A DNA stretch of 64,000 bases from Noviherbaspirillum sp. Root189 (GTDB lineage: Bacteria; Pseudomonadota; Gammaproteobacteria; Burkholderiales; Burkholderiaceae_D), in the NCBI RefSeq assembly GCF_001428545.1, contig NZ_LMHZ01000001.1, positions 124,961 through 188,960 of the forward strand. The letters run 5' to 3'. The notes under the pieces were generated by a model. It did no database searches and was not told the DNA's origin. It saw only the letters and a list, made by a program, of their open reading frames with translations. Of this stretch, positions 1-64,000 are shown piece by piece. The stretch's first letter is position 1, and every line of letters begins with the position of its first letter. A program made the translations under genes and the position numbers.

Positions 1-1123
1 CCAGCTTGCCGCCGGTCTTTTGCAGCGCGCCGATCAGCGTCACGATGATGCGGGCACCGGATGCGCCGATCGGATGGCCGAGTGCGCAGGCGCCACCGTG
101 GATGTTGATCTTGTTATGCGGGATGTCGTGTTCCTTCATCGCGGCCATCGGCACGGCGGCAAAGGCTTCGTTGATCTCGAACAGGTCGACGTCCTTGGTG
201 GTTAGATTCAGCTTCTTGTACAGCTTGTCGATCGCGCCAACCGGTGCGGTGGTGAACCAGTTCGGTTCCTGCGCATGGGTGGAGTGGCCGAGCACGCGGG
301 CGATCGGCTTGCAGCCCAGTTTCTTGGCGGTCGATTCACGCATCAGCACCAATGCGGCGGCGCCATCGTTGATCGACGACGAGGAAGCGGCGGTGATCGT
401 GCCATCCTTCTTGAAGGCCGGCTTGAGCGACGGAATCTTGTCGAGCTTGGCTTTCAGCGGGCCTTCGTCCTTGTCGATCACGACATCGCCACCCTTGGCA
501 GCCACGGTGACCGGTGCGATTTCCCATTTGAAGGAACCATCGTTGGTTGCGGTTTGCGCGCGCTTGACCGATTCAATCGCGTAGGCATCCTGCTCTTCGC
601 GGGTGAACTGGTACTTGGCAACGCATTCTTCGGCAAACGTGCCCATTGCGCGGCCCTTGTCGTACGCGTCTTCCAGGCCGTCGAGCATCATGTGGTCATA
701 CATCATGCCGTGGCCGATGCGGTAACCGCCGCGTGCCTTCGGGATCAGGTAGGGCGCGTTGGTCATGGATTCCATGCCGCCTGCGATCACGACTTCATTG
801 CTGCCTGCGAGCAGCGAATCGTAACCGATCATCGCGGCCTTCATCGCGGAGCCGCACATCTTTGACAAGGTGACGGCGCCGGCCGACGTCGGGATGCCGG
901 CCTTGATGGCGGCCTGGCGTGCCGGCGCCTGGCCCTGGCCTGCCATCAGGCAGTTGCCGAACAGGACTTCGTTGACATGGGCCGGTTCGAGATTGGCGCG
1001 CTCGACTGCCGCGCGGATCGCGGCAGCGCCGAGGTCCGATGCGGACAGCGCGGAAAAGTCGCCTTGAAATGCACCCATCGGGGTACGTGCTGCGCCGACA
1101 ATAACAATAGGATCGTTGTTCAT
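1..1123 (-). CDS. acetyl-CoA C-acetyltransferase (thiolase), 3' end outside window
   Basis: Degradative thiolase that cleaves acetoacetyl-CoA to two acetyl-CoA (or the reverse). The reading frame is open from ATG at 1123 to the window edge, about 374 codons. Thiolases run to about 393, so only the last ~20 residues, with the C-terminal GGG motif and second cysteine, are missing. The N-terminus reads MNNDPIVIVGAARTPMG. The nucleophilic cysteine is in LSKMCGSAMKA near residue 90, and the GGMESMTNAPY and NEAFA blocks are present. It lies 15 bp downstream of aceK. A leucine catabolic regulator and isovaleryl-CoA dehydrogenase sit a few kb upstream, so a role at the end of leucine/ketone-body breakdown is likely. 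That role is inferred from context. Confidence 0.93.
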   Translation of the reverse strand, partial: MNNDPIVIVGAARTPMGAFQGDFSALSASDLGAAAIRAAVERANLEPAHVNEVLFGNCLMAGQGQAPARQAAIKAGIPTSAGAVTLSKMCGSAMKAAMIGYDSLLAGSNEVVIAGGMESMTNAPYLIPKARGGYRIGHGMMYDHMMLDGLEDAYDKGRAMGTFAEECVAKYQFTREEQDAYAIESVKRAQTATNDGSFKWEIAPVTVAAKGGDVVIDKDEGPLKAKLDKIPSLKPAFKKDGTITAASSSSINDGAAALVLMRESTAKKLGCKPIARVLGHSTHAQEPNWFTTAPVGAIDKLYKKLNLTTKDVDLFEINEAFAAVPMAAMKEHDIPHNKINIHGGACALGHPIGASGARIIVTLIGALQKTGGKL

Positions 1124-1138
1124 CTTGGGTCTCCGAGA

Positions 1139-2932
1139 TCAAGCGGCTCGCGCCGCGGGGGTGAGGGGTTTATAGCTGAAACGCAATTCCTGCGGGTAGG
1201 GGAATACGTCTTCGACATGGCCTTCCAGGATTCGCTGTTTGGCTTTCTGCCAATACTGCGCGGTGAGCAGGTCGGCATGGTGTTTTAAAAAGTATTTTCT
1301 GACTTCGAGATTACCTAGCAGGAAGGTGCCGAACTGCTCAGGGAATACGTCGTTCTTTGCGACCGAGTACCACGGCTCGCTCGACATTTCATCTTCTTCG
1401 TTGCGCGGTGCCGGGATGTGCCGGAAATTGCAGTCGGTGATGTATTCGATTTCATCGTAATCGTAGAACACCACGCGACCATGCTTGGTCACGCCAAAAT
1501 TCTTGTACAGCATGTCGCCGGGAAAGATATTGACACCGACCAGATCCTTGATCGCATTGCCGTATTCGACGATGCCGTGCTCGATGGCAGCGTGGTCGCC
1601 ACGCTTGTCCGCCTCTGACAGCCAGATATTGAGTGGCGTCATCCGGCGCTCGATGTACAAGTGCTTGATGATGATTTCATCGCCCTCTTCCTCGACGATC
1701 GAAGGCGCGACCTGTTTCAGGTCGGCCAGCAGCTCGCTCGAGAAACGTGCGCGCGGGAAGGCGACGCTCGAATATTCAAGCGTGTCCGCCATGCGGCCGA
1801 CGCGGTCATGGTTTTTCACCAGCAGGTATTTTTCCTTGACCAGTTCGCGTGTGGTTTCCTTGGGCGGCGGGAAATAATCCTTGATCACCTTGAACACATA
1901 CGGAAACGACGGTAGCGCAAACACCACCATCACCAGGCCGCGAATGCCGGGTGCCGATTCGAAGCAGTCGGATGAATAGCGCAGATGATGCAGGAAGTCG
2001 CGGTAAAACGCCGCCTTGCCCAGTTTCTGCAGGCCGAGGATCGTATAGATTTCGCTGCGCGGCTTGTACGGCATGAGCGTGCGCAGGAATTGCACATACG
2101 CGGACGGCACTTCCATGTCGACCATGAAATAAGCGCGTGTGAACGAAAACAGCACCGTGATCAGGGTCGGATCGAACAGCACGGTGTCGAGCACGAGTTC
2201 ACGCTTGCGGTTGTACAGGATGGGCACGACAAACGGGTAAATGCGATTGCCGTTGATGCCCTTGCCGACAATGTAGGCGCCCTTGTTGCGGTAGAACAGC
2301 GTGGCCAGCACCTGGATCTGGTGGTTCGGTTCCAGCAGGTCGGAACCGAACATCGCGCGCATGCGTGCTTCCACTAGATTGACATCGCGGTCGAGATCGG
2401 CAAAGGGTGCCGCCAGCTGGAAATTGGTGACGATGCGTTTGAGCGTGTAGTGCAGGCCATCAGTGGCCGGGTAATAGACCCGGTAGGTCGGCTGCATACC
2501 TTCCGGCTCGATGTATTCAGTCGATACCGCCGGTCGCACGAAAATGAAATCGTTGTGGAAATAGGTGCGATGCAAAATGTTGCAGCACACGGAATTAAAA
2601 AAGGTTTCGGCCAGTTCCGGCTGCTTGTGGTTGATCAGCAAGCCGATGTAATGCAGTTTGACCTCGCGCCAGACTTCGTCGTCGATTTCCTCGCGGTCGT
2701 ATTCATCTTCCAGTGTCTGCACGGATTCCTGCACGCGGGCATCGTAGAACGCGATTCTTTCCCTGGCCTTGATCTGTGCCGTTTTCCAGTCGCTGGTTTC
2801 AAAATAGCGCTTGGCATCCTGGCTGGCGGCACGAAAAAGCCGATAGTGCTTGTCGAAGCCGTCAAGGATGGTGCGCGCGATATCGAACGCGATCTGGGAA
2901 CTGAGGAGCTTGGGAAAGGCGGTCTGGGGCAT
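1139..2932 (-). CDS. aceK: isocitrate dehydrogenase kinase/phosphatase AceK
   Basis: Bifunctional enzyme that phosphorylates and dephosphorylates isocitrate dehydrogenase, setting the split between the TCA cycle and the glyoxylate shunt when acetate or fatty/amino acids are the carbon source. The 597-residue product matches the family length (about 580-610) and shows AceK-type sequence throughout, from the N-terminal [20 protein letters not shown] to the C-terminal kinase-like core with FYDYDEIEY. The ATG start is 2 bp after the stop of the upstream dehydratase gene, so the two are probably cotranscribed. The downstream thiolase begins 15 bp after the aceK stop. No aceA or aceB is present in the window. 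Confidence 0.97.
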
Positions 2933-2934
2933 GG

Positions 2935-3879
2935 CTAACGCTCGAATTGGATTTTCCAGGCCTCCAGTTTAGCCAAATCCACGCCGATACCGCCGCAGAC
3001 GACCACCAGTAGTTTTTCGAAGGGTGCCAGCGCCGGCGCGCAATGGTACGCCACTGACAAGGCGGCGCCACAGGCCGGTTCGACCAGGATACGCATGTCG
3101 TCGGCAAAACGGCGGCAGGCGCTGACAGCTTGCGCATCGCTGACCAGCACACTGTGCACGTCATGGCGTTTTGTCCATTCAAATGCCTGGCGCGCGACGC
3201 GTTTTGCCCCGAGCGAGGTAGCGATGGACTTGATTTCCGGCAAGGTGACAAGTTCGCCGGCTTGCATCGCGGCATGCAGCGAGGCGGCTCCTTCGGTTTC
3301 CACCGCGAGCACCGGAATGTGTCCAAGGCCGTTGCGATGCAGGCCTTCGAGTACGCCGCACATCAGGCCGCCGCCGCCGACTGCACAAATAACAGCATCA
3401 AAATCCACGCCGTCGGCACGCACTTCATCGATCAGCGTGGCGTTGCCGTCCCAGATGTCATGATGATCGAAAGGCGGCACATAGATGGTGCCGTCCTTTT
3501 CGCATAATTGCAGCGCATGCTGATTGCTTTCATCCCAGACCGCGCCGTGCACAACGACCTCGGCACCAATAGCCCGGATTTTCAGGCGTACCGATTCATG
3601 CGTGGTTTCGGGAACGACGATGGTGGTGTGCATGCCAAGCGACACACCGGCCACTGCGGCGGCAAAGCCGGCATTGCCGCCGGAAGGACAGACGAAATGG
3701 CTGGCTCCGCGCGCGGCCGCGCGCTGGCAGAACAATCCGATGCCGCGCATCTTGAACGAACCGGATGGCTGCAGGTTTTCCATCTTCAGCAGCACGCGCT
3801 TGCCGATAGCCGTGGAAAGGCCACCATGTGTGAGCGTCGGCGTGGTCAGATGCAGAGGAGTCATGGCCGGGATAGTCAT
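2935..3879 (-). CDS. PLP-dependent serine/threonine dehydratase-like protein
   Basis: Fold-type II pyridoxal-phosphate enzyme of the L-serine/L-threonine dehydratase group, expected to deaminate serine or threonine to pyruvate or 2-oxobutyrate. The Schiff-base lysine is K43 in PSGSFKMRG. The phosphate-adjacent loop [10 protein letters not shown] is at about residues 67-75, and the glycine-rich cofactor loop reads [11 protein letters not shown]. At 314 residues it is the short form without a C-terminal ACT regulatory domain, more like animal-type serine dehydratase than biosynthetic IlvA. The gene is followed directly by aceK with a 2-bp gap. Substrate preference cannot be read from the sequence. 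Confidence 0.85.
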
Positions 3880-3992
3880 CGGTAATTCATCAAATACGGT
3901 ACCGTAAGAATACGAGGAATGCGTACGTCATGCGCAATCCATGATGCTGGTGTGCGGACGGTAAATTTCACCAGGGAAATCATTTGTGCGGG

Positions 3993-4430
3993 TTACGGAA
4001 CATTGCGTGGCACAACGGCCATCGTGCCGCCAAGTTTGCTGACCAAGGTTTTTTTACCACCCTTCATCGCATACACCTCCGACTCCACCACATGGAACGC
4101 CTTGCCCGGCTTGAGTACCTGCGCCCGGCACCAGAGGTTGTCACCCAGTGCTGCACGCAGTAACTGCATCTTGAATTCCACCGTCAGGATGACACCATCC
4201 GCCGGCGTCACCGTCATTGCCGCGCCACCCGCCGTATGGTCGGCCAAAGTCGATTGCACACCGGCGTGGATGACGCCGGTGTGCTGCAAATGCCTTGGCC
4301 CGATGCGAAGGGTAGATTCGCACCAGCCGGGGCCGCAGTCGACAAGGGTGATGCCGATGTCGTTCAGAAAGGCCGCGTCGCGGAAACCGCGTTCGACGAC
4401 GTGTTTATAGTCTGGATCGGGTGCGTGCAT
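3993..4430 (-). CDS. PaaI-family hotdog thioesterase
   Basis: Small single-domain hotdog protein of 145 residues, the usual length for PaaI/YbgC-like acyl-CoA thioesterases. The block HLQHTGVIHAGVQSTLADHTAGGAA (split here as HTGVIHAG and STLADHTAG) matches the HGG..TLAD catalytic and CoA-binding region of the PaaI group. The C-terminal strand TLVSKLGGTMAVVP fits the fold. It would hydrolyse short-chain or aryl acyl-CoAs. It sits between the leucine-catabolic isovaleryl-CoA dehydrogenase and the serine dehydratase on the same strand, separated from the former by a palindromic repeat. The substrate is unknown. Confidence 0.8.
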   Translation of the reverse strand: MHAPDPDYKHVVERGFRDAAFLNDIGITLVDCGPGWCESTLRIGPRHLQHTGVIHAGVQSTLADHTAGGAAMTVTPADGVILTVEFKMQLLRAALGDNLWCRAQVLKPGKAFHVVESEVYAMKGGKKTLVSKLGGTMAVVPRNVP

Positions 4431-4463
4431 GGGCGCTCCGGGCGGTGGTGCGTTGACTACGGG

Positions 4464-4577
4464 CTCCTTCCCCTTTTAGGGGGAAGGTTGGGATGGGGGT
4501 AAGAGGGTTGATCGACCGACTGCGAGGGCCCGATCGCATCACCCCCACCCTAACCCTCCCCCTACGAGGGGGAGGGA
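4464..4577. repeat. REP/BIME-like inverted repeat pair
   Basis: Two related imperfect copies of a roughly 37-bp C-rich sequence lie head to head, at 4464-4500 and 4541-4577, separated by about 40 bp. Each copy contains its own short hairpin (CTTCCCC..GGGGAAG and CCTCCCCC..GGGGGAGG) followed by ACCCCCA(T/C)CC on the appropriate strand. The arrangement resembles intergenic repetitive palindromic elements. It lies in the gap between the thioesterase start and the isovaleryl-CoA dehydrogenase stop. Confidence 0.75.
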
Positions 4578-4612
4578 ACCGTACATTGGTTAGAGGACGA
4601 GCGGTGAAGCGC

Positions 4613-5797
4613 TTACTTCGTCTCCGCAAACAACTCCCGCCCGATCAGCATCCGCCGGATCTCGCTCGTACCCGCACCAATTTCATACAGCTTCGCATCA
4701 CGCCACAAACGGCCCACCGGATATTCATTGATATAGCCATTACCGCCCAACGTCTGGATCGCTTCACCTGCCATCCAGGTTGCCTTCTCCGCCGAATACA
4801 AAATTGCGCCGGCCGCATCCTTGCGCAGCGCGCGCACCGCTTCCGGGTTCTTCGCACGGTCGCACGCCTGGCCGACCGCATACACGTACGCCTTGCACGC
4901 CATCATGGTCGAATACATGTCGGCGATCTTGCCTTGCATCAGCTGGAATTCGCCGATCGGCTGGCCGAACTGCTTGCGCTCGTGGACGTAGGGAACCACC
5001 GCATCCATGCAGGCCTGCATGATGCCGAGCGGGCCGCCGGACAGGACGGTACGCTCGAAATCCAGACCGGACATCAGCACATTGACGCCCTTGCCCAAGC
5101 CGCCGAGCACGTTTTCAGCGGGCACTTCGCAATCCTGGAACACCAGTTCGCCGGTGTGCGAGCCGCGCATACCGAGCTTGTCGAGTTTCTGCGCAATCGA
5201 GAAACCCTTGTAGCCCTTTTCAATCAGGAAAGCGGTCATGCCGCGCGGGCCGGCTTCAATATCGTTCTTTGCGTAGACCACCAGTACGTCGGCGTCAGGA
5301 CCGTTGGTGATCCACATCTTGGTGCCGTTGAGCACCCAGCGGTCGCCCTTCCAGTCGGCGCGCAGCTTCATGCTGACAACGTCGGAACCGGCATTCGGCT
5401 CGGACATCGCCAAGGCGCCGACGTGCTCGCCGGAAATCAGCTTGGGTAGGTATTTCCGCTTCTGTTCTTCAGTGCCGTTGCGATTGATCTGGTTGACGCA
5501 GAGATTGGAGTGCGCGCCGTAGGACAGGCCGACCGAGGCGGAAGCGCGCGAAATTTCTTCCATCGCGACGATGTGGGCGAGGTAGCCCATCTCGGTGCCG
5601 CCGTATTCTTCGCTGACGGTAACGCCGAGCAGGCCGAGGTCGCCCATCTTTTTCCACAGGTCCATCGGGAACTGGTCGGTGCGGTCGATTTCGGCGGCGC
5701 GCGGCGCGATTTCAGCCTGCGCAAACTGCTGCACGGTTTCGCGCAGTGCGGCGATGTCTTCGCCGTGATCAAAGGTCAAGCCGGGCAAATGGATCAT
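4613..5797 (-). CDS. ivd: isovaleryl-CoA dehydrogenase
   Basis: FAD enzyme of leucine degradation converting isovaleryl-CoA to 3-methylcrotonyl-CoA, passing electrons to ETF. The 394-residue product has the full acyl-CoA dehydrogenase layout: N-terminal helical domain, the FAD/substrate beta domain with [13 protein letters not shown] and WITNG, and the C-terminal helical domain. The catalytic glutamate is E248 in [13 protein letters not shown], the position used by isovaleryl-CoA dehydrogenases. The C-terminal [12 protein letters not shown] replaces the YEGT that carries the base in most other family members. It lies immediately downstream of liuR, with a LiuR-type palindrome 75 bp before the ATG. 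Also called liuA. Confidence 0.95.
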
Positions 5798-5871
5798 GTC
5801 GTCCTCACGTTGTTGGAGTTATCAATACAGAAACGGGATAGCGCGATGTTGCGAATCATACCGCCAAACTG

Positions 5872-5890
5872 ACGTTTACGTAAACGTAAA
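5872..5890. promoter_or_regulatory. LiuR-type operator upstream of ivd
   Basis: The perfect 16-bp palindrome ACGTTTACGTAAACGT (5872-5887) overlaps TTTACGTAAACGTAAA (5875-5890). It lies between the liuR stop and the ivd start and is nearly identical to the box at 6431. MerR proteins bind such dyads in the promoter spacer, so this probably controls ivd. Regulator assignment is from proximity and similarity to the known LiuR motif. Confidence 0.8.
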
Positions 5891-5922
5891 GTAGATACGG
5901 TAAAAATACGGTTATCAGGCGC

Positions 5923-6360
5923 CTACGCCGCGTCCTTCACACGGCGTGTTGATGCTTTCTTTTCGTTACTTTTTGCGGGCTTTTCGCCAGCCAGCAGACG
6001 TCGGCATTCTTCTTCATGCGCGGAGATTTCAGCGAGCGTGACTTCAAGATCTTCACGCTGGCGCTCCAGGGTTTCGCGATGTTGTGCAAGCACCGCGAGA
6101 AAGCGCTTGAGCTGCGCCGTAGTGTCCTTTGGCGACGCGTACATATCGACCAGGGCCTTGATTTCAGAGAGGCTGAGGCCGAGCCGCTTGCCGCGCAACG
6201 TCAGCTTCAGGCGTGTGCGCTCGCTGGCGTTGTAGACGCGCGTTCGGCCGCCGACACCTTCCCGCCGGGGAGTCAGCAAGCCCTGGTCTTCGTAGAAACG
6301 AATGGCGCGCGGCGTAATGTCGAATTCACGGGCAAGTTCGGTAATGGTATAGGTCGGCAT
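5923..6360 (-). CDS. liuR: MerR-family regulator of branched-chain amino acid catabolism
   Basis: 145-residue MerR regulator. The N-terminal winged helix-turn-helix starts YTITELAREFDITPRAIRFYEDQGLLTPRR. A wing with GGRTRVYN follows, then a coiled-coil dimerisation helix around residues 80-115. There is no cysteine cluster, so it is not a metal sensor. In beta- and gammaproteobacteria this family member, adjacent to isovaleryl-CoA dehydrogenase, regulates leucine/isovalerate use. Palindromes at 5872 and 6431 flank the gene and suggest autoregulation plus control of ivd. The C-terminus is lysine/serine-rich. Confidence 0.9.
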   Translation of the reverse strand: MPTYTITELAREFDITPRAIRFYEDQGLLTPRREGVGGRTRVYNASERTRLKLTLRGKRLGLSLSEIKALVDMYASPKDTTAQLKRFLAVLAQHRETLERQREDLEVTLAEISAHEEECRRLLAGEKPAKSNEKKASTRRVKDAA

Positions 6361-6430
6361 GGCGCTTTCTGGGGGGGGTCGTCAGCAGCGGAAAACGAAT
6401 CTGGTTAGAATCACTGAACAGGAACTGCAG

Positions 6431-6446
6431 TTTACGTTAACGTAAA
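6431..6446. promoter_or_regulatory. LiuR-type operator between liuR and MBL hydrolase
   Basis: Perfect 16-bp palindrome TTTACGTTAACGTAAA in the 157-bp divergent region between liuR (minus) and the metallo-beta-lactamase-fold gene (plus). It shares the TTTACGT..ACGTAAA half-sites with the box before ivd. Its position fits control of both divergent genes. Confidence 0.8.
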
Positions 6447-6517
6447 GCGTATTGTAGGCGCGCTTTACCCAATTGTGAACATGCAGCACCAGAACTTTTG
6501 TCTTGGAGCATGCACTG

Positions 6518-7579
6518 ATGAATCCGCAGGAATCTCAACTGAACTACGCCTTCGGCGATACCCTTCCCGCCCCCGGAACCGTGCTGGAGGTTGCGCCGGA
6601 CGTTTTCTGGCTGCGGATGGGCTTGCCGTTTGCGCTCGACCACATCAACCTTTGGCTGCTGCGCGATCGCGATGAAGCGGGTGGGCAAGGCGACGGCTGG
6701 ACCGTCATCGATTGCGGCATCAACAACGATGCGACACGCTCATCCTGGGAATCGGTGTTTGCCCATGCACTCGACGGCATACCAGTGCGGCGGGTCATTG
6801 TTACCCATTGCCATCCGGATCATGTCGGTCTCGCCGACTGGTTGTGCAAAAAATGGAATGCGCCGCTGTGGATGACGACCGGTGAATACGGTTTTGCGCG
6901 AATGATGTCGGCCTCGCTGCCGGGTGTCGACGGCACCGCGATGCTGCCGCATTTCCAGCGTCATGGCCTGAACGATCCGGATACGCTGGAGCGACTGCAG
7001 AACCGCAAGAGTTATTACCCGACGCTGGTGCCCGCGGTGCCGGATGCTTATGTGCGCATGCAGGACCAGCAGGCTTTTCGGATCGGCGCACATGACTGGC
7101 GCGTGATCACCGGTTTCGGCCATTCGCCGGAACATGCGGCACTGTACTGCGCGGATCTGAACCTGTTGATCTCCGGCGACATGGTGCTGCCGCGGATCTC
7201 GACCAATGTCTCGGTGTTCGCGGTCGAGCCGGAAGCCAACCCGGTGCAACTTTATCTCGATTCCCTGCAGAAGTTCACCGACCTGCCGGCCGACACGCTG
7301 GTGCTGCCTTCGCATGGCAAGCCCTTCCGCGGCCTGCATACGCGCATTACGCAACTGGCCGAGCATCATCGCGACCGGCTGGAGGAAGTCGTCGTCGCCT
7401 GCGCGACGCCGCAATCGGCGGCCGATATCGTGCCGGTGATGTTCCGCCGCGCGCTCGATGCACACCAGATGACCTTTGCGCTGGGCGAAGCGCTCGCGCA
7501 TCTTCACAAACTGTGGTTCGACGGCGTCCTGAAACGCGTGGTCGACGAACACGGTACCTTCCGCTTCCAGGCCGCCTAA
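6518..7579 (+). CDS. metallo-beta-lactamase-fold hydrolase
   Basis: 353-residue MBL-fold protein. The zinc-binding motif THCHPDH is at residues 96-102 (HxHxDH), followed by GHSPEHAALYC and the metal-bridging aspartate in LISGDMVLP, then a helical C-terminal domain with a winged-helix look. The ATG at 6518 is chosen because GGAG lies 9 bp before it; an in-frame TTG at 6503 overlaps that ribosome-binding site. The family includes acyl-CoA thioesterase-like and glyoxalase II-like hydrolases. A shared LiuR box in its promoter suggests a job in branched-chain acyl-CoA catabolism, which is inference. Confidence 0.85.
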   Translation: MNPQESQLNYAFGDTLPAPGTVLEVAPDVFWLRMGLPFALDHINLWLLRDRDEAGGQGDGWTVIDCGINNDATRSSWESVFAHALDGIPVRRVIVTHCHPDHVGLADWLCKKWNAPLWMTTGEYGFARMMSASLPGVDGTAMLPHFQRHGLNDPDTLERLQNRKSYYPTLVPAVPDAYVRMQDQQAFRIGAHDWRVITGFGHSPEHAALYCADLNLLISGDMVLPRISTNVSVFAVEPEANPVQLYLDSLQKFTDLPADTLVLPSHGKPFRGLHTRITQLAEHHRDRLEEVVVACATPQSAADIVPVMFRRALDAHQMTFALGEALAHLHKLWFDGVLKRVVDEHGTFRFQAA

Positions 7580-7593
7580 ACCTGGAATCGCTG

Positions 7594-7619
7594 GGCGCCT
7601 GAAGATCTCTTTAGGCGCC
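7594..7619 (+). terminator. possible terminator after MBL hydrolase
   Basis: GGCGCCT (7594-7600) and AGGCGCC (7613-7619) form a 7-bp GC-rich stem with a 12-nt loop, 15 bp after the stop codon. There is no run of T after it, so it may be a weak or factor-assisted terminator. The rest of the 300-bp gap to 7885 is AT-richer and shows no gene. Confidence 0.45.
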
Positions 7620-7884
7620 TTCACCTATCGGCTGCTCATGTCGGCTGCATATGTCGATGGGCACCCTCTTCGATCAATTTTTCGCCATCGACTAATCGCG
7701 TCGATCACGACGACTTTATCTTTGCGTATTGTCGAGTTAAGAAGACAATAATGACTTCGCCATCATTAAAAATAGATAGTACGCTACCAAGAATGTGTTA
7801 CCTTTCCTTTACATTTTTCGTCACAACAGGTTCCTGTAAAACATTGACTGACTGTCAAGGCATGTCATGGAATAGTGCGCGGTC

Positions 7885-8289
7885 ATGAATCCATCAATCG
7901 AACGAGAAGGCTTTAGCGAACGGCTCCAGCAGGCATTGCGTAATGCCGACTATTCGCCGGACAGCCCCACACAACTGGCACGTGAATTCAACATCCGCTT
8001 TGACGGCCGCCCCATTACGGTGCATGCGGCACGCAAGTGGCTGGTGGGCGAAGCCATTCCAACGCAGGAAAAGCTGCGCGCATTGGCTCAGTGGCTGGGC
8101 GTCCCGGCGGAGTGGCTGCGCTTTGGCGGTGAAGCCTCGCATTCCGGCCTTGAAGGCGGGAGCGCACCATCACGCTTCGAATCGGCCGACGTCAAGCTGA
8201 TCAGCGACCTCCAGCGACTCGATGAACATCATCAGGCTCTGGCCCGTGAATTTATCCGCATGCTGGTAAGGATGAATCGTCAAAAGTAA
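7885..8289 (+). CDS. small HTH-type transcriptional regulator
   Basis: 134-residue protein with an N-terminal Cro/XRE-like helix-turn-helix. Residues 7-70 (FSERLQQALRNADYSP..TQLAREFN, then HAARKWLVGEAIPTQEKLRALAQWL) read as the HTH and following helices. A short C-terminal helix follows with no ligand domain. The layout is like phage repressor-derived regulators common in betaproteobacteria. It is a monocistronic gene between a metabolic hydrolase and a convergent cobalamin-binding gene. The target is unknown. Confidence 0.75.
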   Translation: MNPSIEREGFSERLQQALRNADYSPDSPTQLAREFNIRFDGRPITVHAARKWLVGEAIPTQEKLRALAQWLGVPAEWLRFGGEASHSGLEGGSAPSRFESADVKLISDLQRLDEHHQALAREFIRMLVRMNRQK

Positions 8290-8343
8290 GCCAGCTTGCT
8301 TCAGGGTGCCTGTTCAATCTCAGACTTTGATGTTCTGGACAGG

Positions 8344-9141
8344 CTATCCGCCTGCTGCCAGCTCACGCAAATAGCGCAGGCCAGCGATCGCCCGGCTGCC
8401 GTACCAGGACATCATTTCTCCATCGACCAGCTGAACCGGTTTGCCAACCTGCTTTTCCAATGCATCGACATGCTCTTCCGTAAAACGGTAGGGCTCGCTC
8501 GACAGCAAGACGCCATCGATTTCTGCCGCCACGGCATCGGACCATTCGAAACGCGGATAACGCGCATCGCTTCCTGCTGGCGCCCACGCCTGCCAGCCGA
8601 TCTCGGTCATCATTTGCGCAATGTAGGTGTCGCGCGAAATCGTCATCCACGGATCTTTCCAGATGCAGTACAGCAGCGTTTGCGGCGGCCCCTTGGGCAT
8701 GGCGCGCAGCGCGGTGTACTCGGCTTCGAATGCGTCGCACAGTGCCTCACCCCGGTTGGCGACGCCGAAGATGCCGCCCAGCAGCCGGTATAGCGCCAGA
8801 TTGTCGCGCGGTGCCAGTGGATGCGTAACCACGACATGGGGAATGAACTGCGCCAGCGTGTCGACGGTCGGCTTTTCATTTTCGTCGATGTTGACGATCA
8901 GGTGCGTCGGCGCGAGGCGACGGATTTTTTCAATGTTCACATCTTTGGTGCCGCCCACCTTGGGAATTGTGCGTATGGCCTCGGCCGGATGGATGCAAAA
9001 GCCGGTACGACCGACCAGAAAGGATGCAAGTCCCAGCGCGCACAGCAATTCAGTGATCGAGGGCACCAGCGACACGATGCGCGGCGCAGTGCCGGCGGCA
9101 ATCGCTTCATGCACTTGCCCGATGGCGTCGGTGTAACTCAT
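8344..9141 (-). CDS. cobalamin-binding BtuF-like protein without signal peptide
   Basis: 265-residue member of the helical-backbone metal-receptor group (BtuF/FecB/FepB fold). It opens RIVSLVPSITELLCALGL, the hallmark start of the first lobe, followed by GRTGFCIHP and WSDAVAAEIDGVLLSSEPY. The start ATG at 9141 overlaps the TGA of the upstream SDR (ATGA), so the two are translationally coupled. Residues 1-18 are polar with no signal sequence, so the protein should be cytoplasmic, unlike true BtuF. The frame stays open upstream, but that part only mirrors the SDR gene. The exact ligand is uncertain. Confidence 0.85.
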   Translation of the reverse strand: MSYTDAIGQVHEAIAAGTAPRIVSLVPSITELLCALGLASFLVGRTGFCIHPAEAIRTIPKVGGTKDVNIEKIRRLAPTHLIVNIDENEKPTVDTLAQFIPHVVVTHPLAPRDNLALYRLLGGIFGVANRGEALCDAFEAEYTALRAMPKGPPQTLLYCIWKDPWMTISRDTYIAQMMTEIGWQAWAPAGSDARYPRFEWSDAVAAEIDGVLLSSEPYRFTEEHVDALEKQVGKPVQLVDGEMMSWYGSRAIAGLRYLRELAAGG

Positions 9142-9917
9142 GACTTGCGCGCCTTGTGCGGCGCACGGGCAAACGCCGCATCGTAGAGCCAGTTCGGCAA
9201 TGCCCGCAGCAGTTTGGCAACCACGCCCATTTGCCAGGGGATGACCCGATAGCTGGTGCCGGCCTCGATCGTGCTGACCGCCTTGTCGGCGAATCGCAGC
9301 GCGGGCATCAGGAAAGGCATGGGATAGGCGTTCACTTGCGTCATCGGGGTGTCGATGTAACCGGGTGCTATGGTCACCACCTTGATGCCGCTGGCGCGCA
9401 GTTCGACGCGCAGCGATTCGCAATAACTGATGACCGCGGCCTTGGATGCGCAATAGCCGCCTGCTCCCGGAAGGCCACGGATACCGGACACGCTGGCAAT
9501 GCCGACAAGGCGGCAATCGCGGCTCCCGGCCGCGGCCTGTCGTTTCATCGCGGGCAGGAAGGGTGTGAAAGTGGCCACGGTCGCCGTCACATTGGTTGCG
9601 ACAATGCGCTCGAACACGGGCAGGTCTTCCGCGAACTCGGTCAGCGTACCTTGCGAAATGCCGGCGTTGGCGATCACGACATCGACGCCGCCGAAGGCAT
9701 GGATGAAATCGGCAGCCGCAGTACGCAACGCCGCATGATCGGTAACGTCGAGCGGATAGATCCGGTGTCGTTCAGGGTGCGGCAAACTGGCGGCCAGCGA
9801 TTGCAGCATGTCCTGGCGCCTTGCTGCGAGGCCCAGCACTGCACCTTGGGCGGCATAGCGCGCAGCAAGCGCTGCGCCCAGACCGCTGGAGGCGCCGGTG
9901 ATGAATACGCGTTTCAT
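9138..9917 (-). CDS. short-chain dehydrogenase/reductase
   Basis: 259-residue classical SDR. The NAD(P) glycine motif TGASSGLG is at residues 7-14, the NAG motif at 84-86, the catalytic serine in IASVSG, and the Y155-x3-K159 pair in GGYCASK. The C-terminal helix VAKLLRALPNWLYDAAFARA resembles the membrane-proximal tail of DltE-like/YdfG-like oxidoreductases. It overlaps the next gene, a cobalamin-binding protein, by 4 bp. It is separated from dsbA by about 200 bp that include a terminator. The substrate cannot be inferred. Confidence 0.88.
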   Translation of the reverse strand: MKRVFITGASSGLGAALAARYAAQGAVLGLAARRQDMLQSLAASLPHPERHRIYPLDVTDHAALRTAAADFIHAFGGVDVVIANAGISQGTLTEFAEDLPVFERIVATNVTATVATFTPFLPAMKRQAAAGSRDCRLVGIASVSGIRGLPGAGGYCASKAAVISYCESLRVELRASGIKVVTIAPGYIDTPMTQVNAYPMPFLMPALRFADKAVSTIEAGTSYRVIPWQMGVVAKLLRALPNWLYDAAFARAPHKARKS

Positions 9918-10041
9918 GTTGTCCCTGGTTTCATGTTGGCCCTGATGCGCTGGTGTGTCTTGTCCCTTGTTGGACGGCGTTCCGGATAACGGATAATTTT
10001 ACGCCGCGACGCCGGGCGATCCTCAATGAGGTCAAAAACAA

Positions 10042-10074
10042 AAAAGTCCGCCCTCATACGAGTGACGGACTTTT
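10042..10074 (-). terminator. terminator after dsbA
   Basis: AAAAGTCCG (10042-10050) pairs with CGGACTTTT (10066-10074). On the minus strand the stem is followed by TTTTTGTTTTTG. It lies about 50 bp past the dsbA stop and would end the argS-SPOR-dsbA transcript before the SDR gene. Confidence 0.8.
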
Positions 10075-10120
10075 GTCCTTGCCGGAAAGTCTTGCATTCC
10101 GGCGGATCGGCCGATCAGGC

Positions 10121-10786
10121 TTATTTGCCTTGCTTGCTCTTGCTGACCAACCAATCCGCGACTTGCAGAGTCGCCGCATGCAATACGGGCTCCGGCTTGT
10201 TGCCGATGCTGGCGCTGACGATGGACGGCGAAGTCAGGTAGCGGCCGTCGATGGCGAGCAGCGGTACGCCGTCGATCTGGTAAGCCTGTGTCAGCTGGGT
10301 AGCGCGCTTGACTTTGCTTTGCACGCCGAAGGAGTTGTAAACCTCAAGGAATTTCTGCTTGTCGATACCATTCTTGGCAACGAATTCCGCGATCTCGGCA
10401 TCGGTGTCGGTACGCTTGCGCTGCACATGGATAACATTGAATACCTTGGCATGCAGCTCGTCCAGCTTGCCCATTGCTTCAAGCGTGTAGTACAGCTTTT
10501 GCTGTGGCACCATCGAATCGCGGAAGGCGACGGGCACACGTTTGAAGACGATGTTGTCGCCCTGTTTTTTGACCCAGGCTGCCAGGTCAGGCTCCAGCGC
10601 ATTGCAGTGCGGGCATGAATACCAGAAGAATTCGATGACTTCGACTTTCTTGCCGGAGTCGGTTTGCTGCGGCTTCTCCAGCGTGCGGTAATCGACGCCA
10701 TTTTGCGGATTGTCAGGGGCGGCCTGCGCGCCTGCCGCCAGCAGGCTGATGGTCAGTGCAGCCAGTACATGTTTCAGAAAACGCAT
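10121..10786 (-). CDS. dsbA: periplasmic thiol:disulfide oxidoreductase DsbA
   Basis: 221-residue DsbA that introduces disulfides into exported proteins. A signal peptide of about 22 residues (LAALTISLLAAGAQAA) is followed by the thioredoxin-fold domain with active site FFWYSCPHC, cysteines 58 and 61. The cis-proline loop reads QIDGVPLLAIDG, and the helical insert lies between. It follows the SPOR gene on the same strand after 64 bp and is closed by a hairpin terminator. The argS-SPOR-dsbA order recurs in Burkholderiales. Confidence 0.95.
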   Translation of the reverse strand: MRFLKHVLAALTISLLAAGAQAAPDNPQNGVDYRTLEKPQQTDSGKKVEVIEFFWYSCPHCNALEPDLAAWVKKQGDNIVFKRVPVAFRDSMVPQQKLYYTLEAMGKLDELHAKVFNVIHVQRKRTDTDAEIAEFVAKNGIDKQKFLEVYNSFGVQSKVKRATQLTQAYQIDGVPLLAIDGRYLTSPSIVSASIGNKPEPVLHAATLQVADWLVSKSKQGK

Positions 10787-10850
10787 AAAATTCCTTCAAT
10801 TTCTCTGGTAAGTTCTTGTTCGGTTCTTGCAGGATTGCTACTTTAGCCGA

Positions 10851-11522
10851 TCATTTGGCAATGCGCACGATTGCGGCATCGACACCATTGTCAGACAACT
10901 TCCCGCGTACCTTGTTCATTGCATCCAGTTGACTGAACGGGCCGACACGTACACGGTACAACACGCCGGTATCGGCCTGACGCTCGGAAATCTTCGCCTC
11001 CACGCCCATCAATGCCAGTTTGGCACGAATATTTTCCGCATCATTTTGCTCACGAAAAGCACCCGCCTGCAGATAATAACTCCACTTGTCGTCCGCGTTC
11101 TCGGCCTTGGTTTCCGCCTTGGCTTCGGCATCGGCTCTGGTCGGCTTTTCGCTGGTCGACTGGTCGAACACCGGCGCCTTGCTATCGGCCTTCTTGTCCT
11201 GCCTGGCGTCGAGCTTCGGATCGACCTTTACTTCCGGTTTCTTCTCGGTTGGCTGCGCCACAGCGGTGTTGGTTGGCGCTTCTTTTGTTTCCCTTCCTTC
11301 TTCCGCCGGTTTTTTCGACTTGGCGCCATAGAGTGGCTTGTTGGGGTCGGCAACCTGGCCCGAGGTCGGCTCAGCCATCTTTTGCCGACCCGACTTGTCG
11401 GTAAACGGCATCGGTGTCTTGGTGATCATCATCGCGACGCCGAGCGCAATGCCCAAACCGATGATCAAGCCGATGATAATGCCTAAAATTGTTCCACCCT
11501 GTTGCCTGTTGTACTTGTGCAT
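10851..11522 (-). CDS. SPOR-domain protein (FtsN-like)
   Basis: 223-residue single-pass membrane protein. A short cytoplasmic N-terminus is followed by one transmembrane helix rich in Gly/Ile (residues 10-33) and a long Lys/Ala/Glu/Pro-rich periplasmic linker (about 40-145). The C-terminal SPOR domain begins WSYYLQAGAFREQNDAE and ends VDAAIVRIAK. SPOR domains bind denuded septal peptidoglycan, and this layout is that of FtsN, a late division activator. Sequence homology in the linker is low, so FtsN identity rests on architecture and the argS-dsbA context. Confidence 0.85.
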   Translation of the reverse strand: MHKYNRQQGGTILGIIIGLIIGLGIALGVAMMITKTPMPFTDKSGRQKMAEPTSGQVADPNKPLYGAKSKKPAEEGRETKEAPTNTAVAQPTEKKPEVKVDPKLDARQDKKADSKAPVFDQSTSEKPTRADAEAKAETKAENADDKWSYYLQAGAFREQNDAENIRAKLALMGVEAKISERQADTGVLYRVRVGPFSQLDAMNKVRGKLSDNGVDAAIVRIAK

Positions 11523-11565
11523 ACTTCCTCAATAACGTTACATCGACATGGGTCCGGACCCATGC

Positions 11566-13293
11566 CTACATTCGCGCAGGCGCCGATACCCCGATCAGTG
11601 CCAAACCATTGCGCAAGACCTGGCGCGTCGCGCACATCAGTGCCAGTCGCGCCATTTTTATGGACACATCGTCAACGAGCACGCGTTCAGCGTTGTAGTA
11701 GCTGTGGAGTTCGCCGGCGAGGTCACGCAGATAGAACGCTACCTGATGCGGTCCGAGTTCGTCGAGTGCTTTTTGCAGCATCTCCGGATATTCGGCGAGC
11801 TTGGCGAGCAGCGCTGCCTCGCGCGGCGAAGTGAGTGGCGAAACATCCACATTGTTCAGCGTGGTTTCATCGCCGCCCCACTGTGCCATCACCGAACAGA
11901 TGCGGGCATGCGCGTACTGCACGTAATAGACCGGATTCTCGTCGGATTGCGACAGCGCCAGGTCGACGTCGAAGGTGAACTCGGTATCGGCCTTGCGCGA
12001 GATGAGGAAGAAGCGCACCGCATCGCGTCCGCGTGTCAGATCCCGTTCGCCCTGTTCATTGACCGCGTCGCCGGCCGACCATTCGATCAGGTCGCGCACG
12101 GTGACGTAAGAGCCGGCGCGCTTGGAAATTTTCACTTCCTCGCCGTTCTTCATCACAGTCACCATCTTGTGCAGCACATAGTCGGGATAGCCTTGCGGAA
12201 TGCCCATATCGACGGCTTGCAGGCCGGCGCGTACGCGCGCGATCGTGCCGTGATGGTCGCTGCCCTGCACATTGATGACCTTGCCGTAACCGCGTTGCCA
12301 CTTGGTGATGTGATAAGCAACATCCGGCACGAAATAGGTATAGGTGCCGTCGGACTTCTTCATCACGCGGTCCTTGTCGTCACCATATTCGGTGGTACGC
12401 AGCCACAGCGCGCCATCCTGCTCGTAGGTCTTGCCGGCCTTGACCAGCGCATCGACCGCCGAGGCGACCTTGCCCTCGATGTAGAGCGAGGATTCGAGAT
12501 AGTAATTGTTGAACTTGACGCCGAAGGCCAACAGGTCGAGATCCTGCTCATGGCGCAGGTAGGTGACTGCGAACTTGCGGATCGATTCGATATCGTCGAC
12601 GTCGCCGCTGGCGGTAACCGGCGCACCGTCGCTGGCGGAGACGGTTTTCTTTTGCAGGAAATCGGCCGCGATGTCGGCGATATAGTCGCCGTTGTAAGCC
12701 GATTCCGGCCAGCCGGCGTCGCCCGGCTTGAAACCCCTGGCGCGTGCCTGCACCGACAGTGCCAGATTGCCGATCTGGACGCCGGCGTCGTTGTAGTAAA
12801 ACTCGCGGGTGACGTCATAACCCTGGGCATCGAGCAGCGATGCCATCGCATCGCCAAGCGCACCCTGTCGGCCATGGCCGACATGCAACGGACCGGTCGG
12901 ATTGGCGGATACGAATTCAACCATCACCTTCTTGCCGGCGCCGACATTGCTCTTGCCGAAGTGTGCAGTTTCAGCGAGCACTGTCTTCACCACCGCCTGC
13001 TTGGCGGTGGCAGCCACGCGCAGGTTGATGAAGCCGGGGCCGGCGATATCGGCCGATTCGATCAGTTCACCCTTGTTGGCCAATACTGCCGCCACGATCG
13101 CTTGCGCCAGTTCACGCGGGTTTTTCTTGAGCGGCTTGGCAAGCTGCATCGCGATGTTGCAGGCGATGTCGCCGTGCGCCGGGTCGCGCGGGCGCTCCAG
13201 CACGACATTGGGTTGCAGTTCGGTGCCGGCAATGATCGGCGCAAGCGCGGCCTGAAACAGGTCGACTATCTGTTGTTTTTGTGAAGCGAGCAT
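11566..13293 (-). CDS. argS: arginyl-tRNA synthetase
   Basis: Class I synthetase charging tRNA-Arg, 575 residues. The N-terminal Add1 domain is followed by the HIGH-type motif [10 protein letters not shown] (137-140), the Rossmann core with DHHGTIARV, and the variant KMSKS loop KISKRAG. The anticodon-binding helical domain ends in a typical [13 protein letters not shown]-like tail (here [13 protein letters not shown]). ATG at 13293 ([13 protein letters not shown]) is chosen because the alignment to ArgS starts there; a TTG start 39 bp upstream adds an unrelated 13 residues. It is the first gene of the argS-SPOR-dsbA unit. Confidence 0.95.
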
Positions 13294-13359
13294 GGGAAAA
13301 ATAGCGTCCGGCACGCGGCCGGGCTTGAGCAATTGGGGAAAGCGGCCATTATACCGGCT

Positions 13360-13764
13360 CTACTCCCCCAGTTTTTCACGGCAATACGACCCGATGAAGC
13401 GCTCCATCTGGAAAGCTTCCGGCAACCATGGTGAATCGGACAACTTTTCCGGCAGCAGGTAGAGATAGGTGTGCGCTTCGACCGTTTCGCCGGATTCCAG
13501 GGTCACACCGACCGGCACGCGCCGGTATTCGTGGCCTTCAAACGCATCCAGGGCAGCTACATCGGGAGCCGATACCTCGAAGTACAGCAAGCCGGCGACC
13601 TTGCTGTCGGCCTGGACGATGACGCCCGGGTAAGTCTCATCCTTCAGGGCAAAGCGGGCATGGCCGGCGAGCGTGGCGGGTGCCGAGCGGTAGCTGCCGC
13701 GTACGACACGGCTCCAGACTTGCAGGAACATCAGTGAGCCATAGGTAAAAATAGGAGTGGACAT
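13360..13764 (-). CDS. gamma-glutamylcyclotransferase-fold (AIG2-like) protein
   Basis: 134-residue single-domain GGCT/AIG2-like protein. The substrate loop FTYGSLMF near the N-terminus is the YGSL motif. The acid residue of the active site is in ALDAFEGHEYRRV. Family members cyclise gamma-glutamyl groups to 5-oxoproline or act on gamma-glutamyl amines. The length and motif spacing are typical. It sits 67 bp upstream of argS on the same strand but is functionally unrelated to it. Confidence 0.83.
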   Translation of the reverse strand: MSTPIFTYGSLMFLQVWSRVVRGSYRSAPATLAGHARFALKDETYPGVIVQADSKVAGLLYFEVSAPDVAALDAFEGHEYRRVPVGVTLESGETVEAHTYLYLLPEKLSDSPWLPEAFQMERFIGSYCREKLGE

Positions 13765-13872
13765 GAGATGAGTTAGCGTAGACAGCGAAGATAACGAAGG
13801 TGACTGAAGTCTGCGGATCAGCGATCAAAGACCTTCGATTGTAGCGCCACAACAGGCGTTGGCGTCACGCCC

Positions 13873-15102
13873 TTATTGCCGCATTGCCATCGTTTGTTCA
13901 GTCATCACGACCTGGTTCCGGCCCTGTTCTTTCGCCTTGTACAGTGCGGCGTCGGCGGCTGCGACCAGATCAGCCGGCTGTAACGTGTCAGATGGCAGCA
14001 AAGCTGCAACGCCGAAGCTGGCGGTCACCCCGGGCGCAACTTGCGAGCTGGCATGGGGAATCTGGAGATCGATCACGCCCTGCCGCATTTTTTCAGCAAT
14101 TGCCACGGCATCGGCGGCGCTTGTGGCAGGCAGCAGGGCCACGAATTCTTCGCCGCCGAAACGGGCCACCAGATCGGCCGAACGCTTGGGGACCGAATGC
14201 AGTACACCAGCGACCTGTTGCAGGCAGGCGTCGCCGGCCGGATGTCCGTAGTGGTCGTTATAGTTCTTGAAATTATCGACGTCGACCAGGATCAGGGCCA
14301 GCGGGTAATTTTCACGGCGCGCACGTCCCCATTCGATCCCAAGCCGCCGGTCGAATTCGCGGCGATTCGCCAGCTGGGTCAGCGCATCTTCCGCCGACAG
14401 CCTAGCGAGTAGTTCCACCGCATGACTGAGCTCTTCGTTGCGTACATGTTCGCGCGCCCGGGCCAGGTAGGCGCGGCGCTGATCCTGGTCCATACGGAAA
14501 TTGGCGATCAGGCTGATCGCCACCGCCGACAGGCAAAACAGCCAATTGTTGAAACGTACATGAGGCGGCATCAACGGCAGATTGCTGAGCGTCAGTCCGT
14601 GCAGGATGACGAGGATCACGGATGTCCAAAGGGCGCTGCGAAAACGCTGGTTCACGACGATATTGCCAAACAGGATAATCAGCGTGACCCCGGTCTGATA
14701 ATGCATGGCGTTGGGATGCGAACTGAGGCCGGCGATCCATGGCAGGCTGGCGCCGCCGATCACGATGGCCAGCGAGATGGCGATCTCTCGCATCACGAGG
14801 CTTTTCAGCTTGTACACGGTGAAAGTGCACAACAGCATCAGCGGAATTACGAGCAGAAAGCGTATCGCCCATGCCTGCTGATAAATATCGGGCACCATGG
14901 TCTTGTCGCTGATAGCAAAAGCGCCATACAGCACGACACCGGCCACCCCGGTCCTAGTCATTCGGCGTTCACGTACGCTATCCATTTCGAGCTGATAGGC
15001 GCGCTCTTCCTGGCTTGAGAATTTTTCGCTGCGGCTCCAGAAATTGCCAGCCCCTTCAGCCGGTGGAACAGTGCGTTCTTCTGATGCGGTATCGCGTGAC
15101 AT
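13873..15102 (-). CDS. membrane-bound diguanylate cyclase
   Basis: 409-residue protein predicted to make cyclic di-GMP. Residues about 50-200 contain about six hydrophobic helices, followed by a coiled linker (RMDQDQRRAYLARAREHVRN) and a C-terminal GGDEF domain. The active site reads GGEEF at 316-320, with an RxxD inhibitory site (R307-D310) exactly five residues before it, so the enzyme should be active and product-inhibited. The N-terminal soluble 45 residues are charged. The signal sensed by the membrane part is unknown. It is a monocistronic gene. Confidence 0.93.
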   Translation of the reverse strand: MSRDTASEERTVPPAEGAGNFWSRSEKFSSQEERAYQLEMDSVRERRMTRTGVAGVVLYGAFAISDKTMVPDIYQQAWAIRFLLVIPLMLLCTFTVYKLKSLVMREIAISLAIVIGGASLPWIAGLSSHPNAMHYQTGVTLIILFGNIVVNQRFRSALWTSVILVILHGLTLSNLPLMPPHVRFNNWLFCLSAVAISLIANFRMDQDQRRAYLARAREHVRNEELSHAVELLARLSAEDALTQLANRREFDRRLGIEWGRARRENYPLALILVDVDNFKNYNDHYGHPAGDACLQQVAGVLHSVPKRSADLVARFGGEEFVALLPATSAADAVAIAEKMRQGVIDLQIPHASSQVAPGVTASFGVAALLPSDTLQPADLVAAADAALYKAKEQGRNQVVMTEQTMAMRQ

Positions 15103-15224
15103 AATTGGGGCGTTAAGCCTCCGAATACAGATGCTGCGAGCTTAGCGCCGTGCGCACCCGGCGTCCAGCGCCGCGATGTGCGGCAGGCGACTTCAGCCGG
15201 CGATTGGCAAAAACAGCAATGCGA

Positions 15225-17456
15225 TCAAAAGCGTGCGGTATAGCGCAACGCGGCCAGCTTATCCATCGGTGCATCGGCGATATTGTTGGGAGCACGGCGC
15301 AGCATGAACATCATGCCGACGGTCGCCAGCCTTCCGGCCGGTGACCGGTAGTTCAGCTCAGCCCGGGTTTCACGACCGGTCGGCACCATGGAAAACACCG
15401 TATGCTCGCGCGCCTGATTGGCGGCAAGCACATCAAGCGCAAGACTGCCGGCATAGGTGCGCATCGGTTGCGCAACCGAGATACTGACGCGATCGCCTTC
15501 CCGGAAGCGATCGGCACCGACCAGCGCCAGCGAAAACGCATTGGTACGGGTCGCGGTGACTTCGGTGATCAGGCTGTCGATGATACGGCCGCCCGGTGTG
15601 ATGCCGTAGGCAGCCTGCCCGGCCAGAGCCAGCTTTGGGGTCAGCATGAGCGCCCCGGCGAACTGGGCCGAATTGGTCGATGCACGATTGGCAAGACCCA
15701 GCATACCGCTGGAATACGACCCGAGGTAGGCATTGCTTTCGCGCGTTTGCGACAGGGAGAACGACACCGCCGCGCCGTCGAAAGATTTGGACAGTTCGAA
15801 CACGCCTGCCTTTGCGCGTGGCGCGACGGATGCCGGCAGATAACTATCGGGTGAAGCGACCAACAGATTGTCGCTGCCGCTGTCGATAACGCCGAACTTG
15901 AGCTTCACGCCATGAAATTCCTGGGCAAATCCTGCATGCGACGTCGCCGGCAACAACGATAGATAGGGATTGGACAATGCGCTGACTTCCGCCAGCGACA
16001 TGGATGGCGACGGCTTCAGTGCTGCAGCACCAAAATAAGCGCCTGCAAATCCGCCCAGCGCAAATGCGGTTTCCATCCCGCCGCCGCCTTGCCGTTGCAA
16101 CGACAACGCCGCAAGCCGGCGGCGCGGCGCATCGGCAAACGACAAGCCCATCTGCGGCCGCCGGTTTTCGTAGGCCAGCGACAATTCGCTGCCATCGGCC
16201 AGCACTTGTTCGGCGACTTCGATACGGCGATCCATATCGCCGATTGCCCTGTCCAGCGACAATGATGTCGGCCTTGCCACGGTGGCGCCCAGGTCGATGC
16301 CAAAATCTCGTTCAAAATCATCCCTGCCCACGACGCGCAACTGACCGGACGTCGCCAGGCTCCATATTTTGCTGGTGGCTGACGATGGCTGGGTAAGGCC
16401 GGCAAGTACGCTGACCGTCTTGCCGTTGAAGGTCGTAGTGGTCAGCGTGCCGACCGGTTGCATGGCTTTTTCCACATTGAGCAAGCCGCGTCCATAGATC
16501 GGGTCGATACCGGGTGCGCCGAGATCAGTGGCGGTCACCAGCAGGATCGTGGCGACCTGATCGGCGCGCAGCGAAGGCCACATCTGCATCAGCAGTGCGG
16601 CCGCGCCGCTGACTACCGGCGCCGCCATCGAGGTGCCGCTCATGGTCGCGTACTGGTCGTTGCGATAACTGGAGTAGATGCCAACACCGGGCGCGACCAG
16701 ATACCACGCGGCGACGTCGCCGGCCCGGTTGGAAAACGCCGCCATCTTGTTGGACGCATCGACCGCGCCGACGGCAATGATCTGGTTGTTGGCCCAGACT
16801 TCCCGCGCAAAACGTGCAGGCCATCCGACCGACGGGCTGCCATCGTTGCCGGCCGACGCAACGATCAGCAAGCCGCCCTTCACGGCCTGCTGCATTGCGC
16901 GTGAATCGTAGACGCTGGAAGCGCCGAGGCTCATGTTGACGATCGATGCCTTGCCGATTGCATAACGCAGGCCGATGTCGAGCGCCGCGGTCGAACCACT
17001 ACCGCGATCCGGGAAAACCTTGATCGGCAATAGCATGGCATCGTACGCCACCCCCGACATGCCGCGTCCGTCACGCGCCGCCGCCAGAATGCCGGCGCTA
17101 TGTGAGCCATGTCCTGAACGGTCGGTGACATCGCTGCTGCCATTGACCGCATTAAAGCCGCGCAGCAGTTTGCCTGCCTGCGAAAACTCACGATGATCGG
17201 TGCTGATGCCGGTATCCAGCGTAGCGATCGTCACGCCTTTACCGGTAATCCCAAGCCCATAGGCATAATCGGCGCGAATGCGCCCGATGAAAGCGGAGTT
17301 ACTGCGTTCCGTTTCGAGTGCACTACGGGTAGCCTGCACCGTGGCTCCCGGTATCATTTCAACCGGTTCGGCTGAGGCCGGCATGGCAAGGGCAGCACAG
17401 GCGAAACAAACGGCCAACGACATGAAGCGGGGAACAAGCAAAACGGGGCTCGACAT
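15225..17456 (-). CDS. subtilisin-family serine protease with putative autotransporter barrel
   Basis: 743-residue secreted S8 peptidase. A signal peptide ending around ALAMPASAE is followed by the catalytic domain with Asp81 (TLDTGIS), His116 (SGHGSHSAG), Asn204 (ASAGNDG) and Ser276 (SGTSMAAPV). From about residue 400 to the end the sequence alternates in short amphipathic strands and finishes ALRYTARF, with a terminal Phe as in outer-membrane barrels. This suggests a subtilase autotransporter that displays or releases its protease domain. It is divergent from the acetyl-CoA synthetase-like gene, with 302 bp between the starts. Confidence 0.88.
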   Translation of the reverse strand: MSSPVLLVPRFMSLAVCFACAALAMPASAEPVEMIPGATVQATRSALETERSNSAFIGRIRADYAYGLGITGKGVTIATLDTGISTDHREFSQAGKLLRGFNAVNGSSDVTDRSGHGSHSAGILAAARDGRGMSGVAYDAMLLPIKVFPDRGSGSTAALDIGLRYAIGKASIVNMSLGASSVYDSRAMQQAVKGGLLIVASAGNDGSPSVGWPARFAREVWANNQIIAVGAVDASNKMAAFSNRAGDVAAWYLVAPGVGIYSSYRNDQYATMSGTSMAAPVVSGAAALLMQMWPSLRADQVATILLVTATDLGAPGIDPIYGRGLLNVEKAMQPVGTLTTTTFNGKTVSVLAGLTQPSSATSKIWSLATSGQLRVVGRDDFERDFGIDLGATVARPTSLSLDRAIGDMDRRIEVAEQVLADGSELSLAYENRRPQMGLSFADAPRRRLAALSLQRQGGGGMETAFALGGFAGAYFGAAALKPSPSMSLAEVSALSNPYLSLLPATSHAGFAQEFHGVKLKFGVIDSGSDNLLVASPDSYLPASVAPRAKAGVFELSKSFDGAAVSFSLSQTRESNAYLGSYSSGMLGLANRASTNSAQFAGALMLTPKLALAGQAAYGITPGGRIIDSLITEVTATRTNAFSLALVGADRFREGDRVSISVAQPMRTYAGSLALDVLAANQAREHTVFSMVPTGRETRAELNYRSPAGRLATVGMMFMLRRAPNNIADAPMDKLAALRYTARF

Positions 17457-17758
17457 TTTTTTACCATTGCGTCAGTGCATGATTCCATTGTGCATGCATC
17501 GCATCGTGCTGCAAATGAAATGCTGGAACACAAACACATGGCAGTCGCCATGCAGCAACAGCATGTCGGAACGACAATCCACGTTGCGCTCTGTCCGCAG
17601 TGCATCCCCTGACGCAATGCATAGGATCACAACTGAAATGCATGTTGAAAGCGCTTCAACGCAGCTTGACGAAAGCGCTGAAAAAGCTTTGCGAGAACGA
17701 CACCACGTTGCATGTTGTCTTGTTAAACTCGCACCCATCACACGTGTTGGCGAACGGC
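17457..17758. other. divergent intergenic region
   Basis: 302 bp between the divergent subtilase and acyl-CoA synthetase/acetyltransferase genes. It should carry both promoters. No clear operator, repeat or RNA gene was recognised. The plus-strand frame of the downstream gene extends into it, but without a better start than the ATG at 17759. Confidence 0.5.
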
Positions 17759-20434
17759 ATGGAAAAACTCACTCTCTCTCCCTTGTTTTCACCCACATCG
17801 ATTGTGGTCTTCACCGGCGACGAGCAAAGCAGCACACAGACCGCCTATGGCAAATCGCTTGCCGCTCAGTTACGCGTATCCGGTTATACGGGCCGCGTAA
17901 GCTTTCTCGACATCGGCATGAGCGGGACCTTGAGCGAGCTCGCCCAGTCACAATCCGACCTCGCCATCATCGCATTGCCCAACGAGCAACTGGCCGCTGC
18001 GCTCGAAGTCGCGGCCCGCATCCACAGCAAGACGGCATTGATCGTCACTAGTGGTGTGGACGCTGCGCTGGCGCGTACGCTGCAGACGATTGCAAAACAA
18101 CATGGCATTCATTTGCTTGGCCCCAATTCAATGGGCTTCCAGCGGCCTGGCATGGCACTCAATGCCAGTACGCTCGGACCGCTGGGGCAGCAGGGCTCGC
18201 TTGCACTGGTGTCGCAATCGGGCGCGCTGGGTTCCTCGATCCTGGACTGGGCGGTCAAGAACGGCGTCGGCTTTTCGACTGTAGTGTCGCTTGGGGCCAG
18301 TACCGCGCTGGATGTTGCCGACGTACTCGATTTCCTGGCGCAGGACCGCGCGACGCAAAGCATTGTTGTCTACCTGGAAGGCATACGCAGCGCACGCCGC
18401 TTCATGAGCGCCTTGCGTGCAGCAGCCAATGTCAAACCGGTGTTCGTGCTGAAAGCTGGCCGCAAACCGGCCGGATCGACTGCGGCACTGACGCATTCCG
18501 GCGCCATCGTCGGCAGCGACGATGTCTTCGATGCCGCCCTGCAGCGCGCGGGGGCTGTGCGTGTACGTACGCTGGTGCAATTATTCACCGCGGCCAAGGG
18601 TTTATCGGGGCGCAATCTACCGGCAGGCAAGCGGCTCGCCATTATCAGCAATGGCGGCGGCCCGGGTGTGCTGGCCGCCGACTGGACCAATGAACTCGGA
18701 CTGGAGCTTGGTGCGTTGACCAGCGGCGAGGCTTTTGCGCTCGCGAAGGAGCTATCGCCGCTGGCCCATCTCGAATCGGTGCTGGACCTGGGCGAAGACG
18801 CCGGTGCATCGCATTACCATGCCGCGGTCGCCGCCTGTGCCAAGGGCAGCCAGATCGACGGCATCCTGGTCATCCTCGCCCCCAAACCGGAGCTCGATAC
18901 GGCAGCGGTAGCACGCGCCCTTGCCGATCTGTTGCCGTCGATCGGCAAGCCGCTGGTTACCTGCTGGATGGGTGACGAGCGGGCGGCGGAAGCACGTTCC
19001 ATTCTCAGCCGCGCCGCCATTCCGACCTTCCGCACGCCTGAAGCGGCGGTCGACGCTTTCAGCAACATCGCCGCGTTCCACCAGAACCAGCAACTGCTGC
19101 ACCAGACACCGCCACCCTTGTCACCACTGGCCAAGCCCGACCTCGAAGGTGCGCGCATCCTGGTGGAGAGCGTGCTTGCTGAACGGCGCAAGGTGCTGAC
19201 GGAAATGGAATCCAAAGCTCTGCTGTCCGCTTTCCATATCCCGGTCACCAAAACCATGCTGGCACGTTCGGCCAGCGAGGCGATCCTGATCGCCAGTCAG
19301 CTCGGTTATCCGGTCGCGCTGAAAATCGACTCACCGGACATTCCGCACAAATCCGATGTGCTCGGCGTCGCGCTCAACCTGCAGAACGCCGCCACGGTAC
19401 GCGACAGCTGGCAAGACATGATGGCCACCGTCGCGCGCCTGCGCCCGGATGCGCGCATCAACGGCGTGACCGTACAGAACATGTCGGGTAAACCGCGTGG
19501 GCGCGAACTGTATATCGGCGTCACGACGGATGAACCTTTCGGCCCGGTCATTTCGTTCGGAGCGGGCGGCACCATGATCGAGTTGATCGACGATCGCGCC
19601 ATTGAACTGCCGCCGCTCAATCAATTTCTTGCCCAGCGCCTGATCGATCGCGCACGCTCGGCCGACACCCTTGGCACATGGCGTGGCGCACCGCCGGCCC
19701 ATCGCGAATCGCTGGAGCAAATCCTGCTACGCGTATCCGAAATGGTGTGCGCGTTGCCGCAATTACGCGAGATGGATATCAATCCCGTGATCGTTGACGC
19801 AACAGGATCGCTGGTGGTCGATGCACGCATCGTGATTGACCATGTACCGCGCGGCACAGGTGATTATCCCCACCTGGCGATCCTCCCGTATCCATCAGAC
19901 CGTGAAGAGGAATGGCCATTGCGCGGCGGTGGCAGCTATATCGTACGGCCTATCTATCCGAACGATGCCGAAATGCTGCAGGACTTCGTGCGGCGCCTGT
20001 CGGCGGAAAGCCGTTACATGCGCTTTGTGTCGACAATGCGGGAATTGTCATTGAAGATGCTGGCGCGCTTCACACTGATCGATTATGACCGCGAGATGGC
20101 CCTGGTAGCGATCCGCCGCGAGCGTACGACGGACGATGTGGGCGGCTTCAAGGAAACCGAGCGCATCATTGCGGTCTCCCGTTATGTCACCAATCCGGAT
20201 TTCACCACCTGCGAATTTTCACTCGCGGTAGCGGATGAGTTCAATGGTCAGGGCATCGGCTCGCGCATGCTGCTCTCCATCATGGATGTGGCACGCAGCA
20301 AGGGACTGTCGCAAATCGAAGGGCTGGTCCTGTCCAATAACGTGCCGATGCTGAAGCTGATGCGCAGTCTCGGCTTCGAGGTGCGCCGCTTTGAAGAGGA
20401 TCCGGATTTTAGGCTGTGCGTGCGGGCGCTGTAA
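17759..20434 (+). CDS. acyl-CoA synthetase (NDP-forming)/GNAT fusion, protein lysine acetyltransferase type
   Basis: 891-residue protein matching the Pka/PatZ architecture (E. coli Pka 886). Residues 1-460 are the CoA-binding and ligase domains of ADP-forming acetyl-CoA synthetase, with the phosphohistidine region ALTHSGAIVGSDDV (His246). Residues about 490-720 are the ATP-grasp domain (LGYPVALKIDSPDIPHKSDV). The last 160 residues are a GNAT domain with the acetyl-CoA loop DEFNGQGIGSRMLLSIMD. In relatives the ligase part is a sensor and the GNAT part acetylates lysines, for example in acetyl-CoA synthetase. ATG 17759 is chosen from the alignment to the family start. Confidence 0.92.
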   Translation: MEKLTLSPLFSPTSIVVFTGDEQSSTQTAYGKSLAAQLRVSGYTGRVSFLDIGMSGTLSELAQSQSDLAIIALPNEQLAAALEVAARIHSKTALIVTSGVDAALARTLQTIAKQHGIHLLGPNSMGFQRPGMALNASTLGPLGQQGSLALVSQSGALGSSILDWAVKNGVGFSTVVSLGASTALDVADVLDFLAQDRATQSIVVYLEGIRSARRFMSALRAAANVKPVFVLKAGRKPAGSTAALTHSGAIVGSDDVFDAALQRAGAVRVRTLVQLFTAAKGLSGRNLPAGKRLAIISNGGGPGVLAADWTNELGLELGALTSGEAFALAKELSPLAHLESVLDLGEDAGASHYHAAVAACAKGSQIDGILVILAPKPELDTAAVARALADLLPSIGKPLVTCWMGDERAAEARSILSRAAIPTFRTPEAAVDAFSNIAAFHQNQQLLHQTPPPLSPLAKPDLEGARILVESVLAERRKVLTEMESKALLSAFHIPVTKTMLARSASEAILIASQLGYPVALKIDSPDIPHKSDVLGVALNLQNAATVRDSWQDMMATVARLRPDARINGVTVQNMSGKPRGRELYIGVTTDEPFGPVISFGAGGTMIELIDDRAIELPPLNQFLAQRLIDRARSADTLGTWRGAPPAHRESLEQILLRVSEMVCALPQLREMDINPVIVDATGSLVVDARIVIDHVPRGTGDYPHLAILPYPSDREEEWPLRGGGSYIVRPIYPNDAEMLQDFVRRLSAESRYMRFVSTMRELSLKMLARFTLIDYDREMALVAIRRERTTDDVGGFKETERIIAVSRYVTNPDFTTCEFSLAVADEFNGQGIGSRMLLSIMDVARSKGLSQIEGLVLSNNVPMLKLMRSLGFEVRRFEEDPDFRLCVRAL

Positions 20435-20527
20435 TGATGATTGTGCGTTGCGCCTGCAATCGCAGATATCTCAGCAAGCAGATTTCGGAGCTTCACGTCA
20501 CCGATCACCGATCACCGACATGAGGCG

Positions 20528-21652
20528 CTACTTCCTTGAACGAGGCAAGGTAAATGTAAACACTGTCCCCTCGGTATCCAATGAAGCCGCACTTATCTCT
20601 CCATGATGGGCGTGGACAATTTCGCGCGCGATGAACAATCCCAGTCCCAGGTTGGCCGGCGGCATCGAGCTGTCATCGTCATCGACACCGACATGAATCA
20701 TCGGGTTGAAGATCACTTGCAGGCTTTCTGCGGAAATTGCGGGTCCGTGATTTCGCACCCGTACGGTAATGGCATCGGCATCGCCATGGGCGCTGATATC
20801 CACCGGCTGGTTACGCGCGCCATGCTGGACGGCGTTATTCAACAGGTTCCACAGCACCTGGCCAATACGCTCGCCATCGGCCACGCCATCCATGGGACCG
20901 GAGACTTCAAGGTCGAACTGCCGTGCTGGATGCGCCTCCCGTATCTGCTCCAGCGCTGATGCACACACTTTGCCAAGGTCGCATGGCGCAGGTAGAACAG
21001 GAATACCTTTGCCCAGGCGCGAACGGGTGAACTCGAGCAAGTCCTTGATCATTGCACTCATTGCCTCGGCACTGCGTCCGAGTCGTACAGCGGCTTCGTT
21101 GAGCCTGTCCTGCGAAATGCCGGGTGTCGCCAGATACTGGCTGGTCATGATGATGGCGCTCAGCGGAGTACGCAGGTCGTGCCCGAGAATGGCGAGAAAC
21201 ATATTGCGCGAGCGTTCGACTTCTTCCGCATAACGCGCCAGCGAATCCGCCATCGCCTTGTCGACGGCGTCGTTGAAGCGCAGCATCTGTGTGAACGCCT
21301 GCTCATCCTTCGCGAAGTCGTGTGCAATCCATGTACGCAAGACGTTATCGCGCAAGGCATGGAATTCCGCACTCACCTGATGCAATTCAAAGCCGGCCGC
21401 ATGGCGAACCGCGCCATGCGCGGCCGCTGCATCATGGCAGCGCGCCTGCGCAATGGTCGCTTCGTTTGCTGCCTGACCCGGTGCGGCCAGTGTCTCGATA
21501 TCAGTCGCGATGCGTTTGAGAATGTCGTGGAAATGATCGCGCAGCGCCACCGGCGTCATCGTTCGTGCAGCAGGCAGCAAGGTAGAGGCGAACGTTTCCC
21601 ACTCCGCAACGATCGGTCCGATGTTGTCGTTGATGAATGTGGAAAGTTTCAC
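20528..21652 (-). CDS. soluble sensor histidine kinase with RsbRD-type N-terminus
   Basis: 374-residue kinase. Residues 1-130 form a helical domain like the RsbRD N-terminal domain (FINDNIGPIVAEWETFA). There is no membrane segment. The H-box is LAILGHDLRTPLSAIIM, and the HATPase domain carries the N-box LLNNAVQHGA and a G-box NLGLGLFIAREI. The start is taken as GTG 21652 because GGAGA lies 5 bp upstream; the open frame extends 32 codons further without a ribosome-binding site. No response regulator gene is adjacent, so it is an orphan kinase. It is convergent with the acyl-CoA synthetase gene. Confidence 0.87.
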   Translation of the reverse strand: MKLSTFINDNIGPIVAEWETFASTLLPAARTMTPVALRDHFHDILKRIATDIETLAAPGQAANEATIAQARCHDAAAAHGAVRHAAGFELHQVSAEFHALRDNVLRTWIAHDFAKDEQAFTQMLRFNDAVDKAMADSLARYAEEVERSRNMFLAILGHDLRTPLSAIIMTSQYLATPGISQDRLNEAAVRLGRSAEAMSAMIKDLLEFTRSRLGKGIPVLPAPCDLGKVCASALEQIREAHPARQFDLEVSGPMDGVADGERIGQVLWNLLNNAVQHGARNQPVDISAHGDADAITVRVRNHGPAISAESLQVIFNPMIHVGVDDDDSSMPPANLGLGLFIAREIVHAHHGEISAASLDTEGTVFTFTLPRSRK

Positions 21653-21829
21653 TACGTCTCCAAAGCAAATACGTGGCGGCATTGAGCCCCGCTGTAGCAA
21701 CGGGGATCCAGGCTGTTGATGACAGGAATGACTTCGCGCCAAAAACACGCCATTTTACTAGGTGGACACGAAAATGCGCAGCACCGTCAGGTTTCTTGCC
21801 GTTTTGGAAAACACTGGCGTCCCAAAATG

Positions 21830-22960
21830 CTAAGCAAGCCTGAGGCGCCAAAGCGAAGTCACTTCAGCGACGCGAGCCTGATGCAATGGGTCTTCAGCAT
21901 CAACGGCCTTGGGATGACGCGGCCGCACATCGATGCGGGCCTCGACGTTGAGCCCGGCGTTGCCAATCCATTCCAGCAGTTGCGCGCGCGGGCGCAAACC
22001 AAGGTGCTCGGCCAGGTCCGATAGGATCAGCCAGCCTTCTCCCTTCGGTTCGAGATGGTCAGCCAGTCCGTCGAGGAAACCCCGCAGCATGCGACTATCC
22101 GGGTCATACACCGCGTATTCAATCGGTGAGCTAGGACGCGCAGGCACCCATGGCGGATTGCAGACGACCAAAGGCGCGCGCCCCGGCGGAAACAGGTCTG
22201 CCTGCAGGATATCGACTTGTTGCTGGTAGCCGAGACGCGCAATATTGTCGCGCGCGCAAGCCAGTGCCCGCGCGTCCTGGTCGGTCCCGACGATATGCCG
22301 CACACCACGGTGGGCCAGCACCGCCGACAGCACTCCGGTGCCGATCCCGATATCAAATGCACGTTCGGTCGACGGCAAGGGTGCGTTTGCCACCAGGTCG
22401 ACGTACTCGCCACGCACTGGGGAAAACACCCCGTAACAAGGATGGATACGTGCGCCCAGAGCAGGAATGTCGACCCCCTTCTTGCGCCATTCGTGCGCGC
22501 CAATCAGACCCAGCAACTCGCGCAGCGAGGCGACATAAGGCGCGTCGGCCGCCCCGTAAGCTTCTTCGCAGGCCAGGTGCACGTCGGGTGCCCGCCGCAG
22601 TGGAATGACATGGCCGGCATTAAAGGGTAACAACAGCATGCCAAGTGTGCGTGCGCGTTGCGCTTGCGCCTGCCGGTGCAGGTGGAAGGCTTGCGTAAGG
22701 GATGGCGCCGGTGCGCGGCCTTTTTTCGGCTTGCGGTCGACACGCCGTGCAAGCGCCTGCAGCAACTGACGGGCATTCTGGAAATCGCCGCGCCACAGGA
22801 GTGCAGTGCCTTCGCATGCCAGCCGATACGCACTATCGGCCGTCATCCGGTCGTCCGCAATCACCACCCGCTTGGGCGGTGTCACGCCGGCTTCGGATCG
22901 CCAGCGAGCGGAATGCGGCTGGCCATTTTCTTCCCAGCTAATGGTGGCAAGGTCGGTCAT
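21830..22960 (-). CDS. class I SAM-dependent methyltransferase (N5-glutamine/HemK-like)
   Basis: 376-residue methyltransferase. A non-conserved N-terminal ~150 residues precede the Rossmann SAM-binding core. The GxGxG loop is FDIGIGTGVLSAVLA, the acidic loop is VGTDQDARAL, and the catalytic motif VVCNPPWVPA is the NPPY/NPPW type used for planar amide or base nitrogens (HemK/PrmC, RlmG/RsmC). The ATG at 22960 has GGGAG 7 bp upstream. The target (protein glutamine or rRNA base) cannot be determined. The neighbouring histidine kinase gene is on the same strand downstream, with 178 bp between. Confidence 0.83.
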   Translation of the reverse strand: MTDLATISWEENGQPHSARWRSEAGVTPPKRVVIADDRMTADSAYRLACEGTALLWRGDFQNARQLLQALARRVDRKPKKGRAPAPSLTQAFHLHRQAQAQRARTLGMLLLPFNAGHVIPLRRAPDVHLACEEAYGAADAPYVASLRELLGLIGAHEWRKKGVDIPALGARIHPCYGVFSPVRGEYVDLVANAPLPSTERAFDIGIGTGVLSAVLAHRGVRHIVGTDQDARALACARDNIARLGYQQQVDILQADLFPPGRAPLVVCNPPWVPARPSSPIEYAVYDPDSRMLRGFLDGLADHLEPKGEGWLILSDLAEHLGLRPRAQLLEWIGNAGLNVEARIDVRPRHPKAVDAEDPLHQARVAEVTSLWRLRLA

Positions 22961-23121
22961 GCTGCGGCTCCCGGTACACGCAAATGGTCGGAGGGAAAAT
23001 CGGGAGACGGCTGGAACATGGATTCCTGGGGGCGTAAGAAGATTGGCCGGTATTCTAAGCCGGAAAACGACTAGTAACGGCAAGAAGCGCCGCAACCAGC
23101 ACGAAGTGGCGACCGATAACG

Positions 23122-23526
23122 TTAAGATCGATGCAATGTCGGTGAAACAGGATGTCCTGAGGCCGAAGGTCCATGCTTATGGTCACTGTGATGTTCCAGA
23201 TGGCAGATTACCGCCTTGACAATGGCTGTCATGATGGCGCGATCCTTCGATGGATGATCGGAGAAGCGAACGGTCGACGAGCCGGCGATCACGCAATGTG
23301 GCTCTGTGCTACCTTCGTCAGCGACAAAGCGCAGCCCAATCCCGTAACGGGCGATCAGCGGTCCGCATGCCGCCCAGTCACGCGTCCATTGCGGCATTGC
23401 CTGCGTCCCTTCCCACAGGACGCCAGCGCTTTCGTAGTATTCCTCGACCTCATGCCCGAGCAGTTGCGCCAGATGGCGTTCTTTGGCCACACAGCTGCGG
23501 AAGTATTCTTCGTCGCTCATGCGCAT
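23122..23526 (-). CDS. hypothetical protein, phage-ABA-sandwich-like
   Basis: 134-residue protein with no confident family. The core reads LLGHEVEEYYESAGVLWEGT and WTRDWAACGPLIARYGIGL, which resembles short phage/Burkholderiales proteins with an alpha-beta sandwich. The C-terminus is His/Ser-rich. A second ATG two codons in (MSDEEYF) is an equally good start. The gene stands alone between the methyltransferase and the small-RNA-like region. Function unknown. Confidence 0.6.
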   Translation of the reverse strand: MRMSDEEYFRSCVAKERHLAQLLGHEVEEYYESAGVLWEGTQAMPQWTRDWAACGPLIARYGIGLRFVADEGSTEPHCVIAGSSTVRFSDHPSKDRAIMTAIVKAVICHLEHHSDHKHGPSASGHPVSPTLHRS

Positions 23527-23628
23527 CGCGGTCTCCGTCCAGTTTATCGAGTTTATCCGGGTACTACGAAGATATAGGAATTAGATGCCAGAATGTCTAG
23601 TGGTTCATCCGGTTTCGAAACGTGCAGC

Positions 23629-23674
23629 GTTAGTTCGTGTCTTAAAGGCCAGTTAGTTCGTGTCTTAAAGGCCA
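23629..23674. repeat. perfect 23-bp tandem duplication
   Basis: Two exact, abutting copies of a 23-bp unit beginning GTTAGTTCGTGTCTTAAAGG, at 23629-23651 and 23652-23674. It is in non-coding DNA just downstream of the three stacked terminators. Confidence 0.95.
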
Positions 23675-23714
23675 ATCCGACACCACCCGCTCAAACACAA
23701 CGGTCAAACACGGG

Positions 23715-23825
23715 CGAAAAAAAACCCGCAACCTTGCGGTAGCGGGTTAATCCAATTCTTGGAGAGTTGGAGGAGACAGTTCTCACTGTAGATGCGCAGC
23801 AGCATATTGTCTTCTTTATTGTTGT
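23715..23825 (-). ncRNA. candidate small RNA 3 with anti-Shine-Dalgarno tract
   Basis: On the minus strand an excellent terminator (AACCCGC..GCGGGTT, 23723-23748, with an inner ACC-GCAA-GGT cap and eight T) closes a short transcript. Before it come a GAGA-capped hairpin (ACAGT/ACTGT, about 23776-23789), an unpaired-looking CTCCTCCAACTCTCC tract and a TCCAA/TTGGA hairpin. That is sRNA-like architecture. No strong promoter was identified, so the 5' end is approximate. A 32-codon frame here runs through the terminator and is not considered coding. Confidence 0.45.
23723..23748 (-). terminator. strong intrinsic terminator
   Basis: Seven-bp outer stem AACCCGC/GCGGGTT with an inner ACC/GGT stem closed by a GCAA tetraloop, followed on the minus strand by an uninterrupted T run (A run at 23717-23724 on plus). 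Confidence 0.9.
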
Positions 23826-23888
23826 GATGACCGGTATAGATGACGGTGATAACTATCCATACTGGTTCCCGGGTGACGCGAGGTATAA

Positions 23889-23963
23889 AAGGAAAAGCCC
23901 GCGCAATCTGTATCGCGCGGGCTTTTGTTTGTCTCCCGTCCTTCCTGAGGCGGATTTTTTTGT
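23889..23963 (-). ncRNA. candidate small RNA 2 (~75 nt)
   Basis: A good promoter on the minus strand (TTGGGT, 18-bp spacer, TAATAT with the -10 at 23970-23975) is followed within about 80 nt by a perfect 12-bp terminator stem (23893-23926). The body contains the purine-rich CAGGAAGGACGGGAGACAAAC single-stranded segment (written here as CAGGAAGGACGGGAG plus ACAAAC). No credible ORF fits. Confidence 0.5.
23893..23926 (-). terminator. perfect 12-bp intrinsic terminator
   Basis: AAAAGCCCGCGC (23893-23904) pairs perfectly with GCGCGGGCTTTT (23915-23926) around a 10-nt loop. It has a U tract in either direction. It is assigned to the minus strand because a promoter-like sequence lies upstream on that strand. 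Confidence 0.88.
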
Positions 23964-24048
23964 GCTCGAATATTACACCGAACCTTGGCATTTACCCAAG
24001 TTGCACCGCAACGAAGTCAGCGGAAAGGCGGGCACAGCCGGCAGACGC

Positions 24049-24195
24049 ATAAAAAAGCTCGCCGGAGCGAGCTTTTGAAACGATACAGGAGTAGATTCCT
24101 GACACCCTAACCGCTCCGGAAAATGGCCCCAGTTTGATGAATCTGCTCTTGTATCGGCGTTCTTGGCGGAGGTCCGTGGTGAGTGCGAAGAATGT
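24049..24195 (-). ncRNA. candidate small RNA 1 (~150 nt)
   Basis: Bounded by a sigma70-like promoter on the minus strand (TTGCCT at 24226-24231, 18-bp spacer, TATAGT at 24202-24207) and a 10-bp terminator (24053-24076) with six T after the stem. The interior holds local hairpins with GGA in or near loops (CGGACCTCCG; CAGGA-atctac-TCCTG). No ORF with a ribosome-binding site is seen. Identity unknown. Confidence 0.5.
24053..24076 (-). terminator. intrinsic terminator of sRNA 1
   Basis: AAAAGCTCGC (24053-24062), loop CGGA, GCGAGCTTTT (24067-24076). The T run is longer on the minus strand (six) than on plus (four). Confidence 0.88.
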
Positions 24196-24201
24196 GGAAT
24201 G

Positions 24202-24231
24202 ACTATAGCAACGCGTCTTGTACAAAGGCAA
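24202..24231 (-). promoter_or_regulatory. sigma70-like promoter for sRNA 1
   Basis: -35 TTGCCT (24226-24231) and -10 TATAGT (24202-24207), spacer 18 bp, directed leftwards into the terminator-bounded segment. Confidence 0.5.
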
Positions 24232-24370
24232 GGGTATTGGTAGCAGACAAAGGTAATCTTTCCCGAACGCTACAGGAAATCAACAGGCGAGAATGCAATG
24301 ACATGCATTTTTGCACGCAATACGCCGGACATCCGTCACCGTGTTCGTGCCTCAATTTGGAGTAGCCTAT

Positions 24371-24601
24371 ATGTCAACAGTGATTCAGCATCGCGGCATT
24401 CGTATTGTTACGTTGTCCGCCAACGAAACGGTAGCCGAGCACTGCAAGGAAGGCGACATTGTCCTGGTTCAGGACAATTCCGGCTGGTGGACCCATTTTG
24501 TCGGACCAAACGGCGAGACCGAAGGGTATGACACTGCATTCGAAAGTTATGACAAAGCCTTATGGACGGCAAAGGCGGCAGCGGAATTTTCTGCCGAATA
24601 G
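24371..24601 (+). CDS. conserved-type small hypothetical protein
   Basis: 76-residue soluble protein starting MSTVIQHRGIRIVTLSANET. The ATG at 24371 has GGAG 8 bp upstream; the open frame extends 20 codons further but without a ribosome-binding site. The centre, GDIVLVQDNSGWWTHFVGPNGE, looks like a small beta-barrel segment, and the C-terminus is one amphipathic helix. No family is recognised. It is divergent from the sRNA-like region and convergent with psiF. Confidence 0.65.
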   Translation: MSTVIQHRGIRIVTLSANETVAEHCKEGDIVLVQDNSGWWTHFVGPNGETEGYDTAFESYDKALWTAKAAAEFSAE

Positions 24602-24762
24602 CAAGCTGCAAGCAACCTGCGATAAGTTTGAAGAGTTTGAAGAAAACAGTCCGCCGACGGCACTGCCAGGCATGCCGCGCTGTAGATGCTTTCTTCCTGC
24701 GCCAAGCTAAGCGCACGCAGGCTTTACCGGGCCGCTAGCGAACAGCGGCCCGCGGAGCAAGG

Positions 24763-25050
24763 TCAGCCTTTTTTCAGGCAAGCGCTCATAAACTTCTTGC
24801 GCTCGTCGCCAGTCTTGCCCTTGGCCTCGGCATTGCAGGATTTCATCTTGTCCTGCTGTGCCTTCTGCGCTTCGCTGACTTTGGGTTTGCTGCTCAGGCA
24901 GTCTTTCATAAAGGCCTTGCGCTCATCGCCCTTCTTGTCGCCGGCATCCTTGTTGCAGGTTGCCATCTTGTTTTGCTGCTCGGTCGCCGCGAATGCCGGC
25001 TGCAACAGCATGGGAAGTACGAGCGCGAGTGCGCCTGCAAGTGCTTTCAT
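24763..25050 (-). CDS. psiF: PsiF-family periplasmic protein
   Basis: 95-residue exported protein. The signal peptide ends at LLQPAFA. Two PsiF repeats follow (QQNKMATCNKDAG..GDERKAFMKDCLSS and QQDKMKSCNAEAK..GDERKKFMSACLKK), each with a conserved cysteine pair, four cysteines in total. In E. coli psiF belongs to the phosphate-starvation set downstream of phoA; its function is not known. Here it stands alone, with no Pho box recognised by eye. Confidence 0.9.
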   Translation of the reverse strand: MKALAGALALVLPMLLQPAFAATEQQNKMATCNKDAGDKKGDERKAFMKDCLSSKPKVSEAQKAQQDKMKSCNAEAKGKTGDERKKFMSACLKKG

Positions 25051-25400
25051 GGTTCTCTCCTGGTGGTACGTTTTTTAGAGTTATCGTCGACCTTGCGGTC
25101 AACTAAATTACAGCACACTTCCGGAAGCAGATGCAGCCGCTTCACTGCTTATTTGACGTCACGGCAGCAGGAATAGTGCCGCCATGGATTTGCGATTCCT
25201 CATTGTATTGTTGAGTTTGCAATAAAAAGGCCAGCAGGAAGGTCGATAGTTGGGACCAGTTGGGACTAAGGATTGAAGATCGCCCGACTAGGCTTAGTCG
25301 GGTGCCGGGATGGGAAGACGGCAACATGCAGCCATCGCTCGAAACACGATAGCTATCGTAGTCGCCGTAGTGACGGTAGCGACAAGAATGGCAGATTGGA
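25051..25400. other. non-coding left flank of the trfA locus
   Basis: 350 bp without a gene. It contains an 8-bp perfect hairpin (CCCGACTA-GGCT-TAGTCGGG, 25284-25303), a short direct repeat AGTTGGGAC x2 near 25250, and an inverted iteron copy at 25331-25350 (listed separately). Confidence 0.6.
25331..25350 (-). repeat. inverted iteron copy downstream of trfA
   Basis: The minus strand reads ATCGTGTTTCGAGCGATGGC, matching the iteron consensus CGT-6nt-AGCG found upstream of trfA but in the opposite orientation. It lies 50 bp beyond the trfA stop codon. Confidence 0.75.
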
Positions 25401-26351
25401 TCAGGCAGTCAGCTGCGCGACTTGTTGGGCACGCGTTGCACGCACCACGGTGACAACATCTGTCATCGGATCAATCTTCCAGGACTTAAGAAAGCCCTGC
25501 TCGACCAGCAAGTCGAGTGCCTTCTTCAAACCATTGCGGAAATGGTAGAGCTGCTGCGCTGAAGAACCACACAGGCCCTTCAAGGTTTCGACCTTGTAAC
25601 CAAAGGGTTCGCGGTGGGTAAAGTAAAAACCATGCAGCCACTTCGCAAGCGGTGATCGCAATTTCAAGCGCTGGCGCCAGTCCAGCTGGGTATAGGCATC
25701 AGCGCCGAACAGTGTGATGAGCTTCGGATTAAGCCTGACCTTCCACTGCCGGTCGGTCTCATCCTTGAAGGTAAATTCCTGCACCAGCGTACCGCCGTAA
25801 CCACGCTTGCCCGAACCAGCATCAAACCGGATCTCCACCGCATTGGCGGTCAGGCGCAGAATGCACAGGCGCAGGCGCTCATAAGAGGGGGAAGAGGTCG
25901 GCCAGCCCATGGACTTGAGCATTGAATAAGCGGTGAAGGACACCTCGTGACCCAGCGGCTGGCTGCGCGCCAGATGGACCAGATTCAGGAATACGTCTTC
26001 GTCGTCCTGGCGCAGTTCCTCGCCGGTATAAAAGATTTCGACACCCTTGACCGAGGTGATCGGCCTTTCCTTCAGGTGCTGACGCGGCTCGTTCTGGCGA
26101 GCGACACTGAACAGGGCGGAGCGCGCGAGAGGATTCGGTAAGCCGCGTACCTGATTTTCCCACAGAGGCAACTGGATAATATTGAGCACCTGCTCGACAT
26201 CGCGGCGGACCGCATCGGCCGACACATCATCACTCGGGTCCAGACTCATCTGGACCTGCCGGCCGGTGCCCTTGCGCTTGGCAGCGAGGGTTTCCTCGAT
26301 TTTTTGCAGCGCATCGCTAAGCGGCTTGTGCTTGATCCCTGTCGGCGGCAT
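25401..26351 (-). CDS. trfA: TrfA-family replication initiator
   Basis: 316-residue homologue of TrfA, the iteron-binding initiator of IncP plasmids. Diagnostic blocks are NPLARSALFSVARQNEPR, YTGEELRQDDEDVFL, HLARSQPLG, TAYSMLKSMGW, RQWKVRLNPKLITLFG, YTQLDWRQRL and the C-terminal GLKKALDLLVEQGFLKSWKI, which span the paired winged-helix domains. ATG 26351 is preferred. The frame stays open to 26579, but that part translates iterons (LERRW, DPRSR, DPRSK). IncP TrfA itself exists in long and short forms, so both starts may be used. No partition, mobilisation or ssb gene is nearby. The surrounding genes are chromosomal. Confidence 0.9.
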   Translation of the reverse strand: MPPTGIKHKPLSDALQKIEETLAAKRKGTGRQVQMSLDPSDDVSADAVRRDVEQVLNIIQLPLWENQVRGLPNPLARSALFSVARQNEPRQHLKERPITSVKGVEIFYTGEELRQDDEDVFLNLVHLARSQPLGHEVSFTAYSMLKSMGWPTSSPSYERLRLCILRLTANAVEIRFDAGSGKRGYGGTLVQEFTFKDETDRQWKVRLNPKLITLFGADAYTQLDWRQRLKLRSPLAKWLHGFYFTHREPFGYKVETLKGLCGSSAQQLYHFRNGLKKALDLLVEQGFLKSWKIDPMTDVVTVVRATRAQQVAQLTA

Positions 26352-26398
26352 GTCATTCCATCCATTTTCGTTGTCAGGAAGCAAGGTATCACGCCTGT

Positions 26399-27060
26399 GG
26401 ACGTATCCCGAGCGTGAAGCGTCGTCGTTGTAGCGTTGAAACACGTATTTCGAGCGTGGGTCGAGCAGCGATTGTGATGAATAAATAGGCACTCCATCGT
26501 TTCTCGAGCGTGGGTCCGCGCACTGAATGCTGTCCGGAGATGGCCATCGTCGTTCGAGCGTGGGTAAATCCCTTTTCAACCTCCCTGGAGCGACAGAAAT
26601 TGGAACCTTAGACAGGTATTGACCAGTGTGGTGAGCAGCATCGGTATCGTATTTCGAGCGTGTACAGCGCGAGCGTCCCTTTGTTGGGGTTCAGCACACG
26701 TATTTCGAGCGAGGCAGACGCCAGTCAATGCCCCAATTATCGTTGTTCCAGCGTGGTCAAAACATGTTCTATCGTGTACCGAACGAGGTGAACTGCGGCT
26801 CTCAAACGAAATTCCTCGTTTTTCGAGCGATGAAACCAGCGAAAACAAAGGTATTGATCGCGATGTCTTGTATCGGACACCAAAACTTCAGCCCTTAAAC
26901 CCGTTTTTGCGGCGCTGGCAGATAAAAATTATCGTGTTTGGAGCGTGGATACCCATCGTTCCCCAACCGTTGAGACACGTCGCTCGGGCGAGCATGGCGC
27001 GTTCGTGGAGCGTGTGATGCTCGTTTGTGGAGCGCGTCAGACACGTATCTCGAGCGCAAA
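26399..27060 (+). repeat. iteron cluster upstream of trfA (putative origin)
   Basis: About 17 direct copies of a ~20-bp element with best form ACACGTATTTCGAGCGTGGG (core CGT-N6-AGCG). Starts are near 26399, 26420, 26441, 26496, 26546, 26646, 26696, 26738, 26770, 26814, 26899, 26930, 26954, 26975, 26997, 27019 and 27041. The last six are phased every 21-24 bp, two helical turns, as in iteron origins. Others are spaced 33-100 bp apart. Several copies are degenerate (26420, 26899, 26954). They should be binding sites of the adjacent TrfA-like protein. Confidence 0.85.
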
Positions 27061-27130
27061 AGATTGAGAATAAATTATTTAAAATCAAATACCTACAAGT
27101 CTTTTTCAGCTGCTTAATCTGGTTTTAATC
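27061..27130. other. AT-rich stretch next to iterons (possible DNA-unwinding element)
   Basis: About 70 bp beginning AAAGATTGAGAATAAATTAT are markedly AT-rich compared with the surroundings and abut the phased end of the iteron cluster, where origins place their unwinding element. No clear DnaA box (TTATNCACA) was found by eye. Confidence 0.45.
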
Positions 27131-27150
27131 TTTGTAATCGACGAAGCAGC

Positions 27151-27170
27151 AACGCTCGAAACACGTGCCT
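27151..27170 (-). repeat. inverted iteron copy at outer edge
   Basis: The plus strand reads AACGCTCGAAACACGTGCCT, the reverse complement of an iteron (CGTGTTTCGAGCGTT). With the copy at 25331 it brackets the trfA/iteron locus in inverted orientation. Confidence 0.75.
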
Positions 27171-27188
27171 TGATGTGCCAAAGGGCAT

Positions 27189-27267
27189 GGAGGGAATAGA
27201 GGGAATGGAGGGAATGGAGAAATATCTATGCGCTCAGAATTAAGGCGATAGTTGATAGTTGATAGTT
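27189..27267. repeat. two short tandem arrays
   Basis: 27189-27219 holds (G/A)GAGGGAAT three times plus a partial copy. 27247-27267 holds three exact copies of GATAGTT. Both lie between the inverted iteron and the FkbM-type gene. Confidence 0.85.
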
Positions 27268-27428
27268 GTATAAAGATCCGTCGAGGGATACGAAAATCCA
27301 GACGCATAGTCCCCGAGGCCAGGTTTCCTGGTTGGTGCTAATGGTGCTGATTCAAAGAGTGGCCGGTGCTAGAATCCTTGTAACCATGTATACGTGAATT
27401 AACACATACTGCCATTTAAGAAAGACTT

Positions 27429-28553
27429 ATGAGTTCCTATTCCAATACATTTATTACAAGAAACCAGATTTATCTCGGCTACGATACTGAAGACCTCCTT
27501 CGCTTGGTGCGCTATCGCCGCCGTGAAGTCGTACTTACGCCGGGGTCTTACACGGACTGGTTCGGTATTAAGACAAGGACAAAATACTTCACCGCTGAAC
27601 AGAACACACTTGATCAGCATGTTCCCCGATTCCCTTTTCCCGATGACGGAATCCATGCAGAGGCTATTGAGTATCTTGGAACGGCTAAAGCTTTGGAAGC
27701 GTCGGGTGACGATGTCACTATCGTAGAGATGGGGGCCGGATACGCCCCTTGGCTGGTCTTCTCGGCTCATGTGGCTAAACGTCTTGGCAAGAAGAAGATC
27801 AGACTTGTGGCGGTCGAAGCAGAGTCGGCTCGACATGAGCTGATGAAGACCCACTTCCAAGACAATGGCATCCCGCTGCCAGGAACAGATGGGCCAGTAA
27901 CAACCGAAATAATCCACGGCGCCATCTCCAATCAGAGAGGCTCTCTGACCTTTGGGAGCGCCAGCATCCTCGATTGGGGAGGTGCATTACAAGAAGGCAA
28001 GGGAGACTATCGCGGTATCCAGACAAAGCAGGAGGTCGTCCCTGCAATGCTCATGAGCGATGTCCTCAAGAATCTTCCTGTGGTCGATCTGCTGCATGTT
28101 GACATTCAAGGCTGGGAAGCAAAGGCGATCGAAGCATCACTTGACGATGTTTGCTCCCGTGTCCGGTACATGCTGATCGGAACTCACAGTCGCCCAATTG
28201 AAGGCGAACTGATTTCCATGCTTCGCGCGTGTGGCTGGAAGCTAATGCATGAAAAGCCCTGCCAGTTCCACTTCACGGCGGAACTTGAAGAACTCAGTGG
28301 GGCAACTTGGCAAGACGGAGCCCAGATTTGGGCTAATACCAAACTAGGAGCCAACCCGAACCCGCCTGTAACCCTGAGCCCTGAGGACATGCGTGTCGCT
28401 GAACAGGAACGCGAGAAGTTGATCGCTGCCCACAACGACCAATATGCTGCGAGAGTTCTTGAGTTGGAACATGAAGTGAAGGCTCTGAAGGAATCCACGA
28501 GCTGGAAAGTAACTGCGCCCTTAAGGAAGCTCCGTTCGGCAGTCAAAGGGTAA
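27429..28553 (+). CDS. FkbM-family methyltransferase
   Basis: 374-residue SAM-dependent methyltransferase-like protein. The SAM-binding loop is TIVEMGAGYAPWLVFSA, with an acidic strand LVAVEAESARHEL and the FkbM signature VDLLHVDIQGWEAKAIEASL. The last ~50 residues form a coiled coil ending STSWKVTAPLRKLRSAVKG, a tail common in bacterial glycan-assembly enzymes. It probably O-methylates a sugar or secondary metabolite. It is an orphan here, with no glycosyltransferase neighbours. Its base composition looks less GC-rich than flanking housekeeping genes, which fits acquisition with the adjacent replicon-like DNA. Confidence 0.83.
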   Translation: MSSYSNTFITRNQIYLGYDTEDLLRLVRYRRREVVLTPGSYTDWFGIKTRTKYFTAEQNTLDQHVPRFPFPDDGIHAEAIEYLGTAKALEASGDDVTIVEMGAGYAPWLVFSAHVAKRLGKKKIRLVAVEAESARHELMKTHFQDNGIPLPGTDGPVTTEIIHGAISNQRGSLTFGSASILDWGGALQEGKGDYRGIQTKQEVVPAMLMSDVLKNLPVVDLLHVDIQGWEAKAIEASLDDVCSRVRYMLIGTHSRPIEGELISMLRACGWKLMHEKPCQFHFTAELEELSGATWQDGAQIWANTKLGANPNPPVTLSPEDMRVAEQEREKLIAAHNDQYAARVLELEHEVKALKESTSWKVTAPLRKLRSAVKG

Positions 28554-29094
28554 ATCTTTGGGGGGAGGCGAGATTTCAAAGCCCCCCGCCGCGAGTCCCC
28601 TCCCTCATGCCTTCAATCCCGCTCGGAGTGACACATAATTGGGCCGTGCATCCCGAGTTTTTTATGGAAGAAACGCCGTAGCGTCAGTCAATGGCTGCGC
28701 AAAAGGTATGAACGCCGACCATTTCCTCAAGCCGCCGTGCCTGCATGCGCGGCCGGCTAATCGTGTTTTGCTTGGGCTGGACTCCCAATGCCCACTTGCC
28801 AATCAGTACATCAAAGCTGGTTTTCCTCTTGAGAGCCATCGTCGCTTGAATGATTCGCCCGGAGTCGCTCGAACTCTTGGTCAAGTTCAAAGCGCACGCA
28901 AGGTTTCTCTGCCTTTGTAGTGCAGGATTACCTCTAGTGGGTTTTTGGGCCGGAAATAGTACGGAAAACCCATGCTTTGCAAGATGTGTACACGTAGACT
29001 TTTCAAGGTTAGGTGTAACACCCACAGGGGACATTCCCCGCTTCAAAGCCTTGCTGGCTCTGGGTTCGGCATCCCATAAGGGCTTTGGAACGGA
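28554..29094. other. non-coding stretch beside tRNA-Arg
   Basis: 540 bp without a supportable gene. A six-G/six-C pairing at 28560-28587 just after the FkbM stop may act in termination. A 120-codon minus frame (28684-29046) has no recognisable domain or convincing ribosome-binding site. This could be decayed mobile DNA. Confidence 0.5.
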
Positions 29095-29170
29095 TGGTGC
29101 GGCTGGCGGGGATCGAACCCACGACCCTTGGCTTCGGAGGCCAATACTCTATCCACTGAGCTACAGCCGC
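29095..29170 (-). tRNA. tRNA-Arg (anticodon CCG)
   Basis: The minus strand folds as a full cloverleaf. The acceptor GCGGCTG pairs with CAGCCGC; the anticodon stem TTGGC/GCCAA encloses loop CTCCGAA with anticodon CCG (decodes CGG); the T-arm has GTGGG-TTCGATC-CCCGC. The discriminator is A and the CCA is encoded (29095-29097). Confidence 0.96.
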
Positions 29171-29563
29171 GTAGGAGGAACGGTGAAGAGGCTGAAGGAT
29201 ACCGGTTTTCCGGTTGCGCGTCCATGCGTACGGTCGACCGGCCTGTGCATCTCAATAAATGCTATGCATCTCTCCTTGTGCAAGGAATGGATATTCAACG
29301 CACTGACAGCCACATTTGGTGCCGTGGAAACCTCCATTCAAACTGGTCATGAAGTCCCATCCGTCCAGTAGGCCAATCGACGCTGCCAATAAAGACGAAG
29401 AAATTACGTATTCGTAGTTACTAATTTCTTGCCCTTGGATCCACCCGGAAACACTGTTCTTTGCGCATTTGACGGATTCGGGCCAAGCGCCTCGCTCTTT
29501 TTTGTGACTAGTCAATAGCGCTGAGTTTATTGACAAGAAAATAATAAAAAAGGGAGGAAGACA
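29171..29563. other. non-coding stretch with inverted repeat
   Basis: About 390 bp upstream of the small membrane protein gene. The only clear structure is a 9-bp perfect inverted repeat AAGAAATTA/TAATTTCTT (29398-29406 and 29422-29430) with a 15-nt spacer, which may be an operator or hairpin. Confidence 0.55.
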
Positions 29564-29767
29564 ATGAATATCGATAAACTGAGGCTGTTGGCAGATGAGG
29601 AAACCAACGATGCAAAGGCGCGCCGACAGCGTCGCAAGCGTAACGAAGTTTTCCGCCATAAACTGGTAAAGCAGCGTGCGTTACAATCTCAACACCGGTA
29701 TCTGATGCTTTCTATCGGCGCAGCTGTAATAACGTGGACGTTTGCCGGAATCCAGGTGTTACGCTAG
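29564..29767 (+). CDS. small single-pass membrane protein
   Basis: 67-residue protein with a very strong ribosome-binding site (GGGAGGAAGAC before the ATG). A highly basic helix (AKARRQRRKRNEVFRHKLVKQ) is followed by one hydrophobic segment near the C-terminus (YLMLSIGAAVITWTFAGIQVL). Topology would be N-in by the positive-inside rule. No family is recognised. It stands alone. Confidence 0.6.
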   Translation: MNIDKLRLLADEETNDAKARRQRRKRNEVFRHKLVKQRALQSQHRYLMLSIGAAVITWTFAGIQVLR

Positions 29768-30079
29768 TCTTTGAATCATTCGCTGAGTTGCCTGCATGCA
29801 GAGCTGTAGTCGGCTCGGAAGCAGTCTGTCCGTCTTCCTCCTCTTCCCCTGCACACCATCCCTTTAATCGATGCATAGCCGTAGTACAGGCATGACGGCA
29901 CCTACCGTTTTCAATTTGATTTGCCCTCTACACGATGCTACAGCCAGCGCATTTCCGTTCCACACCCTGAGCTTTCCGACTATAATCAAGGGTTTTGCGA
30001 GGTGTTGCGCTGCAGTTGGAGAGAGCCCCAGGCCATTTGCACACCCGCCCACCGGTTTTGAAAATGTACTGAGGGAATA
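29768..30079. other. intergenic region before cytochrome gene
   Basis: 312 bp, presumably holding the promoter of the cytochrome gene. No repeat, hairpin with T run or RNA gene was recognised. Confidence 0.5.
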
Positions 30080-30979
30080 ATGAGCAACGCACACAACGAA
30101 CACGAATCCGTTATCAAGACGCCGAAGCAGCTGGTCGCTGCTGTGATTGCCGCGTTCCTGATACCGATTATTTGCATCATCCTGCTGGTTCAGTATGTCT
30201 CCAACGAGTCAAAATCGGGGGCCGGTTCCGACAGCCTGGCACCGGAAGCGGTCGCCGAGCGTCTCAAGCCGGTGGCCGATGTCGGCTTCACGCTGAAAGA
30301 CGTCAACGCACCCAAGGTTCTGCAAACTGGGGAAGCTGTTTATAAAGCTGTTTGTGCAGCCTGCCACACGACCGGGGCCGCGGGCGCGCCAAAAACTGGC
30401 GATGCTGCCGGATGGTCGTCACGTATCAGCCAAGGCCAGGCCACGCTGGTCGAACATGCGATCAAGGGCATCCGTGCCATGCCTGCCAAAGGCGGCAACC
30501 CGGATCTGGACGATGTGGAAGTCGAACGCGCCGTAGTCTTCATGGCGAATCAGTCGGGCGGCAAACTGAAGGAGCCGGTCGTCAAGGAAGCTGCACCGGC
30601 GGCCGCTTCGGCAAATGCTGCACCCGCAGCCAGCGAAGCAGGTGCACAGACCGCATCGGCTACCCAACCGTTAACCTCCTCGCCGTCGCAGCAAACGCAG
30701 GCACTAGCCGCAGCCGCTCCCGCAGCAAAAGCAGACGGCAAGAAGGTCTTTGACGCAAGCTGCGCAGCCTGCCACGGCGCAGGCGTTGCAGGTGCACCGA
30801 AGGTTGGCGACAAGGCGGCATGGGCACCACGCATCCAGCAAGGTTCCGCAACGCTGTACGAACATGCAATCAAGGGCTTCCAGGGCAAAGCCGGTATGAT
30901 GCCTCCGAAGGGCGGTTCCTCCGCATCGGACGAAGAAGTCAAAGCTGCGGTCGACTACATGGCTGACGCAAGCAAGTAA
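30080..30979 (+). CDS. membrane-anchored di-haem cytochrome c (c5-type)
   Basis: 299-residue protein. An uncleaved N-terminal helix (residues 17-40) anchors two class I cytochrome c domains separated by an Ala/Pro-rich linker (about 165-215). The haem motifs are CAACH at 92-96 and 228-232. The likely axial methionines lie in RAMPAKGG and GMMPPKGG, and both domains share the AGAPK.GD..W..RI.QG block, so they are internal duplicates of the c5/CycA type. It likely passes electrons between the bc1 complex and terminal oxidases. Start ATG 30080 with GAGGGAAT upstream. It is convergent with an OmpA gene across a bidirectional terminator. Confidence 0.92.
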   Translation: MSNAHNEHESVIKTPKQLVAAVIAAFLIPIICIILLVQYVSNESKSGAGSDSLAPEAVAERLKPVADVGFTLKDVNAPKVLQTGEAVYKAVCAACHTTGAAGAPKTGDAAGWSSRISQGQATLVEHAIKGIRAMPAKGGNPDLDDVEVERAVVFMANQSGGKLKEPVVKEAAPAAASANAAPAASEAGAQTASATQPLTSSPSQQTQALAAAAPAAKADGKKVFDASCAACHGAGVAGAPKVGDKAAWAPRIQQGSATLYEHAIKGFQGKAGMMPPKGGSSASDEEVKAAVDYMADASK

Positions 30980-31016
30980 ATCAGGAATCAGGCGTCGGCA
31001 TCAACCGTCCGCCCTC

Positions 31017-31046
31017 AAAAAAGCCGACCCGAGGGTCGGCTTTTTT
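31017..31046. terminator. bidirectional terminator
   Basis: AAAAAAGCCGACC (31017-31029), loop CGAG, GGTCGGCTTTTTT (31034-31046). It lies between the convergent cytochrome c and OmpA-family genes and has a T run in both directions. Confidence 0.95.
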
Positions 31047-31079
31047 ATTAGCTGTATGGAGCAAAACCCGAGGGCGGTC

Positions 31080-31787
31080 TCACCTTGGTGGTGGCAGCGG
31101 CTGTCCGGGCTGCGGCGCTTGCGCAGTGCTCTGCGGTTCACCCACGTAGATTTCGACGCGACGATTGCGGGCGCGGTTGGCTTCGGTATCGTTGGCCACC
31201 AGCGGTTCATGAGAACCGCGACCATCGATATTGATCCGGTTCGTCGGGACACCACGCGCAGTCAGGTAGTCCCGTGTACGTGCAGCGCGATTAACCGACA
31301 AGGGGTCGTTGACTGCGTCGCCGCCGGTATTATCTGTATGCCCGACAATGGTCACCCGGCTGTACGGATTCTCGACAAGCCCGGAGGCAAAGCGGTCAAG
31401 AATGGGACGGAAATTCGGTTTGATATCGGAGCGATTGGTATCGAAAGAAATATCGGACGGGATGTCAAGCTTGAGGCGGTTGTCCTGGGTCTGGGTCACC
31501 TGCACACCGGTCCCCTGCGTAACCTGTTCCATTTGCCGCTTTTGCTGCTCCATCCGACTGGACCAGATGTTGCCGATGACAGCGCCTGCAGCACCACCTA
31601 TTGCCGCACCTGTCGCAGTGCGACGTCCTCCACCGGGTCCTGTAGCGGCGCCAAGCACAGCGCCAAGACCTGCGCCAACGCCAGCGCCGGTTGCCGTGCC
31701 ACGCTGTACCTCATTCATATTGGCACAACCACTCAGCGTCACAATAGCGACAAGGGAAGTAACGGTAATTTGCTTGCGCATTTGCAT
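31080..31787 (-). CDS. OmpA-family outer-membrane lipoprotein
   Basis: About 235-residue lipoprotein. The signal sequence has lipobox LSGC. A Gly/Ala-rich glycine-zipper segment (GAGVGAGLGAVLGAATG, then GAAIGGAAGAVIG) is followed by a C-terminal OmpA domain with SDISFDTNRSDIKP and the peptidoglycan-binding signature TIVGHTDNTGG..NRAARTRDYL. Glycine-zipper plus OmpA is the YiaD/Pal-like layout tying the outer membrane to the wall. Several in-frame ATGs (31796, 31787, 31781) precede the signal; 31787 is chosen for spacing from AGAGG, and the true start is uncertain by a few codons. Confidence 0.88.
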   Translation of the reverse strand: MQMRKQITVTSLVAIVTLSGCANMNEVQRGTATGAGVGAGLGAVLGAATGPGGGRRTATGAAIGGAAGAVIGNIWSSRMEQQKRQMEQVTQGTGVQVTQTQDNRLKLDIPSDISFDTNRSDIKPNFRPILDRFASGLVENPYSRVTIVGHTDNTGGDAVNDPLSVNRAARTRDYLTARGVPTNRINIDGRGSHEPLVANDTEANRARNRRVEIYVGEPQSTAQAPQPGQPLPPPR

Positions 31788-31978
31788 GATCTGCATGTCC
31801 TCTTGCGTAATTAAACAAGTTTTGGACATCCATGCGCCGATGCTAGTTCGGCAAGTTACAAATCGAGAGGCTTGTTACTCAAAGTCTGGGAGATGCCCAG
31901 TCCGAGCGCGGACATAACGACGACAGACAAATAATCTGGAATCTCATTATCCAGCAACGCATATCGAATCAAACTGCG

Positions 31979-32353
31979 TCACCTTCCTGCTTCGTGCTGT
32001 TTCCTGCGGGACACGGCAGCCGTCACAGCAGCTGTTACACCAGCCGCCAAAATACTGCTCAGTACGATCTTCAGCACTAATTTTTTCGATGTAAACTTCA
32101 TCAGTCCGGACACCGCAGTAATCAGCAACGGCAAAGCGGTCTGCAGCCTGCCAATCGACAACCCTGCGGCACCCTGATGTCGAAATGTCGAATATACGCG
32201 CATCGCAAGCTGTTCAGTTGCCCCGCGTACCAGCGCCTGCGGCCTCAATCCAGTGCGCACGGTATCTTTGGCGATCATGATTTCAGCGCGATATAGGGCG
32301 CCTTGCGCTATCAATTGTTTCTTGCGCTCTTCCTGGTTCAAGATCGTCTTCAT
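31979..32353 (-). CDS. YqjK-like small membrane protein
   Basis: 124-residue protein, third gene of a DUF883-holin-like operon. The N-terminal part is a charged helix (NQEERKKQLIAQGALYRAEI) and the C-terminus has one hydrophobic segment (LKIVLSSILAAGVTAAVTAA) followed by basic residues. ATG 32353 overlaps the TGA of the preceding gene (TGATG), so translation is coupled. The position and layout correspond to YqjK in the E. coli yqjD-yqjE-yqjK cluster, though sequence similarity is not obvious. Function unknown. Confidence 0.7.
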   Translation of the reverse strand: MKTILNQEERKKQLIAQGALYRAEIMIAKDTVRTGLRPQALVRGATEQLAMRVYSTFRHQGAAGLSIGRLQTALPLLITAVSGLMKFTSKKLVLKIVLSSILAAGVTAAVTAAVSRRKQHEAGR

Positions 32354-32745
32354 CACAATAAAGCGTCGCGGTCTTTGCGCAGCTCGGCCATTGTGGCGGG
32401 CAACGCCAGCACTTTCCGTGCGACGATCACACGCGCATATGCCAGCAGGGCGACTGCGCCGGCGGAATACAGCATCGCCACCAGAAACAGGATCTTCCAT
32501 CCTAAAGCTTCCCACGCCAGTACGACGATCAATGCTGTCCAGCTACCTACGGCAAATAGCAGGATTACGGTGCCAAGGGCAGCAATCATCAACAGCCTGG
32601 CCAGGTTGTCGCGCAGCTCGCCGATCTCGATGGCGGCAAGCTCTACGCGGCTCAGCAACAGGCCGATGCTGTTTTTGATCAGGGCGGCAGTACCTGCTAT
32701 CAGACCCGGATGATTGTCGTCGGGACCGGCGTGACGGGAAGTCAC
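32353..32745 (-). CDS. phage-holin-III-superfamily membrane protein (YqjE-like)
   Basis: 130-residue protein with an amphipathic N-terminal helix (LIKNSIGLLLSRVELAAIEI) and two transmembrane helices (about residues 50-75 and 80-103), the pattern of the Phage_holin_3_6/YqjE family. It starts 4 bp after the DUF883 gene and overlaps the next gene by one base, so the three form a tight operon. In enterobacteria the partners are induced in stationary phase. No phage genes are nearby, so a lytic role is unlikely. Confidence 0.82.
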   Translation of the reverse strand: MTSRHAGPDDNHPGLIAGTAALIKNSIGLLLSRVELAAIEIGELRDNLARLLMIAALGTVILLFAVGSWTALIVVLAWEALGWKILFLVAMLYSAGAVALLAYARVIVARKVLALPATMAELRKDRDALL

Positions 32746-32748
32746 CGA

Positions 32749-33051
32749 TTAACGACGTGAAAGCAGCAGGCCGACGACCAAGCCGGCACCGGCTGCAATA
32801 CCGACAGCTTTCCATGGATTGGTTTGCACGAATTCATCTGTGCTTTGGGCCGCCACCTTGCTTTTTTCCACCGCAATGCCCTGTACTTCCTGCGCCCTAT
32901 CCATTGCGGTATCAAGCAGGGAAAGTCCCTTGGCGCGCAGTTCGTCAGCCTTGCCGCCGGTCGACTGGGTTGCTTCACGGAAGAGGTCCTGTGCTTCCTT
33001 GATCAGGGTTCTCATGTCGTTACGTACGGTTTTGATATTCGAATTCAGCAT
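32749..33051 (-). CDS. DUF883 (YqjD/ElaB) ribosome-associated membrane protein
   Basis: 100-residue protein with a long amphipathic helical N-terminal region. A C-terminal transmembrane segment with glycine motif KAVGIAAGAGLVVGLLLSRR follows, the hallmark of the YqjD/ElaB/YgaM family. The conserved FVQTNPWKAVGI precedes the membrane helix. In E. coli these proteins tether ribosomes to the inner membrane in stationary phase. It is the first gene of the operon, with a promoter presumably in the 209-bp gap upstream. Confidence 0.9.
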   Translation of the reverse strand: MLNSNIKTVRNDMRTLIKEAQDLFREATQSTGGKADELRAKGLSLLDTAMDRAQEVQGIAVEKSKVAAQSTDEFVQTNPWKAVGIAAGAGLVVGLLLSRR

Positions 33052-33260
33052 GGTGATACTCCTTCAAAGTAATCTTTGCTTAACAGTGCTGTACTCATGC
33101 GAGAGGGCAAGACACCATTGGCACAAATAAATTTTACGCTTTCAGCAACATTGCCGCTTATTTATCTTAAGTAATTTGCGAAATCTAAACTTCCCGCCGG
33201 TAGATCACAAGCTTGTTGGAAGCGGAGAACATCACATTCCACATTCCGCATTGTGATGAC

Positions 33261-35114
33261 TCAAGGCGGCGTCCGAGGGTGCATGTGTTGCTCTACCAGA
33301 CTAACAATCGCTTTCGACTGATACCCCTGCGCCAGTTCATGTAACCGGTCGGCAAACGGCTGGTAATGGGGATCAAGGCTGGCGATATGCGCCGCATATT
33401 TACGAATGGCTCGCATGTTTCCTGCCATCGCAAGCTGATGTAATTCTTTCATTTCTTCAGAAGGAGGCGAGGCAATGAAAGGCTCGGCCATGCCCACAGA
33501 TTCGGCGTCAGGGCCTAGCGTCATGCTCTGCGGCCCAAGTTTGGCACCACCACCGGATACGGCGGATGCCGCGCCAGCCGCCTCCTGGTCATTGCCGATG
33601 CCGACGTCCAGCACGAAACTAAATACACTGCCGCTTCCGGGATGGCTGTCGACGAAAATTTCGGAACCCATCATGTGCACCAGTTGCCGGCTGATGGATA
33701 GGCCGAGTCCTGTCCCGCCAAAGCGACTCTGTGGATCGCCTGCCTGCTCGAAAGGCTGAAAAATGCGGTCGAGCTGACTCGGCTCCATTCCGATACCAGT
33801 GTCACGCACTTCGAAGCGGAGCTGCGCTCGCGTATCGTTCAGTGACACCTGCTCGACATTGAGAGTAATCGTTCCGTTGTCGGTGAATTTCACCGCATTT
33901 CCAAGCAGGTTGAGAAGAACTTGTCGCAAGCGCTGTTCATCGGCGACGATCATGCGCGGAAATCCCTTTGTATCGTAGCTAAAGCGCAGCCCCTTCTGTT
34001 CTGCCCTGACGCGGATGATGTCGATGATCGTTTGCAGAAAAGGCTGGAGCGCAAATTCGCCGCTATACAGTTCGAGTTTACCCGCCTCGATCTTGGTCAG
34101 GTCGAGCAGATCGGTAATCAACGCCAGTAAATGCTCACCGCTTTGCTGGATGGTTTCCAGATTCTTTTGCTGGCGCGCGGTGAGGTTGCCGTCACGCCTG
34201 AGCACCTGTGCATATCCAAGCACGGCATTCAGTGGTGTGCGGAGTTCATGGCTCATGCTGGCAAGAAAAGCGGTCTTGGTCTGATTTGCGACTTCGGCAC
34301 GCTCCTTTGCAACCGACAATTGGGTGGTCCGCTCTCGGACAAGTTCCTCCAGATGCAGCCGGTGCTGTTGCAGCTCGCGCTCAACCTGCATGCGTTGCTC
34401 GATGTCGCGCTCAAGTGCAAGATTCTTTGCTTCGATCTCGCTGAACAGCGATTGCAGCGCCTGGCGCGTACTTTCAAGCCTGTTGCCAAGCATGCTCAGC
34501 TCGTCGTCGCCTTGCCAATGGAAAGGTTCGGCCAGCTGCCGGCGGGCGAGACGCTGGGACTCATCCATCAGCCGGTGCACAGGCGCAAGCAATCGCTGTT
34601 GCAGCAAGGCGACGATGAGGATCAGGCTGAGCAGGAGCTGGCCGAGCGCGGTGACGACAAACACCGTGCGCATATGTGCGATTTCTTTGTCGAGCTGCCC
34701 GCTGTCCATCTCCACGGTTACGAAGCCGATCACCCGATCGTTATAGACCACGTCGCGGCCAATCGACGTCTGACGGCCAAGCCTGCGCTCCGGACGTTCA
34801 GCCCGCAGAAAAACGCCAAACTGCTTGTCACGCACGGTCAGTGCGGTGATCCGCTCATCGCTCAATACCGACTCGAACAACGGATAGGCGGCATCCCGGC
34901 TGAGGTTCCACAAGGGCTCCTGCATGCCGAGAGAAATTATTTCCGCAATTCGCCGATGGTCCGCAGCGCGACGCTGGTCCAGGGCATGGTGCCTCTCTCT
35001 GAACGTGGCCAGACTGGCGACGAAAAGTGGAATCAGCAAACCGATAATGACAGCGAGCACAATGGACGCACGTAGCTTCAGTTGCAGCCTTCCCCTGTAT
35101 CGTTGAAAAATCAT
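33261..35114 (-). CDS. membrane sensor histidine kinase
   Basis: 617-residue kinase. TM1 is at about residues 17-38, then a periplasmic sensor domain (40-150), TM2 (150-172), HAMP, and a coiled coil (ALERDIEQRMQVERELQQ). HisKA has the H-box FLASMSHELRTPLNAVLG, and the HATPase domain has LLNLLGNAVKFTDNG, DTGIGM and GGTGLGLSIS. After the kinase a linker leads to a helical tail (ELHQLAMAGNMRAIRKYA..) of the kind found on hybrid-kinase relatives; no receiver domain follows. No partner regulator is adjacent. The signal is unknown, but LysR-box-type operators were not seen. It is divergent from a periplasmic binding protein gene that might feed it. Confidence 0.92.
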   Translation of the reverse strand: MIFQRYRGRLQLKLRASIVLAVIIGLLIPLFVASLATFRERHHALDQRRAADHRRIAEIISLGMQEPLWNLSRDAAYPLFESVLSDERITALTVRDKQFGVFLRAERPERRLGRQTSIGRDVVYNDRVIGFVTVEMDSGQLDKEIAHMRTVFVVTALGQLLLSLILIVALLQQRLLAPVHRLMDESQRLARRQLAEPFHWQGDDELSMLGNRLESTRQALQSLFSEIEAKNLALERDIEQRMQVERELQQHRLHLEELVRERTTQLSVAKERAEVANQTKTAFLASMSHELRTPLNAVLGYAQVLRRDGNLTARQQKNLETIQQSGEHLLALITDLLDLTKIEAGKLELYSGEFALQPFLQTIIDIIRVRAEQKGLRFSYDTKGFPRMIVADEQRLRQVLLNLLGNAVKFTDNGTITLNVEQVSLNDTRAQLRFEVRDTGIGMEPSQLDRIFQPFEQAGDPQSRFGGTGLGLSISRQLVHMMGSEIFVDSHPGSGSVFSFVLDVGIGNDQEAAGAASAVSGGGAKLGPQSMTLGPDAESVGMAEPFIASPPSEEMKELHQLAMAGNMRAIRKYAAHIASLDPHYQPFADRLHELAQGYQSKAIVSLVEQHMHPRTPP

Positions 35115-35249
35115 CGCCGTATGTTGCCGTGACGCGCCTGTCCTTTTCAGGGAAGGGCTGCGCTGGAAATGAATCCGGTATGGTCAGTCGCCACGGCGAT
35201 GACTATACTGAACCGCTCACCACCCTTGCGCATCCATACGGAGCATCGT

Positions 35250-35978
35250 ATGCATTGTCGTATGCCGCTGCTGCTGGCTGCAGTGCTGCAGCTCCTCGGA
35301 TGCTCGGCTGCTTGCGCATGGCAACTAGTGACGGAAGAAAATCCGCCATACAACATGCGTCAAGATGGCAGGGTGGTCGGCATTTCGACCGATAAGCTGC
35401 TGGAAGCGTTCCAGCGAGTCGGTGTTAAGCCGGACATCCAGATCATGCCGTGGGCGCGCGCTTACCAGTCGGCACTGACACGCAGCAATCACTGCGTGTT
35501 TTCCACCGCAAGAAACACGGACAGGGAGCCGTTGTTCAAGTGGATCGGACCAATTGCCGAGGCAGAATGGGTACTCTATAAAACCGCGGACGCAGCAGTG
35601 CCGGCCAGACTCGACGATGTGCGCGGCCAAGTGATCGGCGGGTATCTGGAGGATGTCATTACCAAATGGCTGCTGGCGCAAGGCTACCATGTGGAAGCAG
35701 CAACCAGCGACGCGGTCAATCCGCGCAAACTGATCGCCGGAAGAATTGATTTTTGGGCATCGACGCCGGCACGCGCATCGCGTTTCCTGGCCGCTGGGAA
35801 TTTGGCTTCAGCCATCGTACCGGCGTTGTCCTTCGGGCGCAGCCAGCTTTATCTGGCCTGCCATCCGTCCGCGTCGGACGCCATGGTACGTCGGCTCAAT
35901 GATGCACTGCGAGATATGGGTAAGGATGGCACATCGGCACGCATCGAAGCGCGCTATGCGAACCGGCTCAAGCCATAA
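35250..35978 (+). CDS. periplasmic solute-binding protein, family 3-like
   Basis: 242-residue exported protein of the PBP2/SBP_bac_3 type. A signal peptide (MPLLLAAVLQLLGCSAACA) is followed by the classic start WQLVTEENPPYNMRQDGRVVGISTDKL, and later MPWARAYQSAL and the second lobe with GGYLEDVITKWL. ATG 35250 has GGAG 6 bp upstream; the frame extends 27 codons further without one. No ABC permease or ATPase is next to it. It starts 135 bp from a divergent sensor kinase, so it may serve as a ligand-binding sensor accessory. That is inference. Confidence 0.85.
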   Translation: MHCRMPLLLAAVLQLLGCSAACAWQLVTEENPPYNMRQDGRVVGISTDKLLEAFQRVGVKPDIQIMPWARAYQSALTRSNHCVFSTARNTDREPLFKWIGPIAEAEWVLYKTADAAVPARLDDVRGQVIGGYLEDVITKWLLAQGYHVEAATSDAVNPRKLIAGRIDFWASTPARASRFLAAGNLASAIVPALSFGRSQLYLACHPSASDAMVRRLNDALRDMGKDGTSARIEARYANRLKP

Positions 35979-35993
35979 GAAAAACAGGTTGTT

Positions 35994-36539
35994 TCAGGCG
36001 CCGCGCACGCGAAGTTCGGCAATGCTCTCGATGCTTCCGATACGGATGACCACCGGACTACAAGACATCACGTGCTGGGTTGGCCTCCATGCGAACAGCC
36101 ATTCCTTTTCCAGGGCAAGCTGCCGGGCTTTGGAAAATGCCGCACCCAGGGGGCTGGGCGTTCCATATGAAATAGCCGCATCGATGCCAGCCCAGCTCGG
36201 TAACATGCGCTGCACGGCACGGTGTATCCGTTCGCCGAATTGCTCGGCATCGTGAACGACCAGGCAGGTATCGGCGCCGCCGAAGATATCGAAGAGCTTT
36301 TCGTCCCAGGAATCCGCCATGCTCAGTGTCAGAAAGGTGGACGCGGCAACCGACCGGCGTGCACTGAAAGGTATGATTTGCTGGACCGGCGCAGTCATCT
36401 GCATTTCCGCCGGCGGCGGCCGCAGGCGGAATTCGCCCAACTGGAGAGAGCGCTCCAGCCATTGACGCTGCGAATAGCGGTATAGCTTGGATGGACGCTG
36501 GTAAGCGTGGACGGAAGAACGGGACTGGGCAGGATTCAT
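35994..36539 (-). CDS. hypothetical protein, weakly DUF2971-like
   Basis: 181-residue soluble protein from ATG 36539; an in-frame earlier start adds 16 residues. The segment SKLYRYSQRQWLERSLQLGEF followed by RLRPPP recalls the opening of DUF2971-like proteins (written as two pieces). The middle holds DTCLVVHDAEQFGERIH and the end a short beta-rich tail. It is convergent with the binding-protein gene across 15 bp. Function unknown. Confidence 0.6.
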   Translation of the reverse strand: MNPAQSRSSVHAYQRPSKLYRYSQRQWLERSLQLGEFRLRPPPAEMQMTAPVQQIIPFSARRSVAASTFLTLSMADSWDEKLFDIFGGADTCLVVHDAEQFGERIHRAVQRMLPSWAGIDAAISYGTPSPLGAAFSKARQLALEKEWLFAWRPTQHVMSCSPVVIRIGSIESIAELRVRGA

Positions 36540-36722
36540 GGAAGTCGGGATGTGGATCTTGCTGTCATTTAAACAGATTACGGACAACGCGACAAATACA
36601 GGATGCCAAATATTGATACAACATCGTTACATCTTGCTGGCACGCATCGTTTATCATTGAAGTCAAATTCCCGGTCTTGCATTGATGCATGTTGCAGGAT
36701 TATCACCGCTCAAGGAGCTACC

Positions 36723-37148
36723 ATGCGATTCAAACTATTTGCCGTGTCAGGTGCCATCCTCGCGCTGGCTCTGTCGTCCGCCCATGCGAGCGATGTCAAT
36801 GTAGGCGTCACTGTTGCCGGCGAAATCAGCCCGGGCGTCTACGGCCGTGTCAACATCGGTAATACGCCGCCACCGGTCGTCTACCAACAACCCGTCGTGA
36901 TTGTGCGCCAGCCGCGTCCGGTTGCACCGATCTATATGAATGTTCCTCCCGGCCACGCAAAAAAATGGAGCAAGCACTGCCATAAATACAATGCCTGTGC
37001 CCAGCCGGTGTATTTTGTAAAGAGCGCCGAATATGGCGGCTATGACCGTGGTGGCCGTGATGATGGGCACGGACGAGGGCATCATGATGACCATCACGGT
37101 AACGGTCATGGCCACAAGGAAAAGAAGAACAAGCATCATCACGACTAA
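36723..37148 (+). CDS. histidine-rich periplasmic protein
   Basis: 141-residue exported protein. Signal peptide MRFKLFAVSGAILALALSSAHA, then a Pro/Val-rich segment (PPPVVYQQPVVIVRQPRP), then a conserved-looking KKWSKHCHKYNACAQPVYFV with two cysteines. It ends in a ~35-residue Gly/His/Asp/Lys tail with more than ten histidines. The ATG at 36723 has AAGGAG upstream. The tail suggests metal (Ni, Zn, Cu) binding; similar proteins of unknown function occur in betaproteobacteria. No metal-transport gene is adjacent. Confidence 0.72.
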   Translation: MRFKLFAVSGAILALALSSAHASDVNVGVTVAGEISPGVYGRVNIGNTPPPVVYQQPVVIVRQPRPVAPIYMNVPPGHAKKWSKHCHKYNACAQPVYFVKSAEYGGYDRGGRDDGHGRGHHDDHHGNGHGHKEKKNKHHHD

Positions 37149-37418
37149 TACCAATCCCAACCCATAACGCAACATGAGATCGCGTCTTTTTTCCGGGGGC
37201 GCCGAGCCGCCTGCCGGCGTTGCACTCGTCGTCAATAGCCCGCTATTGACTCCTCCTGCGCCTTGCCAGTCAAAAAAATCCATCGAGGTTGGACCGGGTT
37301 GGCAACGGTCGACCGTAAGCAACGACGCTTCGGTGTTTGCAATAACTTTTCGTTTTCATTCTTAGTCGAATAGCCGCTGTACTGGCGGCATTCGTTCCCT
37401 TTCTTCTTCGCATAAAAA

Positions 37419-37440
37419 AAAGCGGCCCGAAAGCCGCTTT
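37419..37440 (-). terminator. terminator after secreted Ser-rich protein gene
   Basis: AAAGCGGC (37419-37426) and GCCGCTTT (37433-37440) with loop CCGAAA. On the minus strand it is followed by a run of T. It lies 23 bp beyond the stop of the 37464 gene. Confidence 0.9.
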
Positions 37441-37463
37441 ATCACACGTCCGAACCAGTAACA

Positions 37464-37892
37464 TTACTGGCTTGAGGTAGGGGAAGTACCTTGACCGGAC
37501 GAGGTTTCCGAACCCGAGCCAGCCGATGCGCCGGAAGACTGCGCCTTCTCGGCGCGCTTGGCCTTTTTCACTTTTTTCTTGGATGTCGCGGTATCGCTGC
37601 TGCCCGATGAAGCACCAGATGTTGCCGAGGGCGAGCTGGTGCCGCTTGCGCCGGAAGTGCTTGAGGGATTCGGCGTGCTCGGCGGTACCGACATGGATGT
37701 CCCGTTGCCACCTGCCATGCCGGCATCGCTGCCGGTACCGGCACCAGTTGCCCCAGTCGCATTTTGCGAACGTACGGTCGGTGACGGTGTGGTTGCGCTG
37801 CTGCCTGCACCTGAGGATTGCGCCAGAACCAGTGACGATGCCGATGCAATCAGAACAAATGAGATCGCTTTGAGCTGGTTGGTTAATGTCAT
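37464..37892 (-). CDS. Ser/Gly/Ala-rich secreted protein (paralogue A)
   Basis: 142-residue exported low-complexity protein. The signal peptide ends SSLVLAQ. The mature part is almost entirely Ser, Gly, Ala and Thr except for the block SQNATGATGAGTGSDAGMAGG and NGTSMSVPPSTP (given in two pieces) and a central basic stretch TSKKKVKKAKRAEK. The same block recurs in the protein at 43665, so the two are paralogues. It has its own terminator. Likely a surface or periplasmic spacer-type protein; function unknown. Confidence 0.7.
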   Translation of the reverse strand: MTLTNQLKAISFVLIASASSLVLAQSSGAGSSATTPSPTVRSQNATGATGAGTGSDAGMAGGNGTSMSVPPSTPNPSSTSGASGTSSPSATSGASSGSSDTATSKKKVKKAKRAEKAQSSGASAGSGSETSSGQGTSPTSSQ

Positions 37893-38173
37893 GTGTACCT
37901 CCTATTAATCACAAGAAAAGCATCACCGATGCAGCAACTTGGATGCAGTGCTTTTCTGCTTGTTCAGGCGGATCACTAACCGGTTACCGCAATCCCTGAT
38001 GGTTTTTTTGCAAGCAACTGAATTTAAAAGGTTTTTGACAATGTAAAAAACTGTAACCCCTATCACTCGGATAGAGGTACTTTCAGCGTTACAGCGAACC
38101 TCATGTTGCGAGTTCTATTTTTGCCGATCAAGCGTAAACCTCGTGCCGGCCTGACGAACACGCTCACGCAGGT

Positions 38174-38662
38174 TTACTGGTCCATTTGTGGCAGGGCAAG
38201 CGAGCGCAACTGGAAACGCCCGTCGTTATTGAATAACCATGTCTCGGACACTTCTACCTTGCCATGGCGCAGCAGATGGGAAGCCGGTTTGGGAAAAGGC
38301 GCCGCCTTGCGCAATGAAGCCAGCGCGGTTATCTCATTTTCTCCATCACGATTGGAACGCATGATGTCGCTACGGATCAGTTGTCCATGCGAGTCGATGG
38401 AATAGCGAACCACGATCACAGAACGCAGTAATGCCTGTGGCCTGCTGGTGTACACCTTGGTGGAATTAACCTGGACGATGCGCTGTGCAAGGTCGCGCTT
38501 GTAACCTTCGACCGTGTTTTCGGTCGAAGTCGCATCCGGCAGCGTGTCGACTGTTTCGAAACGACTGGCTTTCCGGGCGTTTCCGGTCGGTGCATCCGCA
38601 CTGCGGGTGGCGCAACCGGCAAGCACAGTCACGGCAAGCAGGATCAGGAATTTGGCATGCAT
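38174..38662 (-). CDS. lipoprotein with TonB-C-like domain
   Basis: 162-residue lipoprotein. Signal with lipobox LAGC (MHAKFLILLAVTVLAGC), then a ~100-residue domain with RSVIVVRYSIDSHGQLIRSDIMRSN and LASLRKAAPFPKP, which is the pattern of TonB C-terminal-like domains (strand-turn followed by ALxAIxxAxPFPxPP). It could be a periplasmic energy-transduction or scaffold component. No TonB/ExbB/ExbD genes are next to it. Confidence 0.72.
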   Translation of the reverse strand: MHAKFLILLAVTVLAGCATRSADAPTGNARKASRFETVDTLPDATSTENTVEGYKRDLAQRIVQVNSTKVYTSRPQALLRSVIVVRYSIDSHGQLIRSDIMRSNRDGENEITALASLRKAAPFPKPASHLLRHGKVEVSETWLFNNDGRFQLRSLALPQMDQ

Positions 38663-38850
38663 GGCATTGTCAGTAACTATGGCGGAAGCAGTGGTGAAGA
38701 TGAACGACAGTCTGCATGCGACGATCGTCCTGCAAGGCCTGCGGACGCCGGGATGCTGTGACTCAACATAATATAGTGCCGCCGAACGGCAGAAGTCATT
38801 TTACCGGCAGTTACAACTTGTCCTGCCGGCCATTAGTTAGGGAATAACCC

Positions 38851-39384
38851 ATGCGCGTTCAACACTCTGTTGCCTCAACCGTAGTGCAGGCGAATGCCCA
38901 GCGCATCCACCGCGATGGCCAGTCATTTTTCGAGGTATACGCGACAGGTTTCACCACCGCCACGCACGATCAGGTGTGGGCAACCTTAACCGATTACGAA
39001 AGTCTCGCGAATTTTGTGCCGGATCTCGTGTATTCCCGTGTGATCTCCCGCTCCGGAATGGTGAGCATGGTGGAACAGGCGAGTCGCGCAGGGACAATGT
39101 TCTTCGCGCCACTGGTGCGCATGCTGGTGCGTATTGAAGAAGAGCCGCAGTCCACCATCACTGTGTCCCAGGAATCCGGCGACATGCAACACTACACTGC
39201 GCGCTGGGAACTGGAGCCGGCCAGCCAGGGTGATGGCGCGCAAGGTACGCGCATCGTGTTCGCCGGTGAACTCGAGCCCAGGTTCTTTATCCCTGCTTTT
39301 ATCGGGCAACCTGTTGTACAAGCCAATGTCAGGCAAATGGTGGAATCGGTCATCAAGGAAATTGAACGCCGCACTCGGCATTAG
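38851..39384 (+). CDS. SRPBCC-family protein (START-like/RatA-like)
   Basis: 177-residue single-domain protein of the polyketide-cyclase/START superfamily. The opening strand FFEVYATGFTTATHDQVWATLTDYESLANFVPDLVYSRVI matches the COQ10/RatA-type start (xxVWxxLTDYExxxxFxP). The C-terminal long helix (QPVVQANVRQMVESVIKEIERR) closes the hydrophobic pocket. The ligand is unknown, and a ubiquinone-chaperone role as for COQ10 is possible. The TAACCC ATG start follows a weak ribosome-binding site. It is convergent with pip. Confidence 0.8.
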   Translation: MRVQHSVASTVVQANAQRIHRDGQSFFEVYATGFTTATHDQVWATLTDYESLANFVPDLVYSRVISRSGMVSMVEQASRAGTMFFAPLVRMLVRIEEEPQSTITVSQESGDMQHYTARWELEPASQGDGAQGTRIVFAGELEPRFFIPAFIGQPVVQANVRQMVESVIKEIERRTRH

Positions 39385-39410
39385 GGCATTTACCCGACTT
39401 CAGCCCGAGT

Positions 39411-40376
39411 TCAACCAAAGTGGCGGCTGATCCGGAATGATTCAGTCGCCGCGATCAGTTCCTGCGCAATGCCGGGTTCAAAGCCAGAATGTCCCGCGTC
39501 ATCGATTATCCTCAGCCGGGATTCGGGCCATGCCTGATGCAGGCGGTAGGCAGTCAACGGCGGACAAACGACGTCATATCGCCCTTGCACGATGACAGCC
39601 GGTAAATGGCGAATTTTGTCGACGTTGCGGATCAGCTGATCGTCGCTGAAGAAGCCGTCATGCAGAAAATAATGCGCTTCCAGCCGGCCGATACCCAGGC
39701 TGACCGCATCCGTGCCGAACTGGTCAATCGACTGCGGATCGGGACGCAGGAACAGGCAACTCGCTTCATAACGGCTCCAGCGACGGGCGGCAGGAATATA
39801 GATGTCGGGATTGTCTGAAAACAGGCGCTTGCAGTAAGCCTGCAACAGTTCGCCACGCTCGCTTTCCGGGATGGCGGCGATAAAGTCATCATGCACTTCC
39901 GGATAAAACCAACGCATCCCGTTTAGGAACCAGTCGATCTCGGGTTGTGTACACAGGAAGATACCGCGCAGGATAAATCCGAGGCAGCGTTCGGGATGCG
40001 CCTGGCCGTACGCCAGCGCGAGGGTCGATCCCCAGGAGCCGCCGAACAGCAACCAGCGTTCTATACCGAGCATGGTGCGCAGGTGCTCGATATCTTCGAT
40101 CAGCAACTGGGTTGTATTGTTGCGATATTCTCCGAGCGGTGTTGACTGGCCGGCACCGCGCTGGTCGAACAGGATGATGCGATAGTGTTCCGGGTCAAAG
40201 AAACAGCGCTGGCGTGGCGAGGTACCGCCGCCGGGACCGCCATGCAGGAACAACACAGGCAACCCGTCCGGATTGCCTGATTCTTCCCAGTACAAGGTGT
40301 GAATGTCATCGACCGGCAGCATGCCGCTGCGATGGGGTTCGATGGGAGGAAAAAATGGCTGGCTGGCATCAATCAT
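39411..40376 (-). CDS. pip: prolyl aminopeptidase
   Basis: 321-residue alpha/beta-hydrolase of peptidase family S33 that removes N-terminal proline. LFLHGGPGGG is the oxyanion HGGPG motif, and DQRGAGQSTP follows. The nucleophile is Ser114 in FGGSWGSTLA, the acid lies in QGRYDVVCPP, and the base is in DDAGHSGFEP. The length and N-terminal YWEESGNPDGLPV are diagnostic of the Xanthomonas/E. coli-like group. Monocistronic, cytoplasmic. Confidence 0.95.
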   Translation of the reverse strand: MIDASQPFFPPIEPHRSGMLPVDDIHTLYWEESGNPDGLPVLFLHGGPGGGTSPRQRCFFDPEHYRIILFDQRGAGQSTPLGEYRNNTTQLLIEDIEHLRTMLGIERWLLFGGSWGSTLALAYGQAHPERCLGFILRGIFLCTQPEIDWFLNGMRWFYPEVHDDFIAAIPESERGELLQAYCKRLFSDNPDIYIPAARRWSRYEASCLFLRPDPQSIDQFGTDAVSLGIGRLEAHYFLHDGFFSDDQLIRNVDKIRHLPAVIVQGRYDVVCPPLTAYRLHQAWPESRLRIIDDAGHSGFEPGIAQELIAATESFRISRHFG

Positions 40377-40567
40377 CGTGCGCTCCGAACTAGCATGGCA
40401 GTGTCATTGTAGAACGTACTGGCGGCAAGGTCGTTCCCCTAAGCGCCTACCGTTAGGCTGACGTTGCATTTCACTCCCCGAATTCCGCGTTTCGTCGCAA
40501 TTGGCTGTCACCGGCTGACGCGTTCCGGCAGAATCCGTTTCATTATCTAGCTGCCAAGGAGCGTGAC

Positions 40568-41083
40568 ATGCTGCTGCAAATCATAGGGAATACACCCGCC
40601 TGGGTCTGGGCTTTGCTGGCTTTTCTGGTCTATCGCGGCGTGGTGGCCAGCGTCGGCCAGGAAACAGGGCTGAAAAAGTTATTTATCATCCCGATAGTCA
40701 TGCTGGGTTTATCGATCCAGGGCATCGCGGGCAGCTTCGGCGCCAGTCTCATGGCCGCACCGGTCTGGCTCGCCGGTATGGCGGCCGGCATCCTGGCGTC
40801 ATGGATACTATTCAGTCTCGATAGCGTCATCGTGCGTCCGGAACGCGGTACCGTGTTCCAGCACGGCAGTTGGTTACCGATGTTTTTGATGATGGGTATT
40901 TTCCTGACCAAGTACGCAGTGGCCGTATGCCTGGTCATGTCGCCTCAGTTGAAACAGCATGCCGGATTTGTCATCAGCGTCTGCGTGTTGTACGGCATAT
41001 TCAATGGTGTGCTGATTGGTCGTCTGCTGCGCATTGTGGCAATTTATCGCTCGGGAGTAGCCAGAATTTATAATTTGCTGTAG
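40568..41083 (+). CDS. DUF6622-type integral membrane protein
   Basis: 171-residue protein with about five hydrophobic helices, starting MLLQIIGNTPAWVWALLAFL. The sequence ends LRIVAIYRSGVARIYNLL. The opening (IxxxPxWVWALLAxLV..G) resembles small membrane proteins annotated DUF6622 in Burkholderiales. AAGGAGCG precedes the ATG. No catalytic residues are evident. It lies directly upstream of tRNA-Asp. Confidence 0.75.
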   Translation: MLLQIIGNTPAWVWALLAFLVYRGVVASVGQETGLKKLFIIPIVMLGLSIQGIAGSFGASLMAAPVWLAGMAAGILASWILFSLDSVIVRPERGTVFQHGSWLPMFLMMGIFLTKYAVAVCLVMSPQLKQHAGFVISVCVLYGIFNGVLIGRLLRIVAIYRSGVARIYNLL

Positions 41084-41150
41084 ACTTCAGGCCCTTCAGA
41101 CGTGGTGACAAACGTCGCATGTACCGGCTTGCCGGGCATGAGCAATTTCA

Positions 41151-41227
41151 GGAGTGGTAGTTCAGTTGGTTAGAATACCGGCCTGTCACGCCGGGGGTCG
41201 CGGGTTCGAGTCCCGTCCACTCCGCCA
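41151..41227 (+). tRNA. tRNA-Asp (anticodon GTC)
   Basis: Full cloverleaf. Acceptor GGAGTGG pairs with CCACTCC, anticodon stem CCGGC with loop CTGTCAC gives anticodon GTC, and the T-arm is CGGG-TTCGAGT-CCCG. It ends in discriminator G with an encoded CCA. Confidence 0.97.
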
Positions 41228-41232
41228 GAATT

Positions 41233-41262
41233 AAAAAGACGAACCTTCGGGTTCGTCTTTTT
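41233..41262 (+). terminator. terminator after tRNA-Asp
   Basis: AAAAAGACGAACC (41233-41245), TTCG tetraloop, GGTTCGTCTTTTT (41250-41262) continuing in T. It sits 5 bp past the tRNA. Confidence 0.95.
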
Positions 41263-41411
41263 TTTCGCCCGGTGTTTTTATTATTCCGTTCGTATCGACC
41301 GGGATGGTCGATACGGCGCAGATCACGGCTCAGATTTGCAGGCATTCAGGCATCGGGGCGGACGAAGCTGACGAAGCTGCCGCCCTACTCTGCCTGTTTT
41401 TTCATCGCCGT

Positions 41412-42323
41412 TCAGGCAGCCTTCTTTTGCTGCTCCTCGCCACCGAGTGCGTCAACCAGATCGCCGATCAGCTTCGCCAGTTCACCGGTCATCAAGGCAA
41501 AATCGGTGTCAAAACGTTCATCGTCATTCTGGGTCGACGAATCAACATTTTCCTTCAGTACATCCAGTGCCGCGACGCGCTTGATCGCCAGCGATTCGGT
41601 CAGCACAAACGACACGCGGTCATTCCACGTCATCGCCAGGCGCGTGCACTGCTTACCCGCGGCGATGTGGCGACGTACATCGTCAGCTTCCAGCGTGTGG
41701 CGAACGTAGCGCACCGTCGCCTTGCCTTCGTTGGTGGCACGCAATTCGGTATCCTGGTCGACCGTGAAGCCACTCGGTGCTTCATCAGCGGCGAGCCAGT
41801 CGGTCATTGCCGACAGCGCAGAACGCTCGGTACGCAGCGAAGCGAACGGCAGGGTCTCCAGCGATTTCAGCAGCAGCTTGAACACTTCATCGGCCTTGGC
41901 CGGGCTCGATGCATCCACTACCAGCCAGCCGTTGACCGAATCGATCCAGACCCGCGTGCTGCGTTGAATACTGAACGCGCGCGGCAACAGTTCGTCAGCT
42001 ACCTGTTCCTTGAGTTCCTTCATCTGCTTGCGGCCCGGCTTGAAGCCTTGCTGCTCTTCGAGTTCAACGGCGCGCGCCTTGGTCACCTGATTGATCACGC
42101 TCGATGGCAACAGCTTCTTTTCCGTCGATAGCTCCAGCAGCATCTGGCGGTTGACGGTATGCACCAGCGCGCCATTGTTGCGCGGCGATGCCCAGCCCTG
42201 GCTTTGCAGTTCACTGCTCGAGCAGGGGGCAAATTCCTGCTTGACGAGACTCTCTTCGAGCTGTTCGGATGTCATGGTCCATGGAGCGGTGAGACGGTAG
42301 ATTTGCAGGTTCTTGAACCACAT
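41412..42323 (-). CDS. rdgC: recombination-associated protein RdgC
   Basis: 303-residue nucleoid-associated ring protein that binds double-stranded DNA and restrains RecA. Exactly the E. coli length. It starts [11 protein letters not shown] at ATG 42323 as in the family; an upstream in-frame ATG adds 23 unrelated residues. It contains the conserved GWxSPR (QGWASPRNN) and [18 protein letters not shown] blocks, and an acidic/Lys C-terminus. It precedes dinB on the same strand in gene order, with 92 bp between them, which gathers two DNA-maintenance genes. Confidence 0.95.
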
Positions 42324-42415
42324 GCTTGGCACCCAAAAAGGCGCCATTCTACCGCCAGGATCGGCAGTGTTGGTTGTAGGCGTGCAGCGCAAAAAGTATT
42401 GACAGCGACGGCGCT

Positions 42416-43561
42416 TTATATCGCTGTGATGGTATCCGGCGCGGAGCTTGGCGTGCTCTCGTCACCAAACAATCCGAGCTGAAGGAGTTCTTCTTCCTCG
42501 TTCAGGCGCACACCCACGCCCAGCAGCCGCACGGGACGTCGGCCGCGTTGCCAGGCCGTGTCGAGGAGCTTGCGGCATAAGCCAGGATCGAGAATGCTGC
42601 TGACACATTCGGCTGTCGTGCGCTGAAAATTCGCGAAACGAATTTTTACAAACAATTTATGCGTAGCGCGCTCGGCATTGGCGCGCCGGATGCGTTGTTC
42701 AAGTTTGGCAATCAGGTCATCGAGTTCGCGTTCACACGCCGCCAGGTCGGGCAGGTCGGTAACATAGGTTTCCTCGACACTGACCGACTTGCGTTCCTGG
42801 CTTGGACTGACCTGGCGTCGATCGACGCCACGGCAGAGGTTGTACAGGCTACCGCCGAACTTGCCGAAGTGATGCTGCAATTCGTTGATCGGCCATTGCC
42901 GCAGATCCGCGCAAGTGAATGCGCCGAGTTTCTTTAGCTTTGCCGCAGTCACTTTGCCGACGCCGAACAGTTTATCGACCGGCAGTGCTGCGACGAAGGC
43001 GTCGACCTCGTGCGGGCGCACCACGAACTGTCCATTCGGCTTGTTCCAGTCGCTCGCGATCTTGGCAATGAACTTGTTCGGCGCGATGCCGGCCGAGGCC
43101 GTGATGCCGACCGTGGCAGCGATACGGGTGCGGATTTCCTCGGCGATCAGCGTGGCGCTGTTGCGGCAGTGCGGTGAATCGGTGACGTCCAGATACGCCT
43201 CGTCGAGCGATAGCGGTTCGACCAGGTCGGTGTAGTCGCGATAGATCGCCAGAATCTGCTTCGATGCGGCGCGGTACTTGTCCATCGCTGGCGGCAGCAC
43301 GATCAGGTCAGGACAGCGCTGCAACGCCTGCGATGTCGCCATCGCCGAGCGCACGCCAAATTTTCGCGCTTCGTAATTGCAGGTCGCCACGACGCCGCGT
43401 TGATCGGGTCGTCCGCCGACCGCCAGCGGCCGTCCGCGCAGCGAAGGATCATCGCGCATTTCGACCGCTGCATAAAAGCAGTCGCAATCGCAGTGAATGA
43501 TTTTTCGGAGCGGCGCGTTCACGATTTGACGGTAGCAGCAAGGAAGGAAAGTGGACTCCAT
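42416..43561 (-). CDS. dinB: DNA polymerase IV (Y-family)
   Basis: Translesion polymerase of about 381 residues. Catalytic carboxylates are in [14 protein letters not shown] and SLDEAYLDV, the palm/thumb region has [23 protein letters not shown], and the helix-hairpin-helix is [17 protein letters not shown] perfect beta-clamp-binding motif QLGLF lies 15 residues from the C-terminus. Start ATG 43561 gives a 17-residue lead; a GTG at 43522 ([12 protein letters not shown]) would fit DinB better and is an alternative. No LexA box was recognised upstream by eye. Confidence 0.95.
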
Positions 43562-43617
43562 TTTACGGTGGCCGTGCACGCTGCGCTTGCCTCGCTCATG
43601 CACATGCGTTGCGCAAA

Positions 43618-43647
43618 AAAAACGCCACCATGAATAGTGGCGTTTTT
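43618..43647 (-). terminator. terminator after paralogue B
   Basis: AAAAACGCCAC (43618-43628) pairs with GTGGCGTTTTT (43637-43647), loop CATGAATA, followed by more T on the minus strand. It lies 18 bp past the stop of the 43665 gene. Confidence 0.92.
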
Positions 43648-43664
43648 GCATCGGTGAGAAGGGA

Positions 43665-44201
43665 TTACTTGCCTGAAGTAGTACTCTCCTTCAGGAGTGC
43701 ATCGGCTTCCTTCTTATCAGTCTTGTACTGCTGCTTCGCGTCTTTCTTGCTTTGCTTGTACTCATCCTTTGCCTGCTTGCGTGCTTCACGGCGCTGCACA
43801 TACGGATCGGCGGATGCGCTGGAGCCCGACGTACCCGGCATCGCCGTTGTCGTGGTGCTTGCGCCAGCCGGCGCGATTGCGCTCGAAGTGGTACCAGTGG
43901 TGCCAGTGGTGCTACCGCTGGTGCCGCTCATGGTGCCGGATGCGGAAGTGCCGGTTGTAGAGCTGGAACCGCTGCTCGGGCTGGGTGTGCTGGCAGGAAC
44001 CGACATCGATGTGCCGCTACCGCCAGCCATGCCGGCATCGCTACCGGTACCGGAACCGGTCGCGCCAGTCGCGTTCTGTGCACGGACCGACGATGCCGCA
44101 GCGGCATTGCCGGTGTCTGTCGTTGTGGTCGTCTGTGCAGTGGCTAGATTAGCCAAGGCAAGGATTGCCGTGCCAAACAGGGCCTTGTGCAGTTTTGTCA
44201 T
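43665..44201 (-). CDS. Ser/Thr/Gly-rich secreted protein (paralogue B)
   Basis: 178-residue exported protein. The signal peptide ends ALANLATAQ. The middle is a long Ser/Thr/Gly/Ala low-complexity stretch, and the C-terminal ~50 residues form a charged helix (RREARKQAKDEYKQSKKDAK). It shares with the 37464 protein the block RAQNATGATGSGTGSDAGMA GG.GTSMSVP. The gene arrangement is also shared: signal peptide, block, low-complexity, lysine-rich segment, own terminator. Function unknown; the helix could bind nucleic acid or anionic cell-wall polymers. Confidence 0.7.
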   Translation of the reverse strand: MTKLHKALFGTAILALANLATAQTTTTTDTGNAAAASSVRAQNATGATGSGTGSDAGMAGGSGTSMSVPASTPSPSSGSSSTTGTSASGTMSGTSGSTTGTTGTTSSAIAPAGASTTTTAMPGTSGSSASADPYVQRREARKQAKDEYKQSKKDAKQQYKTDKKEADALLKESTTSGK

Positions 44202-44813
44202 GATGAATTCCTTTCAGTTTATTGAAGATCCAATGACGCCGTGTGCGTTGTCCCCTTGTATGCCATGTATGTCTTGTTGAGTCCCGGTAAGGTCGGATAG
44301 GACAAGTCGCGCTTCGGCTTCCGTTATGCAAGTGACAAGAAGCGAGAAACGAAAGTTCCGGTATATGCCTCGTGGAAATTGCATCGAAGCCCGCCGCGCC
44401 GATACAAAATCGAGACTTTTCGCGAATGAGTTGACTGTCCTGGCCTCGGCCTCAAGCGGTGTACGCCAGCTTGTTGGGGCATCCGGATTTTTGAATGGGA
44501 AACCTTCTGCGTTACAGTCATTTACAGTTTCGTTGCAGCGATATGAGGTGAGGTAAGGCCAGCTTCCACGGCATCCATGTCCCCACACCAGCAACGCGAC
44601 AATGACGCAGTAAGTTGGTATGCCGAACTTCCGCGCAGTACGTCCATGCGCAAAATTCCGATCGTGCGAAAAATCTACACGCTGCTTCTGCCCGGTACCG
44701 TCATTTCCGCGCCGGCACGTACGAGGCACGCTTATTGCAAACCCTGCCGTCCATATTGCGCATTCCGCATTGCGATTCTGCGCAACCGTTCACACGTTTT
44801 TCTGGAGCACATC
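44202..44813. other. long intergenic region
   Basis: About 610 bp between paralogue B and the acidic protein. Open frames exist on both strands but none has a ribosome-binding site or recognisable domain. Nothing else stands out beyond the promoter space for the two divergent genes. Confidence 0.5.
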
Positions 44814-45209
44814 ATGGCAGGCAGCACACTTGATCCTGACAATATTCCCGAACCGGACCGCTCCCTTGGGACCGGACACGATACCGCATCGCTCGGACCA
44901 AGCGATATCTCCGACAGCGGCAGTGACGTTCAACCCGGCCTGCACGGCATCGAGGAACTGGATATCGGCCTCGATAAGGGTACGAGCGAAGATCCGGACA
45001 GCCGCGTACTGCAAGTGGAAGGCGACTCAGATGCGGCCGGCACAGGCGAATACGCAAGCGCTGGACGGGACTCGGTGGAAACGGCCAGCGACATCGGTGT
45101 CGACCGTATCGACTATGTCAATCCTGAGGACGACCCGGACCTCGCAGACCTCGACATGCCTCCGCCGTCGGATCGTCAGGCGGATCGCCGGCAACCTCGA
45201 AAGCAATAG
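44814..45209 (+). CDS. acidic hypothetical protein
   Basis: 131-residue soluble, strongly acidic and probably disordered protein (LDPDNIPEPDRSLGTGHDT, then SDSGSDVQPGLHGIEELD). It ends with the basic tail RQADRRQPRKQ. ATG 44814 is chosen because GGAG lies 7 bp upstream; the frame is open for 79 more codons without one. It is 11 bp from the oxidoreductase gene and probably in one operon with it. Similar acidic proteins recur in Burkholderiales without known function. Confidence 0.7.
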   Translation: MAGSTLDPDNIPEPDRSLGTGHDTASLGPSDISDSGSDVQPGLHGIEELDIGLDKGTSEDPDSRVLQVEGDSDAAGTGEYASAGRDSVETASDIGVDRIDYVNPEDDPDLADLDMPPPSDRQADRRQPRKQ

Positions 45210-45220
45210 GGAGCGTATAT

Positions 45221-46126
45221 ATGCCTGATGCTCCCCTGCTCGACTGCCTGGTAATCGGAGGCGGTCCGGCCGGGCTTAGCGCGGCCATTTATCTCGGCCG
45301 ATATCGTCGCCGGATTATGGTTCTCGACAGTGGCGGTAGCCGTGCGTTGTGGATTCCGACTTCGCATAACTATCCCGGATTCGAAGGCGGCATCCATGGT
45401 CGCGACATCGTCGGGCGCCTGCAGGGACAGGCAAGCACGTATGGAGCGCAGATCGCCACCGCGGTCGTCGACCGGCTGGAACGGCTGCCGGACGGCAGCT
45501 TCAGCGCGCACTGCGGCGAGGAGCAATGGCAGGCGCGGACGGTGATCATCGCCACTGGCGTGCTCGACGTCGAGCCTGCCTTTCCCGACGTACGGCGTGC
45601 ACTGGCGGATGGCTCGGTGCGCTATTGCCCGATCTGCGATGGCTACGAATCGATTGGCAAGCGAGTGGCGGTAATCGGCCGTGGCAACGGAGGATTGAGC
45701 GAAGCGATCTTCGTTCGCCACTTCGCCGAAACGGTGACGCTGTTTTCCGTGACCGAACCGATCACGCTGACCGACGACGACAAGAAGCGGCTTTCAGGCG
45801 CCAAGGTGGATTATTCTCCGGCGCCGGTCACACGCCTGGCCTACGACGATGCGGGGCAGATGCAACTGTATCAGGGCGACGGTCCGCCACAACGCTTCGA
45901 CGTGGTCTATGTGGCACTCGGCACCATCGTCAACTCGGGTCTGGCACTGACGCTTGGCGCCGCAGCGGAGCCGAATGGCGAACTGATCGTGGATACGCAT
46001 CAGCAAACGACGGTCGATGGCTTGTATGCAGTGGGAGATATCGTTGCGGGGTTGAACCAGATTTCAGTCGGGATGGGACATGCCGCGATTGCAAGCACGG
46101 CAATCCATAACCGGCTACGGGGTTAA
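45221..46126 (+). CDS. FAD-dependent pyridine nucleotide-disulfide oxidoreductase (thioredoxin reductase-like)
   Basis: 301-residue two-domain flavoprotein. FAD motif LVIGGGPAGLSAAIYLGR (10-27), redox centre YCPICDGYE with C136/C139, NAD(P) motif VIGRGNGGLSEA, and FAD-closing motif GLYAVGDIVAG. Bacterial TrxB has CATC; CPIC with a following D suggests a ferredoxin/flavodoxin- or protein-specific variant rather than housekeeping TrxB. It pairs with the acidic protein upstream. The partner substrate is unknown. Confidence 0.87.
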   Translation: MPDAPLLDCLVIGGGPAGLSAAIYLGRYRRRIMVLDSGGSRALWIPTSHNYPGFEGGIHGRDIVGRLQGQASTYGAQIATAVVDRLERLPDGSFSAHCGEEQWQARTVIIATGVLDVEPAFPDVRRALADGSVRYCPICDGYESIGKRVAVIGRGNGGLSEAIFVRHFAETVTLFSVTEPITLTDDDKKRLSGAKVDYSPAPVTRLAYDDAGQMQLYQGDGPPQRFDVVYVALGTIVNSGLALTLGAAAEPNGELIVDTHQQTTVDGLYAVGDIVAGLNQISVGMGHAAIASTAIHNRLRG

Positions 46127-46185
46127 TCTACCAGCGCACGCTGTCAACGCGGAGTGGTGCACAACGCCAATCCCGCCGCGTAGAT

Positions 46186-46608
46186 CTACAGGTCCCCTTC
46201 CGAAATCAGCAGATCGGTCAGAAGGACTTCGCGTACCTTGCCGTGGCCGAGGGCGTCATTGCCCGCGTCACGCAGGCTTTCCTGCATCGCGACAATGCCG
46301 GCTTCGGAGCGTAACTTCTTCGGATCCGCTTCCATCAGTGCGCGCTTCATCACATGTTCGAACGCCTGCTGGTTCCTCGAAGCCCAGTTGGCATCCTCGC
46401 CGCTAGTCCTGATCGCGATTCCTGCGCGGATAGAGTGACCGTCGCGGCTGATGGCAATGCTCGGCAAGCTCAGGTAATTGGTTTGTGTGCGGAGCTTTTT
46501 TGCGTACTGCAAATACAGCCATACGCCGCCGAAGCTCAGCAATAGAATGAGCAGCGCGATGCCGATGGTGAGAACAAGCTGACGGTCTTTGGCGGGGGCG
46601 TGAGGCAT
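46186..46608 (-). CDS. FliL-like membrane protein
   Basis: 140-residue protein with one N-terminal transmembrane helix (VLTIGIALLILLLSFGGVWLY) and a periplasmic domain ending KVREVLLTDLLISEGDL, which matches the C-terminal (V.EVYFTEFVVQ) pattern of the FliL family. FliL links stator and basal body in flagella. No flagellar genes are near, so this is an orphan FliL-like protein whose motility role is unproven. ATG 46608 is chosen; a GTG at 46638 would add 10 residues. Confidence 0.72.
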   Translation of the reverse strand: MPHAPAKDRQLVLTIGIALLILLLSFGGVWLYLQYAKKLRTQTNYLSLPSIAISRDGHSIRAGIAIRTSGEDANWASRNQQAFEHVMKRALMEADPKKLRSEAGIVAMQESLRDAGNDALGHGKVREVLLTDLLISEGDL

Positions 46609-46862
46609 GGCAATAATGTACAGCGGGGGGAATGACACCGGATGTCGGAAACAGGAAGTCCATTCTACCTGCAGCGACGACGATCTCTATCCGCAAGTAA
46701 GTAAGCTGTAAGCAGTCGGCAACACAATCAGTCCACCGAATGACGTCTCGCTGTTACTCCTTGCATAGTTGGCATTGCTGCATGCGCAACGTTGGCGGCA
46801 GCCTTCGGACGGCCCTCGACAGTCCCGGCGAATTACGCCATACCTTTGAATGGGAGCAGACC

Positions 46863-47078
46863 ATGACACCGGAAGAAATCGTGAGCGCCGTGACAACACA
46901 AAATCACCTCATCCTTACCGACACCGGCGTGACAAACTTCACTAGGGAAAATGTGTTGGAACTGATGAATGTCGCAGCGATGCAGGGCTTTCGCTATGGC
47001 AGCGAAAGTGCGCTGTCGGTCGTCAAGGGCAAGCTCTATCTGAAACATCTGCGTGAAAGTACAGCCGGCGTCGTGTAG
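46863..47078 (+). CDS. small hypothetical protein
   Basis: 71-residue soluble protein (MTPEEIVSAVTTQNHLILTD...) with GGGAG 8 bp before the ATG. It is predicted alpha/beta with no recognised motif. It is convergent with the slyX-DUF2288 pair, 28 bp apart. Confidence 0.6.
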   Translation: MTPEEIVSAVTTQNHLILTDTGVTNFTRENVLELMNVAAMQGFRYGSESALSVVKGKLYLKHLRESTAGVV

Positions 47079-47106
47079 AGCCAGCACCTGCCACATCTTA
47101 TAAGTT

Positions 47107-47415
47107 TCAGTGCATCTTCTGGCGCTGCACCAGGATCCATGGCTTGACGACGACGGTCCACAACTCGGCATCGGATTCCAGCCAGGTCTGCGCCTGCGTA
47201 TCGCTCACTTTGGCGACGCGCCCCTCGCTCATCCATTGCTGTACTGCCTGCTTGTCGTCGCTGGCGATGCATACCGCGACATCAACCAGATCCAGTTCGT
47301 CGCTGACGGAAATCATCGCGCCGGATGCAAAAAATCGCTGCAGTTCTGTCCATTGCATGCGTGCGGTTTCGCCATTGATCTTGGCGCGCAGAAGTTCGGT
47401 ATTCTTGTCTGTCAT
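47107..47415 (-). CDS. DUF2288-family protein
   Basis: 102-residue protein. LLRAKINGETARMQWTELQRFFASGA is the diagnostic N-terminal block (family: LRAKLN.ETA...W.EL.R.FA.G), given here with the first 20 residues LLRAKINGETARMQWTELQR. The C-terminal WTVVVKPWILVQ is also typical. ATG 47415 follows the slyX stop by one base, so it is coupled to slyX. An ATG 24 bp upstream (47439) lies inside slyX. Function unknown. Confidence 0.82.
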   Translation of the reverse strand: MTDKNTELLRAKINGETARMQWTELQRFFASGAMISVSDELDLVDVAVCIASDDKQAVQQWMSEGRVAKVSDTQAQTWLESDAELWTVVVKPWILVQRQKMH

Positions 47416-47416
47416 G

Positions 47417-47626
47417 TCAATAATGCGGAGGTTTTTCATGGGCGGGCGCCGCATCGCTTGCGGCTTCGCGAATTTCCTTGATGTGACGAACCAGCGCCGC
47501 ACATAACGCCTCCAGTTCATCGATCTTTTTTTGCTGCTGGTAGACCGTGCGATTCAAGGTATCGACCAGATCTTCCTGTCGTGCGATCTTGATCTCGATA
47601 TCGACCAGACGTTCTTCGTTCGTCAT
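47417..47626 (-). CDS. slyX: SlyX family protein
   Basis: 69-residue coiled-coil protein. EERLVDIEIKIARQEDLVDT followed by LNRTVYQQQKKIDELE is the heptad-rich SlyX sequence, and the end APAHEKPPHY matches the conserved PPHY C-terminus. ATG 47626 has AAAGG before it; the frame upstream is unrelated. Cytoplasmic; role unclear in the family (adjacent to slyD in enterics). Here it pairs with DUF2288. Confidence 0.9.
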   Translation of the reverse strand: MTNEERLVDIEIKIARQEDLVDTLNRTVYQQQKKIDELEALCAALVRHIKEIREAASDAAPAHEKPPHY

Positions 47627-47719
47627 TGGTGTGCCTTTCAATAAGGAGGTCGGATTGTAGTGCGGAACGGCGCCAAGGGGAATCGCCCCGCTTATCGCTT
47701 GCTGCCTGTTACTCACTGC

Positions 47720-48403
47720 TTAGCGTGCGACCCAGCCGCCGCAGACCGGGAACACTTGTCCGACAAAGCAATTGGCGGCACCGCTGCACAGGTACGCGGC
47801 GAACATCGCATCCTCGCGTTCGCCCACCAGCCGGCCGAGCGGTACTTCGCGTTTTAATCTTTCCTGAAAAGCGGGATTGGCTTGTACCTCCGGCGGAAAA
47901 TACGTCGGGTTCTCGACGAAGTTCTGAGCGATGGCGTTGACTTGCACATTGTGTGCGGCGGCCTCCACGCCGACCGACTGAATATAAGCAATCTGTGCGC
48001 CGCGTGCCGCACTGTAAGTAGAGGTACGCTTCATGCCGCGCAACGCCGAAGCACTTCCCATCAACAGAATCTTGCCGGACTTGCGCTGCATCATCTGCGG
48101 CAGCGTGGCGCGTACCAGACGTTGCAAGGGATCAACCATATGCGCGAAAGCATTGCGCCACTCATCGTCGCTGACCTGAATCACTGGCGTTGATGGAGCG
48201 GGAATTGCCAGGTTGGCGACCAGCACATCAATATGCCCGGCCGCGCGCACAATGGCTTCCGGTAACTCCGGATCGGTCAATGGGCGCGCATCGGCGATGA
48301 CCTCGGCACCCAGTTCGGTCAGCACGTCGCAGAGTACGGGGCCCATAAACGTTTCGGATTGGGTGACGAGGATGCGCTTGCCGTGCAGATCGAGTGCTGT
48401 CAT
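47720..48403 (-). CDS. halohydrin dehalogenase-like SDR-fold protein
   Basis: 227-residue protein with SDR fold but both halohydrin dehalogenase signatures. The NAD(P) glycine loop is replaced by T-X4-F-X-G (T14..F19-M-G21, TQSETFMG), and the catalytic set is S117-X12-Y130-X3-R134 (GSASA...TYSAAR), with Arg in place of the SDR lysine. Downstream NAIAQNFVENPTYFP and VPLGRL match the halide-pocket side of HheA-G enzymes. Such enzymes convert vicinal haloalcohols to epoxides and also open epoxides with azide, cyanide or nitrite. ATG 48403 has GGAGA upstream. No haloalkane-degradation genes are nearby; substrate unknown. Confidence 0.85.
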   Translation of the reverse strand: MTALDLHGKRILVTQSETFMGPVLCDVLTELGAEVIADARPLTDPELPEAIVRAAGHIDVLVANLAIPAPSTPVIQVSDDEWRNAFAHMVDPLQRLVRATLPQMMQRKSGKILLMGSASALRGMKRTSTYSAARGAQIAYIQSVGVEAAAHNVQVNAIAQNFVENPTYFPPEVQANPAFQERLKREVPLGRLVGEREDAMFAAYLCSGAANCFVGQVFPVCGGWVAR

Positions 48404-48898
48404 GGAGGTCTCCGGATTGACGGTAGTTTCAAGAAATAAGATTACCGGGCAGTGCACCTTGCCATGCGTCACGCCCGATACCATCATTATTTTACGACTG
48501 CTCCGGAAACGGCACAGAAACTAGATCGCATTGCCTGGTGAACTCCACCTTCCGCACATTCCTGCGGTGACAGCGCATGCGAGAAACAGACAGCGGGAAG
48601 AAACAGCATTGCTGCGATACCCATCGCATGCCCCGCGCAGGTAAGGAAACCTTTGTCGGCGTGGCCGGGTCTGTGTTGAAACAAGCGATTCTGCGCACGC
48701 CTTCATGGTTCATCTCCTTCACGAAGCAGATAAATCCTTGGACTGACAGGCCGGCGCGAGATTCCTGGCAGGTGAATAGCTACGTTGCAGTTGCTCAAGC
48801 ATCGGATCGGCATCGGTATCGGCATCGGCAGCAACGCGACTGCAGTATCATGATCGTGTGCGCCCCTTGCCGGCGGCGCAATCCACCAAAGGTCAGCC
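48404..48898. other. long intergenic region with possible short secreted peptide
   Basis: About 495 bp. A minus-strand frame (48487-48684, 65 codons, or from Met at 48624) would encode a signal-peptide-like segment GIAAMLFLPAVCFSHA followed by a two-cysteine tail (SPQECAEGG..SSFCAVSG). No ribosome-binding site is convincing, so it is not called as a gene. Nothing else is seen. Confidence 0.4.
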
Positions 48899-49165
48899 AT
48901 GAGATCAACGAAAGCCAGTGCGGCCATTGCCCGGCTCAACACACGCGATACGGCCTACCGCTATTCGCTCGGCATCAATGCGGCAGGATTGTTTTATCTG
49001 CTGCGCGCCGAACCGGGTGCGCGCGCGGAAAAGGTTAGCGCCGATTTGCCGCTCGATGAGTTCGTGCAACTTGTCAACGCAACCGGACCGCAAAAGAAGG
49101 TGAAGATGAGCAAGTACGATGTCGCGTTCGAAAAGCAGCTCGGCAAGCCGAACACGCAGGAATAA
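48899..49165 (+). CDS. small hypothetical protein
   Basis: 88-residue basic soluble protein (MRSTKASAAIARLNTRDTAY...). It has no recognised domain. The middle segment RYSLGINAAGLFYLLRAEPGARAEKV (first part RYSLGINAAGLFYLLRAE) may form a short beta-hairpin followed by a helix, and the end is Lys-rich. It is followed by a hairpin terminator at 49175, which supports expression as a unit. Confidence 0.6.
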   Translation: MRSTKASAAIARLNTRDTAYRYSLGINAAGLFYLLRAEPGARAEKVSADLPLDEFVQLVNATGPQKKVKMSKYDVAFEKQLGKPNTQE

Positions 49166-49174
49166 GAAATAAGT

Positions 49175-49195
49175 AAGGCGTCACATGGACGCCTT
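49175..49195 (+). terminator. terminator after small hypothetical gene
   Basis: AAGGCGTC (49175-49182), loop ACATG, GACGCCTT (49188-49195), then TGTT. It lies 10 bp past the 49165 stop. Confidence 0.75.
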
Positions 49196-49246
49196 TGTTC
49201 AAGCAGCACTGGACGCTGCGGGATGCGGACGTCGGTCCGCTATCGC

Positions 49247-50257
49247 TTAAAACTTGTGGCGAACGCCGACGTTGAAGACCGACGGATCGCGTCCTGCGCT
49301 TGCCGCACCATTCAATGTCGCAAGACCGTCATTGCGGGTCTTGCCGATCGATGTGTACAGGTTGGTGCGCTTGGACAGATTGTGCGTATAGCCAAGTGCC
49401 CACAGGTTGGTATCGCGGTTGTTGACCAGGTCGTCGCTGCGGCGAATGTAGGAAGCGAGGATGGTACCGGCACCACCTATGGGTGCGCTCAGGCCGACGA
49501 GAAGGTCGTTGCTGTCGGCTGTGGCGACGCCGGCTGCAGTGTTGTTCTTGTTCCAGGCATAGGCAAGATGCGCCTTTGCAACACCGAAGTTGTAAGTGCC
49601 GCCGAGCAGCGTCGTCTTGGCATCGCCGGTATCAACGGCGCCGGTAGCGAGATTCTGCTTGTGATACGCGAGCAGGACATTGATTGGCCCTGCAACGTAA
49701 CCGCCGGAAGCGCCGATCTGGCTTCCGGTCGAGTTGCTGCCAGCGACTTCACCGAAGCTATAGGCTAGCTGGCCAGTAAAGCCGCCGAAGGTTGGCGTGG
49801 TGTAGTTGATGGTGTTGTCGGCACGGTCGCCATACACGTTGAATACGAACGATGCGTTGCCGGCGAGGCCGAGGTTGAACGGGTCGAGCGTATCGAGGGC
49901 TGCGCGAATCGGGTTGTACTGACGACCCAGCTTGACCGCACCGAAACCACCCTGCAGACCGACAAAGGCCTGGCGACCGAACAGGCGTCCACCCTGGCCC
50001 TGCGTACCGTTATCGATGCTAAAACCATTTTCGAGCAGGAAGATCGCATTCAGGCCGCCACCGAGATCTTCGGTGCCGCGAAAGCCGATGCGGCTGCCGG
50101 ACTGGATGCCGCTGTCGAGCGATGTGGTTTTCGCCACGCCGTTGTTGCTACGGCTGATACCGGCGTCGGCGATACCGTAAATGGTGACATTGGTCTGGGC
50201 AATTGCGGTGCCGGCAACGGTGCCGAGCATGGCCAGTGCGATGAGCGATTTTTTCAT
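49247..50257 (-). CDS. general outer-membrane porin (Gram-negative porin family)
   Basis: 336-residue trimeric-porin-type barrel. Signal peptide MKKSLIALAMLGTVAGTAIA, then the mature start QTNVTIYGIADAGISRSNN typical of Burkholderiales OmpC/Omp32-like porins. A constriction-loop region has YGDRADNTINY, and the sequence ends with the outer-membrane signature VFNVGVRHKF (terminal Phe). ATG 50257 is chosen at the signal peptide. It allows diffusion of small hydrophilic, usually anionic, solutes. It is monocistronic, with a 470-bp upstream region. Confidence 0.95.
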   Translation of the reverse strand: MKKSLIALAMLGTVAGTAIAQTNVTIYGIADAGISRSNNGVAKTTSLDSGIQSGSRIGFRGTEDLGGGLNAIFLLENGFSIDNGTQGQGGRLFGRQAFVGLQGGFGAVKLGRQYNPIRAALDTLDPFNLGLAGNASFVFNVYGDRADNTINYTTPTFGGFTGQLAYSFGEVAGSNSTGSQIGASGGYVAGPINVLLAYHKQNLATGAVDTGDAKTTLLGGTYNFGVAKAHLAYAWNKNNTAAGVATADSNDLLVGLSAPIGGAGTILASYIRRSDDLVNNRDTNLWALGYTHNLSKRTNLYTSIGKTRNDGLATLNGAASAGRDPSVFNVGVRHKF

Positions 50258-50728
50258 TTTTAATCCCTGGTTGATGAATCGAAAGCGAGTGCACGCCGTC
50301 CAACCGTAACGGTTGTCCTGCAGAGTCCGGCCGCACTGTAGCACCGCAACTGCGTAAATCCAACGAAGGTTTCCGCTTATGTTTATGCGTCGGCGATGGT
50401 GATCGATAGATCATCGGCAGACATCGTCAAAAGCAATCAGTGCTGCTGTGCGCCATCGGCAATGCGAAGCGAAGCAATCAGCCGGGATTGTGCCGAAGGT
50501 AGATGACACGTTGATGACATGTCATGCAGGTGTATCGATATTGCGACAAAGAAGTCACGATGCTGGTCGACACAATACAAGCGTCGAATAAAAAAACGCC
50601 TGCATATCAAATGCCAGGGAAAACCAGGCAAACGATACACAGGCGAAGTCAAACCTTGGGGATAGGAGACAACGTCATCTTGACAGCGCTTTATGACGCA
50701 GCCATGACAGTAATACCTATCCAATGCG
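50258..50728. other. intergenic region between porin and rep helicase
   Basis: 470 bp holding the porin promoter/leader. A perfect 12-bp palindrome ATGACATGTCAT (50514-50525) may be an operator. The terminator of the helicase gene (50591-50645) is listed separately. No gene is seen. Confidence 0.6.
50591..50645 (-). terminator. branched terminator after rep helicase gene
   Basis: On the minus strand CGCCTG (50640-50645) pairs with CAGGCG (50597-50602) enclosing a second stem TGCC/GGCA, followed by seven T. It lies 84 bp past the helicase stop. Confidence 0.7.
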
Positions 50729-52786
50729 TCAGGCGACCCTGGGCTTTTGCAGCAAGGCTTTCAGGTTCGCCAGTCGGTTCTGCGGCGTGATCGCTTCTTC
50801 CTCCGTCGGCACCGCTGTGCCTTCGTCAAGTTTCATTTCCTTGATGAAGCGCGAGACGTCGCAGTTGATGCTTTCACGCGCGCGCTTGCGCTTCTTGCAC
50901 CAGGTGATGTGGAGGCTGCGCTGGGCACGCGTAATCCCGACGTACATGAGTCGCCGCTCTTCTTCGATGCGTGCAGCCAGCGTATCGAACGGCGCATCAG
51001 GATCGCCCTTGTGCGGCAGGATGCCCTCTTCGACGCCGACCAGGAACACATGAGGAAACTCCAGGCCCTTCGATGCATGCAGCGTCGACATACGCACGGC
51101 ATCCGGTTCTTCATCACGACCTTCGAGCATGGTCATCAGCGCCACCATCTGCGTCAGTTCGAGCAGACTCTTTTCTTCACCGGCACCATCCTTGCCGCCG
51201 GTGCCCTTTTCCTTCAGCCAGCTGGTGAAGTCGATCACGTTCTGCCATTTGCTCTGCGCCTGACGGTCATCGAAGGTATCGTAGAGATACGCTTCATAAT
51301 GGATCTCCTTCATCATCTCGTCGAGCAGTTCGGCGGCGTTCTCGCCGCGCTTGGAAGCGCGAGCCTCAAGCCCGTTGATGAATTGACAGAATTCGCGCAG
51401 CGGGTGCAACTGGCGATCGGCCAGCTTGGATTCAATGCCGCCCTTGAACACGGCTTCGAACAGCGAACATTGCCATTGCCCGGCAAAGGCACCGAGCGCT
51501 TCCAGCGTCGACTGGCCAACGCCGCGCTTGGGCGTGGTGACTGCGCGGATGAAGGCGGGGTCATCATCGCCATTGGCGACAAGGCGCAGATAGCTGACGA
51601 TGTCCTTGATCTCCGCACGGTCGAAAAAGCTCTGGCCACCGGAGATGGTGTAGGGAATGCGTTCCTTGCGCAGTGCCTGTTCGATCACGCGTGCCTGGTG
51701 ATTGCCACGATAGAGAATCGCGTAATCGGAAAACTTGGCGCGGCGTTCGAACTTGTGCGCGGAGATCATGATCGCGACCTGTTCGGCTTCCTGTTCGTCG
51801 TCCTGCATCGCCAGCACCTTGACCGGATCGCCGAGGCCGTGTTCCGACCACAACTGCTTCTCGAACAATTTCGGGTTGTTGGAGATCACCGCATTGGCCG
51901 CCTGCAGGATGCGCGTGCTGGAGCGATAGTTCTGTTCCAGCTTGATCACCCTCAGATCGGGAAAATCGACTTGCAGCTGTTTGAGGTTTTCAATGGTCGC
52001 GCCGCGCCATGCATAGATTGCCTGGTCGTCATCGCCCACTGCAGTGAACATTGGCTTTTTGCCGACGCCGGTGACCAGCAGTTTCACCAGTTCGTACTGG
52101 CAGGTGTTGGTGTCCTGGTATTCGTCGACCAGCAGATAGCGTAGCTTGCGCTGCCAGCGGTCGCGCACTGCGTCGTTGCTGCGGAACAGTTCGACCGGCA
52201 AGCGGATCAGGTCATCGAAATCGACTGCCTGATAGGAAGACAAGGTCGCCACGTAATTGCGATACACGCGCGCAGCCTGCGCCTCGTCTTCGGTGACGGC
52301 CTGTCGGAGCGCGGCGTCAGGATCGATAAGTCCGTTCTTCCAGAGCGACATCGCGGTCTGGATGCGGCGGATCAGTTGCTTGTCGGTGGTGACCGCCAGG
52401 TCCTGCACCAGTGAAAAACAATCATCGCTGTCCATGATCGAGAAGCGATCCTTGAGGCCAAGCTCCTTGGCTTCGCGACGCAGGATTTGCACACCGAGCG
52501 AATGGAAAGTACACACGGTCAGCTGCTTGGCTTCCTTGGGTTCTTTGAGCAGCTTGGCGATACGCTCCTGCATTTCCAGCGCGGCCTTGTTGGTGAAGGT
52601 CACCGCCGCGATATTGCGTGCCTCGTAGCCGCAATCCTCGATCAGATGAGCGATTTTTTGCGTAATGACGCGGGTTTTTCCGGAACCGGCGCCAGCCAGC
52701 ACCAGGCAGGGACCGTCCATGTATTTCACCGCTTCGCGCTGCGGGGGATTCATACCATGCATACCGGGGGACGAAGGATGTGACAT
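50729..52786 (-). CDS. rep: ATP-dependent DNA helicase Rep (UvrD/Rep family)
   Basis: 685-residue SF1A 3'-5' helicase. Q-motif NPPQREAV, Walker A AGAGSGKT (31-38), motif Ia FTNKAALEM, motif II VDEYQDTN, motif III VGDDDQAIYAWRGA, motif IV QNYRSS, motif V STLHASKGLEF and motif VI EERRLMYVGITRA are all intact. Rep clears proteins ahead of the replication fork. The start ATG 52786 (MSHPSSPGMHGMN) is the last plausible one before motif Q, and the open frame runs far upstream without homology. It is divergent from the tetR-exporter operon. Confidence 0.95.
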   Translation of the reverse strand: MSHPSSPGMHGMNPPQREAVKYMDGPCLVLAGAGSGKTRVITQKIAHLIEDCGYEARNIAAVTFTNKAALEMQERIAKLLKEPKEAKQLTVCTFHSLGVQILRREAKELGLKDRFSIMDSDDCFSLVQDLAVTTDKQLIRRIQTAMSLWKNGLIDPDAALRQAVTEDEAQAARVYRNYVATLSSYQAVDFDDLIRLPVELFRSNDAVRDRWQRKLRYLLVDEYQDTNTCQYELVKLLVTGVGKKPMFTAVGDDDQAIYAWRGATIENLKQLQVDFPDLRVIKLEQNYRSSTRILQAANAVISNNPKLFEKQLWSEHGLGDPVKVLAMQDDEQEAEQVAIMISAHKFERRAKFSDYAILYRGNHQARVIEQALRKERIPYTISGGQSFFDRAEIKDIVSYLRLVANGDDDPAFIRAVTTPKRGVGQSTLEALGAFAGQWQCSLFEAVFKGGIESKLADRQLHPLREFCQFINGLEARASKRGENAAELLDEMMKEIHYEAYLYDTFDDRQAQSKWQNVIDFTSWLKEKGTGGKDGAGEEKSLLELTQMVALMTMLEGRDEEPDAVRMSTLHASKGLEFPHVFLVGVEEGILPHKGDPDAPFDTLAARIEEERRLMYVGITRAQRSLHITWCKKRKRARESINCDVSRFIKEMKLDEGTAVPTEEEAITPQNRLANLKALLQKPRVA

Positions 52787-52969
52787 GCGGAAACTGAAGA
52801 AGCAAAGCGGCCCATTGTAGCAGCGTGAGAAAGAGACGCCGGTCTCGTTGCGGCAATGCGACGGATGGTGCCGGAACGCCGGTTTCGGTCGCGTGCTGAG
52901 GGAGGATTTCTCTGTTGAAACCTTGTTAGCCTGATATTGCATCGTTACTGGTCGTTCGTACAATAATTC

Positions 52970-53614
52970 ATGGCCAGACCTTCCCAGCACATTGATCAGC
53001 GGCTTTTGCAAGCCGGACTTGAGCTTCTTCCGCGCACCGGCTGCCGTGGCTTGTCGGCGCGCAAACTGACTGAGCATGCCGGTGTGCATCTGGGCATGTT
53101 TCATTACCACTTTCGCAGCAAGGAAAATTTTATCCGCACGCTGCTCGGCCAAGTGTATGAAGACATGTTTGCCGAACTGGAAATCCGCACACGTGAAAAC
53201 GCTTCTGCCCTGCATAACCTGCGCAACGCGGTGCAAGTCATTGCCCGCTTTGGCCGCACGCATCGTCAGTTACTGTTGCGCATAGGCGGCGATGCGCTCG
53301 CCGGCGAAGCGGTGGCCGCGCAATTCCTGCAGCAAAACCTGCCGCGTCATCTTGCCGTGGTGGCGCGTCTGATCGGCGAGGCGCAGCGTGATGGCGACCT
53401 GATTGCGGCGCCGCTACCGCAAATGATCAGCTTCATCGCCGGTGCAGTCATGGGACCGGTGCTGCTTGGCACGGCGGCGCTGGAGCATGACCTGCTCGGT
53501 CCGTCACTGGGCGGGATGATCGAACGCGAGATGCTGTCGCTCGAAGCGGTGGATCAGCGAATCGACCTGGCGTTGCGAGGCTTGTCAAGCTTCCGGCAAG
53601 GACCTGTCCCATGA
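52970..53614 (+). CDS. TetR-family regulator of the downstream exporter
   Basis: 214-residue TetR repressor. The N-terminal HTH is at residues about 8-52 (LLQAGLELLPRTGCRGLSARKLTEHAGV then HYHFRSKENF, first piece shortened to LELLPRTGCRGLSARKLTEH), with an all-helical ligand-binding domain after it. It is the first gene of a four-gene chain; its TGA overlaps the ATG of the adaptor gene (ATGA). It likely autoregulates and represses the exporter from the gap shared with rep. The inducer is unknown. Confidence 0.9.
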   Translation: MARPSQHIDQRLLQAGLELLPRTGCRGLSARKLTEHAGVHLGMFHYHFRSKENFIRTLLGQVYEDMFAELEIRTRENASALHNLRNAVQVIARFGRTHRQLLLRIGGDALAGEAVAAQFLQQNLPRHLAVVARLIGEAQRDGDLIAAPLPQMISFIAGAVMGPVLLGTAALEHDLLGPSLGGMIEREMLSLEAVDQRIDLALRGLSSFRQGPVP

Positions 53615-54582
53615 TTGCACGCCCTGCCCGCTTTGCCCTGCTTCTCTGTGTATTTCTGGCCGCCTGCGGCGACAAGCCGGCCGATTATTTTCCCGGTTAC
53701 GCGGAAGCCGACTATGTCAGGCTTGCGGCGCCGATCGCCGGCACGCTGGTCAAACTGCAGGTGCAGCGCGGCGATGCGGCGCAAGCCGGTGCGCCGGCGT
53801 TTGTCCTTGAGCAGGAAAATGAGCGCGCGGCACGTGAAGAAGCGACGTTTCGCGTAGAGCGGGCGCGGGCGCAACTGGCCGATCTGCGCAAAGGCAAGCG
53901 CCCGGACGAAGTCGCCGCTGTGCTGGCACAGTTGAACCAGGCCGCTGCGGCGCTGCGCTTGTCGACGTCCAACTTCGCACGCCAGAAGCAACTGGTAGCC
54001 GACAAGTTCATTGCGCCATCCGCCGCCGATGAAGCGCGGGCCGCGGTCGAGCGCGACCAGGCACGCGTCAATGAATTGCAGTCGCAGCTGCGGATTGCCA
54101 GAACCGGCGCTCGCAGCGATGAAATTGCTGCCGCCGAACAGGAATTGAAGGCTGCCGAAGCCCAGCTGGCTCAAGCCGAATGGAAACTCGAGCAGAAGAC
54201 CCAGCGCATCCCGGTCAAGGCGAGCGTGAATGATGTGCTGTTCCGGGAAGGTGAATTCGTGCAGGCGGGAAGCCCGGTCATCAGCTTGCTGCCGCCGCAA
54301 AATATCAAGCTGCGCTTCTTCGTACCGGAGCCGGCGTTGGCCACGCTGAAAGTCGGACAGGCGCTGAACGTGCAATGCGATGGCTGCAAGGGGCCGATTG
54401 CGGCCAGCATCAGTTACGTGTCCAGCTCCCCGGAGTACACCGCGCCGCTGATCTACAGCAAGGAAAACCGGGCAAGCCTGGTGTTCATGATCGAAGCGCG
54501 TCCTGCACCGGAACAGGCGGCACTACTGCATCCCGGCCAGCCGGTCGAGGTACGCCTCGCCAATGCACGGGTGGAGCCATGA
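53611..54582 (+). CDS. periplasmic adaptor (HlyD/YbhG-type) lipoprotein
   Basis: 323-residue membrane-fusion protein. The signal sequence ends in the lipobox LAAC (FLAACGDK). The first biotinyl-lipoyl half is RLAAPIAGTLVKLQVQRGD, followed by a long alpha-hairpin (residues about 75-190, with several AAEAQLAQAEW-like heptads), the second lipoyl half, and a beta-barrel domain with LLPPQNIKLRFFVPEPAL. A CDGCKG pair adds two cysteines. It connects an inner-membrane ABC exporter to an outer-membrane factor. It overlaps tetR and the ATPase by 4 bp each. Confidence 0.92.
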   Translation: MIARPARFALLLCVFLAACGDKPADYFPGYAEADYVRLAAPIAGTLVKLQVQRGDAAQAGAPAFVLEQENERAAREEATFRVERARAQLADLRKGKRPDEVAAVLAQLNQAAAALRLSTSNFARQKQLVADKFIAPSAADEARAAVERDQARVNELQSQLRIARTGARSDEIAAAEQELKAAEAQLAQAEWKLEQKTQRIPVKASVNDVLFREGEFVQAGSPVISLLPPQNIKLRFFVPEPALATLKVGQALNVQCDGCKGPIAASISYVSSSPEYTAPLIYSKENRASLVFMIEARPAPEQAALLHPGQPVEVRLANARVEP

Positions 54583-55505
54583 AGTCGCCGGCCGCGATCA
54601 TTGATGTGCACGGTTTGACCAAGCGTTACGGTAGCAGGACCGTGGTCGACCACGTGGACATGCGGGTCGAGCGCGGTCGGATTTACGGTTTCCTCGGGCC
54701 CAACGGCAGCGGCAAGACCACCACGATACGGATGTTGTGCGGCTTGCTGACACCGGACGAAGGCAACGGTACCTGCCTCGGTTTCGACATCCGCACACAA
54801 GCCCGGCGCATCAAGCGTGAAGTCGGTTACATGACGCAGAAGTTCGGCCTCTACGAAGACCTGACCATCGAAGAAAACCTGGCCTTCATTGCACGGGTCT
54901 ATGCCGTGCCGAACGCCGCCGCCAAGGTGAGCGCCACGCTGGAACAGCTTGGGCTGGCCAGTCGCAGGACGCAGCTGGCCGGTGCCTTGTCGGGCGGCTG
55001 GAAACAGCGCCTGGCGCTCGCCGCCTGTCTGCTGCATGATCCGCAACTGCTGCTGCTCGACGAACCGACAGCGGGCGTCGATCCCAAGGCCCGTCGCGAA
55101 TTCTGGGATCAGTTGCATGCACTGACCGAACAGGGTTTGACGGTGCTGGTGTCGACCCATTACATGGATGAAGCGGAACGGTGCCACCGGCTCGCCTATA
55201 TCGCTTACGGCCGCCTGCTTGCCCAAGGCACTGCGGAGCAATTGATCGACGCTGCCGGACTGGTTACCTGGTCGATCAGCGGTCCGCGCGTGGGCGCGAT
55301 CGCATCAGCGCTGCATGCACAGCCACGGCTCAATGTCGCCTCATTCGGCAACGCCTTGCATGTCAGTGCACGCTCGGAAACCGAACTGGAAAACGCACTG
55401 GCGCCATGGCGTACGCAGGAGACCAGGGTGACGCGCATCGATACCAGCCTGGAAGACGTTTTTATCGCGCTGATGCAGGGCGCGGCTGATAACTATTCAT
55501 CATGA
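54579..55505 (+). CDS. ABC exporter ATPase subunit
   Basis: 308-residue ABC protein. Walker A GPNGSGKT (40-47), Q-loop YMTQKFGLYEDLT, signature LSGGWKQRL, Walker B LLLLDEPTAGVDP, and H-loop STHYMDEAE. One nucleotide-binding domain plus a ~70-residue C-terminal ferredoxin-like domain, as in ABC-2/DrrA-type exporters; E. coli YbhF has two fused domains. ATG 54579 overlaps the adaptor TGA. It works with the permease encoded next, probably as a dimer. Confidence 0.93.
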   Translation: MKSPAAIIDVHGLTKRYGSRTVVDHVDMRVERGRIYGFLGPNGSGKTTTIRMLCGLLTPDEGNGTCLGFDIRTQARRIKREVGYMTQKFGLYEDLTIEENLAFIARVYAVPNAAAKVSATLEQLGLASRRTQLAGALSGGWKQRLALAACLLHDPQLLLLDEPTAGVDPKARREFWDQLHALTEQGLTVLVSTHYMDEAERCHRLAYIAYGRLLAQGTAEQLIDAAGLVTWSISGPRVGAIASALHAQPRLNVASFGNALHVSARSETELENALAPWRTQETRVTRIDTSLEDVFIALMQGAADNYSS

Positions 55506-56626
55506 GCTGGTCACGTTTTCTTGCCGTCCTGATCAAGGAATTCCGCCAGATCCGGCGCGACCGGTTAACGTTCGCGATGATGGTCGGCGTGCCGGTGATG
55601 CAGCTGATTTTGTTTGGTTATGCGATCAATACCGATCCCAGGCATTTGCCGATGGCGCTGGTCGAGGCCGATCACAGCGAGTTTTCACGCAGCCTGGTGG
55701 CAAGCCTGGAAAACTCTGCCTATTTTCGCGTGACCGAGCGGCTACAGAGCGAAGCCGAGGGCAAGCAGGCGCTTGATGCGGGCCGCGTGCAATTCCTGCT
55801 GGTGGTGCCGCCTGATTTCTCACGCCGCGTGTTGCGGGGTGAGCAACCGGCGGTATTGCTGGCGGCGGATGGCACCGATCCCGCAGCCTCGGGCAATGCG
55901 CTTGCGGCACTCGATGCGATCACCCGACAGGTCGCCGCGCGCGACCTGCCGCAACAGGCCACTGCGGCTGCCGCTATATCGGCCCCGTTCGAGATACGCG
56001 TGCAGCGCCGCTACAATCCGGAAGGCATCTCGCGCTACAACATTGTTCCGGGGCTGATTGGCGTCATCCTGACCATGACCATGGTGATGATGACGTCGCT
56101 CGCAATGACGCGCGAACGTGAGCGCGGCACCATGGAAAACCTGCTGGCAACACCAGTCAGGCCGATCGAAGTCATGGCAGGCAAGATCGCGCCATACATC
56201 GTCATCGGCTATGTGCAGGTAGCGGTGGTCCTGCTCGCCGCACGGCTGCTGTTCGATGTGCCTGTGATGGGAAGCATGTTGCTGCTATCGACGGCACTGG
56301 TGGTGTTCATCGCGGCCAATCTCGCGGTGGGTTTCACGTTTTCGACCGTCGCAAGAAACCAGCTGCAAGCCATGCAGCTGACCTTTTTCTTTTTCCTGCC
56401 ATCGATGCTGCTGTCGGGTTTCATGTTCCCGTTTCGCGGCATGCCGGTCTGGGCGCAATGGATCGGTGAAATATTGCCGCTGACGCATTTCCTGCGCATC
56501 GTGCGCGGCATTATGCTCAAGGGCAATGGCCTGGCCGAGATCATTCCCCATCTCTGGCCCATCGCACTGTTCATGCTGGCGGCTGGGCTGGTGGCGTTGA
56601 GGCGTTACCGGCAGACGCTGGACTAG
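55502..56626 (+). CDS. ABC-2-type exporter permease
   Basis: 374-residue permease. An N-terminal cytoplasmic LIKEFRQIRRDRLTFAMMVG leads into TM1, then a ~150-residue extracytoplasmic domain (about 50-180). Five further helices follow, including FFFFLPSMLLSGFMFPFRGMP, the conserved ABC-2 segment. Related to YbhS/YbhR. Only one permease is present, so it should act as a homodimer. Its ATG overlaps the ATPase TGA (ATGA). The next gene is on the other strand, so the operon ends here. Confidence 0.92.
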   Translation: MSWSRFLAVLIKEFRQIRRDRLTFAMMVGVPVMQLILFGYAINTDPRHLPMALVEADHSEFSRSLVASLENSAYFRVTERLQSEAEGKQALDAGRVQFLLVVPPDFSRRVLRGEQPAVLLAADGTDPAASGNALAALDAITRQVAARDLPQQATAAAAISAPFEIRVQRRYNPEGISRYNIVPGLIGVILTMTMVMMTSLAMTRERERGTMENLLATPVRPIEVMAGKIAPYIVIGYVQVAVVLLAARLLFDVPVMGSMLLLSTALVVFIAANLAVGFTFSTVARNQLQAMQLTFFFFLPSMLLSGFMFPFRGMPVWAQWIGEILPLTHFLRIVRGIMLKGNGLAEIIPHLWPIALFMLAAGLVALRRYRQTLD

Positions 56627-56675
56627 CCGATCAACGTTGCGCATGTGACACCAAAGTCAGTATGCGTTGCCTTCG

Positions 56676-57530
56676 TCATTTGGGTTGACTATCCCCGGCT
56701 GGTTTCAAACCGAACATCGCCATCCCGTTGCGGTACGCAATGCGTTCGGCGACATCACGCGGCAATGCCGACAGCATGCGACGGTAAAACGCGGCGAGGT
56801 TTTCGACTTCTGACCAGCGTGGCGTGACCCAGGTATCGGTCCCGACGACAAAGCGGTCCGGATACTTGAGCATCAATTGCTTCCAGCGCGGATTGAGTGT
56901 GCCGTTTTCTTCGAGGTCGCCACGGTAGGACAGTTCGCCGACGATGTTCGGGTATTGCGCAAACATTTGCTCGACCTTGTCCATCGAGGTGCTCATTCCG
57001 GTATGCGCCCAGATCAGCTTGACGCCGGGGGCGTGGCGCAGGATGCGTTCGACCGCATCCTCGTCCGAATGCGCATGCAACCACAGTCCACGCTCCCTGG
57101 CAAGACGCGCAATACTTACCATGTAGGGTGCGTCGGCATCTGCGCCGAAAATATGGAATTCACCGATGCCGCGATAGATGCCACGCTTGAGTTCTTTCTC
57201 GACATAGGCTTCCACGCCCTTACTATTGAACCAGTCATGCCGGTCCGGTTGCACGCGATAGGGACGCAGGAAAGGCACGATCTGGATATCCGGGGCCTGT
57301 TGCGCCATCAGTTCGAGCGTGCCGTCATTCGGACGGCTGGTAGCCAGCACACCGCGAATGCCGACTTTGCGCCACAGTGCAATGACTTTCGGCGCCGGAA
57401 TGACAGCCCACGCTTCGACGTTGTAATGCATGTGCGCGTCGAATAGGGGTAGCTGTTCCTGCGCGGGGGCCTGAACGCTGACACCAATGAGGATTCCGCA
57501 TAGCAGCGCGAGCCGCGCCACGCGGCTCAT
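56676..57530 (-). CDS. secreted amidohydrolase-type TIM-barrel protein
   Basis: 284-residue exported metal-dependent hydrolase of the amidohydrolase-2 type. Signal peptide LALLCGILIGVSVQAPAQ, metal motif FDAHMHY (H33, H35), GEFHIFG, LHAHSDED (second histidine pair), IWAHTGMS and VGTDTWV with the terminal aspartate. The ATG overlaps the TGA of the propeller gene (ATGA), so the two are cotranslated. The reaction is not clear; hydrolysis or decarboxylation of a periplasmic small molecule is plausible. Confidence 0.85.
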   Translation of the reverse strand: MSRVARLALLCGILIGVSVQAPAQEQLPLFDAHMHYNVEAWAVIPAPKVIALWRKVGIRGVLATSRPNDGTLELMAQQAPDIQIVPFLRPYRVQPDRHDWFNSKGVEAYVEKELKRGIYRGIGEFHIFGADADAPYMVSIARLARERGLWLHAHSDEDAVERILRHAPGVKLIWAHTGMSTSMDKVEQMFAQYPNIVGELSYRGDLEENGTLNPRWKQLMLKYPDRFVVGTDTWVTPRWSEVENLAAFYRRMLSALPRDVAERIAYRNGMAMFGLKPAGDSQPK

Positions 57531-58525
57531 TCCACGACTCCCAGCTTGCCGCTGTGACTGCCCATGTACCAGAGCTTTCCCTTGGCATCGACGATCATCT
57601 TGCGTATTCCTTCATTTTTGGTAGGAAGTGAAAATACCCTGAATTTTTCAGTGGCCGGATCAAACAGGGTCACCGTGTCCGTACCAATCTCGTTCGCCCA
57701 GACCTTGCCCGCCCCGTCAACCGTGACTGCATAGGGATTGCCCTGTGCACCGGCCGGCATGTCGTAGCTCTTGACCGGCTTGGCGGTTGCCGCATCGATG
57801 TGGGTCAGCTTGCCGTCACCATACCGCACTACCCACAAGGTATTGTCGGGCGCCACCGCAATGCGGCGCGGCAGCGAGCCGCTGCCCAGGTCGATCTCGG
57901 ACACCTTGCCGGTCGCCGCATCGATGCGTCCGACACGCTGGCCGCTGGCCTGGCAAAACCAGACGTTGCCGCCTTTGTCCATCGCCAGGCCGTAGGGGCC
58001 GTCACGCGATGAAAATTCGGTCATCTTGCGCGTGCTGCGCTCGAAGCGGGTGACCTTGTCGGCCGATTGATTGGTAAACCACAAGGCATCCTTGCCATCG
58101 AAAATAATCGTGTGCGGACTTCCGCCCGAGGGTGTCTTGTGCGCGATCATGGTGCCGGGCTGACCATCGCGGAAAGGAATTTCGAGCAGAGTGCCGTTGC
58201 CGTTACCGGTCATCCAGACGGTGCCGCGTTCATCGACCACCAGCCCGTGCGGACGTGTTCCATTTGGCAAATCCCATTCGTCAAACTTTTGTGTGGCAGG
58301 ATCGAAGCGCGCGAGTTTGTTGCCGTGCATGACAGCGATGTAAATTTTGCCATCAGGCGCAGCCGCCGGGTCGCGTGCGAACTTCGGTGTGGGAACCTTC
58401 CATTCGGTGACTTTGCCCGATGGCATCGAGATGCCCGGCGTGATGGTGTAATTGGAGCCGCCGGCCCATGCCAGCGCAGGCAGCAACAGCAGCAGCAGCA
58501 GCAGAAGGGAGGATACGGTACGCAT
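57527..58525 (-). CDS. secreted six/seven-bladed beta-propeller (Vgb/SMP-30-like)
   Basis: 332-residue exported beta-propeller. The signal peptide has a run of ten leucines encoded partly by a CTG/CAG microsatellite (58483-58505). Repeated blades have the pattern (D)G.(V/L)W(F/M)...(N/G)..G....D..TGK, for example DERGTVWMTGNGNGTLL and DKGGNVWFCQASGQRVGRID. This is the virginiamycin B lyase/streptogramin lyase-like family, but the lyase catalytic Glu/His were not identified, so a lyase function is unproven. It is coupled to the amidohydrolase downstream. Confidence 0.85.
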   Translation of the reverse strand: MRTVSSLLLLLLLLLPALAWAGGSNYTITPGISMPSGKVTEWKVPTPKFARDPAAAPDGKIYIAVMHGNKLARFDPATQKFDEWDLPNGTRPHGLVVDERGTVWMTGNGNGTLLEIPFRDGQPGTMIAHKTPSGGSPHTIIFDGKDALWFTNQSADKVTRFERSTRKMTEFSSRDGPYGLAMDKGGNVWFCQASGQRVGRIDAATGKVSEIDLGSGSLPRRIAVAPDNTLWVVRYGDGKLTHIDAATAKPVKSYDMPAGAQGNPYAVTVDGAGKVWANEIGTDTVTLFDPATEKFRVFSLPTKNEGIRKMIVDAKGKLWYMGSHSGKLGVVE

Positions 58526-58583
58526 GATGGCGCTCCTTTCTTGGAACGCCCATTGTGACGCAAGCGCGCCGCTTATGCATCCG

Positions 58584-59021
58584 TCATCGGGATGCAGTCA
58601 CTAGTGAGGTCGTTGGCGACGCCGGGACCGACGCTGTTTGCGGTGGCGATGGCAATGAAGAAGTCGGCGCGTTTGAAGCGGAAGTCAGTTCTTCCAGCGT
58701 GGGAAAATGTGAACTGAGGACAATCATGACCAGGCCCGTGACCAGTGAGGCGACCGCGAGAATGGCGCCCCCGATGTCGAGCATCCGGTTACGCTTTTCC
58801 TCCTGCTCGGCCAGCGCACGGTCATAGCCTTGCCGGCGTGATGGCGAAGACAATACCAGGTAAGCGTTGCGCATGCTTTGCAAGCGCGTCTGGTCACGCT
58901 TGCGCAAGGGCCGGCCGCCGTTGCCGAGCAGATGACGGTTGAGATGACGGCGATAGCCATGTTCGATATCAATAAGGCTGGCCTGGCGGCTGACGCCCAG
59001 CAAATCGTAAAGTGTTTTCAT
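58584..59021 (-). CDS. J-domain-like membrane protein lacking HPD
   Basis: 145-residue protein. The N-terminus (TLYDLLGVSRQASLIDIEHGYRR followed by LRKRDQTRLQSMRNAYLVLSSPSRRQGYDRAL, cited by pieces TLYDLLGVSRQA and MRNAYLVLSSPSRRQGYDRA) matches J-domain helices I-IV. The HPD tripeptide between helices II and III is replaced (RHLLGNGG), so DnaK stimulation is not expected. A transmembrane helix (GGAILAVASLVTGLVMIVL) and a Ser/Thr/Pro-rich tail follow. ATG 59021. It may be a membrane J-like adaptor. Confidence 0.75.
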   Translation of the reverse strand: MKTLYDLLGVSRQASLIDIEHGYRRHLNRHLLGNGGRPLRKRDQTRLQSMRNAYLVLSSPSRRQGYDRALAEQEEKRNRMLDIGGAILAVASLVTGLVMIVLSSHFPTLEELTSASNAPTSSLPSPPQTASVPASPTTSLVTASR

Positions 59022-59224
59022 GTAAAAGTGCCTTCCTGACAAGCACCGTCTTTATATCGAAACCACCGCACCGCAACAATCCCGCGTTTATGGGAACGTC
59101 ATGATGCCGGTAACCAACAGGTGGTCAACATACGGCTGTGCGAAATCTGGCCGCAACAGTTAAAGCTGCGGCATAATTTCCCTATAGCAAATTTTCTATC
59201 CACACCGCCGCAGGATGGGCCGCC

Positions 59225-60436
59225 ATGACTTCTGAAAACCCCGTATCGATTGCGAACCTGCGCTTCCTGATTGCCGAAGATGACGAATTCCAGCGGCACT
59301 GGCTGGCGGTGATGCTGACCAAGCTGGGGGCGCAGCATATCCTCGAAGCCGAAAACGGCCGTGTCGCGCTCGATCTCCTGCGCAGCAAGCAGGCGGTCGA
59401 CATCAGCTTCATTGACCTCAACATGCCAAGCATGGATGGTATTGAACTGGTCCGGCATCTGGCCAACGGCGATGACAAGACGGCCATCGTGCTGACCAGC
59501 GCGCTTGGATCGGCATTGCTGTTTTCCGTTGAGACCATGTCCAAAGCTTACGGCGTCGATTTGCTGGGTACTTTCGAAAAGCCGGCCACGCCCGAGATAC
59601 TGCAGCGACTGATCGACCAGTATCGGCCGCCCGTGCCGCGCAACGACGGCAACACCGCGATACCGTCGTTTAGCCTGGAAGAAATCCAGCGGGCCGTGCA
59701 GGCGGATCAGTTCGAGCCGTTTTTCCAGCCGAAGGTGGAACTGGCGACGGGCAAGGTGAAAGCAGTGGAAGCCTTTGTCCGCTGGCGTCATCCGCAATAC
59801 GGTGTGCTGAACCCCGCGTTTTTCATCCCGGTACTGGAAGCCAGCGGCCATATGGAAGACCTGACCTGGTCCGTGATCGAGCGCTCGGTCGCTGCCTGCC
59901 GCACCTGGCATGATCGCGGGTTGATGCTGTCGGTGTCGATCAATCTGTCGGTGACTTCGTTGTCGGAACCAGGACTTGCCGAAAAGATTTTGCAACACAT
60001 TGCCGGTCACGCGATCGCGCCGCAATACGTCACGTTTGAAATCACCGAACTGATGGCCATGACCGATGTGCCGATCTGCCTTGAGAACCTGGCCCGATTA
60101 CGCATGAAAGGATTCGGGCTGTCAGTCGACGACTACGGCACCGCGCATTCCAACCTGCAGCAACTGTTGCGCATTCCTTTCCTCGATCTCAAGATCGACC
60201 GCTCCTTCGTTGCCGGCGCGTCGCAAAACGGGCAAATGCATATTGCGCTGAGTTCTTCGCTGGAACTGGCGCGCAGGTTGCGCCGCAATTCGGTTGCTGT
60301 CGGAGTGGAAACACGGGAAGACTGGGATTTGCTGCGCGACCTGGGTTGTACTTATGCGCAAGGCTATTACATTGCCAAGCCGATGGAACGCGATGCGGTG
60401 CCAGGCTGGGTAGAAGAGTGGTCGCAGTTTTTCTGA
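59225..60436 (+). CDS. REC-EAL response regulator, EAL active site substituted
   Basis: 403-residue two-domain regulator. A receiver domain (1-130) has acidic pair D19/D20, phospho-acceptor D64 (FIDLNMPSMDG), T91 and K119, so phosphorylation is likely. The EAL domain (about 150-400) has E182 in VEAFVRW (EAF for EAL), E272 in FEITEL, D302/D303 and K323, but the catalytic VAEGVET reads VAVGVET (V359 for Glu). Loss of that glutamate suggests a c-di-GMP-binding or weakly active phosphodiesterase rather than a standard one. No kinase gene is adjacent. Confidence 0.9.
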   Translation: MTSENPVSIANLRFLIAEDDEFQRHWLAVMLTKLGAQHILEAENGRVALDLLRSKQAVDISFIDLNMPSMDGIELVRHLANGDDKTAIVLTSALGSALLFSVETMSKAYGVDLLGTFEKPATPEILQRLIDQYRPPVPRNDGNTAIPSFSLEEIQRAVQADQFEPFFQPKVELATGKVKAVEAFVRWRHPQYGVLNPAFFIPVLEASGHMEDLTWSVIERSVAACRTWHDRGLMLSVSINLSVTSLSEPGLAEKILQHIAGHAIAPQYVTFEITELMAMTDVPICLENLARLRMKGFGLSVDDYGTAHSNLQQLLRIPFLDLKIDRSFVAGASQNGQMHIALSSSLELARRLRRNSVAVGVETREDWDLLRDLGCTYAQGYYIAKPMERDAVPGWVEEWSQFF

Positions 60437-60531
60437 GCCGGCAATCCCGGCAACGATACAAACGCCTCCGGTCTGATGTCACTGCACGCGGGAAGCGTTA
60501 CACTGGGCGATTGTCTATCGTTTCCTGCACC

Positions 60532-61002
60532 ATGAAATTTTCACATCTGGTCGAAATCAACGACCCGCTTAATCCCCTGATCGATGCCCTGTCACGCGAG
60601 CAACTCTGGCGTGGGCTGGTGTTACGCGCGGAAATGCCAAAAGCCTTTGTCCCGTATCTCGATGGCTGCGAAATCCTGGAAAAATCTGCGTTGTCGATGC
60701 TGCGCGAACTTCGCTATGGAGAGCTGATCGTACGCGACCGCGTCACCTTCCTGCCGCAGGAACAGATCGTCTATCATGTGCCGCAACAGGAAGGCATCCC
60801 GGAATCGACATTGACGATGACCATCGAAGAACCGGAGCCGGAAATCCTGTTCGTGCGCTTCGACTACGACGACGGCGCCAGTGAGGCGCAAGACACCGCA
60901 GACGCTTTTTACAACGACTTTCGCAAGTCCGCATATACCGAATCGGATATCGACACGATCCGCACCATTCGCGAAATGGCGGAAGAAGGTCGACTGGGCT
61001 GA
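60532..61002 (+). CDS. DUF1857 (SRPBCC) family protein
   Basis: 156-residue single-domain protein starting MKFSHLVEINDPLNPLIDALS, the DUF1857/AtaL-like SRPBCC family opening (xxxLVEINDP...LTREQLWxGL). It has a central acidic segment (EEPEPEILFVRFDYDDG) and a C-terminal helix. ATG 60532 is chosen because upstream in-frame sequence overlaps the EAL gene's end. Probable hydrophobic-ligand pocket; function unknown. It is followed by a terminator shared with the convergent YsnF gene. Confidence 0.8.
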   Translation: MKFSHLVEINDPLNPLIDALSREQLWRGLVLRAEMPKAFVPYLDGCEILEKSALSMLRELRYGELIVRDRVTFLPQEQIVYHVPQQEGIPESTLTMTIEEPEPEILFVRFDYDDGASEAQDTADAFYNDFRKSAYTESDIDTIRTIREMAEEGRLG

Positions 61003-61053
61003 CCGGCCTTCATCTCCACCCTGCACCGCCAATCTCGACTCTCTACCAATAAA

Positions 61054-61088
61054 AAAGCACCCTGCTTCGGAATGAAGAAGGGTGCTTT
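61054..61088 (-). terminator. terminator between DUF1857 and YsnF genes
   Basis: AAAGCACCCT (61054-61063) pairs with AGGGTGCTTT (61079-61088); the loop contains a small CTTC/GAAG stem. Six T follow on the minus strand, so it mainly ends the YsnF-type transcript. Confidence 0.88.
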
Positions 61089-61156
61089 GCCCGACGGTTT
61101 CGGCTGGCGGCTTAACGCCCGTCAATGGGCATCAAATGAATGCCCATTCATGCACA

Positions 61157-62398
61157 TTAGTGCCGGTGCTGATTGCCCGTGACGCGCTCCGCGCCGTAGC
61201 GCACTGCGTCCTTGACCTTTTCCCATGCGCTTTCCGGGTGGTTCGATTCCCAGTCGCTGCGCATCGACGGTTCGACATCTTCCCAGCGAGAGTTCTGGTA
61301 ACGGCCGCTACCGGCCATCGTCGAACCATAGCGGTAGGCTGCGTCATAGTCCTCATAGCGCCCACCGGACTGGCCATAGGCATTCTGCCAGTGCGTACGA
61401 TAATCGGAATCGTCCGAAGTCATTGCGGTGTCGCGATAAGCGCTGTCTGCACGGGTGCCTGTGTTGCCGGTTGCACCAAGCTGCTCGACTTCAACGTCGG
61501 TGCGACGAACAGTGTCGTTGATATCCTTGGTCTGCTCGGTGACTTCCTTGCCGACCACGACTTCCTCGACGACGCGCGCAGTCTTGGATACCACCGCCTC
61601 TTCCGCGCTTTCACGCAGTTCGATTGCACCTTCCTTGATCGCATCCAGGTCGGCGGCCGTCGCCGGCTGGTCGACGGGATGACGTTCAACATGCACGTGT
61701 TCTTCACGCAGTTGTACCGATTCGTTGACCGGTGTTTCACGCACACGCTGGTAAACACGCACGCCGCCGCGCTCCACCTGGCGCTTGCCAACCTGCAGTT
61801 CTTCTTCGACCACCGGGATGCGAGTGGTATCGCTGCCGCTCAGGTTTTGCGTCGCAGTGGTGTTCGCAGAAGTGTTGCTTGTCATATCCGCCGAGGTGCC
61901 CGCAGTCGATGTGGTGCTTGCGCCGGTCCAGTCGCTGGATGGTGTGCGGGACTGCCCATACAGTGCCCGATCCTTTTCGATTTCACTGTCGGTAAACATC
62001 GGTGCGCTCTCGTCATAACCGCTCCAGCCCTGTGAGCGCCAGTGCGAACTACGCTCATCGATATCGACCGGATCATAGCGGTTCATGATCTCGGTGGCAC
62101 GGTCACGCTGCTCGTCGCTCGCGGCATTGACGGTCAGCACACAGCTGCCACGGCGTACCGCTTCCGAATAGACGTCACCGTGTTCGCGGTGTTCTTCCAT
62201 GCCGAACAGCGAACGGAAGAAATTGCCGATGCCCGACCCGCCAGAGCTGCTTGTGTCGGCGTCTGCAACACGGGTGGAGCTTTCCGAATCGGGACTCAGT
62301 TGCACATCGGAACGGGAGAAGCCTGCGGTCATCAATTCATTCAGCGCGTTCTGCGCCTGGGCATAACTGTCGTACACGCCTACTACGGTATTTTCCAT
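61157..62398 (-). CDS. YsnF/AvaK-type DUF2382 stress protein
   Basis: 413-residue protein. The N-terminal VVGVYDSYAQAQNALNELM is a GvpD-like general-stress (GSP17M) module, followed by a Ser/Thr-rich linker. The DUF2382 domain begins RIPVVEEELQVGKRQVERGG and includes RETPVNESVQLREEHVHVERHPVD and EEVVVGKEVTEQTKDINDTV (cited as fragments RETPVNESVQLREEH and EVVVGKEVTEQTKDI). The C-terminus is Tyr/Arg/Asp-rich. ATG 62398. The family is linked to stress tolerance in other bacteria; no biochemical function is known. Confidence 0.88.
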   Translation of the reverse strand: MENTVVGVYDSYAQAQNALNELMTAGFSRSDVQLSPDSESSTRVADADTSSSGGSGIGNFFRSLFGMEEHREHGDVYSEAVRRGSCVLTVNAASDEQRDRATEIMNRYDPVDIDERSSHWRSQGWSGYDESAPMFTDSEIEKDRALYGQSRTPSSDWTGASTTSTAGTSADMTSNTSANTTATQNLSGSDTTRIPVVEEELQVGKRQVERGGVRVYQRVRETPVNESVQLREEHVHVERHPVDQPATAADLDAIKEGAIELRESAEEAVVSKTARVVEEVVVGKEVTEQTKDINDTVRRTDVEVEQLGATGNTGTRADSAYRDTAMTSDDSDYRTHWQNAYGQSGGRYEDYDAAYRYGSTMAGSGRYQNSRWEDVEPSMRSDWESNHPESAWEKVKDAVRYGAERVTGNQHRH

Positions 62399-62500
62399 GA
62401 TCAGTCTCTCCAAGAAAACGTTGGTTGCCCGGAATAGGTACCCGGGAGAATCAGACTAGAGTGGTCCTGTGCAGGCATAACTCGTGCCTACCTAGCTAGC

Positions 62501-63172
62501 CTACTGCGGACGCTGGCCCTCGTCCTTATCGTTACCAATGACTCCGTCATCAAAACGCTCAACCGTGACTTGTTCCGAACGCAGGATAACGCGCTGTGGG
62601 TCGGTGACACTTCGCTGTTGCCGACGGATATGGACTTCTTCCTTGAGCATCAGCTGCTTCTTTACCACCAGCACCTCCTCCAGCACAGGGACAATCAGCG
62701 TGTCTCCCTCATAGCGCATCTGGGGCGGCGTTTCCTCCGCAATCACACGTCCAACCGTCACGTGCTCCACCAGCAGTTCATCGTGCATCAGGGGCTGATC
62801 GATTGTCTGTTCACGTTGCGATACTGTCTTGTGTATGCGTACGCCGCGTCCGGTGTCGACCGTACGTTTGTCAACATGCAGTTCCTCTTCCATCACCGGC
62901 AAGGTCATCTGTGTCGGACTGTCGCCAGTCGCAGATGTATTGAAGGTAAATGGAAGGCTGTACACACCATCCTCCCGGGGCATCAGCAGGCTGGAAGGGA
63001 CAAGGACGAGTGTGCCATCGGTGAGCTTTACCCAGACCTGCGCCTCTTCGGCGGAGTTGCCTTGTTCAAGCGAAGCAATCGATGCCTGATTACCCGCAGC
63101 ATCCACGACGCGAGCATTAAGTAGCTGCCCCGCCGAAGCAGACAGACTGCCGTTCTGATTGAGTTGCGCCAT
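62501..63172 (-). CDS. DUF2382 stress protein
   Basis: 223-residue protein. A PRC-barrel-like N-terminal region (LLNARVVDAAGNQASI, then WVKLTDGTLVLVPSSLL) is followed by a two-repeat DUF2382 region: LPVMEEELHVDKRTVDTGRG, TVGRVIAEETPPQMRYEGDT and VPVLEEVLVVKKQLMLKEEV. Paralogue of the 61157 gene, from which it is separated by about 100 bp on the same strand. PRC-DUF2382 pairs are common in desiccation- and radiation-tolerant bacteria. Confidence 0.88.
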   Translation of the reverse strand: MAQLNQNGSLSASAGQLLNARVVDAAGNQASIASLEQGNSAEEAQVWVKLTDGTLVLVPSSLLMPREDGVYSLPFTFNTSATGDSPTQMTLPVMEEELHVDKRTVDTGRGVRIHKTVSQREQTIDQPLMHDELLVEHVTVGRVIAEETPPQMRYEGDTLIVPVLEEVLVVKKQLMLKEEVHIRRQQRSVTDPQRVILRSEQVTVERFDDGVIGNDKDEGQRPQ

Positions 63173-63398
63173 CGCCGCTTTCCATGTGGGTCAAAGGTGG
63201 AATGAAGCATGCAAGGAGCGGGCCGGATGTGACACAAGCGCCAGCGATGAGGAAAAACTGCGGTTACGCAAAACCTCCGCGTTGTTTTTACCTTATTTGA
63301 AGAAAAATTTACATGAAGGCTGCACTGTTACCAGTCCTAGAACTATTGGACGGTGCCGGCCTCTTACCCATATTCACTTTTTAACAAAGGAGCCAGCC

Positions 63399-63998
63399 AT
63401 GACGATTATTATTGCAGGCCGTTTTCAGGAACAGGCAGAGGCTGACGATACCATCGCCGAACTGCTGCGCGCGGGATTCCCGCGTGACCGCGTCTCTACG
63501 TTTTATTGCAATCCGGCCGGGCAACATGCCACCTATCCGATCGGTGGCGACAGCGATAAATCGCCGGGCGCAAAGTCATCGGACAAAAGCGCCGCGGCAG
63601 GCGCCGCCGCGGGTGCCGTGATTGGCGTTGCCGCGACACCGATTCTGGGGCCGGTCGGAACCGTTACCGGTGGACTGGTCGGTGCCCATCTTGGTGGACT
63701 TGTCGGCGGACTGTCCGGCATGAAAGAGAAAGGCGATGTCGGCGACCATGCGGAAGATGTAGAGAATGCGGTGCCGATGCGCCGCTCCGGCATGATGGTG
63801 GCCGTCGCCGTACCCGACCAGGAGTACGAAGATCGCGCACTACAGGTCTTGCGTACGCTGGGTGCGGTCGATATCGAGCGCGCGGAAGGCACGATAGAGA
63901 ACGGCGACTGGAGTGATTTCGATCCAATGGCGCCGATGAATCTTGTGCAGTATGCCCCCGAACACTCGCGTCCGAGTGGCCCTAATCAAAGAGCCTAG
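63399..63998 (+). CDS. general-stress-type hypothetical membrane protein
   Basis: 199-residue protein. An N-terminal GSP17M-like module (IIAGRFQEQAEADDTIAELL) is followed by a glycine-zipper membrane segment (GAAAGAVIGVAATPILGPVG, then GGLVGAHLGGLVGGLSG) and a soluble C-terminal domain (MVAVAVPDQEYEDRALQVLR). ATG 63399 has AAAGGAG upstream; the longer frame is not used. Divergent from the DUF2382 gene, so the three stress-type genes may share a stress-responsive control region. Confidence 0.8.
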   Translation: MTIIIAGRFQEQAEADDTIAELLRAGFPRDRVSTFYCNPAGQHATYPIGGDSDKSPGAKSSDKSAAAGAAAGAVIGVAATPILGPVGTVTGGLVGAHLGGLVGGLSGMKEKGDVGDHAEDVENAVPMRRSGMMVAVAVPDQEYEDRALQVLRTLGAVDIERAEGTIENGDWSDFDPMAPMNLVQYAPEHSRPSGPNQRA

Positions 63999-64000
63999 AA

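Follow-up and report, generated by a model that had tools for sequence, protein, structure and literature searches.

A TrfA-type initiator gene with its own iteron array, apparently retained under selection at a chromosomal tRNA-Arg site in Noviherbaspirillum and Keguizhuia

The stretch of DNA analyzed here (the window, 64,000 nucleotides) comprises bases 124,961-188,960 of a 382,673-bp contig in the 6.15-Mb genome of Noviherbaspirillum sp. Root189 (G000). At positions 25333-27168 it carries a module composed of an intact gene for a TrfA-type replication initiator, an iteron array, and an AT-rich element, and the neighbors of this module are ordinary chromosomal genes (Table 1). The gene model of the window contains 44 open reading frames (ORFs) of at least 170 aa, TrfA included; besides TrfA, 36 of the other 43 and one smaller ORF, or 37 window proteins, were screened with Pfam. 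These proteins are housekeeping (argS, aceK, uvrD, and rdgC among them) or unmatched in Pfam, and none of the 37 matched a partition, relaxase, or transfer family. A preliminary description, made from the letters of the sequence, had held that the flanking genes are chromosomal and that par, mob, and tra genes are lacking, and both statements agree with these matches on the 383-kb contig. The locus is not an IncP-1 plasmid, as the contig is chromosomal and no partition, control, or transfer backbone was seen among the 37 screened proteins. Seven of 15 Noviherbaspirillum genomes carry the same module, as does Keguizhuia (G037; record Keguizhuia sedimenti, L013), a total of eight genomes that includes N. 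aerium (G001), N. malthae (G008), and N. autotrophicum (G003), and one of the eight is a single 4.72-Mb contig. Its occurrence at one orthologous site in all eight rules out a separate plasmid or a misassembly, and bears out the earlier placement on the chromosome rather than on a plasmid contig of its own.

The trfA open frame (25401-26579, minus strand) has no stops and matches the TrfA profile with 123.7 bits against a cut-off of 22, which places the product in the TrfA replication initiator family; a weaker match of the same frame is to RPA (PF10134, 2.1e-7). The frame is open upstream to 26579, and a conserved ATG at 26351 gives a protein of 316 aa, so that the intact 316-residue homolog of the preliminary description stands. 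This protein is 85-96% identical to those of the seven other module loci, and it is the one match to PF07042 in a profile search of its whole genome. A sequence search of the PDB with TrfA returned no relevant match, the structure prediction had a pLDDT of 40, and a scan for sigma-70 promoters upstream of trfA gave no match. At the place of the clamp-binding motif of RK2 TrfA (QLSLF), the window protein has QMSLD, a loose likeness that is not retained in G013 and to which we attach no weight.

Table 1. Features of the module and its surroundings in the window (positions count from the first base of the window).
Feature	Position	Strand	Remarks
Small conserved protein	24766..25050	-	Flanks the trfA side of the module in four genomes; presumably PsiF-like
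Single inverted iteron	25333..25351	-	Directly past the trfA stop; sequence CATCGCTCGAAACACGATA
trfA, 316-aa TrfA-family replication initiator	25401..26351	-	PF07042, 9.5e-36
Three iterons, 21-bp spacing	26399..26459	+	Directly upstream of the trfA start
Seven wider-spaced iterons	26495..26832	+	26495, 26545, 26645, 26696, 26738, 26770, 26814
Core, six phased iterons	26930..27059	+	26930, 26954, 26975, 26997, 27019, 27041
AT-rich probable DNA unwinding element	27060..27149	.	70% A+T; three TAATC repeats (27113, 27124, 27134)
Inverted iteron closing the far side of the module	27150..27168	-	Also the boundary of the N. aerium duplication
tRNA-Arg(CCG)	29095..29170	-	3' end toward the module; integration hot spot
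Cytochrome c gene	30080..30979	+	Adjoins the tRNA; marker of the orthologous site

The motif CGT-N7-GCG occurs 16 times in forward orientation in the 1,015 bp upstream of trfA, whereas 200 mononucleotide shuffles gave 0.29 on average and never more than 3. Because two neighbors among the 16 overlap, they amount to about 15 forward iterons, and with the two inverted copies (25333 and 27150) the total reaches about 17, the number given in the preliminary description. The six copies that it had reported as phased at 21-24 bp beside an AT-rich stretch were likewise recovered: the spacings of the core are 24, 21, 22, 22, and 22 bp, and the second unit (26954) is degenerate. With six of its about 17 iterons phased as direct repeats next to the initiator gene, the module has the arrangement of an iteron-type origin, and TrfA is the putative ligand of these sites. 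The three gene-proximal iterons probably overlie the trfA promoter, at its presumed location, and most of the seven wider-spaced iterons are at positions conserved in relatives. The inverted iteron past the trfA stop is also present in G010, N. malthae, N. aerium, and Keguizhuia, and none was found at the score used in N. autotrophicum, G013, and G004.

Within the AT-rich part, all nine aligned modules have an identical TTTAATCT. The repeat that follows it, the third, reads TAATC in the window genome, G010, N. malthae, N. aerium, and Keguizhuia, and TAATT or TAATG in G013, N. autotrophicum, and G004; these three of the eight genomes do not have the complete TTTAATC..TAATC motif in its strict form. 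The AT-rich element of the window contains TTTAATC, and the form TTTAATC-N2-8-TAATC was found at 14 of the 31 other TrfA loci (3 of 4 on plasmids and 11 of 27 genomic) and has two occurrences in 1.54 Mb of Noviherbaspirillum chromosome, both inside modules. We take it to be, probably, the element at which TrfA origins unwind. The window thus has, next to its iterons, the AT-rich element with short repeats that characterizes iteron-type origins. DnaA boxes (at most one mismatch) were not found in or near the module in the window genome and five others (six of the eight), and they are present in the modules of N. aerium and N. malthae. The module of the window genome therefore does not carry the DnaA boxes of an RK2-style origin; such boxes are absent likewise from 2 of 4 plasmid TrfA origins, one of which belongs to the top-ranked TrfA plasmid.

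We aligned nine modules from the eight genomes, with one N. aerium copy omitted from the counts. The iterons fall at matching positions across genomes although the spacers have diverged: 16 iteron columns are common to at least four genomes, and 10 of the 16 are occupied in all eight. The mean majority in the iteron columns and their surroundings is 0.80, and 127 of these 290 columns are invariant, versus 0.58 and 34 of 424 for the remaining columns, a contrast that is inflated by the picking of iteron columns by motif. The other 8 of the 15 genomes of the genus are without the module, which is therefore dispensable. No array was found at the tRNA/cytochrome or flank regions of seven of these eight trfA-lacking genomes, and at 14 bits or more the seven contained one isolated iteron site (18.2 bits, G012).

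Both flanks of the module are common to the window genome and N. aerium; the cytochrome c side is common to N. autotrophicum, G013, and Keguizhuia, and the opposite side to N. malthae, G010, and G004. In eight of eight genomes the iteron end of the module lies toward the 3' end of the tRNA-Arg(CCG) that adjoins the cytochrome c gene, at a distance from 240 bp (N. autotrophicum) to about 27 kb (G004); in N. malthae, trfA and the tRNA are on separate contigs, and the tRNA contig holds the remainder of an array. This tRNA is a hot spot of integration. In G013 and G002, a DUF6538 protein with a sub-threshold Phage_integrase match lies beside it, and 29 or 30 bp of the tRNA end recur as an att-like repeat. 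The module does not belong to the present-day tRNA island, since in G013 the island ends at its 29-bp att-like repeat (L016:8266-8294) and the module begins about 240 bp beyond that repeat, outside the island, while in N. autotrophicum, which is without the island, it begins 240 bp from the tRNA itself. The stretches of ~240 bp before the module in these two genomes can be aligned only over the 29 bp that adjoin the tRNA end (86%). In the window, no repeat of the tRNA end of at least 13 bp was found, and the module is not bounded by an integrase and att repeats, as an integrative element (ICE/IME) would be.

The distance between trfA and dnaA is about 147 kb in the window genome, 154 kb in G010, 218-222 kb in N. 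aerium, 241 kb in G013, 103 kb in Keguizhuia, and about 245 kb in G004 if the contig is circular; in N. malthae the two genes are on different contigs. Proximity to oriC was rejected as a sign of function, because G007, which lacks trfA, likewise has the tRNA/cytochrome site about 138 kb from dnaA, and because trfA and dnaA are 2-3 Mb apart in N. autotrophicum.

In an even sample of 392 genomes of the family, 24 have a TrfA match at an E value of 1e-20 or better. Eight of these form one group at 86-100% identity (the seven Noviherbaspirillum genomes and Keguizhuia), and in the other 16 the identity of TrfA is 45% or less. A sample of 399 genomes of the order gave 18 matches, the 17 besides the window genome being at 48% or less, and 72,556 plasmid records (PLSDB) gave 641 TrfA matches, all below 60% identity. 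Phage records gave no TrfA match, and a search of the same plasmid records with the DNA of the module array gave no match. The top-ranked plasmid TrfA (50.6% over 239 aa, or 61% of the query) is that of the Cupriavidus metallidurans ZM16 plasmid (NZ_CP090528). This plasmid resembles the module in its iteron consensus, CATCGGTAGAAGCACGATA, which agrees at 16 of 19 positions with the most similar window iteron (CATCGCTCGAAACACGATA at 25333), and in carrying the TTTAATC..TAATC motif; it differs in being a 106-kb plasmid with a MipZ-annotated gene beside trfA and about half of the TrfA residues different. It contains 13 matches to the module matrix at 8 bits or more, versus a mean of 1.8 and a maximum of 5 in 30 shuffles, and among the 6 of the 13 that are listed, one is outside its array.

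TrfA genes beside tRNAs also occur elsewhere in the family. In G211, G373, and G385, all of one other genus, the protein is 37-41% identical to that of the window and encoded within about 1 kb 3' of tRNA-Arg(CCG). The locus of G373 (a single 6.39-Mb contig) is an integrative element, defined by a tyrosine integrase, a TrbL protein, and a 52-bp repeat of the tRNA end at a distance of about 10 kb; a further TrfA gene, in G288, is near tRNA-Pro(CGG). Given elements of the G373 type at tRNA-Arg(CCG), we infer that such an element was the source of the Noviherbaspirillum module.

The iteron had been described as unlike that of IncP, and it does differ from the RK2 iteron, although it is not without likeness elsewhere, given the agreement with NZ_CP090528. 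RK2, like the module, has further iterons outside its core. The RK2 iterons adjoin an AT-rich unwinding element with short repeats, 13-mers with the consensus TAAACnTTnTTTT (PMC4081077). The module shares with the RK2/IncP-1 oriV-TrfA system, so described, the TrfA initiator family and the iterons beside an AT-rich element with short repeats; it differs in being chromosomal and in having TAATC repeats in place of the 13-mers. Additionally, DnaA boxes are not clear in six of the eight genomes, and backbone genes were not found. TrfA or another iteron replicon lies within a chromosomally integrated element in the yicC-specific elements and SGI1 (PMC8409611, PMC7826253), and TrfA-bearing integrative elements have been published (PMC8409611, PMC9035990). 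The yicC-specific elements and SGI1 keep integration or transfer genes and move, whereas the module is bare and apparently vertical. In Vibrio cholerae NSCV2, with a fused chromosome bearing ori1 and ori2, ori2 is reported to be silent though functional in isolation (PMC6284228). This chromosome resembles the module in combining a plasmid-type origin with oriC, and differs in involving a whole second chromosome in particular strains and a P1-type origin with no TrfA. Among the literature matches listed, which are mostly from outside subscription journals, there was no vertically inherited chromosomal TrfA replicon.

We compared the age of trfA with that of its neighbors. Between the window genome and the others, the dS of trfA is 1.2-1.8, similar to that of the neighboring genes, which is 1.2-1.7 (methyltransferase), 0.9-1.1 (small flanking gene), and 1.0-1.8 (cytochrome c); in the close pair N. 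aerium/N. malthae it is 0.36-0.38, slightly below the neighbors (0.46-0.71). The dN/dS of trfA is 0.02-0.07 in pairs with the window genome, 0.04-0.10 in pairs with Keguizhuia, and 0.035-0.15 in the remaining pairs, and these low ratios show purifying selection on the protein. TrfA is 89% identical between Keguizhuia and the window genome, and cytochrome c is 66% identical. The TrfA protein tree is the same as a three-gene species tree of the eight genomes, Keguizhuia excepted, which groups with N. autotrophicum, G013, and G004 at 76% in the former and with G004 at 95% in the latter; in the trfA nucleotide tree it groups with G010 at 71%. This near agreement fits vertical inheritance with losses. 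The deep nodes of a 16-genome species tree are weak (23-48%), and we therefore speak of several losses without giving a number, re-acquisition at the same site being also conceivable. The high dS and low dN/dS of trfA rule out a recent or decaying insertion. The silent integrated plasmid named in the preliminary description is thus kept as a likely origin of the module and set aside as a recent or decaying insertion, since the locus is old, apparently vertical, and under purifying selection.

The preliminary description had also raised a domesticated DNA-binding regulator. Genome-wide, TCGTNNTTCGAGCGTGG with at most two mismatches has 18 sites, and a reversed-pattern control also has 18. Ten of the sites are in the module, including all six with at most one mismatch, and the eight elsewhere have two mismatches each. 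The eight sites outside the module do not exceed the control of 18, which argues against a regulator with a regulon. Since, in addition, the phased core and the AT-rich motif are conserved, the earlier proposal is supported at most as far as self-regulation, which is possible. In a narrower version, TrfA now replicates nothing, and the array controls only its own gene or local DNA structure. The extension of the iterons up to the trfA start, the lack of a DnaA box in six of eight modules, and the absence of the module from 8 of 15 genomes of the genus accord with such an autoregulator, which we nevertheless regard as unlikely: the phased core and the TTTAATCT element are conserved though unnecessary for repression, and other target sites were not found genome-wide.

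Strand polarity bears on whether the module serves as an origin. KOPS-like motifs (GGGNAGGG, presumably the E. coli KOPS motif) in 20 sampled 20-kb stretches of the complete genome G013 are distributed 25:2 in one arm and 3:16 in the other, and the switch is near dnaA. Between dnaA and trfA, 36 of 46 such motifs point away from dnaA (p 8e-5; 8:5 in the window genome, 15:4 in G013, and 13:1 in G010), as do 15 of 20 in the half-interval next to trfA (p 0.02). Beyond trfA the count is 34 of 54, and past dnaA, away from trfA, 13 of 23 have the expected direction, which is not significant. This polarity argues that trfA is not a dominant origin and that the main origin is near dnaA. The cumulative GC skew of G010 has a minimum 10-20 kb from trfA and falls again toward dnaA, and that of the window genome is flat up to trfA, then rises, then falls toward dnaA; in the latter genome the skew at four-fold sites is positive over the 40 kb from trfA toward dnaA. 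The rise of the cumulative skew from near trfA toward dnaA in these two genomes is what a firing origin would produce as well. The GC skew is weak, noisy, and inconsistent across the three genomes (window genome, G010, and G013), so that the trfA origin may fire occasionally, as a minor origin. An active secondary origin, used in a large fraction of cell cycles so that these chromosomes would have two origins, could draw on the intact-looking origin parts and on these skew features, but it is rather improbable in view of the KOPS-like polarity up to trfA, the switch near dnaA in G013, and the inconsistency of the skew. The secondary origin of the preliminary description accordingly falls as a dominant origin, and is retained as a possible minor or conditional one.

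The resident TrfA and its iterons might alternatively serve to block incoming TrfA replicons by incompatibility. The use of tRNA-Arg(CCG) by the TrfA elements of another genus, and the similar iterons of the plasmid with the top-ranked TrfA, are consistent with such exclusion, whereas 11 of 12 other TrfA loci scanned gave 0-4 weak-or-better matches to the module matrix, and as an explanation of the module it is very unlikely. Two tandem copies of the module are present in N. malthae and in N. aerium, 2,355 and 3,159 bp apart, respectively, and the first array of N. malthae runs off the contig end. The repeated unit of N. aerium, about 1.7 kb, extends from the far inverted iteron (within a base or two) to the last codons of trfA and marks the natural boundary of the module; the approximately 1.45 kb between its copies encodes a candidate AraC-type regulator (likeness by eye). 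That the module leaves the chromosome, multiplies as a small circle, and rejoins by recombination, as these copies, the discrete N. aerium unit, and the patchy presence might suggest, is highly improbable, given the lack of a flanking tRNA-end repeat of at least 13 bp, the constant chromosomal site, the nearly vertical tree, the absence of a close match from the 72,556 plasmid records, the sufficiency of ordinary tandem duplication, and the possibility that the N. malthae copy, with its array at a contig end, is an assembly effect.

We favor, with moderate confidence, the view that the module is an orphan TrfA-type replicon left by an element that had integrated at tRNA-Arg, and that selection keeps it as a self-limited and mostly silent origin. 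The central proposal of the preliminary description, that the chromosome contains a TrfA-type initiator together with an iteron origin of its own, is upheld in this form. What the sequences themselves offer for it is an intact protein, a conserved array and AT-rich motif, a shared site, purifying selection on the protein, and no excess of sites elsewhere. An ancestral integrative element would have entered the chromosome of the common ancestor of Noviherbaspirillum and Keguizhuia at tRNA-Arg(CCG); the remainder of the element would then have been lost, and the module inherited vertically, with several losses, and held intact by selection. On the model of known iteron plasmids, from which the scheme of repression, titration, and pairing is drawn, TrfA bound to the gene-proximal iterons would repress trfA, the many iterons would titrate TrfA, and pairing of iteron-bound TrfA would hold the origin off. 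Enough active TrfA on the phased core would melt the TAATC element and allow the replisome to load. In the normal cycle, the module would mostly be copied passively by forks from the dnaA origin and would fire rarely or under special conditions, rare firing being suggested by the strand polarity. As candidate benefits, the module may rescue replication upon failure of DnaA-dependent initiation, or may exclude related replicons.

Bacterial chromosomes have a single origin as a rule, and an integrated plasmid origin is expected to be silenced, harmful, or quickly lost. The parts of the module and the family to which they belong are known; what is apparently new is the long, seemingly vertical and selected retention of a bare iteron replicon in a chromosome. 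Selection seems to preserve the parts of an origin, in one place and in two genera, while the rest of the element is gone. Very tentatively, this may be a second plasmid-type origin with its own initiator, kept for longer than the genera have been apart and used conditionally (e.g., when DnaA-dependent initiation is blocked). If true, it would be a natural, stable case of integrative suppression, with an origin 100-250 kb from dnaA in most members. Furthermore, these are harmless environmental bacteria of soil and water, and the genomes with and without the module form natural pairs, in which the tolerance of a chromosome for a second initiator system, and the benefit that follows from it, may be studied directly.

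At the tRNA-Arg(CCG) gene of G373, a genome from another genus of the family, lies an integrative element that carries TrfA, TrbL, and a tyrosine integrase and whose limits are marked by a repeat of 52 bp from the end of the tRNA; in two other genomes of that genus, a 94-97% identical TrfA is found at this tRNA as well. The islands adjoining tRNA-Arg(CCG) in G013 and G002 have att-like repeats of 29-30 bp, and both encode a DUF6538/integrase-like protein. A further TrfA gene, in G288, adjoins tRNA-Pro(CGG), which suggests that several tRNA genes serve TrfA elements.

The trfA module also occurs as tandem copies, separated by an AraC-like regulator gene (assigned by eye) in N. aerium and by a ∼0.6 kb gap without an evident gene in N. 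malthae. Immediately outside the window's module is a short GA-rich tandem repeat (9-bp unit), and none was seen among the aligned relatives.

Coordinates of the features
Feature	Genome	Coordinates
Island	G013	L016:434-8294
Island	G002	L059:10452 to L060:1375
Integrative element (∼10-kb)	G373	L211:122-10199
TrfA gene, close to contig end	G288	L213:8019-9582
Tandem modules	N. aerium	L021:7569-12450
Tandem modules	N. malthae	L020:1-3675
GA-rich repeat	Root189	window 27182-27217
Motif, example loci		L207:3371, L209:5346, L176:2564

The motif TTTAATC-N2-8-TAATC, often preceded by CTAATC, is present in 14 of the 31 TrfA loci and appears to be a signature that marks the unwinding element in TrfA-family origins generally.
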